Shown one piece after another: positions 1 through 49,191 of a DNA stretch of 49,191 nt. Position 1 is the first letter of the stretch. Every line of letters starts with the position of its first letter. The position numbers and the translations under genes were made by a program. The notes beneath the pieces were generated by a model. That model saw only the letters and a list, made by a program, of their open reading frames with translations. It made no database searches and was not told the DNA's origin. The stretch is from Betaproteobacteria bacterium SCGC AG-212-J23 (lineage in GTDB: Bacteria > Pseudomonadota > Gammaproteobacteria > Burkholderiales > SG8-39), in assembly GCA_001644455.1 (NCBI GenBank), contig LSTF01000002.1, forward strand, positions 1 through 49,191, written 5' to 3'.

Positions 1-729
1 GGCTGGACGCACCTGGAGCGCCAGCGCGGCGGCTTCGGCGCGACCGGCGGCCCCGGAGAGACGCAGCTCGAGCTCGACCGGCGCTACATCGGCCAGCGGG
101 TCAAGACGCTGAAGGCGAAGCTCGTTCAGCTGAGAAAGCAGCGCCAGGTCCAGCGCCGCGCCCGGGCGCGCGGCGACGTGCTCTCGGTCGCGATCGTCGG
201 CTACACCAATGCCGGCAAGTCGACGCTGTTCAACGCCCTCGCGCATGCCAAGGCCTATGAGGCCGACCAGCTGTTCGCCACCCTCGACACGACGACGCGC
301 CGGGTCTGGCTGCACGACGTGGGCAACGTCACCGTGTCCGACACCGTGGGCTTCATCCGCGAGCTGCCGCACAAGCTCGTCGCCGCGTTCCGCGCCACGC
401 TGGAGGAGACCGTGCAGGCCGACCTCCTGCTGCACGTGATCGACGCGTCCTCGCCGGTGCGCGACGCGCAGGAGCAGGCGGTGAACGGCGTTCTGGCGGA
501 GATCCCCGCCGGCCAGGCGCCGCAGTTGCTGGTCTGGAACAAGATCGACGTCGCGGGGCTGGAACCGGCCGTCGAGAGGGACCAATATGGTAGGATTTCG
601 CGCGTTTTCGTAAGCGCGCGCAGCGGAGCAGGGATGGAGGAATTGCGCGACGCCATCGCCGAGTTTGCGCAGGCGCGCAAGGCGAGCGAGGCCGGCGCAC
701 CCGAGTCGCAGTCACTGCAACCTCACTAG
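1..729 (+). CDS. hflX: GTPase HflX, 5'-truncated by window edge
   Basis: Frame open from base 1 (GWTHLERQRGGFGATGGPGETQLELDRR...); G1 motif GYTNAGKST, DTVGFIRELPHKLVAAF, NKID; followed by hflK/hflC. Confidence 0.95.
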   Translation, partial: GWTHLERQRGGFGATGGPGETQLELDRRYIGQRVKTLKAKLVQLRKQRQVQRRARARGDVLSVAIVGYTNAGKSTLFNALAHAKAYEADQLFATLDTTTRRVWLHDVGNVTVSDTVGFIRELPHKLVAAFRATLEETVQADLLLHVIDASSPVRDAQEQAVNGVLAEIPAGQAPQLLVWNKIDVAGLEPAVERDQYGRISRVFVSARSGAGMEELRDAIAEFAQARKASEAGAPESQSLQPH

Positions 730-738
730 ATTCCACTC

Positions 739-1953
739 ATGTCCTTGAATGACCCCAACTGGGGGCGCGGCGGTTCCCGCGGGCCGCAAGGCCCGGGCGG
801 CGGCAATCAGGGTCCGCCCGACCTCGACGAGCTGTGGCGCAACTTCAACCGCCGGCTCTCGGAGCTGTTCGGCCGCCGCCGGCGCGGCGACGAGCCGCCT
901 TCCACCGGTGGTGGTGGTGGCGGCGGGCGATTCGCTTTCGGCGGCGCGGGGCTGGTGTTCCTGGTGGTGCTCGCCATCTGGCTCGCGAGCGGCTTCTACA
1001 TCGTGGTCGAGGGCCAGAAGGGCATCGTCCTCACCTTCGGCAAGTTCTCGAAGGAAGCGACCTCGGGCCTCAACTGGCGGCTGCCGTGGCCGATCCAGTC
1101 GCACGAGATCGTCGCCCTCGCGCAGGTGCGCACCCTGGAAGTGGGCTACCGCAACAACGTCCGCACCAAGGTGCTGAAGGAATCGCTGATGCTCACCGAC
1201 GACGAGAACATCGTCGACCTGCAGTTCGCGGTGCAGTACGTGGTGAAGGACGCGCAGGCCTACATCTTCGCCGTGCGCCGCCCCGACGAGTCGGCGATGC
1301 AGATCGCCGAGACGGCGATGCGCGAGGTGATCGGCAAGAACCGCATGGACGCGATCCTGTACGAGACGCAGGTCGACATCGCCACCAAGTCGCACCAGCT
1401 GATGCAGCAGATCCACGACCGCTACAACACCGGCATCCAGATCAGCGCCGTCACCGTGCAGAACGCGCAGCCGCCCGAGCAGGTGCAGGCGGCGTTCGAC
1501 GACGCGGTCAAGGCCGGCCAGGACCGCGAGCGGCAGAAGAACGAAGGCCAGGCCTACGCCAACGACGTGATCCCGCGCGCGCGCGGCACTTCGTCGCGGC
1601 TGTTGCAGGAAGCGGAGGGATACAAGCAGCGCGTGATCGCCAATTCCGAGGGCGACGCCTCGCGCTTCAAGTCGCTGCTCACCGAGTACGCCAAGGCGCC
1701 GCAGGTGACGCGCGAGCGCATCTACATCGACACCATGCGCGAGGTCCTGTCCTCGACCAACAAGATCATGATGGACTACCGCGGCTCCGGGAACCTGCTC
1801 TACCTGCCGCTCGACAAGATCATGCAGCAGGCGGGCGGCGCGCCGCTCACCGAGTCGCAGGCGGCGCAGAAGCCCGCCGAGCCGACGCCGGGCAACGAGC
1901 CGGGGCCGCGTTCGCGCGATACGCTGCGCAACCGCGATCGGGCGGACCGATGA
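739..1953 (+). CDS. hflK: FtsH protease modulator HflK (SPFH/band 7)
   Basis: 404 aa, Gly-rich N-terminus, one TM, SPFH domain; adjacent to hflC. Confidence 0.95.
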   Translation: MSLNDPNWGRGGSRGPQGPGGGNQGPPDLDELWRNFNRRLSELFGRRRRGDEPPSTGGGGGGGRFAFGGAGLVFLVVLAIWLASGFYIVVEGQKGIVLTFGKFSKEATSGLNWRLPWPIQSHEIVALAQVRTLEVGYRNNVRTKVLKESLMLTDDENIVDLQFAVQYVVKDAQAYIFAVRRPDESAMQIAETAMREVIGKNRMDAILYETQVDIATKSHQLMQQIHDRYNTGIQISAVTVQNAQPPEQVQAAFDDAVKAGQDRERQKNEGQAYANDVIPRARGTSSRLLQEAEGYKQRVIANSEGDASRFKSLLTEYAKAPQVTRERIYIDTMREVLSSTNKIMMDYRGSGNLLYLPLDKIMQQAGGAPLTESQAAQKPAEPTPGNEPGPRSRDTLRNRDRADR

Positions 1954-2834
1954 GGCTGCTCGGACCGGTTCTCGCGGGCGTGATCGTCGTGCTGCTGCTC
2001 GTCTCGGGCACGCTGTACACCGTCGACCAGCGCCAGCATGCCATCGTCTTCCAGTTGGGCGAGGTGAAGGACGTGGTGCAGAAGCCGGGCCTGCACGTCA
2101 AGATCCCGCTCCTGCAGAACGTGCGCCTGTTCGACATGCGCATCCTCACCTTCGACGACGCCGAGCCGCTGCGTTTCCTCACCCAAGGCAACCGCCCGGT
2201 GCTGGTCGACTCGTTCGTCAAGTGGCGCATCGTCGACGTCAAGCAGTACTACGTCAGCGTCGGCGGCGACGAGTTCCAGGCGACGCGGCGCATCAAGCAG
2301 ACCGTCGGCGGCGTGCTGCGCGACGAGTTCGGCGCGCGCATCCTGCACGACGTGGTTTCGGGCGAGCGCGACCACATCATGGCCAGCGTGCGCCAGAAGG
2401 TCGACCAGGATCTCGAGCGCATCGGCGTCAAGATCGTCGACGTGCGGCTGAAGCGCGTCGACCTGCCGCAGGACGTCAGCGAGTCGGTATATCGCCGCAT
2501 GGAGGCGGAGAGGAAGCGCATCGCCAACGAGCTGCGCTCCACCGGCGCGGCCGAAGCGGAGAAGATCCGCGCCGACGCCGACCGGCAGCGCGAGATCATC
2601 GTCGCCGAGGCCTACCGCGACTCGCAGCGCACGCGCGGCGAGGGCGACGCCAAGTCGGCGGCGATCTACGCCGCGGCCTTCAACCAGAATCCGGAGTTCT
2701 TCGCTTTCTATCGCAGCATGGATGCGTATCGCAGCGTGTTCCGCGGCCGCAACGACCTGATGCTGCTCGAAAGCAACTCCGACTTCCTGCGCTACTTCAG
2801 GGACTCGCTCGGAAAACCGTCGACGAGAAAATGA
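1950..2834 (+). CDS. hflC: FtsH protease modulator HflC
   Basis: ATG at 1950 overlaps hflK stop; MRLLGPVLAGVIVVLLLVSGTLYTVDQRQHAIVFQLGEV...; SPFH family. Confidence 0.93.
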   Translation: MRLLGPVLAGVIVVLLLVSGTLYTVDQRQHAIVFQLGEVKDVVQKPGLHVKIPLLQNVRLFDMRILTFDDAEPLRFLTQGNRPVLVDSFVKWRIVDVKQYYVSVGGDEFQATRRIKQTVGGVLRDEFGARILHDVVSGERDHIMASVRQKVDQDLERIGVKIVDVRLKRVDLPQDVSESVYRRMEAERKRIANELRSTGAAEAEKIRADADRQREIIVAEAYRDSQRTRGEGDAKSAAIYAAAFNQNPEFFAFYRSMDAYRSVFRGRNDLMLLESNSDFLRYFRDSLGKPSTRK

Positions 2835-2837
2835 GCG

Positions 2838-3022
2838 ATGGGCACCGTTTTTCTCATGGCGCTCGCGCTGATGCTGATCCTCGAGGGCGTGCTGCCCTTT
2901 CTTGCACCTAGCCTCTGGCGCGACACCTTCCGCAAGATCACGCAGATGAGCGACGGCCAGATCCGCTTCGTCGGCCTGTCGTCGATGCTGGTCGGACTGC
3001 TCTTACTGCTGTGGGCCCGGTC

Positions 3023-3026
<4 letters not shown>
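2838..3026 (+). CDS. DUF2065 family small membrane protein
   Basis: 62 aa, MGTVFLMALALMLILEGVLPFLAPSLWRDTFRKI..., canonical position after hflC. Confidence 0.85.
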
Positions 3027-5274
<2,248 letters not shown>

Positions 5275-5286
5275 GGCGGTTTTCGG

Positions 5287-5304
5287 CTAGACTGTACGGT
5301 CTAG
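5287..5304. promoter_or_regulatory. Inverted repeat CTAGAC-TGTACG-GTCTAG, candidate TetR-family operator
   Basis: Perfect 6-bp arms with 6-bp spacer, 3 bp upstream of the tetR ATG (5308). Confidence 0.65.
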
Positions 5305-5307
5305 TCT

Positions 5308-5877
5308 ATGTCCATCGAGAACCGGCAACGGGTACTGAAAGCCGCCACGGACTCCTTCCTGGCGCGCGGCTATTCGTCGAGCGTCGACGACATCGCGCGC
5401 CGCGCCGGCGTCGCCAAGCAGACCGTGTACCACCATTTCCCGAGCAAGGACCGCCTGTTCAAGGAAGTGGCGCGCGACCTCGCCATGAGCGTGCTGATCG
5501 AGCTCGAGGGCGGGGACATCCGCGCCGCGCTGCTGCGCTTCGCCCTCGCTTATCGCGAGCGTGCGCTCGGCGCGGCGGGCATCGCCACGTTCCGAACGCT
5601 GGTGCCGACCGCGGCGCGCTTCAAGGCGCTCGCCAAGGCGATGTACGCCAACACCGCCGGCGAGATGGTCGAGCGTCTTTCGCAACACCTCGAGGCGGCG
5701 ATGAAGGACGGGCGGCTGCGCCGCGACGATCCGGTGCTCGCCGCTGAGATGCTGATGAGCATGCTCGCCGGCGTCGATCGCGTAAAGCGGCTGTTCGGCG
5801 TCAACGAGCAGAGGGAGAGCGATACGCGCCGCGCAGGACGCATCGTCGATTGCTTTCTGAGGGCCTACCAAAAATGA
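5308..5877 (+). CDS. TetR/AcrR family transcriptional regulator
   Basis: N-terminal HTH SVDDIARRAGVAKQTVYHHFPSKDRLF; upstream of RND efflux genes. Confidence 0.93.
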   Translation: MSIENRQRVLKAATDSFLARGYSSSVDDIARRAGVAKQTVYHHFPSKDRLFKEVARDLAMSVLIELEGGDIRAALLRFALAYRERALGAAGIATFRTLVPTAARFKALAKAMYANTAGEMVERLSQHLEAAMKDGRLRRDDPVLAAEMLMSMLAGVDRVKRLFGVNEQRESDTRRAGRIVDCFLRAYQK

Positions 5878-6986
5878 GAATTCTCTTAATCCTGAGCGTG
5901 GCGATCCTGGCCGCCTGCTCGCAGGGGGACGCGAAGCAGGGCAAGGACGTGGCGAAGGACGCGAAGGCCGCGCCGCCGCCGCTTGGGGTAACCGTGATCG
6001 ACGTGGCGATGCGCGAAGTGCCGGTGACACTCGAAGCGGTCGGCCGCACCGAGGGCTCGCGCGAGGTGCAGATACGGGCGCGCGTCGCCGGCATCCTCGA
6101 GAAGCAGGAGTTCCAGGAGGGCGATGCGATCAAGGCCGGCGCGACGCTGTTCGAGATCGAGCGCGCGCCGTTCGAGATCGAGCTGCAGCAGGCGCGAGGC
6201 GCGCTGGCCGAGATCCGCGCCCGCGAGGAGCTGGCGCAGCAGGAGCACGAGCGGCTGAAAGGCCTCGCCGACAAGCGCGCCATCAGCCAGAAGGAAGCCG
6301 ACCAGGCGGCCTCCGGCGCGCGCCAGGCGCAGGCGGCGGTGCAGGTGGCGACCGCGCGCGTGCGCCAGGCCGAGCTCAATCTCTCCTACACCAAGGTCGT
6401 GGCGCCGATCGACGGCGTCACCGGCCGGGCGCTGCAGTCGATCGGCAGCCTGGTGTCGCCGAGCGGCGATTCGGCGCTGCTCACCACGCTGACGCGCAGC
6501 GACCCGATCTGGGTGCGCTTCTCGCTCTCGGAGCCCGAGTTCGCGAAGCTGCGCGGCGGCGAAGGCAAGGAGGCGCAGGTCAGGATCGAGCTCGCCGACG
6601 GTACCGCCTATCCCGAGCCGGCCAAGCTCAACTTCTCCGGCTCGACCGTGGACTCGCAGACCAGCACGGTGCAGATGCGCGCCGAGCTGTCGAACCCGCG
6701 CCTGGCGCTGCTGCCCGGGCAGTTCGTGCGCGTGCGCGTCACCTCCGGCACGGTGCAGGCGATCGTCGTGCCGCAGAGCGCGGTGCTGCAGAACGAGGGC
6801 GGGCGCTTCGTCTGGGTCGCCGCCGACGGCAAGGCCGTGCAGCGGGCGATCAAGGCGGGCAGCTGGGTGGGCAAGGACTGGGCGGTGCTCGAGGGGTTGA
6901 GGGCCGGCGACCAGGTGATCGTCGATAACCTGGTGCGGCTGCGCCCGAACGCGCCCGTGGCGGCGAAAAAAGCGGGCCAGGCTTAG
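5874..6986 (+). CDS. RND efflux periplasmic adaptor (membrane fusion protein), lipoprotein
   Basis: ATG 5874; MRILLILSVAILAACSQGD lipobox; barrel-sandwich and coiled-coil hairpin sequence, EVQIRARVAGILEKQEFQEGD. Confidence 0.93.
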   Translation: MRILLILSVAILAACSQGDAKQGKDVAKDAKAAPPPLGVTVIDVAMREVPVTLEAVGRTEGSREVQIRARVAGILEKQEFQEGDAIKAGATLFEIERAPFEIELQQARGALAEIRAREELAQQEHERLKGLADKRAISQKEADQAASGARQAQAAVQVATARVRQAELNLSYTKVVAPIDGVTGRALQSIGSLVSPSGDSALLTTLTRSDPIWVRFSLSEPEFAKLRGGEGKEAQVRIELADGTAYPEPAKLNFSGSTVDSQTSTVQMRAELSNPRLALLPGQFVRVRVTSGTVQAIVVPQSAVLQNEGGRFVWVAADGKAVQRAIKAGSWVGKDWAVLEGLRAGDQVIVDNLVRLRPNAPVAAKKAGQA

Positions 6987-7009
6987 CTGATGTTGCGGGG
7001 CCTCGTCTA

Positions 7010-10000
7010 GTGTCGGAGTTCTTCATCCACCGGCCGGTTTTCGCCGGCGTCATCGCGATCATCATCGTCATCGCCGGCCTGGTGTCGGCGAAGCTGCTCG
7101 CCGTCGCCCAATACCCGGAAATCGCGCCGCCGACGGTCCTGATCACCACCACCTATCCGGGCGCGAGCGCGGAGACGCTGTCGCGCACCGTCGCCGCGCC
7201 GATCGAGGAGCAGCTCTCCGGCGTGGAGAAGCTGTCGTTCTTCAGCTCCGCCTCGTCTTCCACCGGCACGCTGCAGATCACCGCCACCTTCGAGCCGGGA
7301 ACCAACGTCGACCAGTCGGTGTTCAACGTCAACAACCGCGTGCAGATCGCGCTGCCGAGGCTGCCCGACGAGGTGCGCCGCAACGGCGTGATCGTGCAGA
7401 AGCGCTCGTTCGACATCCTGCTGGTGGTGTCGATGATCTCGCCGAGCAACCAGCGCGACACGCTCTACCTCTCGAACTACGCCTCGATCAACATCGTCGA
7501 CGAGCTGAAGCGCCTGCCGGGCATCGCCGACGTGACCATCTTCGGCGCGCGCGACTATTCGATGCGCGTCTGGATCAACCCGGAGAAGATGGCGCGCCTG
7601 GGCGTCACCACGGCCGACGTCGCCAACGCGTTGCGCGCGCAGAATGCGCAGTACGCCGCCGGCAAGATCGGCACCGAGCCGGCTCCCCCGGGCCAGAGCT
7701 ACGTCTACACCGTTACCGCCACCGGGCGCCTGGTCGAGCCCGAGGAGTTCGGGGAAATCGTGGTGCGCGCCATGGGCCCGGGCGGCGTGCTGCGCTTGAA
7801 AGACATCGCCCGCCTCGAGCTGGGCGCCCTGAACTACGACACTTCCAACACACTCGACGGCCAGCCGACCATCGGCATGGCCACGTACCTGCAGCCGGGC
7901 GCCAACGCGCTCGAGGTCGCGGACCTGGTGCGCACCAAGATGAAGGAGCTGCGGCCCGGGTTCCCCGAAGGCGTCGACTACGCGATCCCGTTCGACACCA
8001 CACGCTTCGTCGACGCGTCGATCAAGGAGGTGAACACCACCATCTTCGAGGCGGCGCTGCTGGTGCTGGCGGTGGTGTTCCTGTTCCTGCAGACCTGGCG
8101 CGCGACCGTGATCCCGATGATCGCCGTGCCGGTATCGCTGATCGGCGCCTTTGCCGGCCTCTGGGTGGTGGGCTTCACCATCAACACGCTGACGCTGTTC
8201 GCCATGGTGCTGGCGATCGGCATCGTCGTCGACGACGCCATCGTCGTGCTGGAGAACGTCGAGCGCCTGATGCGCGAGCAGAACATGCCGCCGTTCGAGG
8301 CGGCGCTCGAGGCGATGCGCGAAGTGCAGGGCGCGGTGGTGGCGATCGTGCTGGTGCTGTGCGCGGTGTTCGTGCCGGTCGCCTTCCTCGGCGGCATCGC
8401 CGGCGCGCTCTACCGCCAGTTCGCGGTGACGCTCACCTTCGCGGTGGTCATCTCCGGATTCACCGCCCTGACGCTCACCCCGGCGCTGTGCGCGATCCTG
8501 ATGCAGCGAGGCCACCACGAGTCGCGCCTGTTCCACCCGTTCAACGTGGCATTCGGCTGGATCACCAGCCGCTTCCTCGACGCGGTCGGCCTGCTGCTGC
8601 GCCGACCGCTCCTCTCGCTGGTCGCCTTCATCGGCATCCTGGGGCTGAGCGTGTTCTTCTTCCTGCGCGTGCCGTCGAGCTTCGTGCCGACCGAGGACCA
8701 GGGCTACATCTTCGGCAGCGTCACGCTGCCCGACGGCGCCACGCTCGAGCGCACGCGCAACATGGCGGCCGAGCTGGGCAAGATCGTGCAGGCGAATCCC
8801 GCCGTGCAGAACACGATGGTGATCAACGGCTTCGACCTGCTCGGCGGCGGCAACAAGACCAACTCGTCCACCATGTTCATCCCGCTCAAGCCCTGGGACG
8901 AGCGCAAGAGCGCGCCGGCGCCGGCGGTGGCGGGCGACATCGCGCGCAAGGGCGGCGCGCTGCGCGACGGCATGGTGATCGCCTTCAACCCCGCGGCGAT
9001 CCGCGGCCTCGGCACCGCCGGCGGCTTCGAGCTGTACCTGCAGGCGCGCGTCAATCCGGATCCGCAGCGCCTGTTCCAGGTGACGCAGCAATTCCTCGCC
9101 GCGCTGCGCGAGAACCCGCAGCTCACCGGCCTCAATTCCTTCTTCCGGCCGACGGTGCCGCAGCTCAAGGTCGAGGTCGACCGCGAGAAGGCGATTTCGC
9201 TCGGCGTACCGGTGCAGGACGTGTTCGACGCGCTGCAGAGCACGATGGCGGCGCTGTACGTCAACGACTTCAACAAGTTCGGCCGAACCTACCGGGTGCA
9301 GATGCAAGCCGACGCGCAGTTCCGCGCGCAGCCCGACGACCTCGGCGCGGTGTACGTGCGCTCGGCGCAGACGCGCGACATGATCCCGCTCAAGTCCCTG
9401 ATCCGTGTCACCAACACCGTCGGCCCCGAGCAGATCGACCGCTTCAACGGTTTCGTCGCCGCACGCGTGCTGGGCAACGGCCGGCCCGGCGTGTCGTCGG
9501 GCGACGCGATTCGCGCGGTCGAGGACGTGGCGGCCAAGGCGCTGCCCGAGGGCTACACCATCGCCTGGGCCGGGCAGGCGTTCCAGGAGAAGCGCACCGG
9601 CCGGCAGTCGGCGATCGCTTTCGGCCTCGCCATCGTCATGGTGTTCCTGATCCTCGCCGCCCTCTACGAGCGCTGGCTGCTGCCGTTCGCGGTCGTGATG
9701 GCGGTGCCCTTCGCGGTGTTCGGCGCGCTCGGCTTCGTCGCCGCGCGCGGCCTGGAGAACGACATCTACTTCCAGATCGGCCTGGTGGTGCTGATCGGCC
9801 TGGCGGCGAAGAACGCGATCCTGATCGTCGAATTCGCGCAGCAGGGGTTCCTCGCCGGCAAGACCGCGACCGAGGCCGCGCTCAATGCCGCGCGGCTGCG
9901 CTTCCGGCCGATCGTCATGACCTCGCTCGCCTTCGTGCTCGGCGTCATGCCGCTGATGATCGCCACCGGCGCCGGCGCGGGCGCGCGCCGCTCGATGGGT

Positions 10001-10099
10001 ACCGGCGTGGTCGGCGGCATGCTCGCCGCCACCTTCATCGCGACGATTTTCATTCCACTTTTCTTCGTCATCGTCTCGCGGCGCAAGCAGGCAAAATGA
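7010..10099 (+). CDS. RND efflux pump permease, HAE1 family (AcrB/MexB-like)
   Basis: 1029 aa; FFIHRPVFAGVIAIIIVIAG, GIVVDDAIVVLENVER, TLTPALCA, GLAAKNAILIVEFA motifs. Confidence 0.96.
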   Translation: MSEFFIHRPVFAGVIAIIIVIAGLVSAKLLAVAQYPEIAPPTVLITTTYPGASAETLSRTVAAPIEEQLSGVEKLSFFSSASSSTGTLQITATFEPGTNVDQSVFNVNNRVQIALPRLPDEVRRNGVIVQKRSFDILLVVSMISPSNQRDTLYLSNYASINIVDELKRLPGIADVTIFGARDYSMRVWINPEKMARLGVTTADVANALRAQNAQYAAGKIGTEPAPPGQSYVYTVTATGRLVEPEEFGEIVVRAMGPGGVLRLKDIARLELGALNYDTSNTLDGQPTIGMATYLQPGANALEVADLVRTKMKELRPGFPEGVDYAIPFDTTRFVDASIKEVNTTIFEAALLVLAVVFLFLQTWRATVIPMIAVPVSLIGAFAGLWVVGFTINTLTLFAMVLAIGIVVDDAIVVLENVERLMREQNMPPFEAALEAMREVQGAVVAIVLVLCAVFVPVAFLGGIAGALYRQFAVTLTFAVVISGFTALTLTPALCAILMQRGHHESRLFHPFNVAFGWITSRFLDAVGLLLRRPLLSLVAFIGILGLSVFFFLRVPSSFVPTEDQGYIFGSVTLPDGATLERTRNMAAELGKIVQANPAVQNTMVINGFDLLGGGNKTNSSTMFIPLKPWDERKSAPAPAVAGDIARKGGALRDGMVIAFNPAAIRGLGTAGGFELYLQARVNPDPQRLFQVTQQFLAALRENPQLTGLNSFFRPTVPQLKVEVDREKAISLGVPVQDVFDALQSTMAALYVNDFNKFGRTYRVQMQADAQFRAQPDDLGAVYVRSAQTRDMIPLKSLIRVTNTVGPEQIDRFNGFVAARVLGNGRPGVSSGDAIRAVEDVAAKALPEGYTIAWAGQAFQEKRTGRQSAIAFGLAIVMVFLILAALYERWLLPFAVVMAVPFAVFGALGFVAARGLENDIYFQIGLVVLIGLAAKNAILIVEFAQQGFLAGKTATEAALNAARLRFRPIVMTSLAFVLGVMPLMIATGAGAGARRSMGTGVVGGMLAATFIATIFIPLFFVIVSRRKQAK

Positions 10100-11484
10100 A
10101 AAAAATCCTGCCCTTGTCGGTGCTCCTGCTGGCCGGCTGCATCCGCGTCGGCCCCGACTACACCCGGCCGGACGTGGTTGCGCTTCCCGCCGAGTATCCC
10201 GCGGCGTCTGCGCCCGGCGAGGCGGTGATTCCCGCCGACTGGTGGCTCGCTTTCAGCGACGCCACGCTGAACGACCTGGTCGCGAGCGCGCGTAAGACGA
10301 ACGCCGATATCCGCCTCGCCGCGGCGCGCGTCCACGAGGCCGAGGGCGTGCTGCGCGAGGCTCGCGCCGCGCTGTGGCCCGATGTCGCCGCCGGCTACAA
10401 CTACTCGCGAAGCCGCGTCAGCAGCAACAGCGTGCCGCCGCCGCCCGTCGGCACCGGGTTGCGCCCGGCGCACACGCTGGTGCTGGCCTCGACGACCTAC
10501 GAGCTCGATTTCTGGGGCAAGTACGCGCGGGCGTCCGAGGCGGCGCAGGCCAACCTGCTCACTTCGCGCCTCTCGCAGGATACGGTGGCGCTCACGCTCG
10601 CCGGCGCCACGGCGCAAACCTACTTCGCGCTGCGCTCGCTCGACACGCAGGTCACGGTGCTCGATCTCTCGATCAAGCTGCGCGAGGACTCGCTGCAGAT
10701 CGCGCGGGCGCGCCTCGAGGCCGGGCTCGCCTCCGAGCTCGACGTGTACCAGGCCGAAGGCGCGCTCGCCGACGCGCTCTTCCAGCGGCGCGACGCGGTC
10801 CGCAACCGGGCGCTGATCGAGCGGCAGCTGGCGCAGCTCACCGGGCGGCTCGATCTGCGGATCGCGGCGGGCGAGGTCTTCGACCTGCCGCTGCCGCCGG
10901 TGCCGCCCGCCGGCATGCCCTCGACCCTGCTCGAGCGTCGTCCCGACATCCGCGCCGCCGAGCAATCACTCGTCTCCGCCAATGCGCAGATCGGCGTGGC
11001 GCGCGCGGCGCTGTTTCCGACCCTGTCGCTCACCGGCTCGCTGGGCACGCAGAGCGCGGAGTTCGGCGACCTGCTGGCGAGCGGCGCGCGCATCTTCACG
11101 ATCGGCGCGGGCCTGATGGGACCGATCTTCGACGCCGGGCGCCGCCAGGCGCGGGTCGAGCAGACCGAGGCGCGGCGGGAGCAGGCGGTCGCCGGCTACC
11201 AGCGCGCGATCGAGACCGGCTTCCGCGAGGTGGCGGACGCGCTGGTCAACGTGCAGGAGAGCTCGCTGGCCGAGGACGAGCTGCGCGGCCGCCTCGACGC
11301 GGCGAAGAAGGCGCTCGAGCTCTCGCGGCTGCGCTACGAGTCGGGCTACTCGCCCTACCTCGAGGTGCTGGATGCGCAGCGCACCGCCAACGACGCGGCG
11401 ATCGCGTTCGTGCGCAACCGCCAGGCGCGGCTCGCCTTCAGCGTCGACCTCATGAAAGCCCTGGGGGGCGGCTGGAAGGACTGA
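10096..11484 (+). CDS. Outer membrane efflux lipoprotein (NodT/OprM family)
   Basis: ATG 10096; lipobox LLLAGCIRVGPDYTRP; LERRPDIRAAEQSL, YESGYSPYLEVLDAQRT. Confidence 0.94.
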   Translation: MKKILPLSVLLLAGCIRVGPDYTRPDVVALPAEYPAASAPGEAVIPADWWLAFSDATLNDLVASARKTNADIRLAAARVHEAEGVLREARAALWPDVAAGYNYSRSRVSSNSVPPPPVGTGLRPAHTLVLASTTYELDFWGKYARASEAAQANLLTSRLSQDTVALTLAGATAQTYFALRSLDTQVTVLDLSIKLREDSLQIARARLEAGLASELDVYQAEGALADALFQRRDAVRNRALIERQLAQLTGRLDLRIAAGEVFDLPLPPVPPAGMPSTLLERRPDIRAAEQSLVSANAQIGVARAALFPTLSLTGSLGTQSAEFGDLLASGARIFTIGAGLMGPIFDAGRRQARVEQTEARREQAVAGYQRAIETGFREVADALVNVQESSLAEDELRGRLDAAKKALELSRLRYESGYSPYLEVLDAQRTANDAAIAFVRNRQARLAFSVDLMKALGGGWKD

Positions 11485-11608
11485 GCTGGACGCTCGGCCC
11501 GCAGATCCTGTCGGGGCGCTGTGACCGGCTGTCGCCGGAACCGTACAACGTGTCACCGGGGGTGCCGACAGCGCCGCGGCGGCCATCGCCGCACAATGCG
11601 CTCGCGTC

Positions 11609-11953
11609 ATGCTCATCACCGACCTCGAAGCGGCCCGCACCCACCACTCGGCGCTGAAGCTGATCATCGCGCGCCACGTCGGCAGCAACGCCGATCTGCG
11701 CGCGCTGCGCCGCGTGGTCGATCTCTGCCGCGGCCTCGGCGAGGTGCTCGACGACGAGTATTGCCGCGAGAAGGTGCGCGTGGTGGCCGAATACGCCGCC
11801 GAGATGCTCGCGCACAGCGAGCACCACCGCTGGGGCGTGGATTTCCTCAAGCGCCAGATCGGCGACGCGCTCGAGCTGATCGACAGCCGGCTCTACAGCC
11901 TGGACCTCATCCGCCGCGTACCGGCCCGCGGCGCCGTGCTGCACTTCCGCTAG
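11609..11953 (+). CDS. Hypothetical protein (114 aa)
   Basis: Only ORF in the efflux-tRNA gap with native-looking composition and an ATG; no family recognised. Confidence 0.5.
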   Translation: MLITDLEAARTHHSALKLIIARHVGSNADLRALRRVVDLCRGLGEVLDDEYCREKVRVVAEYAAEMLAHSEHHRWGVDFLKRQIGDALELIDSRLYSLDLIRRVPARGAVLHFR

Positions 11954-11991
11954 AAGGTCGGCAAGCCGCCTGCTGGGCTAACATCGGGTCT

Positions 11992-12079
<88 letters not shown>

Positions 12080-12109
12080 GAGGAGGCGGGATTTTAGCTG
12101 AAAAGAACA

Positions 12110-14215
12110 ATGCCAAAAAGAAGACCCAGTAGAACTGCGCTGCGGCGACGCGCGCGTCCCGACCGGCGAAATTTCTCCGAGATCGTGAGCGTCCTCGAGC
12201 GCGCGGCCGCGCCGCTCCCGGCCGACGAGCTCGCCCAGCGCCTGCGCGTGGGTCGCGACGAGCGGCGCGACTTCGACGCCGCGCTCGCCGCCTTCGAGCG
12301 CTCGGGCGAACTGGTGCGAAACCGCGCCGGCGCGTTGCTGGTCGCGCGCCGCATCGCCGCGCTCGCCGGACGCGTCGAGGGCCATCCCGACGGGCACGGC
12401 TTCCTGGTTCCGGACGGCGGCGGCGCCTCGGTATTCCTGCCGCCGCACGAGATGCGCGGCCTGATGCACGGCGACCGCGCTTCGGTGCGCGTCAGCGGCC
12501 AGGACAATCGCGGCCGGCCGGTCGGCGCGCTGGTCGAGGTGCTGGAGCGCTCGCAGCGGCGCATCGTCGGCCGCGTGCACCTCCAGCATGGCGTGACCTA
12601 CCTCGTGCCGGAGGACCGGCGCATTGCGCACGACATCGTGCTGCCCGACGCGGGCAAGGTGAAGCCCGGCCAGGTGGTGACCGTCGAGTTGGTCCAGCTG
12701 CCGACCAAGCATGCGCAGCCCGTCGGCCGCATCGCCGAGGTGCTCGGCAACTATGCCGACTCGGGGATGGAGATCGAGATCGCGCTGCGCAAGTTCGACC
12801 TGCCCCACGAGTTCCCGAAGAAGGCCCTGGCGCAAGCTCAAGGTTTTCCGGATGTTCTTCAACAAAAAGATATTCAAGGTCGCCGAGATCTGCGCGAGCT
12901 CGAGTTCGTCACCATCGACGGCGAGACGGCGAAGGACTTCGACGACGCGGTCTACGCGAGGCGCGAAGGCCGCGACTGGCGGCTGTGGGTGGCGATCGCC
13001 GATGTCAGCCATTACGTCCGGCACGGCGACGCGCTCGACCAGGAGGCGAGGAACCGCGGCACCTCGGTGTACTTCCCGCGCCGGGTCATCCCGATGCTGC
13101 CGGAGAAGCTCTCCAACGGCCTGTGCTCGCTCAATCCCGACGTCGATCGCCTGGTGATGGTCTGCGAGATGGCGATCAGCGCGCAGGGCGAAGTGTCGCG
13201 TTACGAGTTCTACCCTGCGGTGTTCCGCTCGAAGGCGCGCCTGACCTATACCAAGGTGTGGGCCGAGCTCTCGTCGGGCAAGGCGCCGGCGCACCTGGCG
13301 ACGCTCTACGAAGTCTTCAAGGCGCTGCACCGGCAGCGGCAGAAGCGCGGCGCGATCGACTTCGAGACGGTCGAGACGAAGATGGTGTTCGACGCGCGCG
13401 GCAAGATCGAGAAGATCGTCCCGGAAATGCGCAACGACGCGCACCGCCTGATCGAGGAATGCATGCTGGCGGCGAACGTCTGCGCCGGCAACTTCATCTC
13501 CGAGCGGCATCAGCCGGTGCTCTACCGCGTGCACGAGGTGCCCGCCGAGGACCGGGTCGCGGCGCTGCGCGACTTCCTCGCCGAGCTGGGCCTGCAGCTT
13601 CCCGGCGGCGCCGTGCCTCGTCCCAAGGACTACGCCCAGGTGCTCGAGCGCATCCGCGCCCGGCCGGACTTCCTGCTGCTGCAGACCATCCTGCTGCGCT
13701 CGCTGAAGCGTGCCGTCTACACGCCGCAGAACGTCGGTCACTTCGGGCTCGCCTTCGACGCCTACGTGCATTTCACCTCGCCGATCCGCCGCTACCCGGA
13801 TCTGCTGGTGCATCGCGCCCTGAAAGCGATCCTGGACGGGAAGAAATACGACGGGGTGGACTGGGAGGAGACCGGCAGGCACTGCTCGGAAACCGAGCGG
13901 CGCGCCGACGACGCGAGCCGCGACGTCGAGGCCTGGCTCAAGTGCTACTACATGCGCGACCACGTCGGCGAGGTGTTCAGCGGCACGATCACCGGCGTGA
14001 CCGCGTTCGGCCTGTTCGTCACGCTCGAGGACTACTTCGTCGACGGCCTGGTGCACATCTCCGAGCTCGGCCGCGACTACTTCCAGTTCGACGCCGCGCG
14101 CCACCTGCTCTACGGCGAGCGCACCAAGAAGCGCTTCCGCCTCGCCGACCGGATGAAGGTGAAGCTGGTGCGGGTGGACGTCGACCAGCGCAAGATCGAC
14201 CTGGTGCCGGCGTGA
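12110..14215 (+). CDS. rnr: Ribonuclease R
   Basis: 701 aa; RNB motif VTIDGETAKDFDDAVY, S1 domain at C-terminus. Confidence 0.96.
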   Translation: MPKRRPSRTALRRRARPDRRNFSEIVSVLERAAAPLPADELAQRLRVGRDERRDFDAALAAFERSGELVRNRAGALLVARRIAALAGRVEGHPDGHGFLVPDGGGASVFLPPHEMRGLMHGDRASVRVSGQDNRGRPVGALVEVLERSQRRIVGRVHLQHGVTYLVPEDRRIAHDIVLPDAGKVKPGQVVTVELVQLPTKHAQPVGRIAEVLGNYADSGMEIEIALRKFDLPHEFPKKALAQAQGFPDVLQQKDIQGRRDLRELEFVTIDGETAKDFDDAVYARREGRDWRLWVAIADVSHYVRHGDALDQEARNRGTSVYFPRRVIPMLPEKLSNGLCSLNPDVDRLVMVCEMAISAQGEVSRYEFYPAVFRSKARLTYTKVWAELSSGKAPAHLATLYEVFKALHRQRQKRGAIDFETVETKMVFDARGKIEKIVPEMRNDAHRLIEECMLAANVCAGNFISERHQPVLYRVHEVPAEDRVAALRDFLAELGLQLPGGAVPRPKDYAQVLERIRARPDFLLLQTILLRSLKRAVYTPQNVGHFGLAFDAYVHFTSPIRRYPDLLVHRALKAILDGKKYDGVDWEETGRHCSETERRADDASRDVEAWLKCYYMRDHVGEVFSGTITGVTAFGLFVTLEDYFVDGLVHISELGRDYFQFDAARHLLYGERTKKRFRLADRMKVKLVRVDVDQRKIDLVPA

Positions 14216-14952
14216 GCAGGGAAAGGGAGCCGCGGGTCGTGTTCGGCTTCCACGCGGTGCTCGCGCGGTTGCGTGCCGATCCGCGCTCCGTCCTCGAGGT
14301 CTTCCTGGATGAAAAGAGAAATGATGCGAGGGGCAAGGACCTCATCGCCCTTGCCGAGCGCGCCGGCGTGCAATTGATGCGCGTGTCCGCCAAGCGGCTC
14401 GACGGCTTCTACGGCGGCGGCCGCCACCAGGGGGTCGTGGCGCGCGTGCAGATGAAGTCGCTCTCGCACAGCGTCGACGAGATCGTCGAGCAGGTGGAAA
14501 AGCCGCTGCTCCTGGTCCTCGACGGCGTCACCGACCCGCACAACCTGGGCGCCTGCCTGCGCGTCGCGAATGCCGCCGGCGCAAACGCGGTCATCGCGCC
14601 CAAGGATCGCGCCGCGGGCATCTCGCCGGCGGTTTCCAAGGTCGCGAGCGGCGCCGCGGAGGCCACCCCTTACGTGATGGTCACGAACCTCGCCCGCACG
14701 CTGGCCGAGCTGAAGGAACGCAACATCTGGATCGTCGGCGCCGACGAGCGGGCCGAGAAAACGCTTTTCGAGGCCGACCTGCCGGACTCGATCGCCTGGG
14801 TGCTGGGCGCCGAGGGCGACGGCATGCGGCGCCTGACGCGCGAGAGCTGCGACCTGCTGGTTCGCATCCCGATGCGCGGCGAGGTGGCAAGCCTGAACGT
14901 TTCGGTGTCTGCTGGTGTCTGTCTATTCGAGTCCGTGCGAAGGAGGAAGTGA
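14212..14952 (+). CDS. rlmB: 23S rRNA Gm2251 2'-O-methyltransferase RlmB
   Basis: GTG 14212; VFGFHAVLARLRADP, LDGVTDPHNLGACLRVANAAGA, VLGAEGDGMRRLTRESCD SpoU motifs; after rnr. Confidence 0.95.
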   Translation: MSREREPRVVFGFHAVLARLRADPRSVLEVFLDEKRNDARGKDLIALAERAGVQLMRVSAKRLDGFYGGGRHQGVVARVQMKSLSHSVDEIVEQVEKPLLLVLDGVTDPHNLGACLRVANAAGANAVIAPKDRAAGISPAVSKVASGAAEATPYVMVTNLARTLAELKERNIWIVGADERAEKTLFEADLPDSIAWVLGAEGDGMRRLTRESCDLLVRIPMRGEVASLNVSVSAGVCLFESVRRRK

Positions 14953-14953
14953 C

Positions 14954-15328
14954 ATGCTCAGAGCAATCGCGATGGCGGCCTTGATCCTTGCCCAGCCGGT
15001 GCATGCCGCCGACGATTGGGAAAAGGTCAAGTCGTACTCGGTCGAGAAAAAGAACGAGGCAATGGCCTACGGCCGCAAGCTGGTGCGCGACACCGACCGC
15101 GAGATCAAGGAACTGGACCGGAAGGCCTCGAAGGCCTCGGGCGAGGCGAAGGCGAACTTCCAGAGCGACATGAAGGAGCTGAAGGCCAAGCGCAAGCAGG
15201 CCTCGCAGAAGCTCGACGAGATGGGCAAGGCCTCCTCAGGCGCCTGGGACGACGCCAAGAACGGCTTCGCCGACGCCTACAAGGACCTGCAGGACAGCTA
15301 TCACAAGGCCGTTAAGAAGCTGAAATAG
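14954..15328 (+). CDS. Hypothetical secreted Lys-rich coiled-coil protein
   Basis: MLRAIAMAALILAQPVHAADDWEKVKSYSVEKK...: signal peptide then charged helical repeat-like sequence. Confidence 0.7.
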   Translation: MLRAIAMAALILAQPVHAADDWEKVKSYSVEKKNEAMAYGRKLVRDTDREIKELDRKASKASGEAKANFQSDMKELKAKRKQASQKLDEMGKASSGAWDDAKNGFADAYKDLQDSYHKAVKKLK

Positions 15329-15410
15329 CGTATATAATCCGCCCCCTTCCTGGTCACGCTGCTACGCATGGCAGCTGGCCTAAACCCATAGGAAAAGGAG
15401 TCAAATCGGC

Positions 15411-15815
15411 ATGCGGCATTACGAGATCGTTTTCATCGTCCATCCCGACCAGAGCGAGCAGGTCCCGCAGATGGTCGAGCGCTACAAGGGCCAAATCGCG
15501 CAGCGCAACGGCACCGTGCACCGCCTCGAAGACTGGGGCCGGCGCCAGCTCGCCTATCCGCTCGCCAAGGTGCACAAGGCGCACTACGTGCTCATGAACA
15601 TCGAGTGCGACAACGAGACGCTCGGCGAGCTCGAGCATTCGTTCAAGTTCAGCGACGCGGTGCTGCGGCACCTGATCATCCAGATGCCGAAGGCCCATAC
15701 CTCGCCTTCGCCGATGATGAAGGAGGAGAAGTCGAAGTCGCTGATGGAAGGCCGCGAAGGCCGCCCCGCGGAAGCGCCGGCTGAACCGCCTCGAGCTGAG
15801 CGGCCGGCTGCTTGA
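15411..15815 (+). CDS. rpsF: 30S ribosomal protein S6
   Basis: [25 protein letters not shown]...[19 protein letters not shown]. Confidence 0.97.
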
Positions 15816-16098
15816 GCTGGGCGCGCTGCGCCACACGCCGGCCGGTCTCGCCGCGATCGAGTTCAAGGTCGCGCACGAATCGGAGCAGGACGAGGCGGGC
15901 GGGCGGCGCCAGGTGACGGCGGAAATCGCGGCGATCGCCTTCGAGACCCAGGCGAAGCTCCTCGCGGCGATGCCGCTGGGCAGCGAAGTGAGGCTGCAGG
16001 GCTTCCTGGGAGCGAAGAGCAAGCGCTCGAAGAAGCTGGTGATGCACGTGACGAACATCGAATTCAAGGAAGGAGAGGCAGATGCCTCCACGTCGTAA
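15781..16098 (+). CDS. priB: Primosomal replication protein PriB, apparent CTG start
   Basis: [36 protein letters not shown]... between rpsF and rpsR; last in-frame upstream stop TGA at 15742-15744, with no ATG/GTG/TTG before 15781. Confidence 0.85.
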
Positions 16099-16375
16099 TC
16101 TGAAGGGCAAGGGCAAGGGGAAGTTCGGCAAGGACAAGAAGGACAAGGGCCAGCGGGCGCTGTTCCGCCGCCGCAAGTTCTGCCGCTTCACCGCCGAGAA
16201 GGCGGAGTGGATCGATTACAAGGACATCGAAGTCCTCAAGGACTTCGTCAACGAGACCGGCAAGATCATCCCGGCTCGCATCACCGGCACGGCCGCGGGC
16301 TACCAGCGGCAGTTGTCGGAGGCGATCAAGCGCGCGCGCTTCCTCGCCCTGATGACCTACACCGACCTGCACTGA
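16082..16375 (+). CDS. rpsR: 30S ribosomal protein S18
   Basis: [65 protein letters not shown]. Confidence 0.96.
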
Positions 16376-16398
16376 GCCCATAGGGAGATTCGGACCTT

Positions 16399-16848
16399 AT
16401 GCAAGTCATCCTCATGGAGAAAGTGTCGAACCTCGGCGAGCTCGGCGACGTCGTCAAGGTGAAGGACGGCTACGCCCGCAACTTCCTCATCCCGGAAGGC
16501 AAGGCGAAGCGCGCCACGCCGGAGAACCTCAAGGCGTTCGAGTCGCGCCGGGCCGAGCTGGAGAAGGCGCAGGCCGACGTGCTCGCCAAGGCGCAGGAGC
16601 GCGGCACGAAGCTGGAGAGCCTGACGGTCCAGATCACGCAGAAGGCCGGCCCGGACGGCCGCCTGTTCGGCTCGGTGACCAACTACGACATCGTCGAAGA
16701 GCTGAAGAAGCAGGGCCACGAGGTCGAGCGGGCGATGATCCGCATGCCCCAGGGGCCGCTGAAGCAGGTGGGCGAGTATCCGCTGCAGATCGCGCTGCAC
16801 ACCGATGTGACCGTCACGGTCAAGGTTTCAGTGCTCGGCGAGCAGTAA
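16399..16848 (+). CDS. rplI: 50S ribosomal protein L9
   Basis: [36 protein letters not shown]. Confidence 0.97.
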
Positions 16849-16872
16849 CCGCGCTGCAACACGGCAGGAAAC

Positions 16873-16901
16873 GAAAAAGGCCGCGCCAGCGGCCTTTTTT
16901 T
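16873..16901 (+). terminator. Rho-independent terminator after rplI
   Basis: AAAAAGGCCGC-GCCA-GCGGCCTTTTTTT hairpin followed by a U tract. Confidence 0.9.
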
Positions 16902-16911
16902 CGCGGGCGTA

Positions 16912-16931
16912 TACTGTATATCGATACAGTC
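16912..16931. promoter_or_regulatory. LexA (SOS) box-like palindrome
   Basis: TACTGTATATCGATACAGTC; matches the classical CTGT-N8-ACAG LexA consensus with palindrome ACTGTAT-ATCG-ATACAGT. Confidence 0.7.
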
Positions 16932-16959
16932 AAGAAGAATATTTTTTCTGTGCACAGGC

Positions 16960-17001
16960 TCGTCCACACCTTATCGACACGCTGTCCACAGCTAATCCAC
17001 A
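16960..17001 (+). promoter_or_regulatory. Phased array of DnaA-box-like 9-mers (11-bp period)
   Basis: TCGTCCACA (16960), TTATCGACA (16971), CTGTCCACA (16982), TAATCCACA (16993), same orientation; 7-8 of 9 matches each to TTATCCACA. Confidence 0.6.
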
Positions 17002-17140
17002 AGCGGCGGGCGGCCCATGCCCCGTGTGCTCACTTTTCGATCAGCGCCGCGGCGAATATTTGTTCGACGCCTCCGCGTTTCGACCTATCAAATAAAAATC
17101 CCGCGGCGATTCCTATGATGCGCGCGGGGAGAAAACAATA

Positions 17141-18550
17141 GTGGCGCTGGCACAGCCCGCAGTACATCCTTCGTCGCGCGAAGACGCGCAGCTCGTCGCA
17201 CTCAAGGTTCCGCCGCACTCGGTGGAGGCCGAGCAGTCGCTGCTCGGCGCGCTGCTGCTCGACAACCAGGCCTTCGACAAGGTCGCCGACCTGGTCTCGG
17301 GCGAGGACTTCTACCGCGACGACCATCGCCGCGTCTGGCGCCATATCGTCAAGCTGATCGAGGCGACCCGGCCGGCCGACATGGTCACGGTCGCCGAGTC
17401 GATCGAAGCGAGCGAGGACAAGGACAAGACCGGCGGTCCGGCGTACCTGGCGTCGCTCGCGCAGGCTGTGCCGAGCGCGCTCAACATCCGGCGCTATGCC
17501 GAGCTGGTGCGCGAGCGCGCCGTGCAGCGCCGCCTGGCGCAGGTCGCAACCGAGATCGCCGAGTCGGCGCTGGCGCCGAGCGGCAAGGAAGTCGGCCAGC
17601 TCCTCGACGAGGCCGAGTCGAAGATCTTCCAGATCGCCGAGTCCGGCGCGCGCACCAACCAGGGCCTGGTCGGCATCAGCCCGGTGCTGGCGAAGGTCTT
17701 CGAGCGCCTCGACCACCTGCACAGCCAGGACAACCCGTCCGACATCACCGGCGTCCCGACCGGCTTCACCGACCTCGACCAGAGGACCGCGGGGCTGCAG
17801 CCGGGAGACCTGATCATCGTCGCCGGGCGGCCGTCGATGGGCAAGACCGCCTTCGCGCTCAACATCGCCGAGTACGTGGCGCTGCACCCCGGCGTGCAGC
17901 TGCCGGTCGCCATCTTCAGCATGGAAATGAGCGCCAGCCAGCTCGCCATGCGCATGCTCTCCTCGATGGGCAAGATCGACCAGACCAAGCTGCGTACCGG
18001 CCGCCTCGGCGACGACGAATGGAGCCGGCTGACCGACGAAATCGCGCGGCTCAACGAGGCGCGCATCCACGTCGACGAGACCCCGGCGCTGAACGCGCTG
18101 GAGCTGCGCGCCCGCGCGCGCCGGATGAAGCGGGAGTACGGCAAGCTCGGGCTGGTGGTGGTGGACTACCTGCAGCTCATGTCGGCCTCGTCGCAGGGCG
18201 AGAACCGCGCCACGGAGATTTCCGAGATCTCGCGCTCGCTGAAGGCGCTCGCCAAGGAGCTCGACGTGCCGGTGGTCGCTCTCTCGCAGCTATCGCGCGC
18301 GGTCGAGGCGAGAAACGACCGCCGGCCGATGATGTCGGACCTGCGCGAGTCGGGCGCGATCGAGCAGGACGCCGACGTGATCCTGTTCATCTACCGGGAC
18401 GAGGTCTATCACCCCGACAAGGAAGAAGCCAAGGGCCGCGCCGAGGTGATCATCGGCAAGCAGCGGAACGGCCCGATCGGCAAGATCGACCTGACGTTCC
18501 TCGGGCGCCATACGCGCTTCGCGAACTTCGCCGACCCGAACGCCTTCTAA
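17141..18550 (+). CDS. dnaB: Replicative DNA helicase DnaB
   Basis: 469 aa; PPHSVEAEQSLLGALLLD, Walker A GRPSMGKTAFALN, SQLSRAVEARNDRRPMMSDLRESGAIEQDAD. Confidence 0.97.
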   Translation: MALAQPAVHPSSREDAQLVALKVPPHSVEAEQSLLGALLLDNQAFDKVADLVSGEDFYRDDHRRVWRHIVKLIEATRPADMVTVAESIEASEDKDKTGGPAYLASLAQAVPSALNIRRYAELVRERAVQRRLAQVATEIAESALAPSGKEVGQLLDEAESKIFQIAESGARTNQGLVGISPVLAKVFERLDHLHSQDNPSDITGVPTGFTDLDQRTAGLQPGDLIIVAGRPSMGKTAFALNIAEYVALHPGVQLPVAIFSMEMSASQLAMRMLSSMGKIDQTKLRTGRLGDDEWSRLTDEIARLNEARIHVDETPALNALELRARARRMKREYGKLGLVVVDYLQLMSASSQGENRATEISEISRSLKALAKELDVPVVALSQLSRAVEARNDRRPMMSDLRESGAIEQDADVILFIYRDEVYHPDKEEAKGRAEVIIGKQRNGPIGKIDLTFLGRHTRFANFADPNAF

Positions 18551-19378
18551 CTACTTCCGGGTCGCGCTCCAGGTGCCCTGCTGGCCCTTGGCGTCGCGGA
18601 AGCTGCCTTCCATCTTCTTGCCGTCGACCTTGCCGGTGAACTCGCGCCGCATGCCGCTCTGGTCGATGTAGGCGAAGGCGATGTCGGCGCCGCGCAGGCG
18701 TGCTTCGCGCAGCCCGCCCTGCACCTGCTTGGAAAGGTTCACCCAGCCGTTGATCTTCTGGAACGTCTGCTCGAGCACGATCTCGGTCTTCTGCCCGCCG
18801 GCGTCCAGGCTCCAGCTGCCGCCGACCTGCGCCGGCACCAGCCAGAAGTAGGCCCTGCGGCCGTCGAGCGTGGAGATCTCGTCGGCCTCCCAGTCCTCCA
18901 TGGTGAAGGAGTGCGAGACGACGCGCGTGCCGGGCTTCATCGACAGGATCTGCGGCCGCAGCTTCATGTTGAGCGTCGGCAGGAGATAGAGGGTGATGAC
19001 GGTCGCCTTGCTGAAGTCGGTGACGAAGATGTCGGCCTGGCGGATGATCGCCTTGCCCGGGCCGACGCCGGCGACGCCCGCTGCCTGCGCCTGCTCGTTG
19101 GCGTACTTCGCCATGTCCGGGTTGTACTCGATGCCGGTGGAGGTGGCGCCGCGTTTTGCCGCGGCGATGGCGATCTTGCCGTTGCCGGCGCCGAGATCGA
19201 AGTGGATGTCGCCCGGCCCGAGCTGCGCCATGGTGAGCATGCGGTCGACCACCTCGTCGGGCGTCGGTACCCAGATCACGTCCTTGCCGGCCTGGCCGAC
19301 GTGCGGTTCGTATTTCTGGGCGAAGGAGGGCGTCGCGACGAGCAACGCGAGGGCCAGCAGGAGACGGAGCGCGGTCAT
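18551..19378 (-). CDS. Class I SAM-dependent methyltransferase-like protein with N-terminal signal peptide
   Basis: MTALRLLLALALLVATPSFAQKYEPHVG (signal peptide), HFDLGAGNGKIAIAAAKRGATSTGIEYNP (SAM motif I). Confidence 0.8.
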   Translation of the reverse strand: MTALRLLLALALLVATPSFAQKYEPHVGQAGKDVIWVPTPDEVVDRMLTMAQLGPGDIHFDLGAGNGKIAIAAAKRGATSTGIEYNPDMAKYANEQAQAAGVAGVGPGKAIIRQADIFVTDFSKATVITLYLLPTLNMKLRPQILSMKPGTRVVSHSFTMEDWEADEISTLDGRRAYFWLVPAQVGGSWSLDAGGQKTEIVLEQTFQKINGWVNLSKQVQGGLREARLRGADIAFAYIDQSGMRREFTGKVDGKKMEGSFRDAKGQQGTWSATRK

Positions 19379-19410
19379 GGATTCCTCTAGGAAGAGCGCG
19401 GAAATTTAGC

Positions 19411-19455
19411 AGAAAGGCCCTCCCCGCTGGCGAAACAGCGGGGAGGCCTGCTTAT
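19411..19455. terminator. Strong hairpin, candidate terminator for phoH
   Basis: CCTCCCCGCTG-GCGAAA-CAGCGGGGAGG stem (with GGCC extension and 1-nt bulge) immediately 3' of the minus-strand phoH stop. Confidence 0.6.
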
Positions 19456-19470
19456 TCCTTGCGCACCCTG

Positions 19471-20928
19471 CTACAGGGCTTCGGCGGCGTGATCGGCGAG
19501 GCGCGAGCGTTCGCCGCGGGCGAGGGTGACGTGCCCGGAATGGGCCCAGCCCTTCATCCGGTCGACGACGTAGGAGAGGCCCGAGCTGCCCTCGGTGAGG
19601 TAGGGCGTGTCGATCTGCGCGATGTTGCCGAGGCAGACCACCTTGGTGCCGGGCCCGGCGCGCGTCACCAGCGTCTTCATCTGCTTCGGCGTCAGGTTCT
19701 GCGCCTCGTCGATGATCAGCCACTTGTTGACGAAGGTGCGGCCGCGCATGAAGTTGAGCGACTTCACCTTGATCCGCGACCTGACGAGGTCGCGCGTCGC
19801 GGCGCGCCCCCACTCGCCGCCCGATTCGTCGGTGGCGTTGAGGATGTCGAGGTTGTCCTCGAGCGCGCCCATCCACGGCGTCATCTTCTCCTCCTCGGTG
19901 CCGGGCAGGAAGCCGATGTCCTCGCCGATGGGGACGGTGACGCGGGTCATGATGATCTCGGAGTAGCGCTTGTCGTCGAGCACCTGCGTCAGCCCCGCGG
20001 CGAGCGCGAGCAGCGTCTTGCCGGTGCCGGCCTGGCCGACCAGGGTGACGAAATCCACCGCCGGGTTCATCAGCAGGTTGAGGGCGAAGTTCTGCTCGCG
20101 GTTGCGCGCCGTGATGCCCCAGACCTCGTTCTTGGCGTGGGTGTAGTCCTTCAGCGTCTCGAGCACCGCGACACGGCCCTCGATCTCCCTGACGATGGTG
20201 TGCAGCGGCCGGTCGCCGCTCTCGTCGTAGACGAACTCGTTGACGCGCAGCTTGGGCACCAGCGGGCCGCGCACCCGGTAGAAGGTGTGGCCGTCCTTCT
20301 TCCACGACTCCATGTCCTTGCCGTGCGTGTTCCAGAAATCCTTCGGCAGCGGCCGCACGCCGGTGTAGAGCAGGTCGGCGTCCTCGAGCACCTTGTCGTT
20401 GAAGTAGTCCTCGGCAGCGAGCCCGAGGGCGCGCGCCTTGATGCGCATGTTGATGTCCTTCGACACCAGCACCACTTCGCGCTCGGGCTCCTGCTCCTGG
20501 AGGTGGCGCACCACCGAGAGGATCTGGTTGTCGGTCTTGCCCGAGGCGAGCGTCGAGGGCAGGTTGCCGTTGATCGCCTCGGTCTGCAGGAACAGCTTGC
20601 CCTTCGACTGCTGGCCGTCGCGCATCTTGATCGCGAGGCCGCTCTTGATGTCCCCGACCACGATCTCGTCCAGGAAGCGGCTCGCCTGGCGCGCGTTGCG
20701 CGAGACGTCGGACAGGCCGCGCTTGTGCGAGTCGAGCTCCTCCAGCGTCGCGATCGGCAGGTAGAGGTCGTGCTCCTCGAAGCGGAACAGGCTCGTCGGG
20801 TCGTGCATCAGCACGTTCGTGTCGAGCACGAAGAGCTTTTTGACTTTCGGTTTTTTCCTGGAGGACTTCACGGCGGGGATCGCATTTACCTCTGCTGCGG
20901 CCTGTTCAACATCATAGGGCTTTAACAA
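19471..20928 (-). CDS. PhoH family protein with N-terminal PIN domain (PIN-PhoH)
   Basis: LFVLDTNVLMHDPTSLFRFEEHDLYLPIATLEELDSHKRG (PIN) and VTLVGQAGTGKTLLALAAGL, IIDEAQNLTPKQMKTLVTRAGPGTKVV (PhoH ATPase). Confidence 0.93.
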   Translation of the reverse strand: MLKPYDVEQAAAEVNAIPAVKSSRKKPKVKKLFVLDTNVLMHDPTSLFRFEEHDLYLPIATLEELDSHKRGLSDVSRNARQASRFLDEIVVGDIKSGLAIKMRDGQQSKGKLFLQTEAINGNLPSTLASGKTDNQILSVVRHLQEQEPEREVVLVSKDINMRIKARALGLAAEDYFNDKVLEDADLLYTGVRPLPKDFWNTHGKDMESWKKDGHTFYRVRGPLVPKLRVNEFVYDESGDRPLHTIVREIEGRVAVLETLKDYTHAKNEVWGITARNREQNFALNLLMNPAVDFVTLVGQAGTGKTLLALAAGLTQVLDDKRYSEIIMTRVTVPIGEDIGFLPGTEEEKMTPWMGALEDNLDILNATDESGGEWGRAATRDLVRSRIKVKSLNFMRGRTFVNKWLIIDEAQNLTPKQMKTLVTRAGPGTKVVCLGNIAQIDTPYLTEGSSGLSYVVDRMKGWAHSGHVTLARGERSRLADHAAEAL

Positions 20929-21373
20929 AGTTCAATACCTCCTGGATGTGGCCCGGCACCTTGACCCCGCGCCATTCGCGCGCCAGCACGCCATCCTTCG
21001 AGAGGACGAAGGTGCTGCGCTCGATGCCGCGGACTTTCTTCCCGTACATGTTCTTCATCTTCATGACGCCGAACTGCTGGCAGAGCGCCTCGTCGGCGTC
21101 CGACAGCAGCTCGAACGGGAACTTCATCTTCGCCTTGAAGCCCTCGTGCGACTTCATCGAGTCGCGCGAGATGCCGTAGATGGCGGTGCCGGCCTTCTGG
21201 AACTCCTTGAAGGCGTCGCGGAAATCCGAGCCCTGCTGCGTGCAGCCGGGGGTGTTGTCGCGAGGGTAGAAGTACAGGACCAGCTTTTTGCCGCGCTGGT
21301 CGGCGAGTCGGAAGGTGCTGCCGCCGGTAGAGGGAAGGCTGAAATCCTTGACCGGCTTGCCTACGGTTTCCAG
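20912..21373 (-). CDS. bcp: Thioredoxin-dependent peroxiredoxin (Bcp/PrxQ type), apparent CTG start
   Basis: Minus-strand translation LETVGKPVKDFSLPSTGGSTFRLADQRGKKLVLYFYPRDNTPGCTQQGSDFRDAFKEF... continuous with MKSHEGFKAKMKFPFELLSDADEALCQQFGV; no ATG/GTG/TTG between upstream stop and 21373. Confidence 0.85.
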   Translation of the reverse strand: METVGKPVKDFSLPSTGGSTFRLADQRGKKLVLYFYPRDNTPGCTQQGSDFRDAFKEFQKAGTAIYGISRDSMKSHEGFKAKMKFPFELLSDADEALCQQFGVMKMKNMYGKKVRGIERSTFVLSKDGVLAREWRGVKVPGHIQEVLNFVKAL

Positions 21374-21464
21374 AGTTTCTAGAGCCTCTTTAGCAATTCA
21401 CCGTAACGCTTTCAGTAGACATGTTTTTTATTGCCGCTGCAAGCACGACCTTAGAAGCCTGAAA

Positions 21465-22349
21465 TCAAAGGCCTTTCCAGAAACGCCGCAGCTCGGCGAG
21501 GAGTTCGTCGGGCTTCTCCTCGGGAATGAAGTGGCCGCACTGCAGTGCGCGACCGCGGACGTTGGCGGCGACCTCGCGCCAGTCGGCAAGACAGTCGAAG
21601 AGCGCCTCGATCACGCCCTGCCTACCCCAGAGCGCGAGCAGCGGCATGGCGAGCTTCTTCCTCCGGTCCTGCTTGTCGTGCACCAGATCGATGTTGGCCG
21701 AGGCGCGGTAGTCCTCGCAGGTCGCGTGGATGGTGCGCGGGTCGCGGAAGCAGCGCGCGTACTCGGCGACTGCGCGCGGGTCGAAGCGCTTCAGCTTCGA
21801 CGGGCCGCGGCCGATGCGCCCGAGGATGTACTTCAGCCCCATGGAGGCCACCATCGTCTCGGGCAGCGGCGCCTGCTGGATGAGGAAGAACCAGTGGTAG
21901 TACGCCTTGGCGAACGACATGTCGGTGCGCTGGTACATCTTCAGCGTCGGCGAGATGTCGAGCACCGTGAGCGAGCGCACCCGCCGGCCGTGATCGCGCG
22001 CCAGGCGATGCGCCACGCGGCCGCCGCGGTCGTGGCCGACCAGGTGGAAGGCAACGTAACCGAGCGACTCCATCACCTCCACCATGTCGAGCGCCATCGC
22101 GCGCTTGGAATAGTTGGCGTGGCCGGGCACCCCCTTCGGCTTCGACGAGTCGCCATAGCCGCGCAGGTCGGCGCACACCACCGTGTGGTCGCGCGCGAGG
22201 CGCGGCGCGATCTTGTGCCACATGGCGTGGGTTTGCGGATAGCCGTGCAGCAGCAGCACCGGCGGGCCTTCGCCGCCGATTTCGAGATTGATGAGCGCGC
22301 CGCTGGTGCGGATGCGGCGTTTCTCGAAGCCCGGGAAGAGGGCGCTCAT
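21465..22349 (-). CDS. Alpha/beta hydrolase, haloacetate/fluoroacetate dehalogenase-like
   Basis: LLLHGYPQTHAMWHKIAPRLA, HDRGGRVAHRLA nucleophile region, SLTVLDI, YYHWFFLIQQAPLPE, CGHFIPEEKPDE. Confidence 0.8.
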   Translation of the reverse strand: MSALFPGFEKRRIRTSGALINLEIGGEGPPVLLLHGYPQTHAMWHKIAPRLARDHTVVCADLRGYGDSSKPKGVPGHANYSKRAMALDMVEVMESLGYVAFHLVGHDRGGRVAHRLARDHGRRVRSLTVLDISPTLKMYQRTDMSFAKAYYHWFFLIQQAPLPETMVASMGLKYILGRIGRGPSKLKRFDPRAVAEYARCFRDPRTIHATCEDYRASANIDLVHDKQDRRKKLAMPLLALWGRQGVIEALFDCLADWREVAANVRGRALQCGHFIPEEKPDELLAELRRFWKGL

Positions 22350-23218
22350 CCCTGAAGCGCCAGCGTTCCGGAGCGGCCCGGGACCTCGCCGAGCACGACT
22401 TCGTCCTTCGGCAGGCTGGCGAGGTCGAGCGATTCGTACAGGGTTTTCAGGCTGCAGATCTCGTAGCCCTGGTCGCGCCAGCCGCGCAGCAGGCTGTCGA
22501 AAATGCCGTGACAGCGCCCGCCTTCCAGCTCGGCATGGGCGGTGAAGACGTGATCCTTTTTTTCCTTCGTCAGCTCCAGGATTCGCGCCGCGACGTTGCT
22601 TTCGACGCCGATCAGCTCGTCGAGCGTGGGCAGCGTGGTCGGGAGTTGCGGGCAGCCGATGGCGACCCCGTCCCACAGCGGGTGAAAGGGCTCGCGCCCG
22701 CGCGTGTCGGAGGCGTAGCTGCAGTGCAGCTCCTCGTACCAGGCCGCGTAGCGATTGAGCTGCCAGCCCGCGGCCCCCCAGGTTCTCGGCTTTTCCTGGA
22801 AGATTTCCCCGAAGCGGCGAAACGCTTTCTCCATCTCGCGTTCCGTCCAGTCCGCAGCCTTGCCACTCACGTTGTCCTGCCAGCGCACGTGGTCCCAGCA
22901 GTGCACGCCGACCTCGAAGCCGGCGGCCTTCACCGCGCGCATCTCGCCGGCGCAACGCCGGCCGATGTCCGGGCCCGGAAGCAGCGTGCCGTACAGCAGG
23001 GTGCGAGGTCCGTAGTGCTGCAGGACCGAAGTCCGCTGCACTTTCTTCAGAAAGTCTTTTCTGAAAATTCTTTTTATTGCCCGGCCGGTGTGATCCGGAC
23101 CGAGACTGAAGAGAAACGTCGCCCCGACCTCATGGAGCTGCAGCAGCCGGACGAGGCGGGGAACGCCGTCGCGCGTGCCGCGATAGGTGTCGACGTCGAC
23201 CTTGATCGCCAGTTTCAC
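22346..23218 (-). CDS. arnD: Polysaccharide deacetylase, ArnD-like (4-deoxy-4-formamido-L-arabinose-phosphoundecaprenol deformylase)
   Basis: MKLAIKVDVDTYRGTRDGVPRLVRLLQLHEVGATFLFSLGPDHTGRAIKRIF; NodB-type; within arn cluster. Confidence 0.85.
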   Translation of the reverse strand: MKLAIKVDVDTYRGTRDGVPRLVRLLQLHEVGATFLFSLGPDHTGRAIKRIFRKDFLKKVQRTSVLQHYGPRTLLYGTLLPGPDIGRRCAGEMRAVKAAGFEVGVHCWDHVRWQDNVSGKAADWTEREMEKAFRRFGEIFQEKPRTWGAAGWQLNRYAAWYEELHCSYASDTRGREPFHPLWDGVAIGCPQLPTTLPTLDELIGVESNVAARILELTKEKKDHVFTAHAELEGGRCHGIFDSLLRGWRDQGYEICSLKTLYESLDLASLPKDEVVLGEVPGRSGTLALQG

Positions 23219-24258
23219 TGCGTGAGGTGCTTGGCCTCGGCGACGTGACTGCGGTAGGCGTCGAAGATGCGGCGCAGCGCCTCGTGCATCGGCACCCGCG
23301 GCTTCCAGCGCAGCTCGGCGCGGGTGTTATCGATCTTCGGCACGCGGTTCTGCATGTCCTGGTAGCCGCGGCCGTAGTACTTGTCCGAGCTGGTCTTGAC
23401 GATGCGCACCTTCTTCGCCGCGGCGCGGTACTCGGGGTATTGGAGCGCGAGCTTCACCATCGACTGGGCGAGCTCCTTCACCGAGAGATTGTTGCGCGGG
23501 TTGCCGATGTTGTAGATCTTGCCCGAGGCGATGCCTTTCTTGTTGGCGATGATCGCCATCAGTGCGTCGATGCCGTCGTCGATGTAGGTGAAGGCGCGTT
23601 TCTGCCGCCCGCCGTCGACCAGCTGGATCTTCTCGCCGCGCACGATGTGGCCGAAGAACTGCGTCACCACGCGCGAGCTGCCTTCCTTGGCGGTGTTGAT
23701 CGAGTCGAGGCCCGAGCCGATCCAGTTGAACGGGCGGAACAGGGTGAAGTCCAGCCCCTGCTGCTCGCCGTAGGCCCAGATGACGCGATCCATGAGCTGC
23801 TTCGAGCAGGCGTAGATCCAGCGCTGGCGGTTGATCGGCCCGTAGACGAGCGGCGAATTCTCCGGGTCGAACTCGCGGTCGGGCGACATGCCGTAGACCT
23901 CGGAGGTCGACGGGAAGACCAGGCGCTTGCCGTGGCGCACGCAGGCGCGAACGATCGGCAGGTTGGCTTCGAAATCGAGCTCGAACACGCGCAGCGGCTG
24001 CTTGACGTAGGTCGCGGGCGTGGCGATCGCCACCAACGGCAGCACCGTGTCGCACTTGCGCACGTGGTACTCGATCCACTCGCGGTTGATGGTGATGTCG
24101 CCCTCGAAGAACTTGAAGCGGGTCTCGCCCATCAGGTCCTCGATCCGGTCGGCCTGCATGTCCATGCCGTAGACCTCCCAGTCGGTGGTCTCGAGCATGC
24201 GCTTGGACAGGTGGTGGCCGATGAAGCCGTTGACGCCGAGGATCAGGACTTTTTTCAT
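23215..24258 (-). CDS. arnA: UDP-glucuronate C-4'' decarboxylase/dehydrogenase half of ArnA (NAD-dependent epimerase family)
   Basis: MKKVLILGVNGFIGHHLSKRMLETTDWEVYGMDMQADRI; Rossmann GxxGxxG; resembles C-terminal domain of E. coli ArnA. Confidence 0.87.
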   Translation of the reverse strand: MKKVLILGVNGFIGHHLSKRMLETTDWEVYGMDMQADRIEDLMGETRFKFFEGDITINREWIEYHVRKCDTVLPLVAIATPATYVKQPLRVFELDFEANLPIVRACVRHGKRLVFPSTSEVYGMSPDREFDPENSPLVYGPINRQRWIYACSKQLMDRVIWAYGEQQGLDFTLFRPFNWIGSGLDSINTAKEGSSRVVTQFFGHIVRGEKIQLVDGGRQKRAFTYIDDGIDALMAIIANKKGIASGKIYNIGNPRNNLSVKELAQSMVKLALQYPEYRAAAKKVRIVKTSSDKYYGRGYQDMQNRVPKIDNTRAELRWKPRVPMHEALRRIFDAYRSHVAEAKHLTQ

Positions 24259-25073
24259 CTGCTTTCTTGGACTTCGAGGAGGCGCAGGACTTTACCATCG
24301 CCGCAGCCGGCGAACCATTCGCCGTTCACCCGATAAGGGCCGCGTTGCTTTGGCTTTCCCGCTTCGATGCGAGTTTTGTGGATCTTCATGCCCTCGGTGA
24401 ACGCGCCTGGAAAGGGCGGGGCGACCGCCCGCACCAGGTCGTGGATTTCCTTCGCGCTCTTCGACCAGTCGATGCGGCCGTCTTCCGGCCGCCGGCGGCC
24501 GTAGTAGCTGCCTTTGGAGAGGTCATTGGGCCGGAATTTCGCTTTTCCAGAAACAAGATCCTTTATTGAACGGCGAAGGACCCGTTCGGCCGCATCCGTC
24601 ATCCTGTGGAACACCGCGACCGCGTCTTCATCCGGGCCGATCGGCACCGCCTGCTGGTCGACGATTCGCCCGGCGTCGGGCTTCTCCACCATTTCGTGCA
24701 GCGTCACGCCGGTCTCGGTTTCGCCCTTGAGGATCGCCCAGTTGAGCGGCGCGCGGCCGCGAAACTTCGGGAGCAGCGAGCCGTGCATGTTGTAGGCGCC
24801 GAGCCGCGCTTTTGCCAGCAACGACATCGGCAGCATGTTGCGGTAGTAGAACGAGAAGATCAGGTCGGGATTGCCGACGTCCTTCGGCAAATCCGTGACT
24901 ACGCGAAGACGCTTCTGTTTCGCGAAGTCGAAAACGCTGCCGTACCAGCGAGTCTCTGCGGGATCGTCCTGGTGCGTGACGACGAGCGGCACCTCGACGC
25001 CGGCGTCGAGGAGGACGGCGAGACCGCGAACGCCTATGTCCCCGTAGCCGAAGACGACCGCTTGGCTTCCCAG
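24255..25073 (-). CDS. Formyltransferase half of ArnA, apparent CTG start
   Basis: LGSQAVVFGYGDIGVRGLAVLLDAGVEVPLVVTHQDDPAETRWYGSV...HGSLLPKFRGRAPLNWAILKGETETGVTLHEM; resembles N-terminal domain of ArnA. No ATG/GTG/TTG upstream of GTG 24992; AAGGA SD-like 6 nt before CTG. Confidence 0.82.
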   Translation of the reverse strand: MGSQAVVFGYGDIGVRGLAVLLDAGVEVPLVVTHQDDPAETRWYGSVFDFAKQKRLRVVTDLPKDVGNPDLIFSFYYRNMLPMSLLAKARLGAYNMHGSLLPKFRGRAPLNWAILKGETETGVTLHEMVEKPDAGRIVDQQAVPIGPDEDAVAVFHRMTDAAERVLRRSIKDLVSGKAKFRPNDLSKGSYYGRRRPEDGRIDWSKSAKEIHDLVRAVAPPFPGAFTEGMKIHKTRIEAGKPKQRGPYRVNGEWFAGCGDGKVLRLLEVQESR

Positions 25074-26005
25074 GGTTGTTCCTTTTCAAGCACGGCCTGC
25101 ACCAGCCAGCGCGGCCGCTCGCGCACCTGCTGGTAGATGCGGCCGACGTATTCTCCGACCAGCCCCAGGCCGAAGAGCACGATGCCGATGAGGAAGAACT
25201 GCAGGATGTCGCGGTCCCAGAAGATCTCCAGCACCGGCGCGCCGGCCAGCGTGCGCTCGATCATCACGCTGAGATAGACCAGCAGCGAGGCGATCGCGAT
25301 CAGGATGCCGAACAGCGAGAACATCTGCAGCGGCACCACCGAGAAGCCCGTCACCAGGTCGAAATTGAGGCGAATCAGGCGGTAGAGCGAGTACTTCGAT
25401 TCGCCCGCGGCGCGCGACTCGTGCGCCACCTCGACCTCGGCCGGGTTGTGGGCGAAGGTGTAGGCGAGCGCCGGGATGAAGGTGCTGACCTCCCGGCAGG
25501 CGTTGATCGCGTCGATGATGCCGCGGCTGTAGGCGCGCAGCATGCAGCCCTGGTCGGTCATGTGGATGCGCGTGATGCGCGCGCGCATGGCGTTCATCGC
25601 GCGCGAGCCCCAGCGGCGGAAGCGCGTGTCGTGGCGCTCGCTGCGCACCCCGCCGACGTAGTCGAAACCCTCGTCCATCTTCTTCAGGAGCTTGCCGATC
25701 TCCTCGGGCGGGTTCTGCAGGTCGGCGTCGAGCGTGACCACCCGCTCGCCGCGCGAGCGCTCGAACCCGGCGAGGATCGCCATGTGCTGGCCGAAGTTGC
25801 CGTTCAGCAGCACCACGCGCGTCACGTCGGGCCGGCGCGCGAACTGCTCGCGCAGGATCGCCGCCGAGCGGTCGCGGCTGCCGTCGTTGACGAAGATGAC
25901 CTCGTAGGACGCGCCGAGCGCGTCGAGCGCCGGGTAGAGGCGCGCGAACAGCACGGCCAGGCCTTCTTCCTCGTTGTAGACCGGGATGACGACCGAGAGC
26001 TTCAT
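25034..26005 (-). CDS. arnC: ArnC-like undecaprenyl-phosphate glycosyltransferase (GT2)
   Basis: MKLSVVIPVYNEEEGLAVLFARLYPAL...; GT2 domain plus two C-terminal TM helices. Confidence 0.88.
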   Translation of the reverse strand: MKLSVVIPVYNEEEGLAVLFARLYPALDALGASYEVIFVNDGSRDRSAAILREQFARRPDVTRVVLLNGNFGQHMAILAGFERSRGERVVTLDADLQNPPEEIGKLLKKMDEGFDYVGGVRSERHDTRFRRWGSRAMNAMRARITRIHMTDQGCMLRAYSRGIIDAINACREVSTFIPALAYTFAHNPAEVEVAHESRAAGESKYSLYRLIRLNFDLVTGFSVVPLQMFSLFGILIAIASLLVYLSVMIERTLAGAPVLEIFWDRDILQFFLIGIVLFGLGLVGEYVGRIYQQVRERPRWLVQAVLEKEQPWEAKRSSSATGT

Positions 26006-27105
26006 TTCAAGACCTTTGCCGCCGCTTCGCAGACGCGATCGACATCCCGATCGTTCATCGCGGGAAACAAGGGAAGCGTGACGATCGAGCGTCCGATCCG
26101 CTCGGCGTGCGGGAACTGGCCTTCGCGCCAGCCGAGCGAGCGATAGAGGGAGAAAAGGTGCATCGCGGGATAGTGTACGCCGACGCCGATTCCCGCCTCG
26201 CGCATGCCCGCAATAAACGCACCTCTTGATCTTTTTTCTGGAAGAACGACTTGAAACATGTGCCAGTTGCAATTCTCGAAGTCTTCGACGGGCAGCTCGC
26301 AGCCGAGGGCGCGGTCCCAGAGCTGGAAATAGCGCTTCGCCAGCGCGCGTCTGCGCTCGGTGAATCTTTTCAGGTGCGGCAGCTGGCCGAGGCCGATGCG
26401 GGCGGCGACGTCGGTGAGGTTGGCCTTGCCGCCGGCGACGTCGCAGTCCATGCCGTCCTCGCCCGAGCGGGTAATACCCTGGAGGCGCAGTTTTTCGGCC
26501 AAAGCAATATCTTTTTCGGAAGAAAGAACGAGGGCTCCCCCTTCCGCGGTCGTGATGTTCTTGTTGGCGTGGAAGCTGAAGGAGACGAAATCGCCGAACG
26601 AGCCGATCGGCTTGCCTTTCCAGCTCGCGCCGAAAGCCTGCGCCGCGTCCTCGATCACGCGAAGGTTTTTCGCCTTTGCGATTGAATAGAGCTTGTCGCG
26701 GTCGACGGGTAGTCCCGCGAGATCCACCGGGATGATGGCCTTGGTGTTTTTTTTCACTTCGACCAAAGACAGATCGATGTTGCGCGTCCTGGGATCCACA
26801 TCGACGAACACCGGCCGCGCGCCGACCTCGAGCACGACGTTCGCAGTCGACACCCAGGAAAGCGGCGTGGTGATGACCTCGTCGCCCGCGCCGACGCCGG
26901 CGAGGCGCAGCGCAATCTCCATCGTGATCGTGCCCGAGCTGTAGGCGCGCACCGGCCGGCCGCCGCAATGCGCCGAGAGCGCCGCCTCGAAGGCTTTCGC
27001 CTGCGGGCCGGTGGTGATCCAGCCCGAGCGCAGCACCTCGGCGACGCCGGCGATGGTCGCCTCGTCGATGCTCGGCCGGGTGAAGGGCAGGAATTCCTGG
27101 CTCAT
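26002..27105 (-). CDS. arnB: ArnB-like PLP-dependent UDP-Ara4O aminotransferase (DegT/DnrJ/EryC1/StrS)
   Basis: MSQEFLPFTRPSIDEATIAGVAEVLRSGWITTGPQAKAFEAAL...SFSFHANKNITTAEGG. Confidence 0.92.
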   Translation of the reverse strand: MSQEFLPFTRPSIDEATIAGVAEVLRSGWITTGPQAKAFEAALSAHCGGRPVRAYSSGTITMEIALRLAGVGAGDEVITTPLSWVSTANVVLEVGARPVFVDVDPRTRNIDLSLVEVKKNTKAIIPVDLAGLPVDRDKLYSIAKAKNLRVIEDAAQAFGASWKGKPIGSFGDFVSFSFHANKNITTAEGGALVLSSEKDIALAEKLRLQGITRSGEDGMDCDVAGGKANLTDVAARIGLGQLPHLKRFTERRRALAKRYFQLWDRALGCELPVEDFENCNWHMFQVVLPEKRSRGAFIAGMREAGIGVGVHYPAMHLFSLYRSLGWREGQFPHAERIGRSIVTLPLFPAMNDRDVDRVCEAAAKVLK

Positions 27106-28637
27106 GGCTTCCTGACGAAAATATAGCGCGCATCGCGCGCGATCGGCTGCATCGGCAGCCGCGCGGCGAGCTCGGCGAACCCTCCGGCGCCGACGAACGC
27201 GTAGGCCTGTTTCTGCTCGCGCCAGGCGCGCTCGAACGCGGCCATGTCGGCGATGAACAGCTCGCGGTCCCAGTCGATGGCGACGCCGAGCTCGTCGCGG
27301 TAGCCGACCATGGTCACGGTCCGGCGCAGGTACCAGGGCAGCGAATGGTCGTAGACATCCACCGCATAGACCGGCACGTCGGCCGGCGGCTTGGGTTCGA
27401 GGGAGGTGATCAGCGCCGCCGCGGTGAAGCGCTCCGCGATCGAGCCGTGGCCGATGATCGCGAGCTGCGTGGCGAGCAAGCCCGCCGCCGCGAGGGCGAC
27501 GACGGAGATGTTGCGGAAGAAGGCGAGAGCCGCGCATGCCGTCGCCACCGTGGCGCCGGCCGCGAGCCACGGAACGTAGGTCGCATAGGCGGCGCCGCCG
27601 CGTCCCGGAACGAGCGCGAGCGCGGCGATGCCGAGCGCGGCGACGATCGCCGCCTGGACGACGAGCAGCTTGCGGCCGCCTTCCGCGAGATATTTCCCGG
27701 TGAGCAGCGCCAGCGCGGGAAAGACCGGCAGCACGTAGGCCGGCAGCTTCGAGCTGGAGGCCGAGAAGAAGGCGAGCACCACCAGCGCCCACAGCGCCAG
27801 CCACAGGACCGCGTCGAACGAGGGCGCGCGGCTCGTGATGCCGCGCCACCACCCCACCGCCGCCGGCAGCAGGAACGGCGCGAAGCCGAGGGCGAGGACG
27901 GGCAGGAAAAACCAGGCGGGCGCGGTGCGATGGTGTACTTCGGTCGTGAAGCGCTGGAAATGCTCCTGGATGAAGAAGAAATGCGCGAACTCGGGGTTGC
28001 GCATCGAAACCGCGACGAACCACGGCGCAGCGATGAGCAGGAACACGAGCGGCCCGCTAAAGGGCTTCGCCTCCCAGGCGAGCCGCCAGTCGCGCTTGAT
28101 GAGGATGTAGAGGCCGAGCGTCGCCAGCGGCAGCACGATGCCGACCAGCCCCTTGCTCAGCACCGCGAGCGCGCAGCATGCCCAGAAGACAAGCGGGTAG
28201 CCCGAAGCGAGCGCGAGGACGGCGCCGGTGAGGAAGAAGCTGAGCCCCATGTCGAGCGTGTTGATTTGCGCCGCGGCGACGTAGATCGGGCTGCCGGCGA
28301 GCACCGCGGCGGCGAGCGTTCCGGCGGGCGGGCCGAAGAGGCGATTGCCGGCGCGCAGCACCAGCAGGATGCCGGCGAAGCCCAGGAGCGCCGCCCATAG
28401 CCTCGACGTCCAATCTTTTATGGTGATTGTTTTGTAAAAAAAGGCCGTGGCCCAGTACTGCAGCGGCGGCTTCTCGAAGTACTTGAAGCCGTTGAGCCGC
28501 GGCGTGATCCAGTCGCCGGAGGCGACCATCTCGCGCGGGATCTCGGCGTAGCGCGTTTCGTCCGCCTTGTAGAGGGGACGCAGGCCGAGCGTGCCGAACC
28601 ATGCGGCCGCGAGGGCGGCGATGAGGAGCAGCCTCAC
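27102..28637 (-). CDS. arnT: ArnT-like glycosyltransferase (PMT/GT83 family)
   Basis: GLRPLYKADETRYAEIPREMVASGDWITPRLNGFKYFEKPPLQYWATA; multi-TM. Confidence 0.88.
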   Translation of the reverse strand: MRLLLIAALAAAWFGTLGLRPLYKADETRYAEIPREMVASGDWITPRLNGFKYFEKPPLQYWATAFFYKTITIKDWTSRLWAALLGFAGILLVLRAGNRLFGPPAGTLAAAVLAGSPIYVAAAQINTLDMGLSFFLTGAVLALASGYPLVFWACCALAVLSKGLVGIVLPLATLGLYILIKRDWRLAWEAKPFSGPLVFLLIAAPWFVAVSMRNPEFAHFFFIQEHFQRFTTEVHHRTAPAWFFLPVLALGFAPFLLPAAVGWWRGITSRAPSFDAVLWLALWALVVLAFFSASSSKLPAYVLPVFPALALLTGKYLAEGGRKLLVVQAAIVAALGIAALALVPGRGGAAYATYVPWLAAGATVATACAALAFFRNISVVALAAAGLLATQLAIIGHGSIAERFTAAALITSLEPKPPADVPVYAVDVYDHSLPWYLRRTVTMVGYRDELGVAIDWDRELFIADMAAFERAWREQKQAYAFVGAGGFAELAARLPMQPIARDARYIFVRKP

Positions 28638-29002
28638 TCGAAAAGCAGAGCGGCGGCGACCTTTCGCTCTTCGGCAACGAGGATGTTGTAAGTGCGGCAG
28701 GCGGCGCGCAGGTCCATCACCTCGACGCCGATGCCGGCGCTCGCGAGCGACGCAGTGAGGCGCGGATGCGGAAAGCGCTGTCGGCGGCCGGTGCCGAGCA
28801 GGACGATGTCGACGCCCAGGGTGGAGAACACCTGGAAGTCCTCTGCCTGGAGCGCATCGAAGCCGGCGACATTCCAGTCGAGGATGCGGTCGGGAAGCAC
28901 AATCGAGCTCTGCTTGCGCCGCTCGCCGTTCACCGCGACGTAGTCATCGCCGTAGCCCGTGAAGGTGTTCGTGCCGCCGGCGACGGCCTGATGAAGTTTC
29001 AC
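28634..29002 (-). CDS. Mth938-like domain protein (DUF498)
   Basis: 122 aa; VLLGTGRRQRFPHPRLTASLASAGIGVEVMDLRAACRTYNILVAEERKVAAALLF. Confidence 0.8.
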   Translation of the reverse strand: MKLHQAVAGGTNTFTGYGDDYVAVNGERRKQSSIVLPDRILDWNVAGFDALQAEDFQVFSTLGVDIVLLGTGRRQRFPHPRLTASLASAGIGVEVMDLRAACRTYNILVAEERKVAAALLFE

Positions 29003-29004
29003 GC

Positions 29005-29014
29005 TAGAATTCTA
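29005..29014. promoter_or_regulatory. Perfect palindrome TAGAATTCTA in the divergent spacer, candidate bidirectional -10 element
   Basis: TAGAAT read on both strands; places +1 on each start codon if -10 to +1 spacing is standard. Confidence 0.4.
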
Positions 29015-29016
29015 CA

Positions 29017-30213
29017 ATGCGTGAATTTTCAAGGATTAAGCGACTCCCGCCGTACGTCTTCAACATCACCAACGAGCTGAAGATGAAGGCGCGCCGCGCC
29101 GGCGAGGACGTGATCGACCTGTCGATGGGCAACCCCGACGGGCCGACGCCGAAGCACATCGTCGACAAGCTGGTCGAGGCGAGCGAACGGCAGGACACGC
29201 ATGGCTACTCGGTGTCGAAGGGCATCCCGCGCCTGCGCAAGGCGATCTGCTCCTGGTACGCGCGCCGCTATGGCGTCGAGCTCGACGCGGACAGCGAAGC
29301 GATCGTCACCATCGGCTCGAAGGAGGGCCTCGCGCACCTGATGCTCGCCTGCCTCGAGCGAGGCGACACGGTGCTCGTGCCCAATCCGTCGTACCCGATC
29401 CACATCTACGGCGCGATCATCGCCGGCGCCGACATCCGCTCGGTGCGCATGACGCCCGGCGTCGACTTCTTCGTCGAGCTGGAGCGCGCCATTCGCGAGC
29501 TCACGCCCAAGCCGAAGATGCTGATCATGGGCTTCCCGTCGAACCCGACGGCGCAGTGCGTCGACCTGGCGTTCTTCGAAAGAGTCATCGCCATCGCGAA
29601 AGAGCACGACATCCTCGTGGTGCACGACCTCGCGTACGCCGACATCTGCTTCGACGACTATCGCGCGCCCTCGATCATGCAGGTGCCGGGCGCGCGCGAC
29701 GTGGCGGTCGAGTTCTTCACCATGTCGAAGAGCTACAACATGGCCGGCTGGCGCATCGGCTTCATGGTCGGCAACAAGGACCTGGTGCACGCGCTGGCGC
29801 GCATCAAGAGCTACCACGACTACGGCAGCTTCACGCCGATCCAGGTCGCGTCGATCGTCGCGCTGGAAGGCCCGCAGGAGTGCGTCGAGGAGATCCGCAA
29901 GACCTACGAGAAGCGGCGCAACGTCATGGTCAAGGGGTTGCACGAGATCGGCTGGATGGTCGAGGTGCCGAAGGCGTCGATGTACATCTGGGCGAAGATC
30001 CCCGACCTTTACGCGAAGGAAGGCTCGATCAAGTTCGCGCAGCGCCTCATCGAGCACGCGAAGATCGCGGTCGCGCCCGGCGTCGGCTTCGGCGACTACG
30101 GCGACGATCACGTGCGCATCGCTCTGATCGAGAACGAGCACCGCCTGCGCCAGGCCGTGCGCGGCATCAAGGACATGTTCAGAAAGGACGGCTTGCTCCG
30201 GGGAGCGGCGTGA
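29017..30213 (+). CDS. alaC: Alanine transaminase AlaC-type class I/II aminotransferase
   Basis: [39 protein letters not shown]; upstream of hom-thrC. Confidence 0.93.
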
Positions 30214-31517
30214 AACCGATCCGTGTAGGGCTGCTCGGCATCGGCACGGTCGGTGGCGGCACCTGGGACGTCCTGAACCGCAACGCCGACGAGATCCGCC
30301 GGCGCGCGGGCCGCGCGATCGAGATCACGCAGGTCGCCGACAAGGCGGTCGAAGTCGCTCGCAAGAAAGTCGGCCGCAAGGCGCTCGTGACGAGCGATGC
30401 CTTCGAGCTGGTCAGGGACAGGAATGTCGACATTGTCGTCGAGCTGATCGGCGGCTATACCGTCGCCAAGGATCTGGTGCTCGAGGCGATCCGGCGCGGC
30501 AAGCACGTCGTCACCGCCAACAAGGCGCTGCTCGCCACGCACGGCAACGAGATCTTCAAGGCGGCGCAGAAGAAGGGCGTCATGGTCGCCTTCGAGGCGT
30601 CGGTCGGCGGCGGCATCCCGATCATCAAGGCGCTGCGCGAGGGCTTGGCGGCGAACCGCATCGACTGGATCGCGGGCATCATCAACGGCACCTCGAACTT
30701 CATCCTCTCGGAGATGCGCGACAAGGGCATCAGCTTCGACGCGGCGCTGAAGGACGCGCAGAAGCGCGGCTACGCCGAGGCCGATCCGACCTTCGACGTC
30801 GAGGGCGTCGACGCTTCGCACAAGCTCACCATCCTCGCCGCGCTGGCGTTCGGCATCCCGATGCAGCAGAAAAAATGTTTTGTCGAAGGAATCAGGAAAT
30901 TGACGGCGGACGACATCCGTTATGCCGAGCAGCTCGGATACCGGATCAAGTTGCTGGGAATCACAAAAAGAAGAGAGCGGGGCATCGAGCTGCGCGTGCA
31001 TCCCACGCTGGTGCCGACCCGGCGCCTGATCGCCAACGTCGAGGGCGTGATGAACGGCATCCTCGTGAAAGGCGACGCGGTCGGACCGACGCTCTACTAC
31101 GGCGCGGGCGCCGGCGCGCAGCCGACCGCGAGCGCCGTGGTCGCCGACCTCATCGACGTGACGCGGCTCATCACCGCCGACCCCGAGCACCGCGTGCCGC
31201 ATCTCGCGTTCCAGCCCGACCAGCTCTCGGCGACGCCGATCCTCGGCATCGAGCAGGTGGAGACGTCCTACTATCTGCGCATGCGCGTGCAGGACAGGCC
31301 GGGCGTGCTGGCCGACGTGACGCGCATCCTGGCCGACTCGAGGATCTCGATCGAGGCCATGGTGCAGAAGGAACCGGGCAAGGAAAAGCGGGTCGACATC
31401 GTCATGCTCACGCACCAGGCGCTGGAGAAGAACGTCAACCAGGCGATCGCGAAGATCGAGAAGCTCTCGAGCGTGGTCGGCGAAGTGACCCGCATCCGGC
31501 TGGAAGAGCTGCTGTGA
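30210..31517 (+). CDS. hom: Homoserine dehydrogenase
   Basis: [22 protein letters not shown]..., [15 protein letters not shown]-terminal ACT domain. Confidence 0.96.
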
Positions 31518-31675
31518 GGCTGCTTTTTCTGCTGCTGGTCAGCACTTCGCTGGCGGCGCAGGAGGCGAAGCCCAAGCCGGCGCCGAAGAAGCCCGCCGTG
31601 CAGAAGGCGCATGCCAGGGCGACGCCGGAGCAGGTGCGCAAGTTCAACCAGCTGGAAAAGAAACAGAAAAAGTAG
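31514..31675 (+). CDS. Small Lys-rich secreted protein (53 aa)
   Basis: GTG 31514 overlaps hom stop; [53 protein letters not shown]. Confidence 0.6.
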   Translation: MRLLFLLLVSTSLAAQEAKPKPAPKKPAVQKAHARATPEQVRKFNQLEKKQKK

Positions 31676-31676
31676 C

Positions 31677-33020
31677 GTGCAATACGTTTCCACTCGCGGC
31701 CGCGCCACGGCGCGACGCTTCAGCGAAATCCTGCTCGAGGGCATGGCAACGGATGGCGGCCTGTATGTGCCTGCCGAAATCCCGAAGGTGGAAATTCATT
31801 CCTTGAGAAGGCTCTCCTACCCGGAGCTCGCCTTCGAGATCCTGTCGCGCTTCATGGACGACGTGCCGGCGCTGCGGCGCATCGTCTTCGATACCTACAC
31901 CGCGCAGGCCTTCGGCAGCGAGGAGGTGACGCCGCTGCGCACCCTGGAGCCGGGGCTGCACCTGCTCGGCCTGTCGAACGGTCCGACGCTGGCCTTCAAG
32001 GACGTGGCGCTGCAGCTCCTCGGTCGATTGTTCGAAACCAGCGGGAAAAAGCTCAACGTGCTCGGCGCCACCTCCGGCGACACGGGTTCCGCAGCCGAAT
32101 ACGCCCTGCGCGGGCGCTCGGGAATCAAGGTCTTCATGCTCTCGCCGCACGAACGGATGAGCCCGTTCCAGCGCGCGCAGATGTATTCGTTGCAGGACTC
32201 GAACATCCACAACCTGGCGGTGCGCGGCGTGTTCGACGACTGCCAGGACCTGGTGAAGCTGGTGAACGCCGACCGCGAGTTCAAGGCGCGCCATTCGATC
32301 GGCGCGGTGAATTCGATCAACTGGGCGCGGATCGCGGCGCAGGTGGTGTACTACTTCAAGGGCTACTTCGCGGCGACGCGCGACGATTCGGAGCAGGTTT
32401 CGTTCGCCGTGCCGACCGGCAACTTCGGCAACATCTACGCCGGCTTCGTCGCGCGCCGCATGGGCCTGCCGATCAAGCGGCTGGTGCTCGCCACCAACGA
32501 GAACGACGTGCTCGACGAGTATTTCCGCACCGGCCGCTATCGCGTGCGCCGCGCGGTGACCGAGACTTCCAGCCCCTCGATGGACATCTCCAAGGCGTCG
32601 AACTTCGAGCGCTACGTCTGCGCGCGGGTTGGCTCGGCGAAAGTGGCCGAGCTCTGGCGCAAGCTGGACGAGACCGGCGAGTTCACCCTCCCGCCCGGCG
32701 AGGAGTTCGTCTCGGGGCGCAGCACGCATGCCGACCGTCTCGCCACCATCCGCTGGATGTATTCGCAGTACGGCGTGGTGATCGATCCGCATACCGCCGA
32801 CGGCGTCAAGGTCGGCCTGCAGCACGCGCGCTCGGGAGAATCGCTGGTTTGCCTGGAGACCGCGGCGCCGGCGAAATTCTCCGCCACCATCCGCGAGGCG
32901 CTCGGCCGCGATCCGGAGCGGCCGAGCGGCTTCGAGAACCTGGAAAGCCTGCCGCAGCGCTGCACCGTCATCGACAAGGATGCCGCGGCGCTGAAGCGCT
33001 TCATCGAGAGCCATGCCTGA
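31677..33020 (+). CDS. thrC: Threonine synthase
   Basis: GTG 31677; MQYVSTRGRATARRFSEILLEGMATDGGLYVP..., LGATSGDTGSAAEYA. Confidence 0.95.
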   Translation: MQYVSTRGRATARRFSEILLEGMATDGGLYVPAEIPKVEIHSLRRLSYPELAFEILSRFMDDVPALRRIVFDTYTAQAFGSEEVTPLRTLEPGLHLLGLSNGPTLAFKDVALQLLGRLFETSGKKLNVLGATSGDTGSAAEYALRGRSGIKVFMLSPHERMSPFQRAQMYSLQDSNIHNLAVRGVFDDCQDLVKLVNADREFKARHSIGAVNSINWARIAAQVVYYFKGYFAATRDDSEQVSFAVPTGNFGNIYAGFVARRMGLPIKRLVLATNENDVLDEYFRTGRYRVRRAVTETSSPSMDISKASNFERYVCARVGSAKVAELWRKLDETGEFTLPPGEEFVSGRSTHADRLATIRWMYSQYGVVIDPHTADGVKVGLQHARSGESLVCLETAAPAKFSATIREALGRDPERPSGFENLESLPQRCTVIDKDAAALKRFIESHA

Positions 33021-33387
33021 GGCCGAGAAGAACGTGCTCGGCGGCGAGCTGCGCGCCTGCAGCTATGCGCCGCTTACCGGCTACTTCCGCGACGGCTGCT
33101 GCGCGACCCACGACCAGGACGGCGTCGCGCACCTCGTCTGCGTGCAGGTGACCGACGCCTTCCTCGAATTCAGCGTCGCCAAGGGCAACGACCTCGTCAC
33201 GCCGCGCCCGGAGATGCGCTTCCGCGGCCTGAAGCACGGCGACCGCTGGTGCCTGCACGTGCTGCGCTGGGTCGAGGCCTGGGAGGCGGGCAAGGCGCCG
33301 CGCGTCATCCTCGAGGCGACGCACGAGAACGTGCTGCAGTACGCGCCGCTTTCGGCGCTGAAGCGCTACGCGGACGACCTGAACTAG
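33013..33387 (+). CDS. DUF2237 family protein
   Basis: KNVLGGELRACSYAPLTGYFRDGCCATHDQDGVAHLVCVQVTDAFLEFSVAKGNDLVTP. Confidence 0.85.
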   Translation: MPEAEKNVLGGELRACSYAPLTGYFRDGCCATHDQDGVAHLVCVQVTDAFLEFSVAKGNDLVTPRPEMRFRGLKHGDRWCLHVLRWVEAWEAGKAPRVILEATHENVLQYAPLSALKRYADDLN

Positions 33388-33389
33388 CC

Positions 33390-33794
33390 GTGTTCAAGCG
33401 CATCGACCACATCGAGCTCCTGACCGCCTCGCCCGAGCGCATCGTCGAGTTCTACACCGGCATCCTCGGCTTCCACGAGCGGGAGCGCTTGCGAATCCCG
33501 GGGACGCCTTCCGGCCCGCTCGACCTCGTCTACCTCGAGCTCGGTGGTACGACGCTCGAAGTCATGTGCTACCCCGAAGCGAAGCCGCCGATCCCCGCTC
33601 GCGCAGCCGAGCAGCATCTCGGCTGGCAATGCCTGGCGCTCGAAGTGGAGGACATGGATCTGGCCGTCAGCGCGCTCGAAGCGAAGGGCGTGAAGCTTGC
33701 CTGGGGTCCCATGAAGCGGCCGGACTACGCGCGCGCCGAGATCCGCGACCCGGACGGGAACCCGATCGAGCTCAGGCAGTGGACCCGACGCTGA
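33390..33794 (+). CDS. VOC/glyoxalase family protein
   Basis: FKRIDHIELLTASPERIVEFYTGILGFHERERLRIPG...RAEIRDPDGNPIELRQW. Confidence 0.88.
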   Translation: MFKRIDHIELLTASPERIVEFYTGILGFHERERLRIPGTPSGPLDLVYLELGGTTLEVMCYPEAKPPIPARAAEQHLGWQCLALEVEDMDLAVSALEAKGVKLAWGPMKRPDYARAEIRDPDGNPIELRQWTRR

Positions 33795-34677
33795 GCAGGA
33801 TCGCGAAGACGAGGCCCAGCTTGGCGGTCGACGCGAGCGCGCCGTTCAGCCACGCGCCGGAAGGTGTCCGCCGGACGCGGAGATAAAGCCGCACGGCCCA
33901 AGGCAGGAGGAGCAGGGGCGCGAGAAGTCCAACCCGGGCTTCGTGCTGGGCGAGAGCCAGGACCAGCGCAAAGGGCGTGAGCAGAAGGAACGCATACTCG
34001 ATCAACGTGAACCGCACCCCGCAGCGCACCGCGAGGGTGTTCTTGCCGATGCGCCGGTCGGAATCGATGTCGCGCAGGTTGTTGACCACCAGCACCGCGG
34101 CGGCGAGCGCGCCCAGCGCCGCGCCGGCGAGAAGCGCGGTGGCGCTGATCGTGCCGGCGTGCAGGTAGTACATGCCGCCGACCGCCACCAGCCCGAAGAA
34201 GAGGATGACGAAAGCCTCGCCCCAGCCGGAGTAGGCGACCGGGCGGGGACCGGCGGTGTAGACCGCTCCGGCGAGCACCGACGCCAGGCCGATGGCGACG
34301 ATCGGCCAGCCGCCTTGCACCACCAGGTAGGCGCCCGGGATGAAGGCGAGCGCAAAGCACAGCACGACCGCCCCCTGGACGTGGGAAGCCGTCAGCCAGC
34401 CCTCGGTCGTGGCGCGCGGCGGGCCGATCCGGCCGCTGCCGTCCGCGCCGCGACGGAAATCGCCGACGTCGTTTTGCAGGTTGGTCCCGGCATGGATCAG
34501 CACCGAGGCGATGAGCGCTGCCAGCGCCAATTCGAGGCGGGCGCTATGGCCGTCCAGAACCGCGAGGCTGGTGCCCGCAAGAATCGGGGCCAGGGAAATG
34601 GTGAATGACCAGGGACGCAGTGCCAGGCACCAGGCGAGAACTCGTCCGGGGGCTCGGGGCGCCGCGAGTGCGGTCAT
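33772..34677 (-). CDS. menA: UbiA-superfamily prenyltransferase, MenA-like
   Basis: ALRPWSFTISLAPILAGTSLA...HAGTNLQNDVGDFRRGADGSGR, NNLRDIDSDRRIGKNTLAVR; ATG at 34677 chosen (ORF open to TTG 34728). Confidence 0.78.
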   Translation of the reverse strand: MTALAAPRAPGRVLAWCLALRPWSFTISLAPILAGTSLAVLDGHSARLELALAALIASVLIHAGTNLQNDVGDFRRGADGSGRIGPPRATTEGWLTASHVQGAVVLCFALAFIPGAYLVVQGGWPIVAIGLASVLAGAVYTAGPRPVAYSGWGEAFVILFFGLVAVGGMYYLHAGTISATALLAGAALGALAAAVLVVNNLRDIDSDRRIGKNTLAVRCGVRFTLIEYAFLLLTPFALVLALAQHEARVGLLAPLLLLPWAVRLYLRVRRTPSGAWLNGALASTAKLGLVFAILLSVGSTA

Positions 34678-34777
34678 GGCTCGCATTGTCCGCGCCGGTT
34701 CGTCCACGCACATAAGACTTTGGTCCAATACCTCCTCGCCCGGGTTTGTTGTCTAGTAGCGGAAACTCGGAGGGACG

Positions 34778-35065
34778 ATGAAACGAATCATGGCTTTAGT
34801 AGCGATTGCGGCGCTGGCAATTCCGTTCGGCGTTCAGGCTCAGGACGCCAAGGCCGGCGAGGGCGTGATCAAGGCAAGCGGCTGCCTGAAGTGCCACTCC
34901 GTGTCCGCCGACAAGGACGGCCCGTCCTACAAGAGCGTGGCGGCGAAGTACAAGGGTCAGGCCGACGCGCAAGCGAAGCTGGAGAAGTTCGTCTCCGGGC
35001 ACCACGGCGGCCCGAAGCCCAAGGACAAGGCGAAGGACGCGGTCGCCTTCATTCTCTCGCGCTGA
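34778..35065 (+). CDS. Periplasmic monoheme c-type cytochrome (MtoD-like position)
   Basis: Signal peptide MKRIMALVAIAALAIPFGVQA; one CxxCH (CLKCH); first gene of cytochrome cluster. Confidence 0.9.
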   Translation: MKRIMALVAIAALAIPFGVQAQDAKAGEGVIKASGCLKCHSVSADKDGPSYKSVAAKYKGQADAQAKLEKFVSGHHGGPKPKDKAKDAVAFILSR

Positions 35066-35074
35066 GATCGCAGC

Positions 35075-35659
35075 ATGCGCTGGTGGGCTAGCCTTCGCCA
35101 GGCCTACCCGAACCGCTCGGGACTGACGATCGCCATTGCGGCGCTGGTCGTGATGGTCGTGGTCGGCGGCGGGATCACCGTCGCCGCCGCGGTCACGGTG
35201 CACATGACCAGCACCGAGGAGTTCTGCAGCAGCTGCCACACCAACGACGCGGCCGCCGAGTTCAAGGACACGATCCACGACAAGAACCGCACCGGCGTGC
35301 GCGCCACGTGCGCCGACTGCCATCTGCCCAAGGAACTGGTACCGATGATGATCCGCAAGGTGAAGGCGGCGAAGGAAGTCTGGGGCCACTTCACCGGCGT
35401 GATCGACACCAAGGAGAAGTTTGACAAGCACCGCTACGAGATGGCGGTGAGCGAGTGGAAGCGGATGAAGGGCAACAACTCCCAGGAATGCCGCAACTGC
35501 CACGACCTCGCGAAAGCCCTCGAGAAGCAGAGCGAAACCGCGCGGGCCCGGCACACCAAGGTGCTGGCCGAGCGCACCGACTGCATCGACTGCCACTTCG
35601 GGATCGCCCACACCGAACCCGACGGGCCAGGGCCGAAGGAGATCAAGGTCTCCCGATGA
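35075..35659 (+). CDS. NapC/NirT/CymA-family tetraheme cytochrome c (quinol dehydrogenase)
   Basis: N-terminal TM helix; four CxxCH (CSSCH, CADCH, CRNCH, CIDCH). Confidence 0.94.
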   Translation: MRWWASLRQAYPNRSGLTIAIAALVVMVVVGGGITVAAAVTVHMTSTEEFCSSCHTNDAAAEFKDTIHDKNRTGVRATCADCHLPKELVPMMIRKVKAAKEVWGHFTGVIDTKEKFDKHRYEMAVSEWKRMKGNNSQECRNCHDLAKALEKQSETARARHTKVLAERTDCIDCHFGIAHTEPDGPGPKEIKVSR

Positions 35660-36588
35660 GGATCGCTGCCGCGTTCCTCGCTGCAACGTTCTCTGTAATC
35701 GCCGTGGCGCAGGACAAGCCCGCCCCGGCCAAGGACCTGGTCCTGAACGGCGATGCGAAATGCACGCGCTGTCACGACGAGAACGACAGCTTTCCCGTGC
35801 TTGCGATCGGCAAGACCAAGCACGGCACGCGCGCCGATCCGCGCACGCCGACCTGCACCAGCTGCCACGGCGCGAGCGAAGCGCACATGAACAAGCCGGC
35901 GAGCGGCGCGCGGCCCAAGCCGGACGTGATGTTCACCAAGACCTCGCCGACCTCGCCCGAGGCGAAGAACCAGGCCTGTCTCACCTGTCACCAGGGCGGC
36001 AAGCGCACCCACTGGCAAATGAGCATGCACGCCAGTCGCGACGTGGCGTGCAGCTCGTGCCACGTGGTGCACGCGCAGCGCGACCCGGCGCGCGACAAGC
36101 TCGAGCAGGCGAACGTCTGCTTCGCCTGCCACAAGCAGCAGCGCGCCGAGATCCGCCGCCAGTCGCGCCACCCGACGCTCGAGGGCAAGGTGATCTGCTC
36201 CGACTGCCACAACCCGCACGGCGCCGCCGGCGAGAAGATGCTGGTGCGCGACAGCGTCAACGACACCTGCTACACGTGCCACATGGAGAAGCGCGGGCCG
36301 TTCGTCCGCACTCACCAGCCGGTGCAGGAGAACTGCGCGCTGTGCCACAACCCGCACGGCTCGGTGAACGACAACCTGCTCAAGGTGCGCGCGCCGTTCC
36401 TCTGCCAGACCTGCCACGAGCCGACCAGCCACCGCGGCGGCGTCGCCGGCATCACCGGCGGCTCGAACAGCTCGACCTCGAGCGGCATCGGCATCACGCT
36501 CGCCCGCGCGTGCCTGAACTGCCACACCAACATCCACGGCACCAACAACCCGAAGGATGCCACCAATGAGCGCACGTTCAGGCGTTGA
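35656..36588 (+). CDS. DmsE/MtrA/MtoA-family periplasmic decaheme cytochrome c
   Basis: Signal peptide; ten CxxCH (CTRCH, CTSCH, CLTCH, CSSCH, CFACH, CSDCH, CYTCH, CALCH, CQTCH, CLNCH). Confidence 0.95.
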   Translation: MRIAAAFLAATFSVIAVAQDKPAPAKDLVLNGDAKCTRCHDENDSFPVLAIGKTKHGTRADPRTPTCTSCHGASEAHMNKPASGARPKPDVMFTKTSPTSPEAKNQACLTCHQGGKRTHWQMSMHASRDVACSSCHVVHAQRDPARDKLEQANVCFACHKQQRAEIRRQSRHPTLEGKVICSDCHNPHGAAGEKMLVRDSVNDTCYTCHMEKRGPFVRTHQPVQENCALCHNPHGSVNDNLLKVRAPFLCQTCHEPTSHRGGVAGITGGSNSSTSSGIGITLARACLNCHTNIHGTNNPKDATNERTFRR

Positions 36589-38602
36589 GCTCCGCCTGAC
36601 CGCGGTCGCTGCGGCGATGCTCGCGGCCGGTGCGGTCTGGGCGGACGAGCGCGACGACGAGATCAAGAAGCAGACCACGCCCGAGAGCACGGTCGAGGCC
36701 GGCGTCGGCTTCGTCAGCGGCGGCAACACGCGCTTCGGCCAGTACAACGGCATGACCAAGGAGCGCGGCTATTTGCTGCTCGACGGCCAGTACGTGCGGC
36801 GCGACGACGCGACCGGCACCTGGCTCGGCATCACCGGCCGCAACCTCGGTCTCGAGGATCGCGAGCTGCGCCTCGAGCAGAGCAAACAGGGCGACTGGGG
36901 CTATTTCATCGATTTCAGCCAGACGCCGCGCTACAGCCCGTACACCGCGGTCACCGGCCTGACCGGCTATGACAGCACCACGCAGACGGTCAACGGCCAG
37001 GCGCCGACCACGCTCGAGCTGAAGACCGAGCGCAGCGCGCTTGCCGCCGGCGTGAACAAGTGGATCAGCTCGCGCTGGGACGTGAATTTCAGCGCGCGCG
37101 AGGAACGCAAGACCGGTCGCCGCCTGTTCGGCCGCACCGGCACCGACTTCCTCGTCGATCCGATCGACTACCGCACCCAGCTCTACGAGGCGAGCGTCGG
37201 CTACCGGGGCGAGCAGGCGCAATTCACCGGCGGTTACTACGGCACCAACTTCGTCAACTACAACAGCCGCATCGACGTCATCGGCGGCACCGGCACCGGT
37301 TTCTCGCCGATCGCGCTGCCGCCGGCGAACGAGTCGCACCAGGCCTACCTCGGCGGCGGCTACAACTTCTCGCAGACCACGCGCGGCACCTACAAGTTCG
37401 CATACCAGCACCAGACGCAGAGCGACAACTTCATCGATGTCAGCACCACGGGGCGCAGCAACCTCGGCGGCGTCATCGACACCAAGTTCGGCCAGCTCGG
37501 GCTGTCGGCGCGGCCGATGGCTGGCCTCTCGCTGGTCGCCGACCTGAAGCGCGAGAACCGCGACGATAAGACGCCGATCGTCGATTACTTCAACGTCTCG
37601 ACCACCAATACCGCGACCGGCGTCAACGAGCCGCGCAGCATCCACTCGACGATCGGCAAGCTCGAAGGGACTTACCAGCTCCCGGCGCAGTTCCGCGTCA
37701 CCGCCGGATTCGACTTCGAGGAGAAGAAGCGCAACACCTCGGACGTCTACATCGTCAGCTACCGCGAGAAGACCGAGGAGCGCACCATGCGCGTCGAGCT
37801 GCGCCGCTCGATCTCCGAGACGCTCAACGGCTCGATCGGCTACGCGCACAGCCGCCGCACCGGCTCCGACTGGCAGAACACGACGACCACCACTCCCGGC
37901 CAGCTCGGCAGCAACCTGGTGCAGCCGTTCTATCTCGCCGATCGGGATCGCGACAAGCTGAAGCTCACCGCCGGCTGGACGCCGCTCGACCAGCTCGACC
38001 TGCAGTTCCGGGCGGAGGGGTCGAAGGACGACTACGGCGGGCGCACCCTCGGCATGCAGGACGGCAGCGCCAGGCTGTTCGCGCTCGACGCCGCCTATCG
38101 CTTCGCCGAGACCTGGCAGGTCTCGGCCTGGCTGTCGCGCGACGACAGCAAGGCGAACCTGCTCTCCTGCTCGAGCGCGGCGTCGAACAATAACGGCGAC
38201 ATCGGGGCCTGCCCGAACACCGCGGCGAGTCCGATCTGGAGCGCCAACCTGCGCAACGTCGGCAACGCGATCGGCATCGGCGTGAAGGGCAAGGCGACCG
38301 CCCAGCTCGAGGTCGGCGCCGAGTTCAACCTGTCCAGCGACCGCGCCGAGTTCCGCAACGGGCCGGCGCCCGCGGGCGTCACGCCGCCGCCCGACGTGAC
38401 CTACACTCGCAGCGTCACCAAGCTGAGTGCGAAATACGCGCTGCAGAAGAACACCGGCGTGCGGCTGCAGTACATCCACGACCGCTTCAGCACCAACGAT
38501 TGGACCTGGGAGAATTGGACCTACTCCGACGGCACGCGCATCCTGCCGAACGCGCAGCAGAGGGTCGACTTCCTCGGGGCGTCCTACTACCTGAACTTCT
38601 AG
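36566..38602 (+). CDS. MtrB/PioB/MtoB-family decaheme-associated outer membrane porin
   Basis: Signal peptide; VEAGVGFVSGGNTRFGQYNGMTKERGYLLLDGQYVRRDDATGTWLGITGRNLGLEDREL; amphipathic beta-strand pattern; ends YYLNF. Confidence 0.93.
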   Translation: MSARSGVELRLTAVAAAMLAAGAVWADERDDEIKKQTTPESTVEAGVGFVSGGNTRFGQYNGMTKERGYLLLDGQYVRRDDATGTWLGITGRNLGLEDRELRLEQSKQGDWGYFIDFSQTPRYSPYTAVTGLTGYDSTTQTVNGQAPTTLELKTERSALAAGVNKWISSRWDVNFSAREERKTGRRLFGRTGTDFLVDPIDYRTQLYEASVGYRGEQAQFTGGYYGTNFVNYNSRIDVIGGTGTGFSPIALPPANESHQAYLGGGYNFSQTTRGTYKFAYQHQTQSDNFIDVSTTGRSNLGGVIDTKFGQLGLSARPMAGLSLVADLKRENRDDKTPIVDYFNVSTTNTATGVNEPRSIHSTIGKLEGTYQLPAQFRVTAGFDFEEKKRNTSDVYIVSYREKTEERTMRVELRRSISETLNGSIGYAHSRRTGSDWQNTTTTTPGQLGSNLVQPFYLADRDRDKLKLTAGWTPLDQLDLQFRAEGSKDDYGGRTLGMQDGSARLFALDAAYRFAETWQVSAWLSRDDSKANLLSCSSAASNNNGDIGACPNTAASPIWSANLRNVGNAIGIGVKGKATAQLEVGAEFNLSSDRAEFRNGPAPAGVTPPPDVTYTRSVTKLSAKYALQKNTGVRLQYIHDRFSTNDWTWENWTYSDGTRILPNAQQRVDFLGASYYLNF

Positions 38603-38618
38603 CGGCCGGCCCGGCCGC
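38602..38618 (+). terminator. GC-rich hairpin between mtoB-like gene and ccmA (possible attenuator/weak terminator)
   Basis: GCGGCCG-GCC-CGGCCGC followed by GCGTTT; no long U tract. Confidence 0.35.
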
Positions 38619-38639
38619 GCGTTTCTGCAACAATGCGGC

Positions 38640-39239
38640 ATGCTCGAAGCATCCGGCCTGCAATGCGCTCGTCAAGGCCGCACTCTTTTCCGCTCCCTGA
38701 CCTTCTCCGTCGCCGCCGGCGAGCGGTTGCGCATCGCCGGAGCGAACGGCAGCGGCAAGACGAGCCTGCTGCGCATCCTATGCGGCCTGCTCGCGCCGAA
38801 CGAGGGCGAGGTGCGCTGGAAAGGCGCTCCGATCGGGACCTTGAAAGAGGAGTACACGAAGGAGATCGTCTATCTCGGCCACGCGCCGGCGGTGAAGGAC
38901 GATCTCACGCCGGCCGAGAACCTGGAAATTTCGTGCAAGTTGGCGGGACTGACGGTCAAAGCGGACGCCGGGCTCGCCCGACTCGGCGTGCCGGCAGATG
39001 TGCCGGTACGCAAGCTCTCGCAGGGTCAGCGCCGCCGCGCGGCGCTCGCGCGCCTGGCGGTGAGCGAGTCGGTTCCACTGTGGCTGCTCGACGAACCCTA
39101 CGCCGCGCTCGACACGCAGGCGGCGGCGACGGTCGACGCGCTGATCGCCGCGCACGCCGCGCGCGGCGGCGCGGTGATCTTCACCACACACCAGGAAACC
39201 GGCGCCGGCGCCTCGCGGGTCCTGGAGCTGCATGGTTGA
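38640..39239 (+). CDS. ccmA: Heme exporter ATP-binding protein CcmA
   Basis: GANGSGKTSLLRILCGLL Walker A, LSQGQRRRAALARLAV signature. Confidence 0.95.
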   Translation: MLEASGLQCARQGRTLFRSLTFSVAAGERLRIAGANGSGKTSLLRILCGLLAPNEGEVRWKGAPIGTLKEEYTKEIVYLGHAPAVKDDLTPAENLEISCKLAGLTVKADAGLARLGVPADVPVRKLSQGQRRRAALARLAVSESVPLWLLDEPYAALDTQAAATVDALIAAHAARGGAVIFTTHQETGAGASRVLELHG

Positions 39240-39900
39240 GGCAGTGCTTTGCGTCGTGCGCCGCGACCTGCTGCTCGCCTGGCGGCGGCGCAGCGATATC
39301 GCGACGGCGCTGCTGTTCTTCATCATCGTCGCCAGCCTGTTCCCGCTCGGGATCGGCTTCGAACCGAACCTGCTGCGCGCCATCGCGCCGGGCGTGATCT
39401 GGGTGGCGGCGCTGCTCTCGTCGATGCTCTCGCTCTCGCGTCTTTTCGCCGCCGACCACGCCGACGGCACGCTCGAGCAGATGCTGCTCGGGGCGTCGCC
39501 GCTCGGCGTCATCGCCGCCGCCAAGGCCGCGGCGCACTGGATCGTCTCGGGATTGCCGCTGGCGCTGATCGCGCCGCTCATCGCCCTGCAATACGATCTT
39601 CCCGCCGCGCTCACCCCGGTGCTTGCACTATCATTGCTGCTCGGCACGCCGGTGCTGAGCCTGATCGGCGCCATCGGCGCGGCGTTGACGCTCGGCGTGC
39701 GCGGCGGAGGAATTCTTCTTTCGCTGCTGGTGTTGCCGCTGTACGTGCCGGTGTTGATTCTCGGCGCAGGGAGCGTCGAGATGGCGTCCGCGGGAATGGG
39801 GGGTGATGGGCAGCTGCTGCTTCTGGCGGCGCTGCTCGTAGCGTCGTGTGCGTTCGCCCCATGGGCGATCGCCTCGGCGCTGAGGATATCGATGGAATGA
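39232..39900 (+). CDS. ccmB: Heme exporter protein CcmB
   Basis: Multi-TM, LFFIIVASLFPLGIGFEPNLLRAIAPGVIWVAALLSSMLSL. Confidence 0.95.
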   Translation: MVEAVLCVVRRDLLLAWRRRSDIATALLFFIIVASLFPLGIGFEPNLLRAIAPGVIWVAALLSSMLSLSRLFAADHADGTLEQMLLGASPLGVIAAAKAAAHWIVSGLPLALIAPLIALQYDLPAALTPVLALSLLLGTPVLSLIGAIGAALTLGVRGGGILLSLLVLPLYVPVLILGAGSVEMASAGMGGDGQLLLLAALLVASCAFAPWAIASALRISME

Positions 39901-40592
39901 ACTGGTTCTGGTACGCATCGCCGCAGACTTTCGACCCGCTCGCCGGACGCATGGCGCCGTGGTTCGCACTTGCCGCCGCGCTGCTTGCGGCTGCCGGCCT
40001 TTATGTCGGCTTCTTCGTCGCGCCGACCGACGCGCAGCAGGGCGAGGTCTACCGCATCATCTTCATCCACGTGCCGGCGGCGTGGCTGTCGATGTTCATC
40101 TATCTGGTGATGGCGTTCTGGGCGGCGCTCGGCCTCGCCTTCAACACCCGCCTCTCCGGCATGATGGCGAGCGCGCTCGCGCCCACCGGCGCGCTGTTCA
40201 CCTTCATCGCGCTCTGGACCGGATCGCTGTGGGGCCGGCCGACCTGGGGTACCTACTGGGTGTGGGACGCGCGCCTCACTTCGGAGCTGGTGCTGCTCTT
40301 CCTCTATCTCGGCTTCATCGCCCTGCAGGCGGCGATCGACGATCCGCGCCGCGCCGACCGCGCCGGCGCGCTGCTCGCGATCGTCGGCGCGGTCAACATC
40401 CCGATCATCCACTACTCGGTGGTGTGGTGGAACACGCTGCACCAGGGCGCCTCGGTGAGCGTGACCCGCGGCGCGAGCATGCAGTCGCAGATGCTGATCG
40501 CGATGCTGCTGATGGCGCTCGGCTTCTGGATGTACAGCATCGCCGTGACGCTGGTGCGGGTTCGCTGCATCATGCGGGAAAGGGAAGCATGA
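39897..40592 (+). CDS. ccmC: Heme exporter protein CcmC
   Basis: MNWFWYASPQTFDPLAG..., WGTYWVWDARLTSELVLLFLYLG WWD motif. Confidence 0.96.
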   Translation: MNWFWYASPQTFDPLAGRMAPWFALAAALLAAAGLYVGFFVAPTDAQQGEVYRIIFIHVPAAWLSMFIYLVMAFWAALGLAFNTRLSGMMASALAPTGALFTFIALWTGSLWGRPTWGTYWVWDARLTSELVLLFLYLGFIALQAAIDDPRRADRAGALLAIVGAVNIPIIHYSVVWWNTLHQGASVSVTRGASMQSQMLIAMLLMALGFWMYSIAVTLVRVRCIMREREA

Positions 40593-40696
40593 GCGACCAC
40601 GCCTTCTACCTGTGGGGCGCCTACGCCGTGACCTTCGTTCTTTTGTTTCTTGAAGTCATTTTTCTTCTGAAGAGAAAGCGTGAAGCCAAGGCATAG
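40589..40696 (+). CDS. ccmD: Heme exporter protein CcmD
   Basis: [35 protein letters not shown] between ccmC and ccmE. Confidence 0.9.
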
Positions 40697-41120
40697 GAAG
40701 CTCGCCGCGATCGGCGGCGGCGTCGTCGCGCTCGGCATCGTCGTCGCGCTGGTGCTGACCGCGTTCCAGAAGAACCTGGTGTTCTTCTTCAGCCCGACCC
40801 AGGTCGCGGCGAAGGAAGCGCCCCTGGGGCGTACTTTCCGCATCGGCGGCATCGTCGAGCCGGGCAGCGTGAAGCGCGATGGCGTCGACGTCCGCTTCGT
40901 CGTCACCGACACTGCGCAGGGCCTGCCGGTGGTGTTCAGCGGGGCGCTTCCCGACCTGTTCCGCGAAGGCAAGATGGTCGTGGCGCAGGGCCAGCTCCGC
41001 GAAGACGGCGTGTTCCATGCCCGCGAGGTGCTCGCCAAGCACGACGAGAACTACATGCCGCCCGAAGCGAAGGAGGCGGTCGAAAAGGCGCACCAGGCCG
41101 CCAAAAAGGGCAAGCCATGA
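40680..41120 (+). CDS. ccmE: Cytochrome c heme chaperone CcmE
   Basis: GTG start; [16 protein letters not shown], heme-binding [11 protein letters not shown]. Confidence 0.96.
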
Positions 41121-43024
41121 TTCCCGAGCTCGGACAATTCGCGCTTTCGCTGGCGCTCGCCACGGCGCTTTTCCAGACGCTCGGCCTGAGCGGCCGCTTC
41201 GAAGGCCACGCGCGCGCCGCCGCGCAGGGGCAGGCGCTGCTCGTCGCGTTCGCCTTCGGCTGCCTGGTGCATTCCTTCGTCAGCAACGACTTCTCGGTGG
41301 CTTACGTGGCGATGAACTCGAACAGCGCCCTGCCGCTGCACTATCGCGTCGCCGGCGCCTGGGGCGGTCACGAGGGGTCGCTCCTCCTCTGGACGCTCAT
41401 GCTCGGCGCGTGGATGAGCGCAGTCAGCCTCTTCAGCCGGCACCTTCCCGAGGGCATGGCGGCGCGCGTGCTCGGCGTGATGGGCCTGATCAGCGCCGGC
41501 TTCCTCGCCTTCATGCTGTTCACGTCCAATCCCTTCGACCGGCTGCTGCCGGCGCCGGCCGACGGCCGCGATCTCAACCCGCTCCTGCAGGACCCGGGCA
41601 TGGTGTTCCATCCGCCGATGCTCTACATGGGCTACGTCGGCTTCTCGGTGGCCTTCTCCTTCGCCGTCGCGGCGCTGCTCTCCGGGCGTCTCGACGCGGC
41701 CTGGGCGCGCTGGTCGCGGCCGTGGACGACGGTGGCGTGGATGTTCCTCACCGTCGGCATCGCGCTCGGCAGCGGCTGGGCGTACTACGAGCTCGGCTGG
41801 GGCGGCTGGTGGTTCTGGGATCCGGTGGAGAACGCTTCCTTCATGCCCTGGCTGGTCGGCACCGCCCTGATCCACTCGCTGGCGGTGACCGAGAAGCGCG
41901 GCGCGTTCCGCAGCTGGACGGTGCTGCTCGCGATCGTCGCCTTCGGCCTGTCGCTGCTCGGCACCTTCCTCGTGCGCTCGGGCGTGCTTACCTCGGTGCA
42001 TGCCTTCGCGGTCGATCCGAAGCGCGGCATCTTCATCCTCGGCCTGTTCGTTCTCTTCATCGGCGGCGCGCTGGCGCTCTACGCCTGGCGCACCTCGCGC
42101 ATCGGCCTCGGCGGGGAATTCTCGGGCGTCTCGAGGGAGTCCTTCCTGCTGGCGAACAACGTGCTGCTGGTCGCCGCGGCGGGCACCGTTTTCCTCGGCA
42201 CCCTCTATCCGCTCGCGATCGACGCGTTCGGCGCGGGCAAGATCTCCGTCGGCCCGCCGTATTTCGAGGCGGTGTTCGTGCCGCTGATGGCGCCGGCGCT
42301 GTTCCTCATGGGCGTCGGACCGCTCGCGCGCTGGAAGCGCTCCAGCCTGCCGGAGCTGGCGGTGCTGCTGCGCTGGGCGCTCGCGGTGAGCCTCGCCGTC
42401 GGCCTGCTCCTGCCGCTCGCCATGGGAACGTGGCACGCGATGGTCGGCTTCGGATTGACACTCGCCATCTGGATCGTCCTCACGGCCCTGCTCACGCTGA
42501 GAAAGGGTTGGCGACAACCCCGGGCGCACTACGGCATGGTCGTCGCGCACATCGGCGTCGCGGTGTTCGTCGTCGGCGTGACGCTGGTCAAGGGCTACGA
42601 CGCCGAGAAGGACGTGAAGCTGCGCGCCGGCGAGACGGTCGAGCTGAACGGCTACGTTTTCCGCCTCGACGACGTGATCGACGTGCGCGGCCCCAACTAC
42701 CTCGCGGCGCGCGGCCACATCACGGTCACCCGCGAGGGCAAGCCGGTCGCGAAGCTCGCGCCGGAGAAGCGCGTCTATACCGTGCAGGAAATGCCGATGA
42801 CCGAGGCGGCGATCGATCCTGGCCTGACGCGCGACCTCTATGTTTCGCTCGGCGATTCGCTCGGCGACGGCACCTGGCTGGTGAAGGTGCAGGTGAAGCC
42901 GTTCGTCGACTGGATCTGGGTGGGTTGCCTGATCATGGCGCTCGGCGGGTTCCTCGCCGCGAGCGACCGCCGCTACCGCTTCGCCTTGCAAAAAGACCCC
43001 GCGCTCGCCAAGAGCATCGCGTGA
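41117..43024 (+). CDS. ccmF: Cytochrome c heme lyase CcmF
   Basis: [43 protein letters not shown]. Confidence 0.96.
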
Positions 43025-43542
43025 AGCTGGCCTGGACCCTCGGCATCTTCGTCGCCCTCGTCGTCCTGCTCGCCGTCGGGCTGCGCCTCGATCCGCGCGA
43101 GGTGCCCTCGCCGCTGATCGGCAAGCCGGCGCCGGCGTTCGAGCTGCCGCTGCTCGCCGCGCCCGACAAGACCTTCTCGCAGAAGGACATGCTCGGCAAG
43201 GTCTGGGTGCTGAACGTGTGGGCTTCCTGGTGCGCGCCGTGCCTCGTCGAGCACCCGCAGATCACGCGCCTCGCCGCGAGCGGCGTCGCGCCGGTGGTGG
43301 GCCTCAACTACAAGGACTTGCGCGAGGACGCGCTGCCCTGGCTGGCGCGCAACGGCAATCCGTTCGTCGCCACGGTCTACGACAGCGCGGGGCGCATCGC
43401 CATCGACTACGGCGTGTATGGCGTACCCGAGACCTACGTCATCGACCGCAAGGGCGTGATTCGCTACAAGCGCATCGGTCCGGTGACGCCCGAAATCCTC
43501 AAGGAAAAGATCGAGCCGCTTTTGCGAGAGTTGAATGCATAG
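43021..43542 (+). CDS. ccmG: Thiol:disulfide interchange protein DsbE/CcmG
   Basis: VWVLNVWASWCAPCLVEHPQI thioredoxin-like CxxC motif. Confidence 0.95.
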   Translation: MKLAWTLGIFVALVVLLAVGLRLDPREVPSPLIGKPAPAFELPLLAAPDKTFSQKDMLGKVWVLNVWASWCAPCLVEHPQITRLAASGVAPVVGLNYKDLREDALPWLARNGNPFVATVYDSAGRIAIDYGVYGVPETYVIDRKGVIRYKRIGPVTPEILKEKIEPLLRELNA

Positions 43543-43948
43543 GTTTCTGCTCGTGCTGGTCTGCGGCCTCGCCTTTGCTCAGGAAGACCCGGCCCTCGAG
43601 AAGCGCGTGCACGATCTTTCCAGCGAGCTGCGCTGCCTCGTCTGCCAGAACCAGACGCTCGCCGATTCCAGCGCGCCGCTCGCCGTCGATCTCCGCAACC
43701 AGGTGCGCGAGCAGCTGAAAGGCGGCAAGAGCGAGCGCGACGTGATCGATTTCCTGGTGGCGCGCTACGGCGACTTCGTGCTCTACCGGCCGCCGCTCAA
43801 GGCGAGCACGGTGCTGCTCTGGACGGGACCGTTCATCCTGCTCGCGTTCGGCCTGCTTTTTCTGGTTCTGAGAATAAGGCGAAAAGCGCCGCCGGCGCCC
43901 GAGCTTTCGGCTGCCGACCGCGAGCGCGCGGCGAAGCTCCTGGAATGA
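43535..43948 (+). CDS. ccmH: Cytochrome c maturation protein CcmH
   Basis: SSELRCLVCQNQTLADSSAPLAVDLR (LRCxxC), DFVLYRPP. Confidence 0.95.
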   Translation: MHRFLLVLVCGLAFAQEDPALEKRVHDLSSELRCLVCQNQTLADSSAPLAVDLRNQVREQLKGGKSERDVIDFLVARYGDFVLYRPPLKASTVLLWTGPFILLAFGLLFLVLRIRRKAPPAPELSAADRERAAKLLE

Positions 43949-45093
43949 TCCTCTTCGCCGTTCTCGCGACGCTGCTCGCCGCGCTGCTGCTCGCCTGGCT
44001 CTTCTGGCCGGCGCGCCGGCGGCGCGAGGTGTCGGCGCGCGAGGCCAACATCTCGATCTATCGCGACCAGCTGCGCGAGCTCGAAGCCGATCTCGCCGCC
44101 GGCAAGGTCGTGCGCGAGGACTACGAGCGCTCGCGCCGCGAGCTGGAGGGACGCCTGCTCGACGACGTCGCCGCGGCCGAGACGGCGGCGCCTCGCGCTC
44201 GCGCGGCATGGTCGTGGGCGGCGGGCGCGGTGATCCCGCTGCTCGCGCTCGCCGTCTACTTCACGGTCGGCAGCCCGAGCATGATCCAGCGCGAGGCCGA
44301 GCACATGGTGACCGCGCAGCAGGTCGAGGCGATGGTGGCCCGCCTCGCCGCGCGGCTGCGCGAGAACCCGGACGACGTCGACGGCTGGAGGCTGCTCGGC
44401 CGCTCCTATAGCGCGCTCGGCCGCTTCCCCGAGGCCGCCGACGCCTACGCGAGGGCGGCCACCAAGGCGCCGCGCGACCCGCAGCTGCTCGCCGATTTCG
44501 CCGATGCGCTGGGCATGGCGCGCGGCCAGAGCCTGCAGGGCGAGCCGGAGAAGCTGGTGCTGCGCGCCCTCGAAATCGATCCGAGGAACCTGAAGGCGCT
44601 GGCGCTTGCCGGTACCGCGGCGTTCGAGCGCAAGGATTTCCAGAAAGCGGCCGACACCTGGCGGCGGATGCTCGACGTCGTGCCCGCGGGCAGCGAGGAC
44701 GCGCGGGCGATCCAGGCCAACATCGACGAGGCGCTGGCGCTGAAGGGCAGCCGCGTGCTGCGCGGCGAAGTGCGGCTCTCGGAAAAGCTCAAGGGCAAGA
44801 CCTCGCCCGACGACCTGGTGTTCATCTTCGCGCGCGCGGTCGAGGGCCCGCCGATGCCCCTCGCCGTGCTGCGCAAGCGCGTGCGCGACCTGCCGACGAG
44901 CTTCGCCCTCGACGACAGCATGGCGATGACGCCGGCCGCGAAGCTCTCCAACTATCCGCGCGTCGTCATCTCGGCGCGCGTTTCGAAAAGCGGCGTCGCC
45001 AATCCCCAGGCCGGCGACCTGCAGGGCGCGAGCAAGCCGGTGGCGAACGACGCGAGCGGGGTGCGGATCACGATCGACACGGTAGTGCGCTGA
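43945..45093 (+). CDS. ccmI: Cytochrome c maturation TPR protein CcmI
   Basis: SIYRDQLRELEADLAAGKV, TPR region AMVARLAARLRENPDDVDGWRLLGRSYSALGRF. Confidence 0.93.
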   Translation: MILFAVLATLLAALLLAWLFWPARRRREVSAREANISIYRDQLRELEADLAAGKVVREDYERSRRELEGRLLDDVAAAETAAPRARAAWSWAAGAVIPLLALAVYFTVGSPSMIQREAEHMVTAQQVEAMVARLAARLRENPDDVDGWRLLGRSYSALGRFPEAADAYARAATKAPRDPQLLADFADALGMARGQSLQGEPEKLVLRALEIDPRNLKALALAGTAAFERKDFQKAADTWRRMLDVVPAGSEDARAIQANIDEALALKGSRVLRGEVRLSEKLKGKTSPDDLVFIFARAVEGPPMPLAVLRKRVRDLPTSFALDDSMAMTPAAKLSNYPRVVISARVSKSGVANPQAGDLQGASKPVANDASGVRITIDTVVR

Positions 45094-45109
45094 AGGCTTT
45101 CCTGCACGG

Positions 45110-45952
45110 CTAGGGTCCCTGCCGCACGGTAAGGCCGCCTTCGCCGACGCCGGCTGCCAGCCAGCGCACGAAGGGCGATCCCCAGACTTCGACGCGTCGC
45201 ACGCCGGGAATCGGCTCGTCGTCGTGAAAGAGATGCGTGTCGCCGTGCACCAGCGTCACGCGGCCCGGCATGCGCTCACCGAGCGCGGCGAGCCTGGCGC
45301 GGAGCTCGGCGTAGCCGTCGTGCGGCAGCACGACGAACGGATTGGCCTGCATGAGCACGATCAGCCCGCGCTTGCCCTGCGCGGCGCGCACCGCTTCGTC
45401 GAGCCACGCGTACACCGCCTTCATGCGCGCGCCGTGCTCCTCGGCGTGGGTCACGTTGTTGTTGCTGCCCTGGACATTGAGAGCGACGAACACGAACCCG
45501 CCGGCCTCCCAGCGGACATGCTCGCAGTACTCGCCCGGCTGCCGCTCGAGCGGGATCCTTTCCTGGAAGCAGAAGGTCCTGCGCCAGGCCGCCAGGCGGC
45601 CGAGCTGGTCCTTGCAGTCGGTCCACTCGTTGTCGCCGGGCAGCAGGACGAACGGGTGGCGGATGCGGCCGAATTGCGCCTTGCGCGCCTGCAGCCATTC
45701 GTCGTTGCAGGCGTTGCGCGCCGAGCCGATGTCGCCCACGTGCACGACGAACGCGAGATCGGCGCGGTTGATCGCGTCGATCACGCCTTCGAGCCGCTGG
45801 ATCTCGCCGTCGTTGTACGGCGTGTCGCCGAGCAGGCCGAACGGGATCGCGTCCCCCGGCGGCGGCGGCGCCGAAGCGCAGCCCGCCAGCAGCAGCACGA
45901 GAAGAAATCTAGACGCCGTAGGCCTTGCGCAGCAGGGAAAGGGGGTGCGCAC
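45110..45952 (-). CDS. Metallophosphoesterase-like lipoprotein
   Basis: Lipobox LLLAGCASAPPPPG; HVGDIGSARN, LLPGDNEWTD, VTLVHGDTHLFH. Confidence 0.8.
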   Translation of the reverse strand: MRTPFPCCARPTASRFLLVLLLAGCASAPPPPGDAIPFGLLGDTPYNDGEIQRLEGVIDAINRADLAFVVHVGDIGSARNACNDEWLQARKAQFGRIRHPFVLLPGDNEWTDCKDQLGRLAAWRRTFCFQERIPLERQPGEYCEHVRWEAGGFVFVALNVQGSNNNVTHAEEHGARMKAVYAWLDEAVRAAQGKRGLIVLMQANPFVVLPHDGYAELRARLAALGERMPGRVTLVHGDTHLFHDDEPIPGVRRVEVWGSPFVRWLAAGVGEGGLTVRQGP

Positions 45953-47246
45953 GCTGCGCCTGCCGCTTCTCTTCGCCCATGCCCTGCATGATGTGGCGTG
46001 CCGCGATCGGGCAATCGGAGCTGACGTAATCGGGTCGTGGCTCGGCCATCATGCGGAACACCGGCCGGCCGATCTTCATCGAATTGTCGAAGTACTCCTG
46101 CTTCACGCCCCAGGTGCCGTCGTGCCCGGCGCAGCGCTCGACCACGGTCACCTGCGTGCCGGGGATGCTCTCCAGCATCTCGCGCGTCTTCTGGCCCATG
46201 TTCTGCACCCGGGAGTGGCAGGGGATGTGATACGAGATTTTCCCGAGCGCCTGCTTGAAGTCGTTTTTCAGGAGTTTCTCTTTTTTCCTCGAAACAAAAT
46301 ATTCGAACGGATCGAACATGGCGTCGCGCACGGCCAGGGTGTCGGGGTCGTCCGGGTACATGAGCGGCAGCTCCTGCTTGAACATCAGCGCGCAGGAAGG
46401 TACCGGGGCGAGGATGGCAAAGCCATCGCGGGCGTAGCGCGCCAGGACGGGGATATTTTTTTTCTTCAGGGAGTCCACGCCTTTCAAGTCGCCGAGCTCG
46501 AGCTTCGGCATCCCGCAGCAGACCTCCTCGTCGACCAGCACGTAGGGGATCTCGTTGTGGGTGAGGAGCGCGAGGAGATCGTGGCCGAGCTGCGGCTCGT
46601 TGTAGTTGCCGAAGCAGGTGGCGAAGACCGCGACCTTGCCCGGCGTCTCCTTGCCGTTCTTCACCGCGAAGGCGGGCGAAGCGACCGCATGGCTGCGGAA
46701 CTTGTGCGGGGCGTAGGGTGGAAGTTCTCTGTCCTTGTGCACGCCTAGCGTCGATTGAAGGATTTGCCTTGAAAAACCATTCTTGTTCACTGCGTTCACC
46801 GTCTGGGCCACGACCGGGATGGCGGCCAGCTTGCCGATGGCGTCAGTGGAGGAGAGCAGGCGGTCCCTGAATGGGGCGTTTGAACTGCGGCCCTTCTCGA
46901 ACTTCACCGCTTTGGCGCGCAACATGACATGCGGGAAGTCGACGTTCCACGGGTGCGGCGGAACGTACGGGCATTTCGTCATGTAGCAGAGATCGCAGAG
47001 ATAGCACTGGTCGACGACCTTGCCATAGTCCTCCTTCTTCACGCCGTCGACCTCCATCGTCGGCGAGGCGTCGACCAGGTCGAACAGCGTCGGGAAGGTG
47101 GTGCAGAGGCTGACGCAGCGGCGGCAGCCGTGGCAGATGTCGAAGATCCGCTCCAGCTCCTTCTCGGTCTTCGCCGGGTCGCGGAATTCCTCGCTCTTCC
47201 AGTCGAGCGGGTGCCGGGTGGGGGCTTCGAGCGAGCCTTCGCGCAT
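45909..47246 (-). CDS. Fe-S oxidoreductase with two 4Fe-4S sites and CCG domains (GlpC/HdrD-like)
   Basis: CHGCRRCVSLC, CYLCDLCYMTKCP; ...CFGNYNEPQLGHDL...CCGMP and ...CHSRVQNMG...CAGHDG. Confidence 0.88.
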   Translation of the reverse strand: MREGSLEAPTRHPLDWKSEEFRDPAKTEKELERIFDICHGCRRCVSLCTTFPTLFDLVDASPTMEVDGVKKEDYGKVVDQCYLCDLCYMTKCPYVPPHPWNVDFPHVMLRAKAVKFEKGRSSNAPFRDRLLSSTDAIGKLAAIPVVAQTVNAVNKNGFSRQILQSTLGVHKDRELPPYAPHKFRSHAVASPAFAVKNGKETPGKVAVFATCFGNYNEPQLGHDLLALLTHNEIPYVLVDEEVCCGMPKLELGDLKGVDSLKKKNIPVLARYARDGFAILAPVPSCALMFKQELPLMYPDDPDTLAVRDAMFDPFEYFVSRKKEKLLKNDFKQALGKISYHIPCHSRVQNMGQKTREMLESIPGTQVTVVERCAGHDGTWGVKQEYFDNSMKIGRPVFRMMAEPRPDYVSSDCPIAARHIMQGMGEEKRQAQRAHPLSLLRKAYGV

Positions 47247-47257
47247 GGGCGGCAAGC

Positions 47258-47779
47258 TTACAACGGGCGCACGACGATCAACTCGGTTCCATCGCGCGCC
47301 TGGCGCGTGAAGCCGAGCTTCGCCGCCAGGTCGAGCATTTCCCGGTTGTCGTCGAGGATCCGGCCGTACAGCGCCTGGTAGCCGGCGCGCCGCGCCAGGT
47401 CGCACAGGCGCTCGAGCAGCCTGCGGCCGATGCCCTTCGCCTGCCACGCGTCGGCCACGGTGAGGGCGAACTCCGCGTTGGCACCGTCGCCGGTCGGCGC
47501 GTAGCGGCCGACGGCGACGAACTCGCCTCCGGCGGGGTCGAGCACCACCAGCGCCAGCGAGCGCCGCTGGTCGACGTTGGTGAAGCGCTCGAGCAGGCTC
47601 GGCGGCAGCGCGTTCAGGTGCTGCATGAAGCGCTGGTAGCGCGAGCGCTCCGAGAGGCCGTGGAAGAAGCGGACCAGGCGCGGCGCATCGTCGGGCCGGA
47701 TGGACCGCAGCGGCAGGCGCGCGCCGTCGGCGAGAGCGATCTCGCCCTCGAGCCCGACCGGGTCGCGGCGCACCTCCAT
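47258..47779 (-). CDS. GNAT family N-acetyltransferase
   Basis: LTVADAWQAKGIGRRLLERLCDLARRAGYQALYGRIL. Confidence 0.9.
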   Translation of the reverse strand: MEVRRDPVGLEGEIALADGARLPLRSIRPDDAPRLVRFFHGLSERSRYQRFMQHLNALPPSLLERFTNVDQRRSLALVVLDPAGGEFVAVGRYAPTGDGANAEFALTVADAWQAKGIGRRLLERLCDLARRAGYQALYGRILDDNREMLDLAAKLGFTRQARDGTELIVVRPL

Positions 47780-47806
47780 GGGTGCGCCGACTGTACCGCT
47801 AAAGGG

Positions 47807-47980
47807 CTATTTCTTGCCTTGGGCGGCGTCGCGCACGTTCTCGCCGGCCTTCTCGATGCTGCGGCCCGCCTTGTCGGCGGCGTTGTCGATACTCCGGCCG
47901 GCTTTCTCGGCAGGACCTTCGCGCTGGCAGCCGGCAAGAGCGAGGGCGGCGAGCACGATCGTGATGGAGAGAATTCGCAT
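47807..47980 (-). CDS. Small entericidin-like lipoprotein (57 aa)
   Basis: Minus-strand ATG 47980; MRILSITIVLAALALAGCQREGPAEKAGRSIDNAADKAGRSIEKAGENVRDAAQGKK; lipobox; below the ORF-track length cutoff. Confidence 0.75.
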   Translation of the reverse strand: MRILSITIVLAALALAGCQREGPAEKAGRSIDNAADKAGRSIEKAGENVRDAAQGKK

Positions 47981-48065
47981 AGCCGGCCATTCTCGGGCGC
48001 CGGGTCAGGTCCGTCTTGGCGCTGGCGCGCGGGAGCATGGTTCAAACGGCGTACTCTTGGGCGCG

Positions 48066-49191
48066 GTGCGTCCCCGTAAAGTCATCCTGCTCGTCGTTCT
48101 CGGCGCGCTCGCCGTCGGTGCGGCGCTGGCCTATGCGCGATACCGCCGCGATCTCGCCGACGCCCTGCTGCGCATCGCCACCGGCAGCGAGGTGGCGCAG
48201 ACGCCCTGCGGGCCTGTCGAGTACGCGGTAGTGGGTGAAGGACCGGCCGTGCTGCTCGTGCACGGCGCGGGCGGCGGATTCGACCAGACGCTCGACGCGG
48301 CACGCGAGCTCGCGGCGAGCGGCTTTCGCGTCATCGTGCCTTCGCGCTTCGGTTACCTGCGCACGCCGCAACGCTCCGACGCGACGCCGGCGGCGCAGGC
48401 CGATGCCCATGCGTGCCTGCTCGACGCGTTGCGGGTTCCCCGCGCCGCGGTGATCGGCGTATCGGCCGGAGCGCCTTCGTCGCTGCAGTTCGCCCTGCGG
48501 TACCCCCAGCGTTGCACAGGCCTCGTGCTGCTCGTGCCGATGGCGTATTCGCCCGGTTTTCGCCCTTCGCCGCGAGCGCGGCTGATCGAGGAGACCATCG
48601 GCTCCGATTTCGCTTACTGGCTTCTCGCTCGCGGCGCCGCGAGCACCATCATGGGCACGCCCGCCGGCGTCGTCGCCCGCGCCGACGATGCGGAGAAAGC
48701 GCGCTTTGCGCGCTATGCATTGCAGCCCTTGCCGGTGAGCGAGCGCCGCGAGGGCCTGCTGAACGACCTGACCGTGGTTTCGAACCTGCAGCCGTACGAG
48801 ATCGAGCGGATCGGCGCGCCGACCCTGGTGATCAGCGCGCGCGACGATCTCTGGGGGTCCTATCAGGGCGCGATCTACACCGCGCAGCACATTCCGGGCG
48901 CGCGTTTCGTTGCGCTACCCGATGGCGGTCACCTCTGGATTGGCCATCACCGCGAGGTGATGGGCGAGACCGCGGCTTTCCTTACCGCAAACGCGCGCTG
49001 CCGCGCGGCGCGTAAACGCAGGCGAGGGCCCAGGTCTCCCGGGCGCTGTCGTAGCAAAGCACGAAGCGGCGGCCGTCGTCGCTGCTCACTTCGAAGAAGC
49101 GGTTGGCCTGCTCGGCCCAGCGACCGAGGATGCCGGCGACGATCAGGCGGCGTCCGCCGAGGAAGAAAACATGAGGCTCAGCCTCGCCCCG
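48066..49191 (+). CDS. Membrane-anchored alpha/beta hydrolase, no stop codon before window end
   Basis: GTG 48066; MRPRKVILLVVLGALAVGAALAYARYRR..., VLLVHGAGGGFDQTLD, VIGVSAGAPSSLQFALRYP, ALPDGGHLWIGHH. Catalytic fold ends about 49000; true 3' end uncertain. Confidence 0.75.
   Translation, partial: MRPRKVILLVVLGALAVGAALAYARYRRDLADALLRIATGSEVAQTPCGPVEYAVVGEGPAVLLVHGAGGGFDQTLDAARELAASGFRVIVPSRFGYLRTPQRSDATPAAQADAHACLLDALRVPRAAVIGVSAGAPSSLQFALRYPQRCTGLVLLVPMAYSPGFRPSPRARLIEETIGSDFAYWLLARGAASTIMGTPAGVVARADDAEKARFARYALQPLPVSERREGLLNDLTVVSNLQPYEIERIGAPTLVISARDDLWGSYQGAIYTAQHIPGARFVALPDGGHLWIGHHREVMGETAAFLTANARCRAARKRRRGPRSPGRCRSKARSGGRRRCSLRRSGWPARPSDRGCRRRSGGVRRGRKHEAQPRP
48982..49191 (-). CDS. 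Hypothetical protein, 5'-truncated by window edge
   Basis: Minus-strand frame ...HVFFLGGRRLIVAGILGRWAEQANRFFEVSSDDGRRFVLCYDSARETWALACVYAPRGSARLR*, protein-like composition. Confidence 0.5.
   Translation of the reverse strand, partial: RGEAEPHVFFLGGRRLIVAGILGRWAEQANRFFEVSSDDGRRFVLCYDSARETWALACVYAPRGSARLR

Follow-up and report, generated by a model that had tools for sequence, protein, structure and literature searches.

The window, by which we mean the whole stretch of 49191 bases that was examined, contains four genes lying head to tail on the forward strand between 34778 and 38602: an mtoD-like, a cymA/imoA-like, an mtoA-like and an mtoB-like gene, see Table 1. All four reading frames are intact. 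A tightly packed cluster in the order monoheme, tetraheme, decaheme and porin, with 1, 4, 10 and 0 heme motifs, had been predicted here, and this description holds: the ORFs are present at the coordinates given, a six-frame count of CxxCH returns the same four numbers, and genes 1 and 2 are separated by 9 nt while the others overlap. The cymA- and mtoA-like genes overlap by ATGA, and the porin gene starts within the 3' end of the decaheme gene. The original placements of the four genes were right; the starts were refined, the most likely ones being ATG 35656 for the decaheme and ATG 36566 for the porin, whose ORF has its first ATG three codons upstream, at 36557 (681 aa).

Table 1. Genes of the cluster and of its two flanks (window positions).
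Feature	Position	Strand	Remarks
menA-like UbiA-family prenyltransferase	33772..34728	-	TIGR00751, 172 bits; divergent, upstream of mtoD
mtoD-like periplasmic monoheme cytochrome c	34778..35065	+	95 aa, signal peptide, CxxCH at 36, distal His76, short form
cymA/imoA-like inner-membrane tetraheme quinol/quinone oxidoreductase, NapC/NirT family	35075..35659	+	194 aa, N-terminal anchor, 4 CxxCH
mtoA-like decaheme cytochrome	35656..36588	+	310 aa (most likely start), 10 CxxCH, overlaps cymA stop codon
mtoB-like MtrB/PioB-family outer-membrane porin, 26 strands predicted	36566..38602	+	678 aa from ATG 36566 (most likely start)
ccmABC-E-FGHI cytochrome c maturation operon	38640..45093	+	ccmA starts 37 nt after mtoB; runs through ccmI

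The heme motifs are confined to this place. Among all six-frame, stop-to-stop ORFs of at least 60 aa in the 49191 bases, the 15 CxxCH motifs fall in the three cytochrome genes and none lies elsewhere, so that a chance reading of the cluster is excluded. A search for sigma-70-like promoters found none, terminators are seen only at chance level, and the region upstream of mtoD has no match to an FNR-like pattern.

The porin scores 414 bits against PF11854 (MtrB_PioB, cut-off 23) and 329 bits against TIGR03509 (cut-off 240). In a sequence search of solved structures it matches MtrB of the Mtr complex (6r2q_B, E 2.8e-23). An AlphaFold model based on an alignment of 38 sequences (pLDDT 86) predicts 26 long strands, as do models of MtoB and PioB elsewhere (PMC10654088). 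The best solved fold match of this model is again 6r2q_B, with a TM of 0.82/0.86, while the next matches are TonB-dependent receptors at about 0.5 or below. The proposed membership in the MtrB/PioB family is thus borne out by both the profile models and the predicted fold. Porins of the MtrB kind are found in 47 of the 98 genomes of the betaproteobacterial family to which the window belongs.

The decaheme scores 277 bits against TIGR03508 (DmsE-family decaheme, cut-off 192) and matches MtrA of the Mtr complex (6r2q_A, E 3.7e-67) in the solved-structure search. In a careful tree of 41 decahemes it falls in a betaproteobacterial MtoA-like clade of 28 rows with support 100/99, which excludes Shewanella MtrA and the other decahemes common in the family. 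It is therefore an MtrA/MtoA homologue, as predicted, and not a member of an unrelated soluble clade. The tree, which does not include the MtoA of Sideroxydans lithotrophicus ES-1, assigns the window protein to the clade and not to a particular branch within it. A grouping with Rhodocyclales MtoA, seen with support 96 in a quick tree, was not upheld by the careful one.

The tetraheme was expected to be of the NapC/CymA type, and its score of 206 bits against PF03264 (NapC/NirT, cut-off 24) together with four CxxCH confirms this. Its heme I motif reads CSSCHTND, without the Met of CXXCHXM that is present in ImoA and absent in Shewanella CymA (PMC13390432); the tetraheme of another locus, L076, is likewise Met-less (CSSCHAND). 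We regard this Met as a detail of ImoA and did not take it as defining the cluster.

The monoheme is barely over the cut-off of PF00034 (Cytochrom_C; 21.9 against 21.3 bits). In the search of solved structures it matches MtoD of Sideroxydans lithotrophicus (PDB 4xxl, E 9e-15). The residues C36, C39, H40 and H76, in window numbering, are invariant in all 38 aligned MtoD-like proteins. The MtoD of ES-1 has an unusual His/His heme ligation in its crystal structure 4XXL (PMC4412085). Since His76 is invariant and no Met follows the CxxCH in the window protein, a bis-His ligation like that of ES-1 is to be expected from its sequence. The protein is shorter than nearly all its homologues: in the alignment both it and the MtoD of L076 lack about 12 residues directly before the distal His, which itself is present. 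We take the missing residues to be those that form the beta-loop in this structure (PMC4412085). This stretch, too, we treat as a property of the solved protein and not as cluster-defining.

With a probability of about 0.87, the four genes together encode an MtrAB/MtoAB-like conduit that would lead electrons through both membranes, to or from the outside of the cell. The original reading of an Mto/Pio/Mtr-type electron transfer system is supported by the match of the porin to MtrB/PioB and by the place of the decaheme in the MtoA-like clade. In such a conduit MtoA, with its ten hemes, would sit inside the MtoB barrel and wire the outer membrane. Electrons would be carried across the periplasm by MtoD or by a different cytochrome located there, and at the inner membrane the CymA/ImoA-like protein would exchange them with quinones of the pool. 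The machinery for heme attachment would come from the ccm operon downstream. Outside the cell, Fe(II) or a reduced mineral is the probable reactant, its electrons passing inward, but the same parts could also serve for export.

The mto cluster of ES-1 (Slit_2495-2498) consists of the same four gene kinds, and we take its order, from the locus tags and in part from PMC4412085, to be mtoD-mtoA-mtoB-cymA(imoA). This differs from the order mtoD-cymA-mtoA-mtoB of the window. Both clusters combine a decaheme and an MtrB/PioB porin with a NapC-family tetraheme, and the window MtoD, matching 4XXL, keeps the distal His and has no Met. However, it lacks the residues before the distal His, and the window CymA lacks the heme I Met that ImoA of ES-1 has. 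Further, there is no PmcA gene in the window cluster, which is directly followed by ccm. In ES-1 it is the low-potential PmcA that interacts with ImoA and MtoA, while MtoD does not (PMC13390432).

Compared with the MtrCAB of Shewanella (6R2Q), the window likewise has an MtrA-like decaheme adjoining an MtrB-like barrel of 26 predicted strands. In contrast, no MtrC is adjacent, cymA lies inside the cluster, the porin has no Cys in the N-terminal part of its mature form, and MtoB is only about 20% identical to MtrB in the structural alignment. The decaheme and the porin are also homologous to those of pioABC from Rhodopseudomonas, but no HiPIP (PioC) gene is found among the scanned neighbours, the direct ones being menA and ccmA. 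MtoA is without the long extension that we take to be a feature of PioA, and CymA and MtoD are present instead.

With the Group 4 betaproteobacterial mtrCAB/mto loci of Baker et al. 2022 (PMC8805035) the window shares the Mtr/Mto set, mtoD and a cymA-like gene, an accessory that is named mtoC there. The linkage of mtr/mto to ccm and the empty syntenic sites in relatives have already been described for these loci, where ccmA-I is adjacent, and both are seen for the window. Unlike them, the window has no MtrC. Its ccm operon also seems to belong to the site, since a relative that has no mto carries ccm at the same place.

It had been stated that the direction of electron flow cannot be read from sequence, and published trees agree, as MtoA and MtrA do not fall apart in them by direction or function (PMC10734462, PMC8805035). 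On balance we lean towards inward flow. Across the family, MtrB and RuBisCO tend to be found together: 25 genomes have both, 22 only MtrB, 10 only RuBisCO and 41 neither. Fisher's test gives p 0.0007 with kinship left uncorrected, and 0.036 when the two dominating genera are set aside. This co-occurrence and the lack of an adjacent MtrC speak weakly for electrons moving inward. A further weak point in favour is the full-length RuBisCO of G072 and G042, two relatives that share the mto-ccm arrangement.

The opposite reading is an Mtr-like outward conduit, in which CymA would oxidise quinol and MtoAB would pass the electrons to Fe(III), Mn(IV), humics or an electrode; we consider this possible, though not the expected case. 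The protein families are the same as those of MtrAB, conduits of this kind are reversible (PMC8805035, PMC10734462), and the Met-less heme I of CymA resembles that of the outward-acting Shewanella CymA and not that of ImoA (PMC13390432), which is a point against inward flow. The menA-like gene adjoining the cluster could also fit export. However, no MenD or MenB was found above cut-off, so that menaquinone synthesis is unsupported and we rejected a role for menaquinone deduced from this neighbour. Nor is an MtrC/OmcA-type cytochrome found beside the cluster or, with TIGR03507, above cut-off in the partial genome. Finally, nearly all reports of an MtoD-type partner concern betaproteobacterial clusters for which a link to electron uptake is known (PMC8805035).

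The original prediction had also pointed to RuBisCO and the terminal oxidases of the host. In the window's own assembly, which is about 60% complete, neither RuBisCO nor a heme-copper oxidase (COX1) was found and a bd oxidase is the only terminal oxidase found, which counts against inward flow; there is no NarG above cut-off. Because of this completeness, the terminal reductases could not narrow the direction.

Another candidate is a conduit of the DmsEF type that would work for a molybdoenzyme outside the cell, for example a DMSO reductase, as the best NCBIfam model of the decaheme is named after the DmsE family. This is very improbable, since that model fits MtrA-type proteins generally and no molybdopterin oxidoreductase (dmsAB) is present among the scanned flanking genes. 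Further, we know of no MtoD or CymA in the Dms set. It is likewise very improbable that the cluster has decayed and lost its function: the assembly is fragmentary and MtoD is short, but the four frames are intact, none of the 15 heme motifs is lost, the distal His is in place, the tight overlaps are kept, and the MtoD of L076 has the same short form.

The neighbours of the cluster are thrC, DUF2237, a glyoxalase-like protein, menA and ccm, in which a small ccmD between ccmC and ccmE is possible. The menA-like gene is found in one other of 20 family genomes searched and in no other genome of the same genus.

In a relative of the same genus (G074, L126) the site reads hom-thrC-DUF2237-cupin-periplasmic receptor-ccmA, without mto. 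In G042 (L121) it reads DUF2237-[Crp-like regulator]-mtoD-cymA-mtoA-mtoB-ccm. In a third genome, G073 of the same genus, a more distant mtoAB-mtoD adjoins thrC-DUF2237, about 30 kb from ccm. Since one relative has ccm without mto, ccm is probably native to the site and mto its variable part, which may have been either gained or lost there. The regulator of G042 is Crp/Fnr-like and divergent beside mtoD (L121:5128-5991, minus strand), a position where the window has none. In G073 (C79:1-46000; L127, L138, L128) several multiheme cytochrome ORFs lie between ccm and mtoAB-mtoD.

To see how often the arrangement recurs, one genome per species was scanned, giving 80 named loci (L031-L110). These end about 7 kb to either side or at contig ends, so the counts are lower bounds. 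An mtoD-like gene is present in at least 59 of the 80 and a cymA-like gene in at least 20, while ccm genes are nearby in at least nine. The exact order mtoD-cymA-mtoA-mtoB occurs in at least eight (L031, L032, L039, L040, L045, L048, L068 and L108). The recurrence of the order and the linkage to ccm fit the published mobile mtr/mto clusters. In a search of plasmids MtoA had one match, at 37%, on an unannotated Photobacterium megaplasmid, and MtoB had none.

An adjacent cymA and an adjacent large (MtrC-like) multiheme gene seemed to exclude each other (1 locus with both, 15 with cymA only, 17 with the multiheme only, 16 with neither; p 0.0035 uncorrected). With kinship-independent pairs the sign was kept, but the effect was not significant (median p 0.5).

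The principle of the conduit is already known, and the cluster joins the well-studied MtoAB/MtrAB family, varying modestly in two proteins, the shuttle cytochrome of the periplasm and the cytochrome on the quinone side. What it contributes is a complete Mto-type operon of compact form from an uncultured betaproteobacterial family. Being without PmcA and with a short MtoD, it is also a natural four-gene test case for which periplasmic cytochrome bridges CymA and MtoA. Speculatively, the short MtoD and the Met-less CymA, found together only in the window and in L076, might be a co-varying pair marking an Mto sub-type in which the monoheme, and not PmcA, partners CymA directly through shifted redox potentials; we think this unlikely. 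In L076 (9824-10663), the only other locus with both features, the order is mtoA-mtoB-mtoD-cymA.

One label among the loci deserves mention. L031 comes from a MAG titled Bordetella parapertussis, and in the columns used for the tree its MtoA does not differ from that of G088, a genome of the window's family; the species label is very likely wrong.
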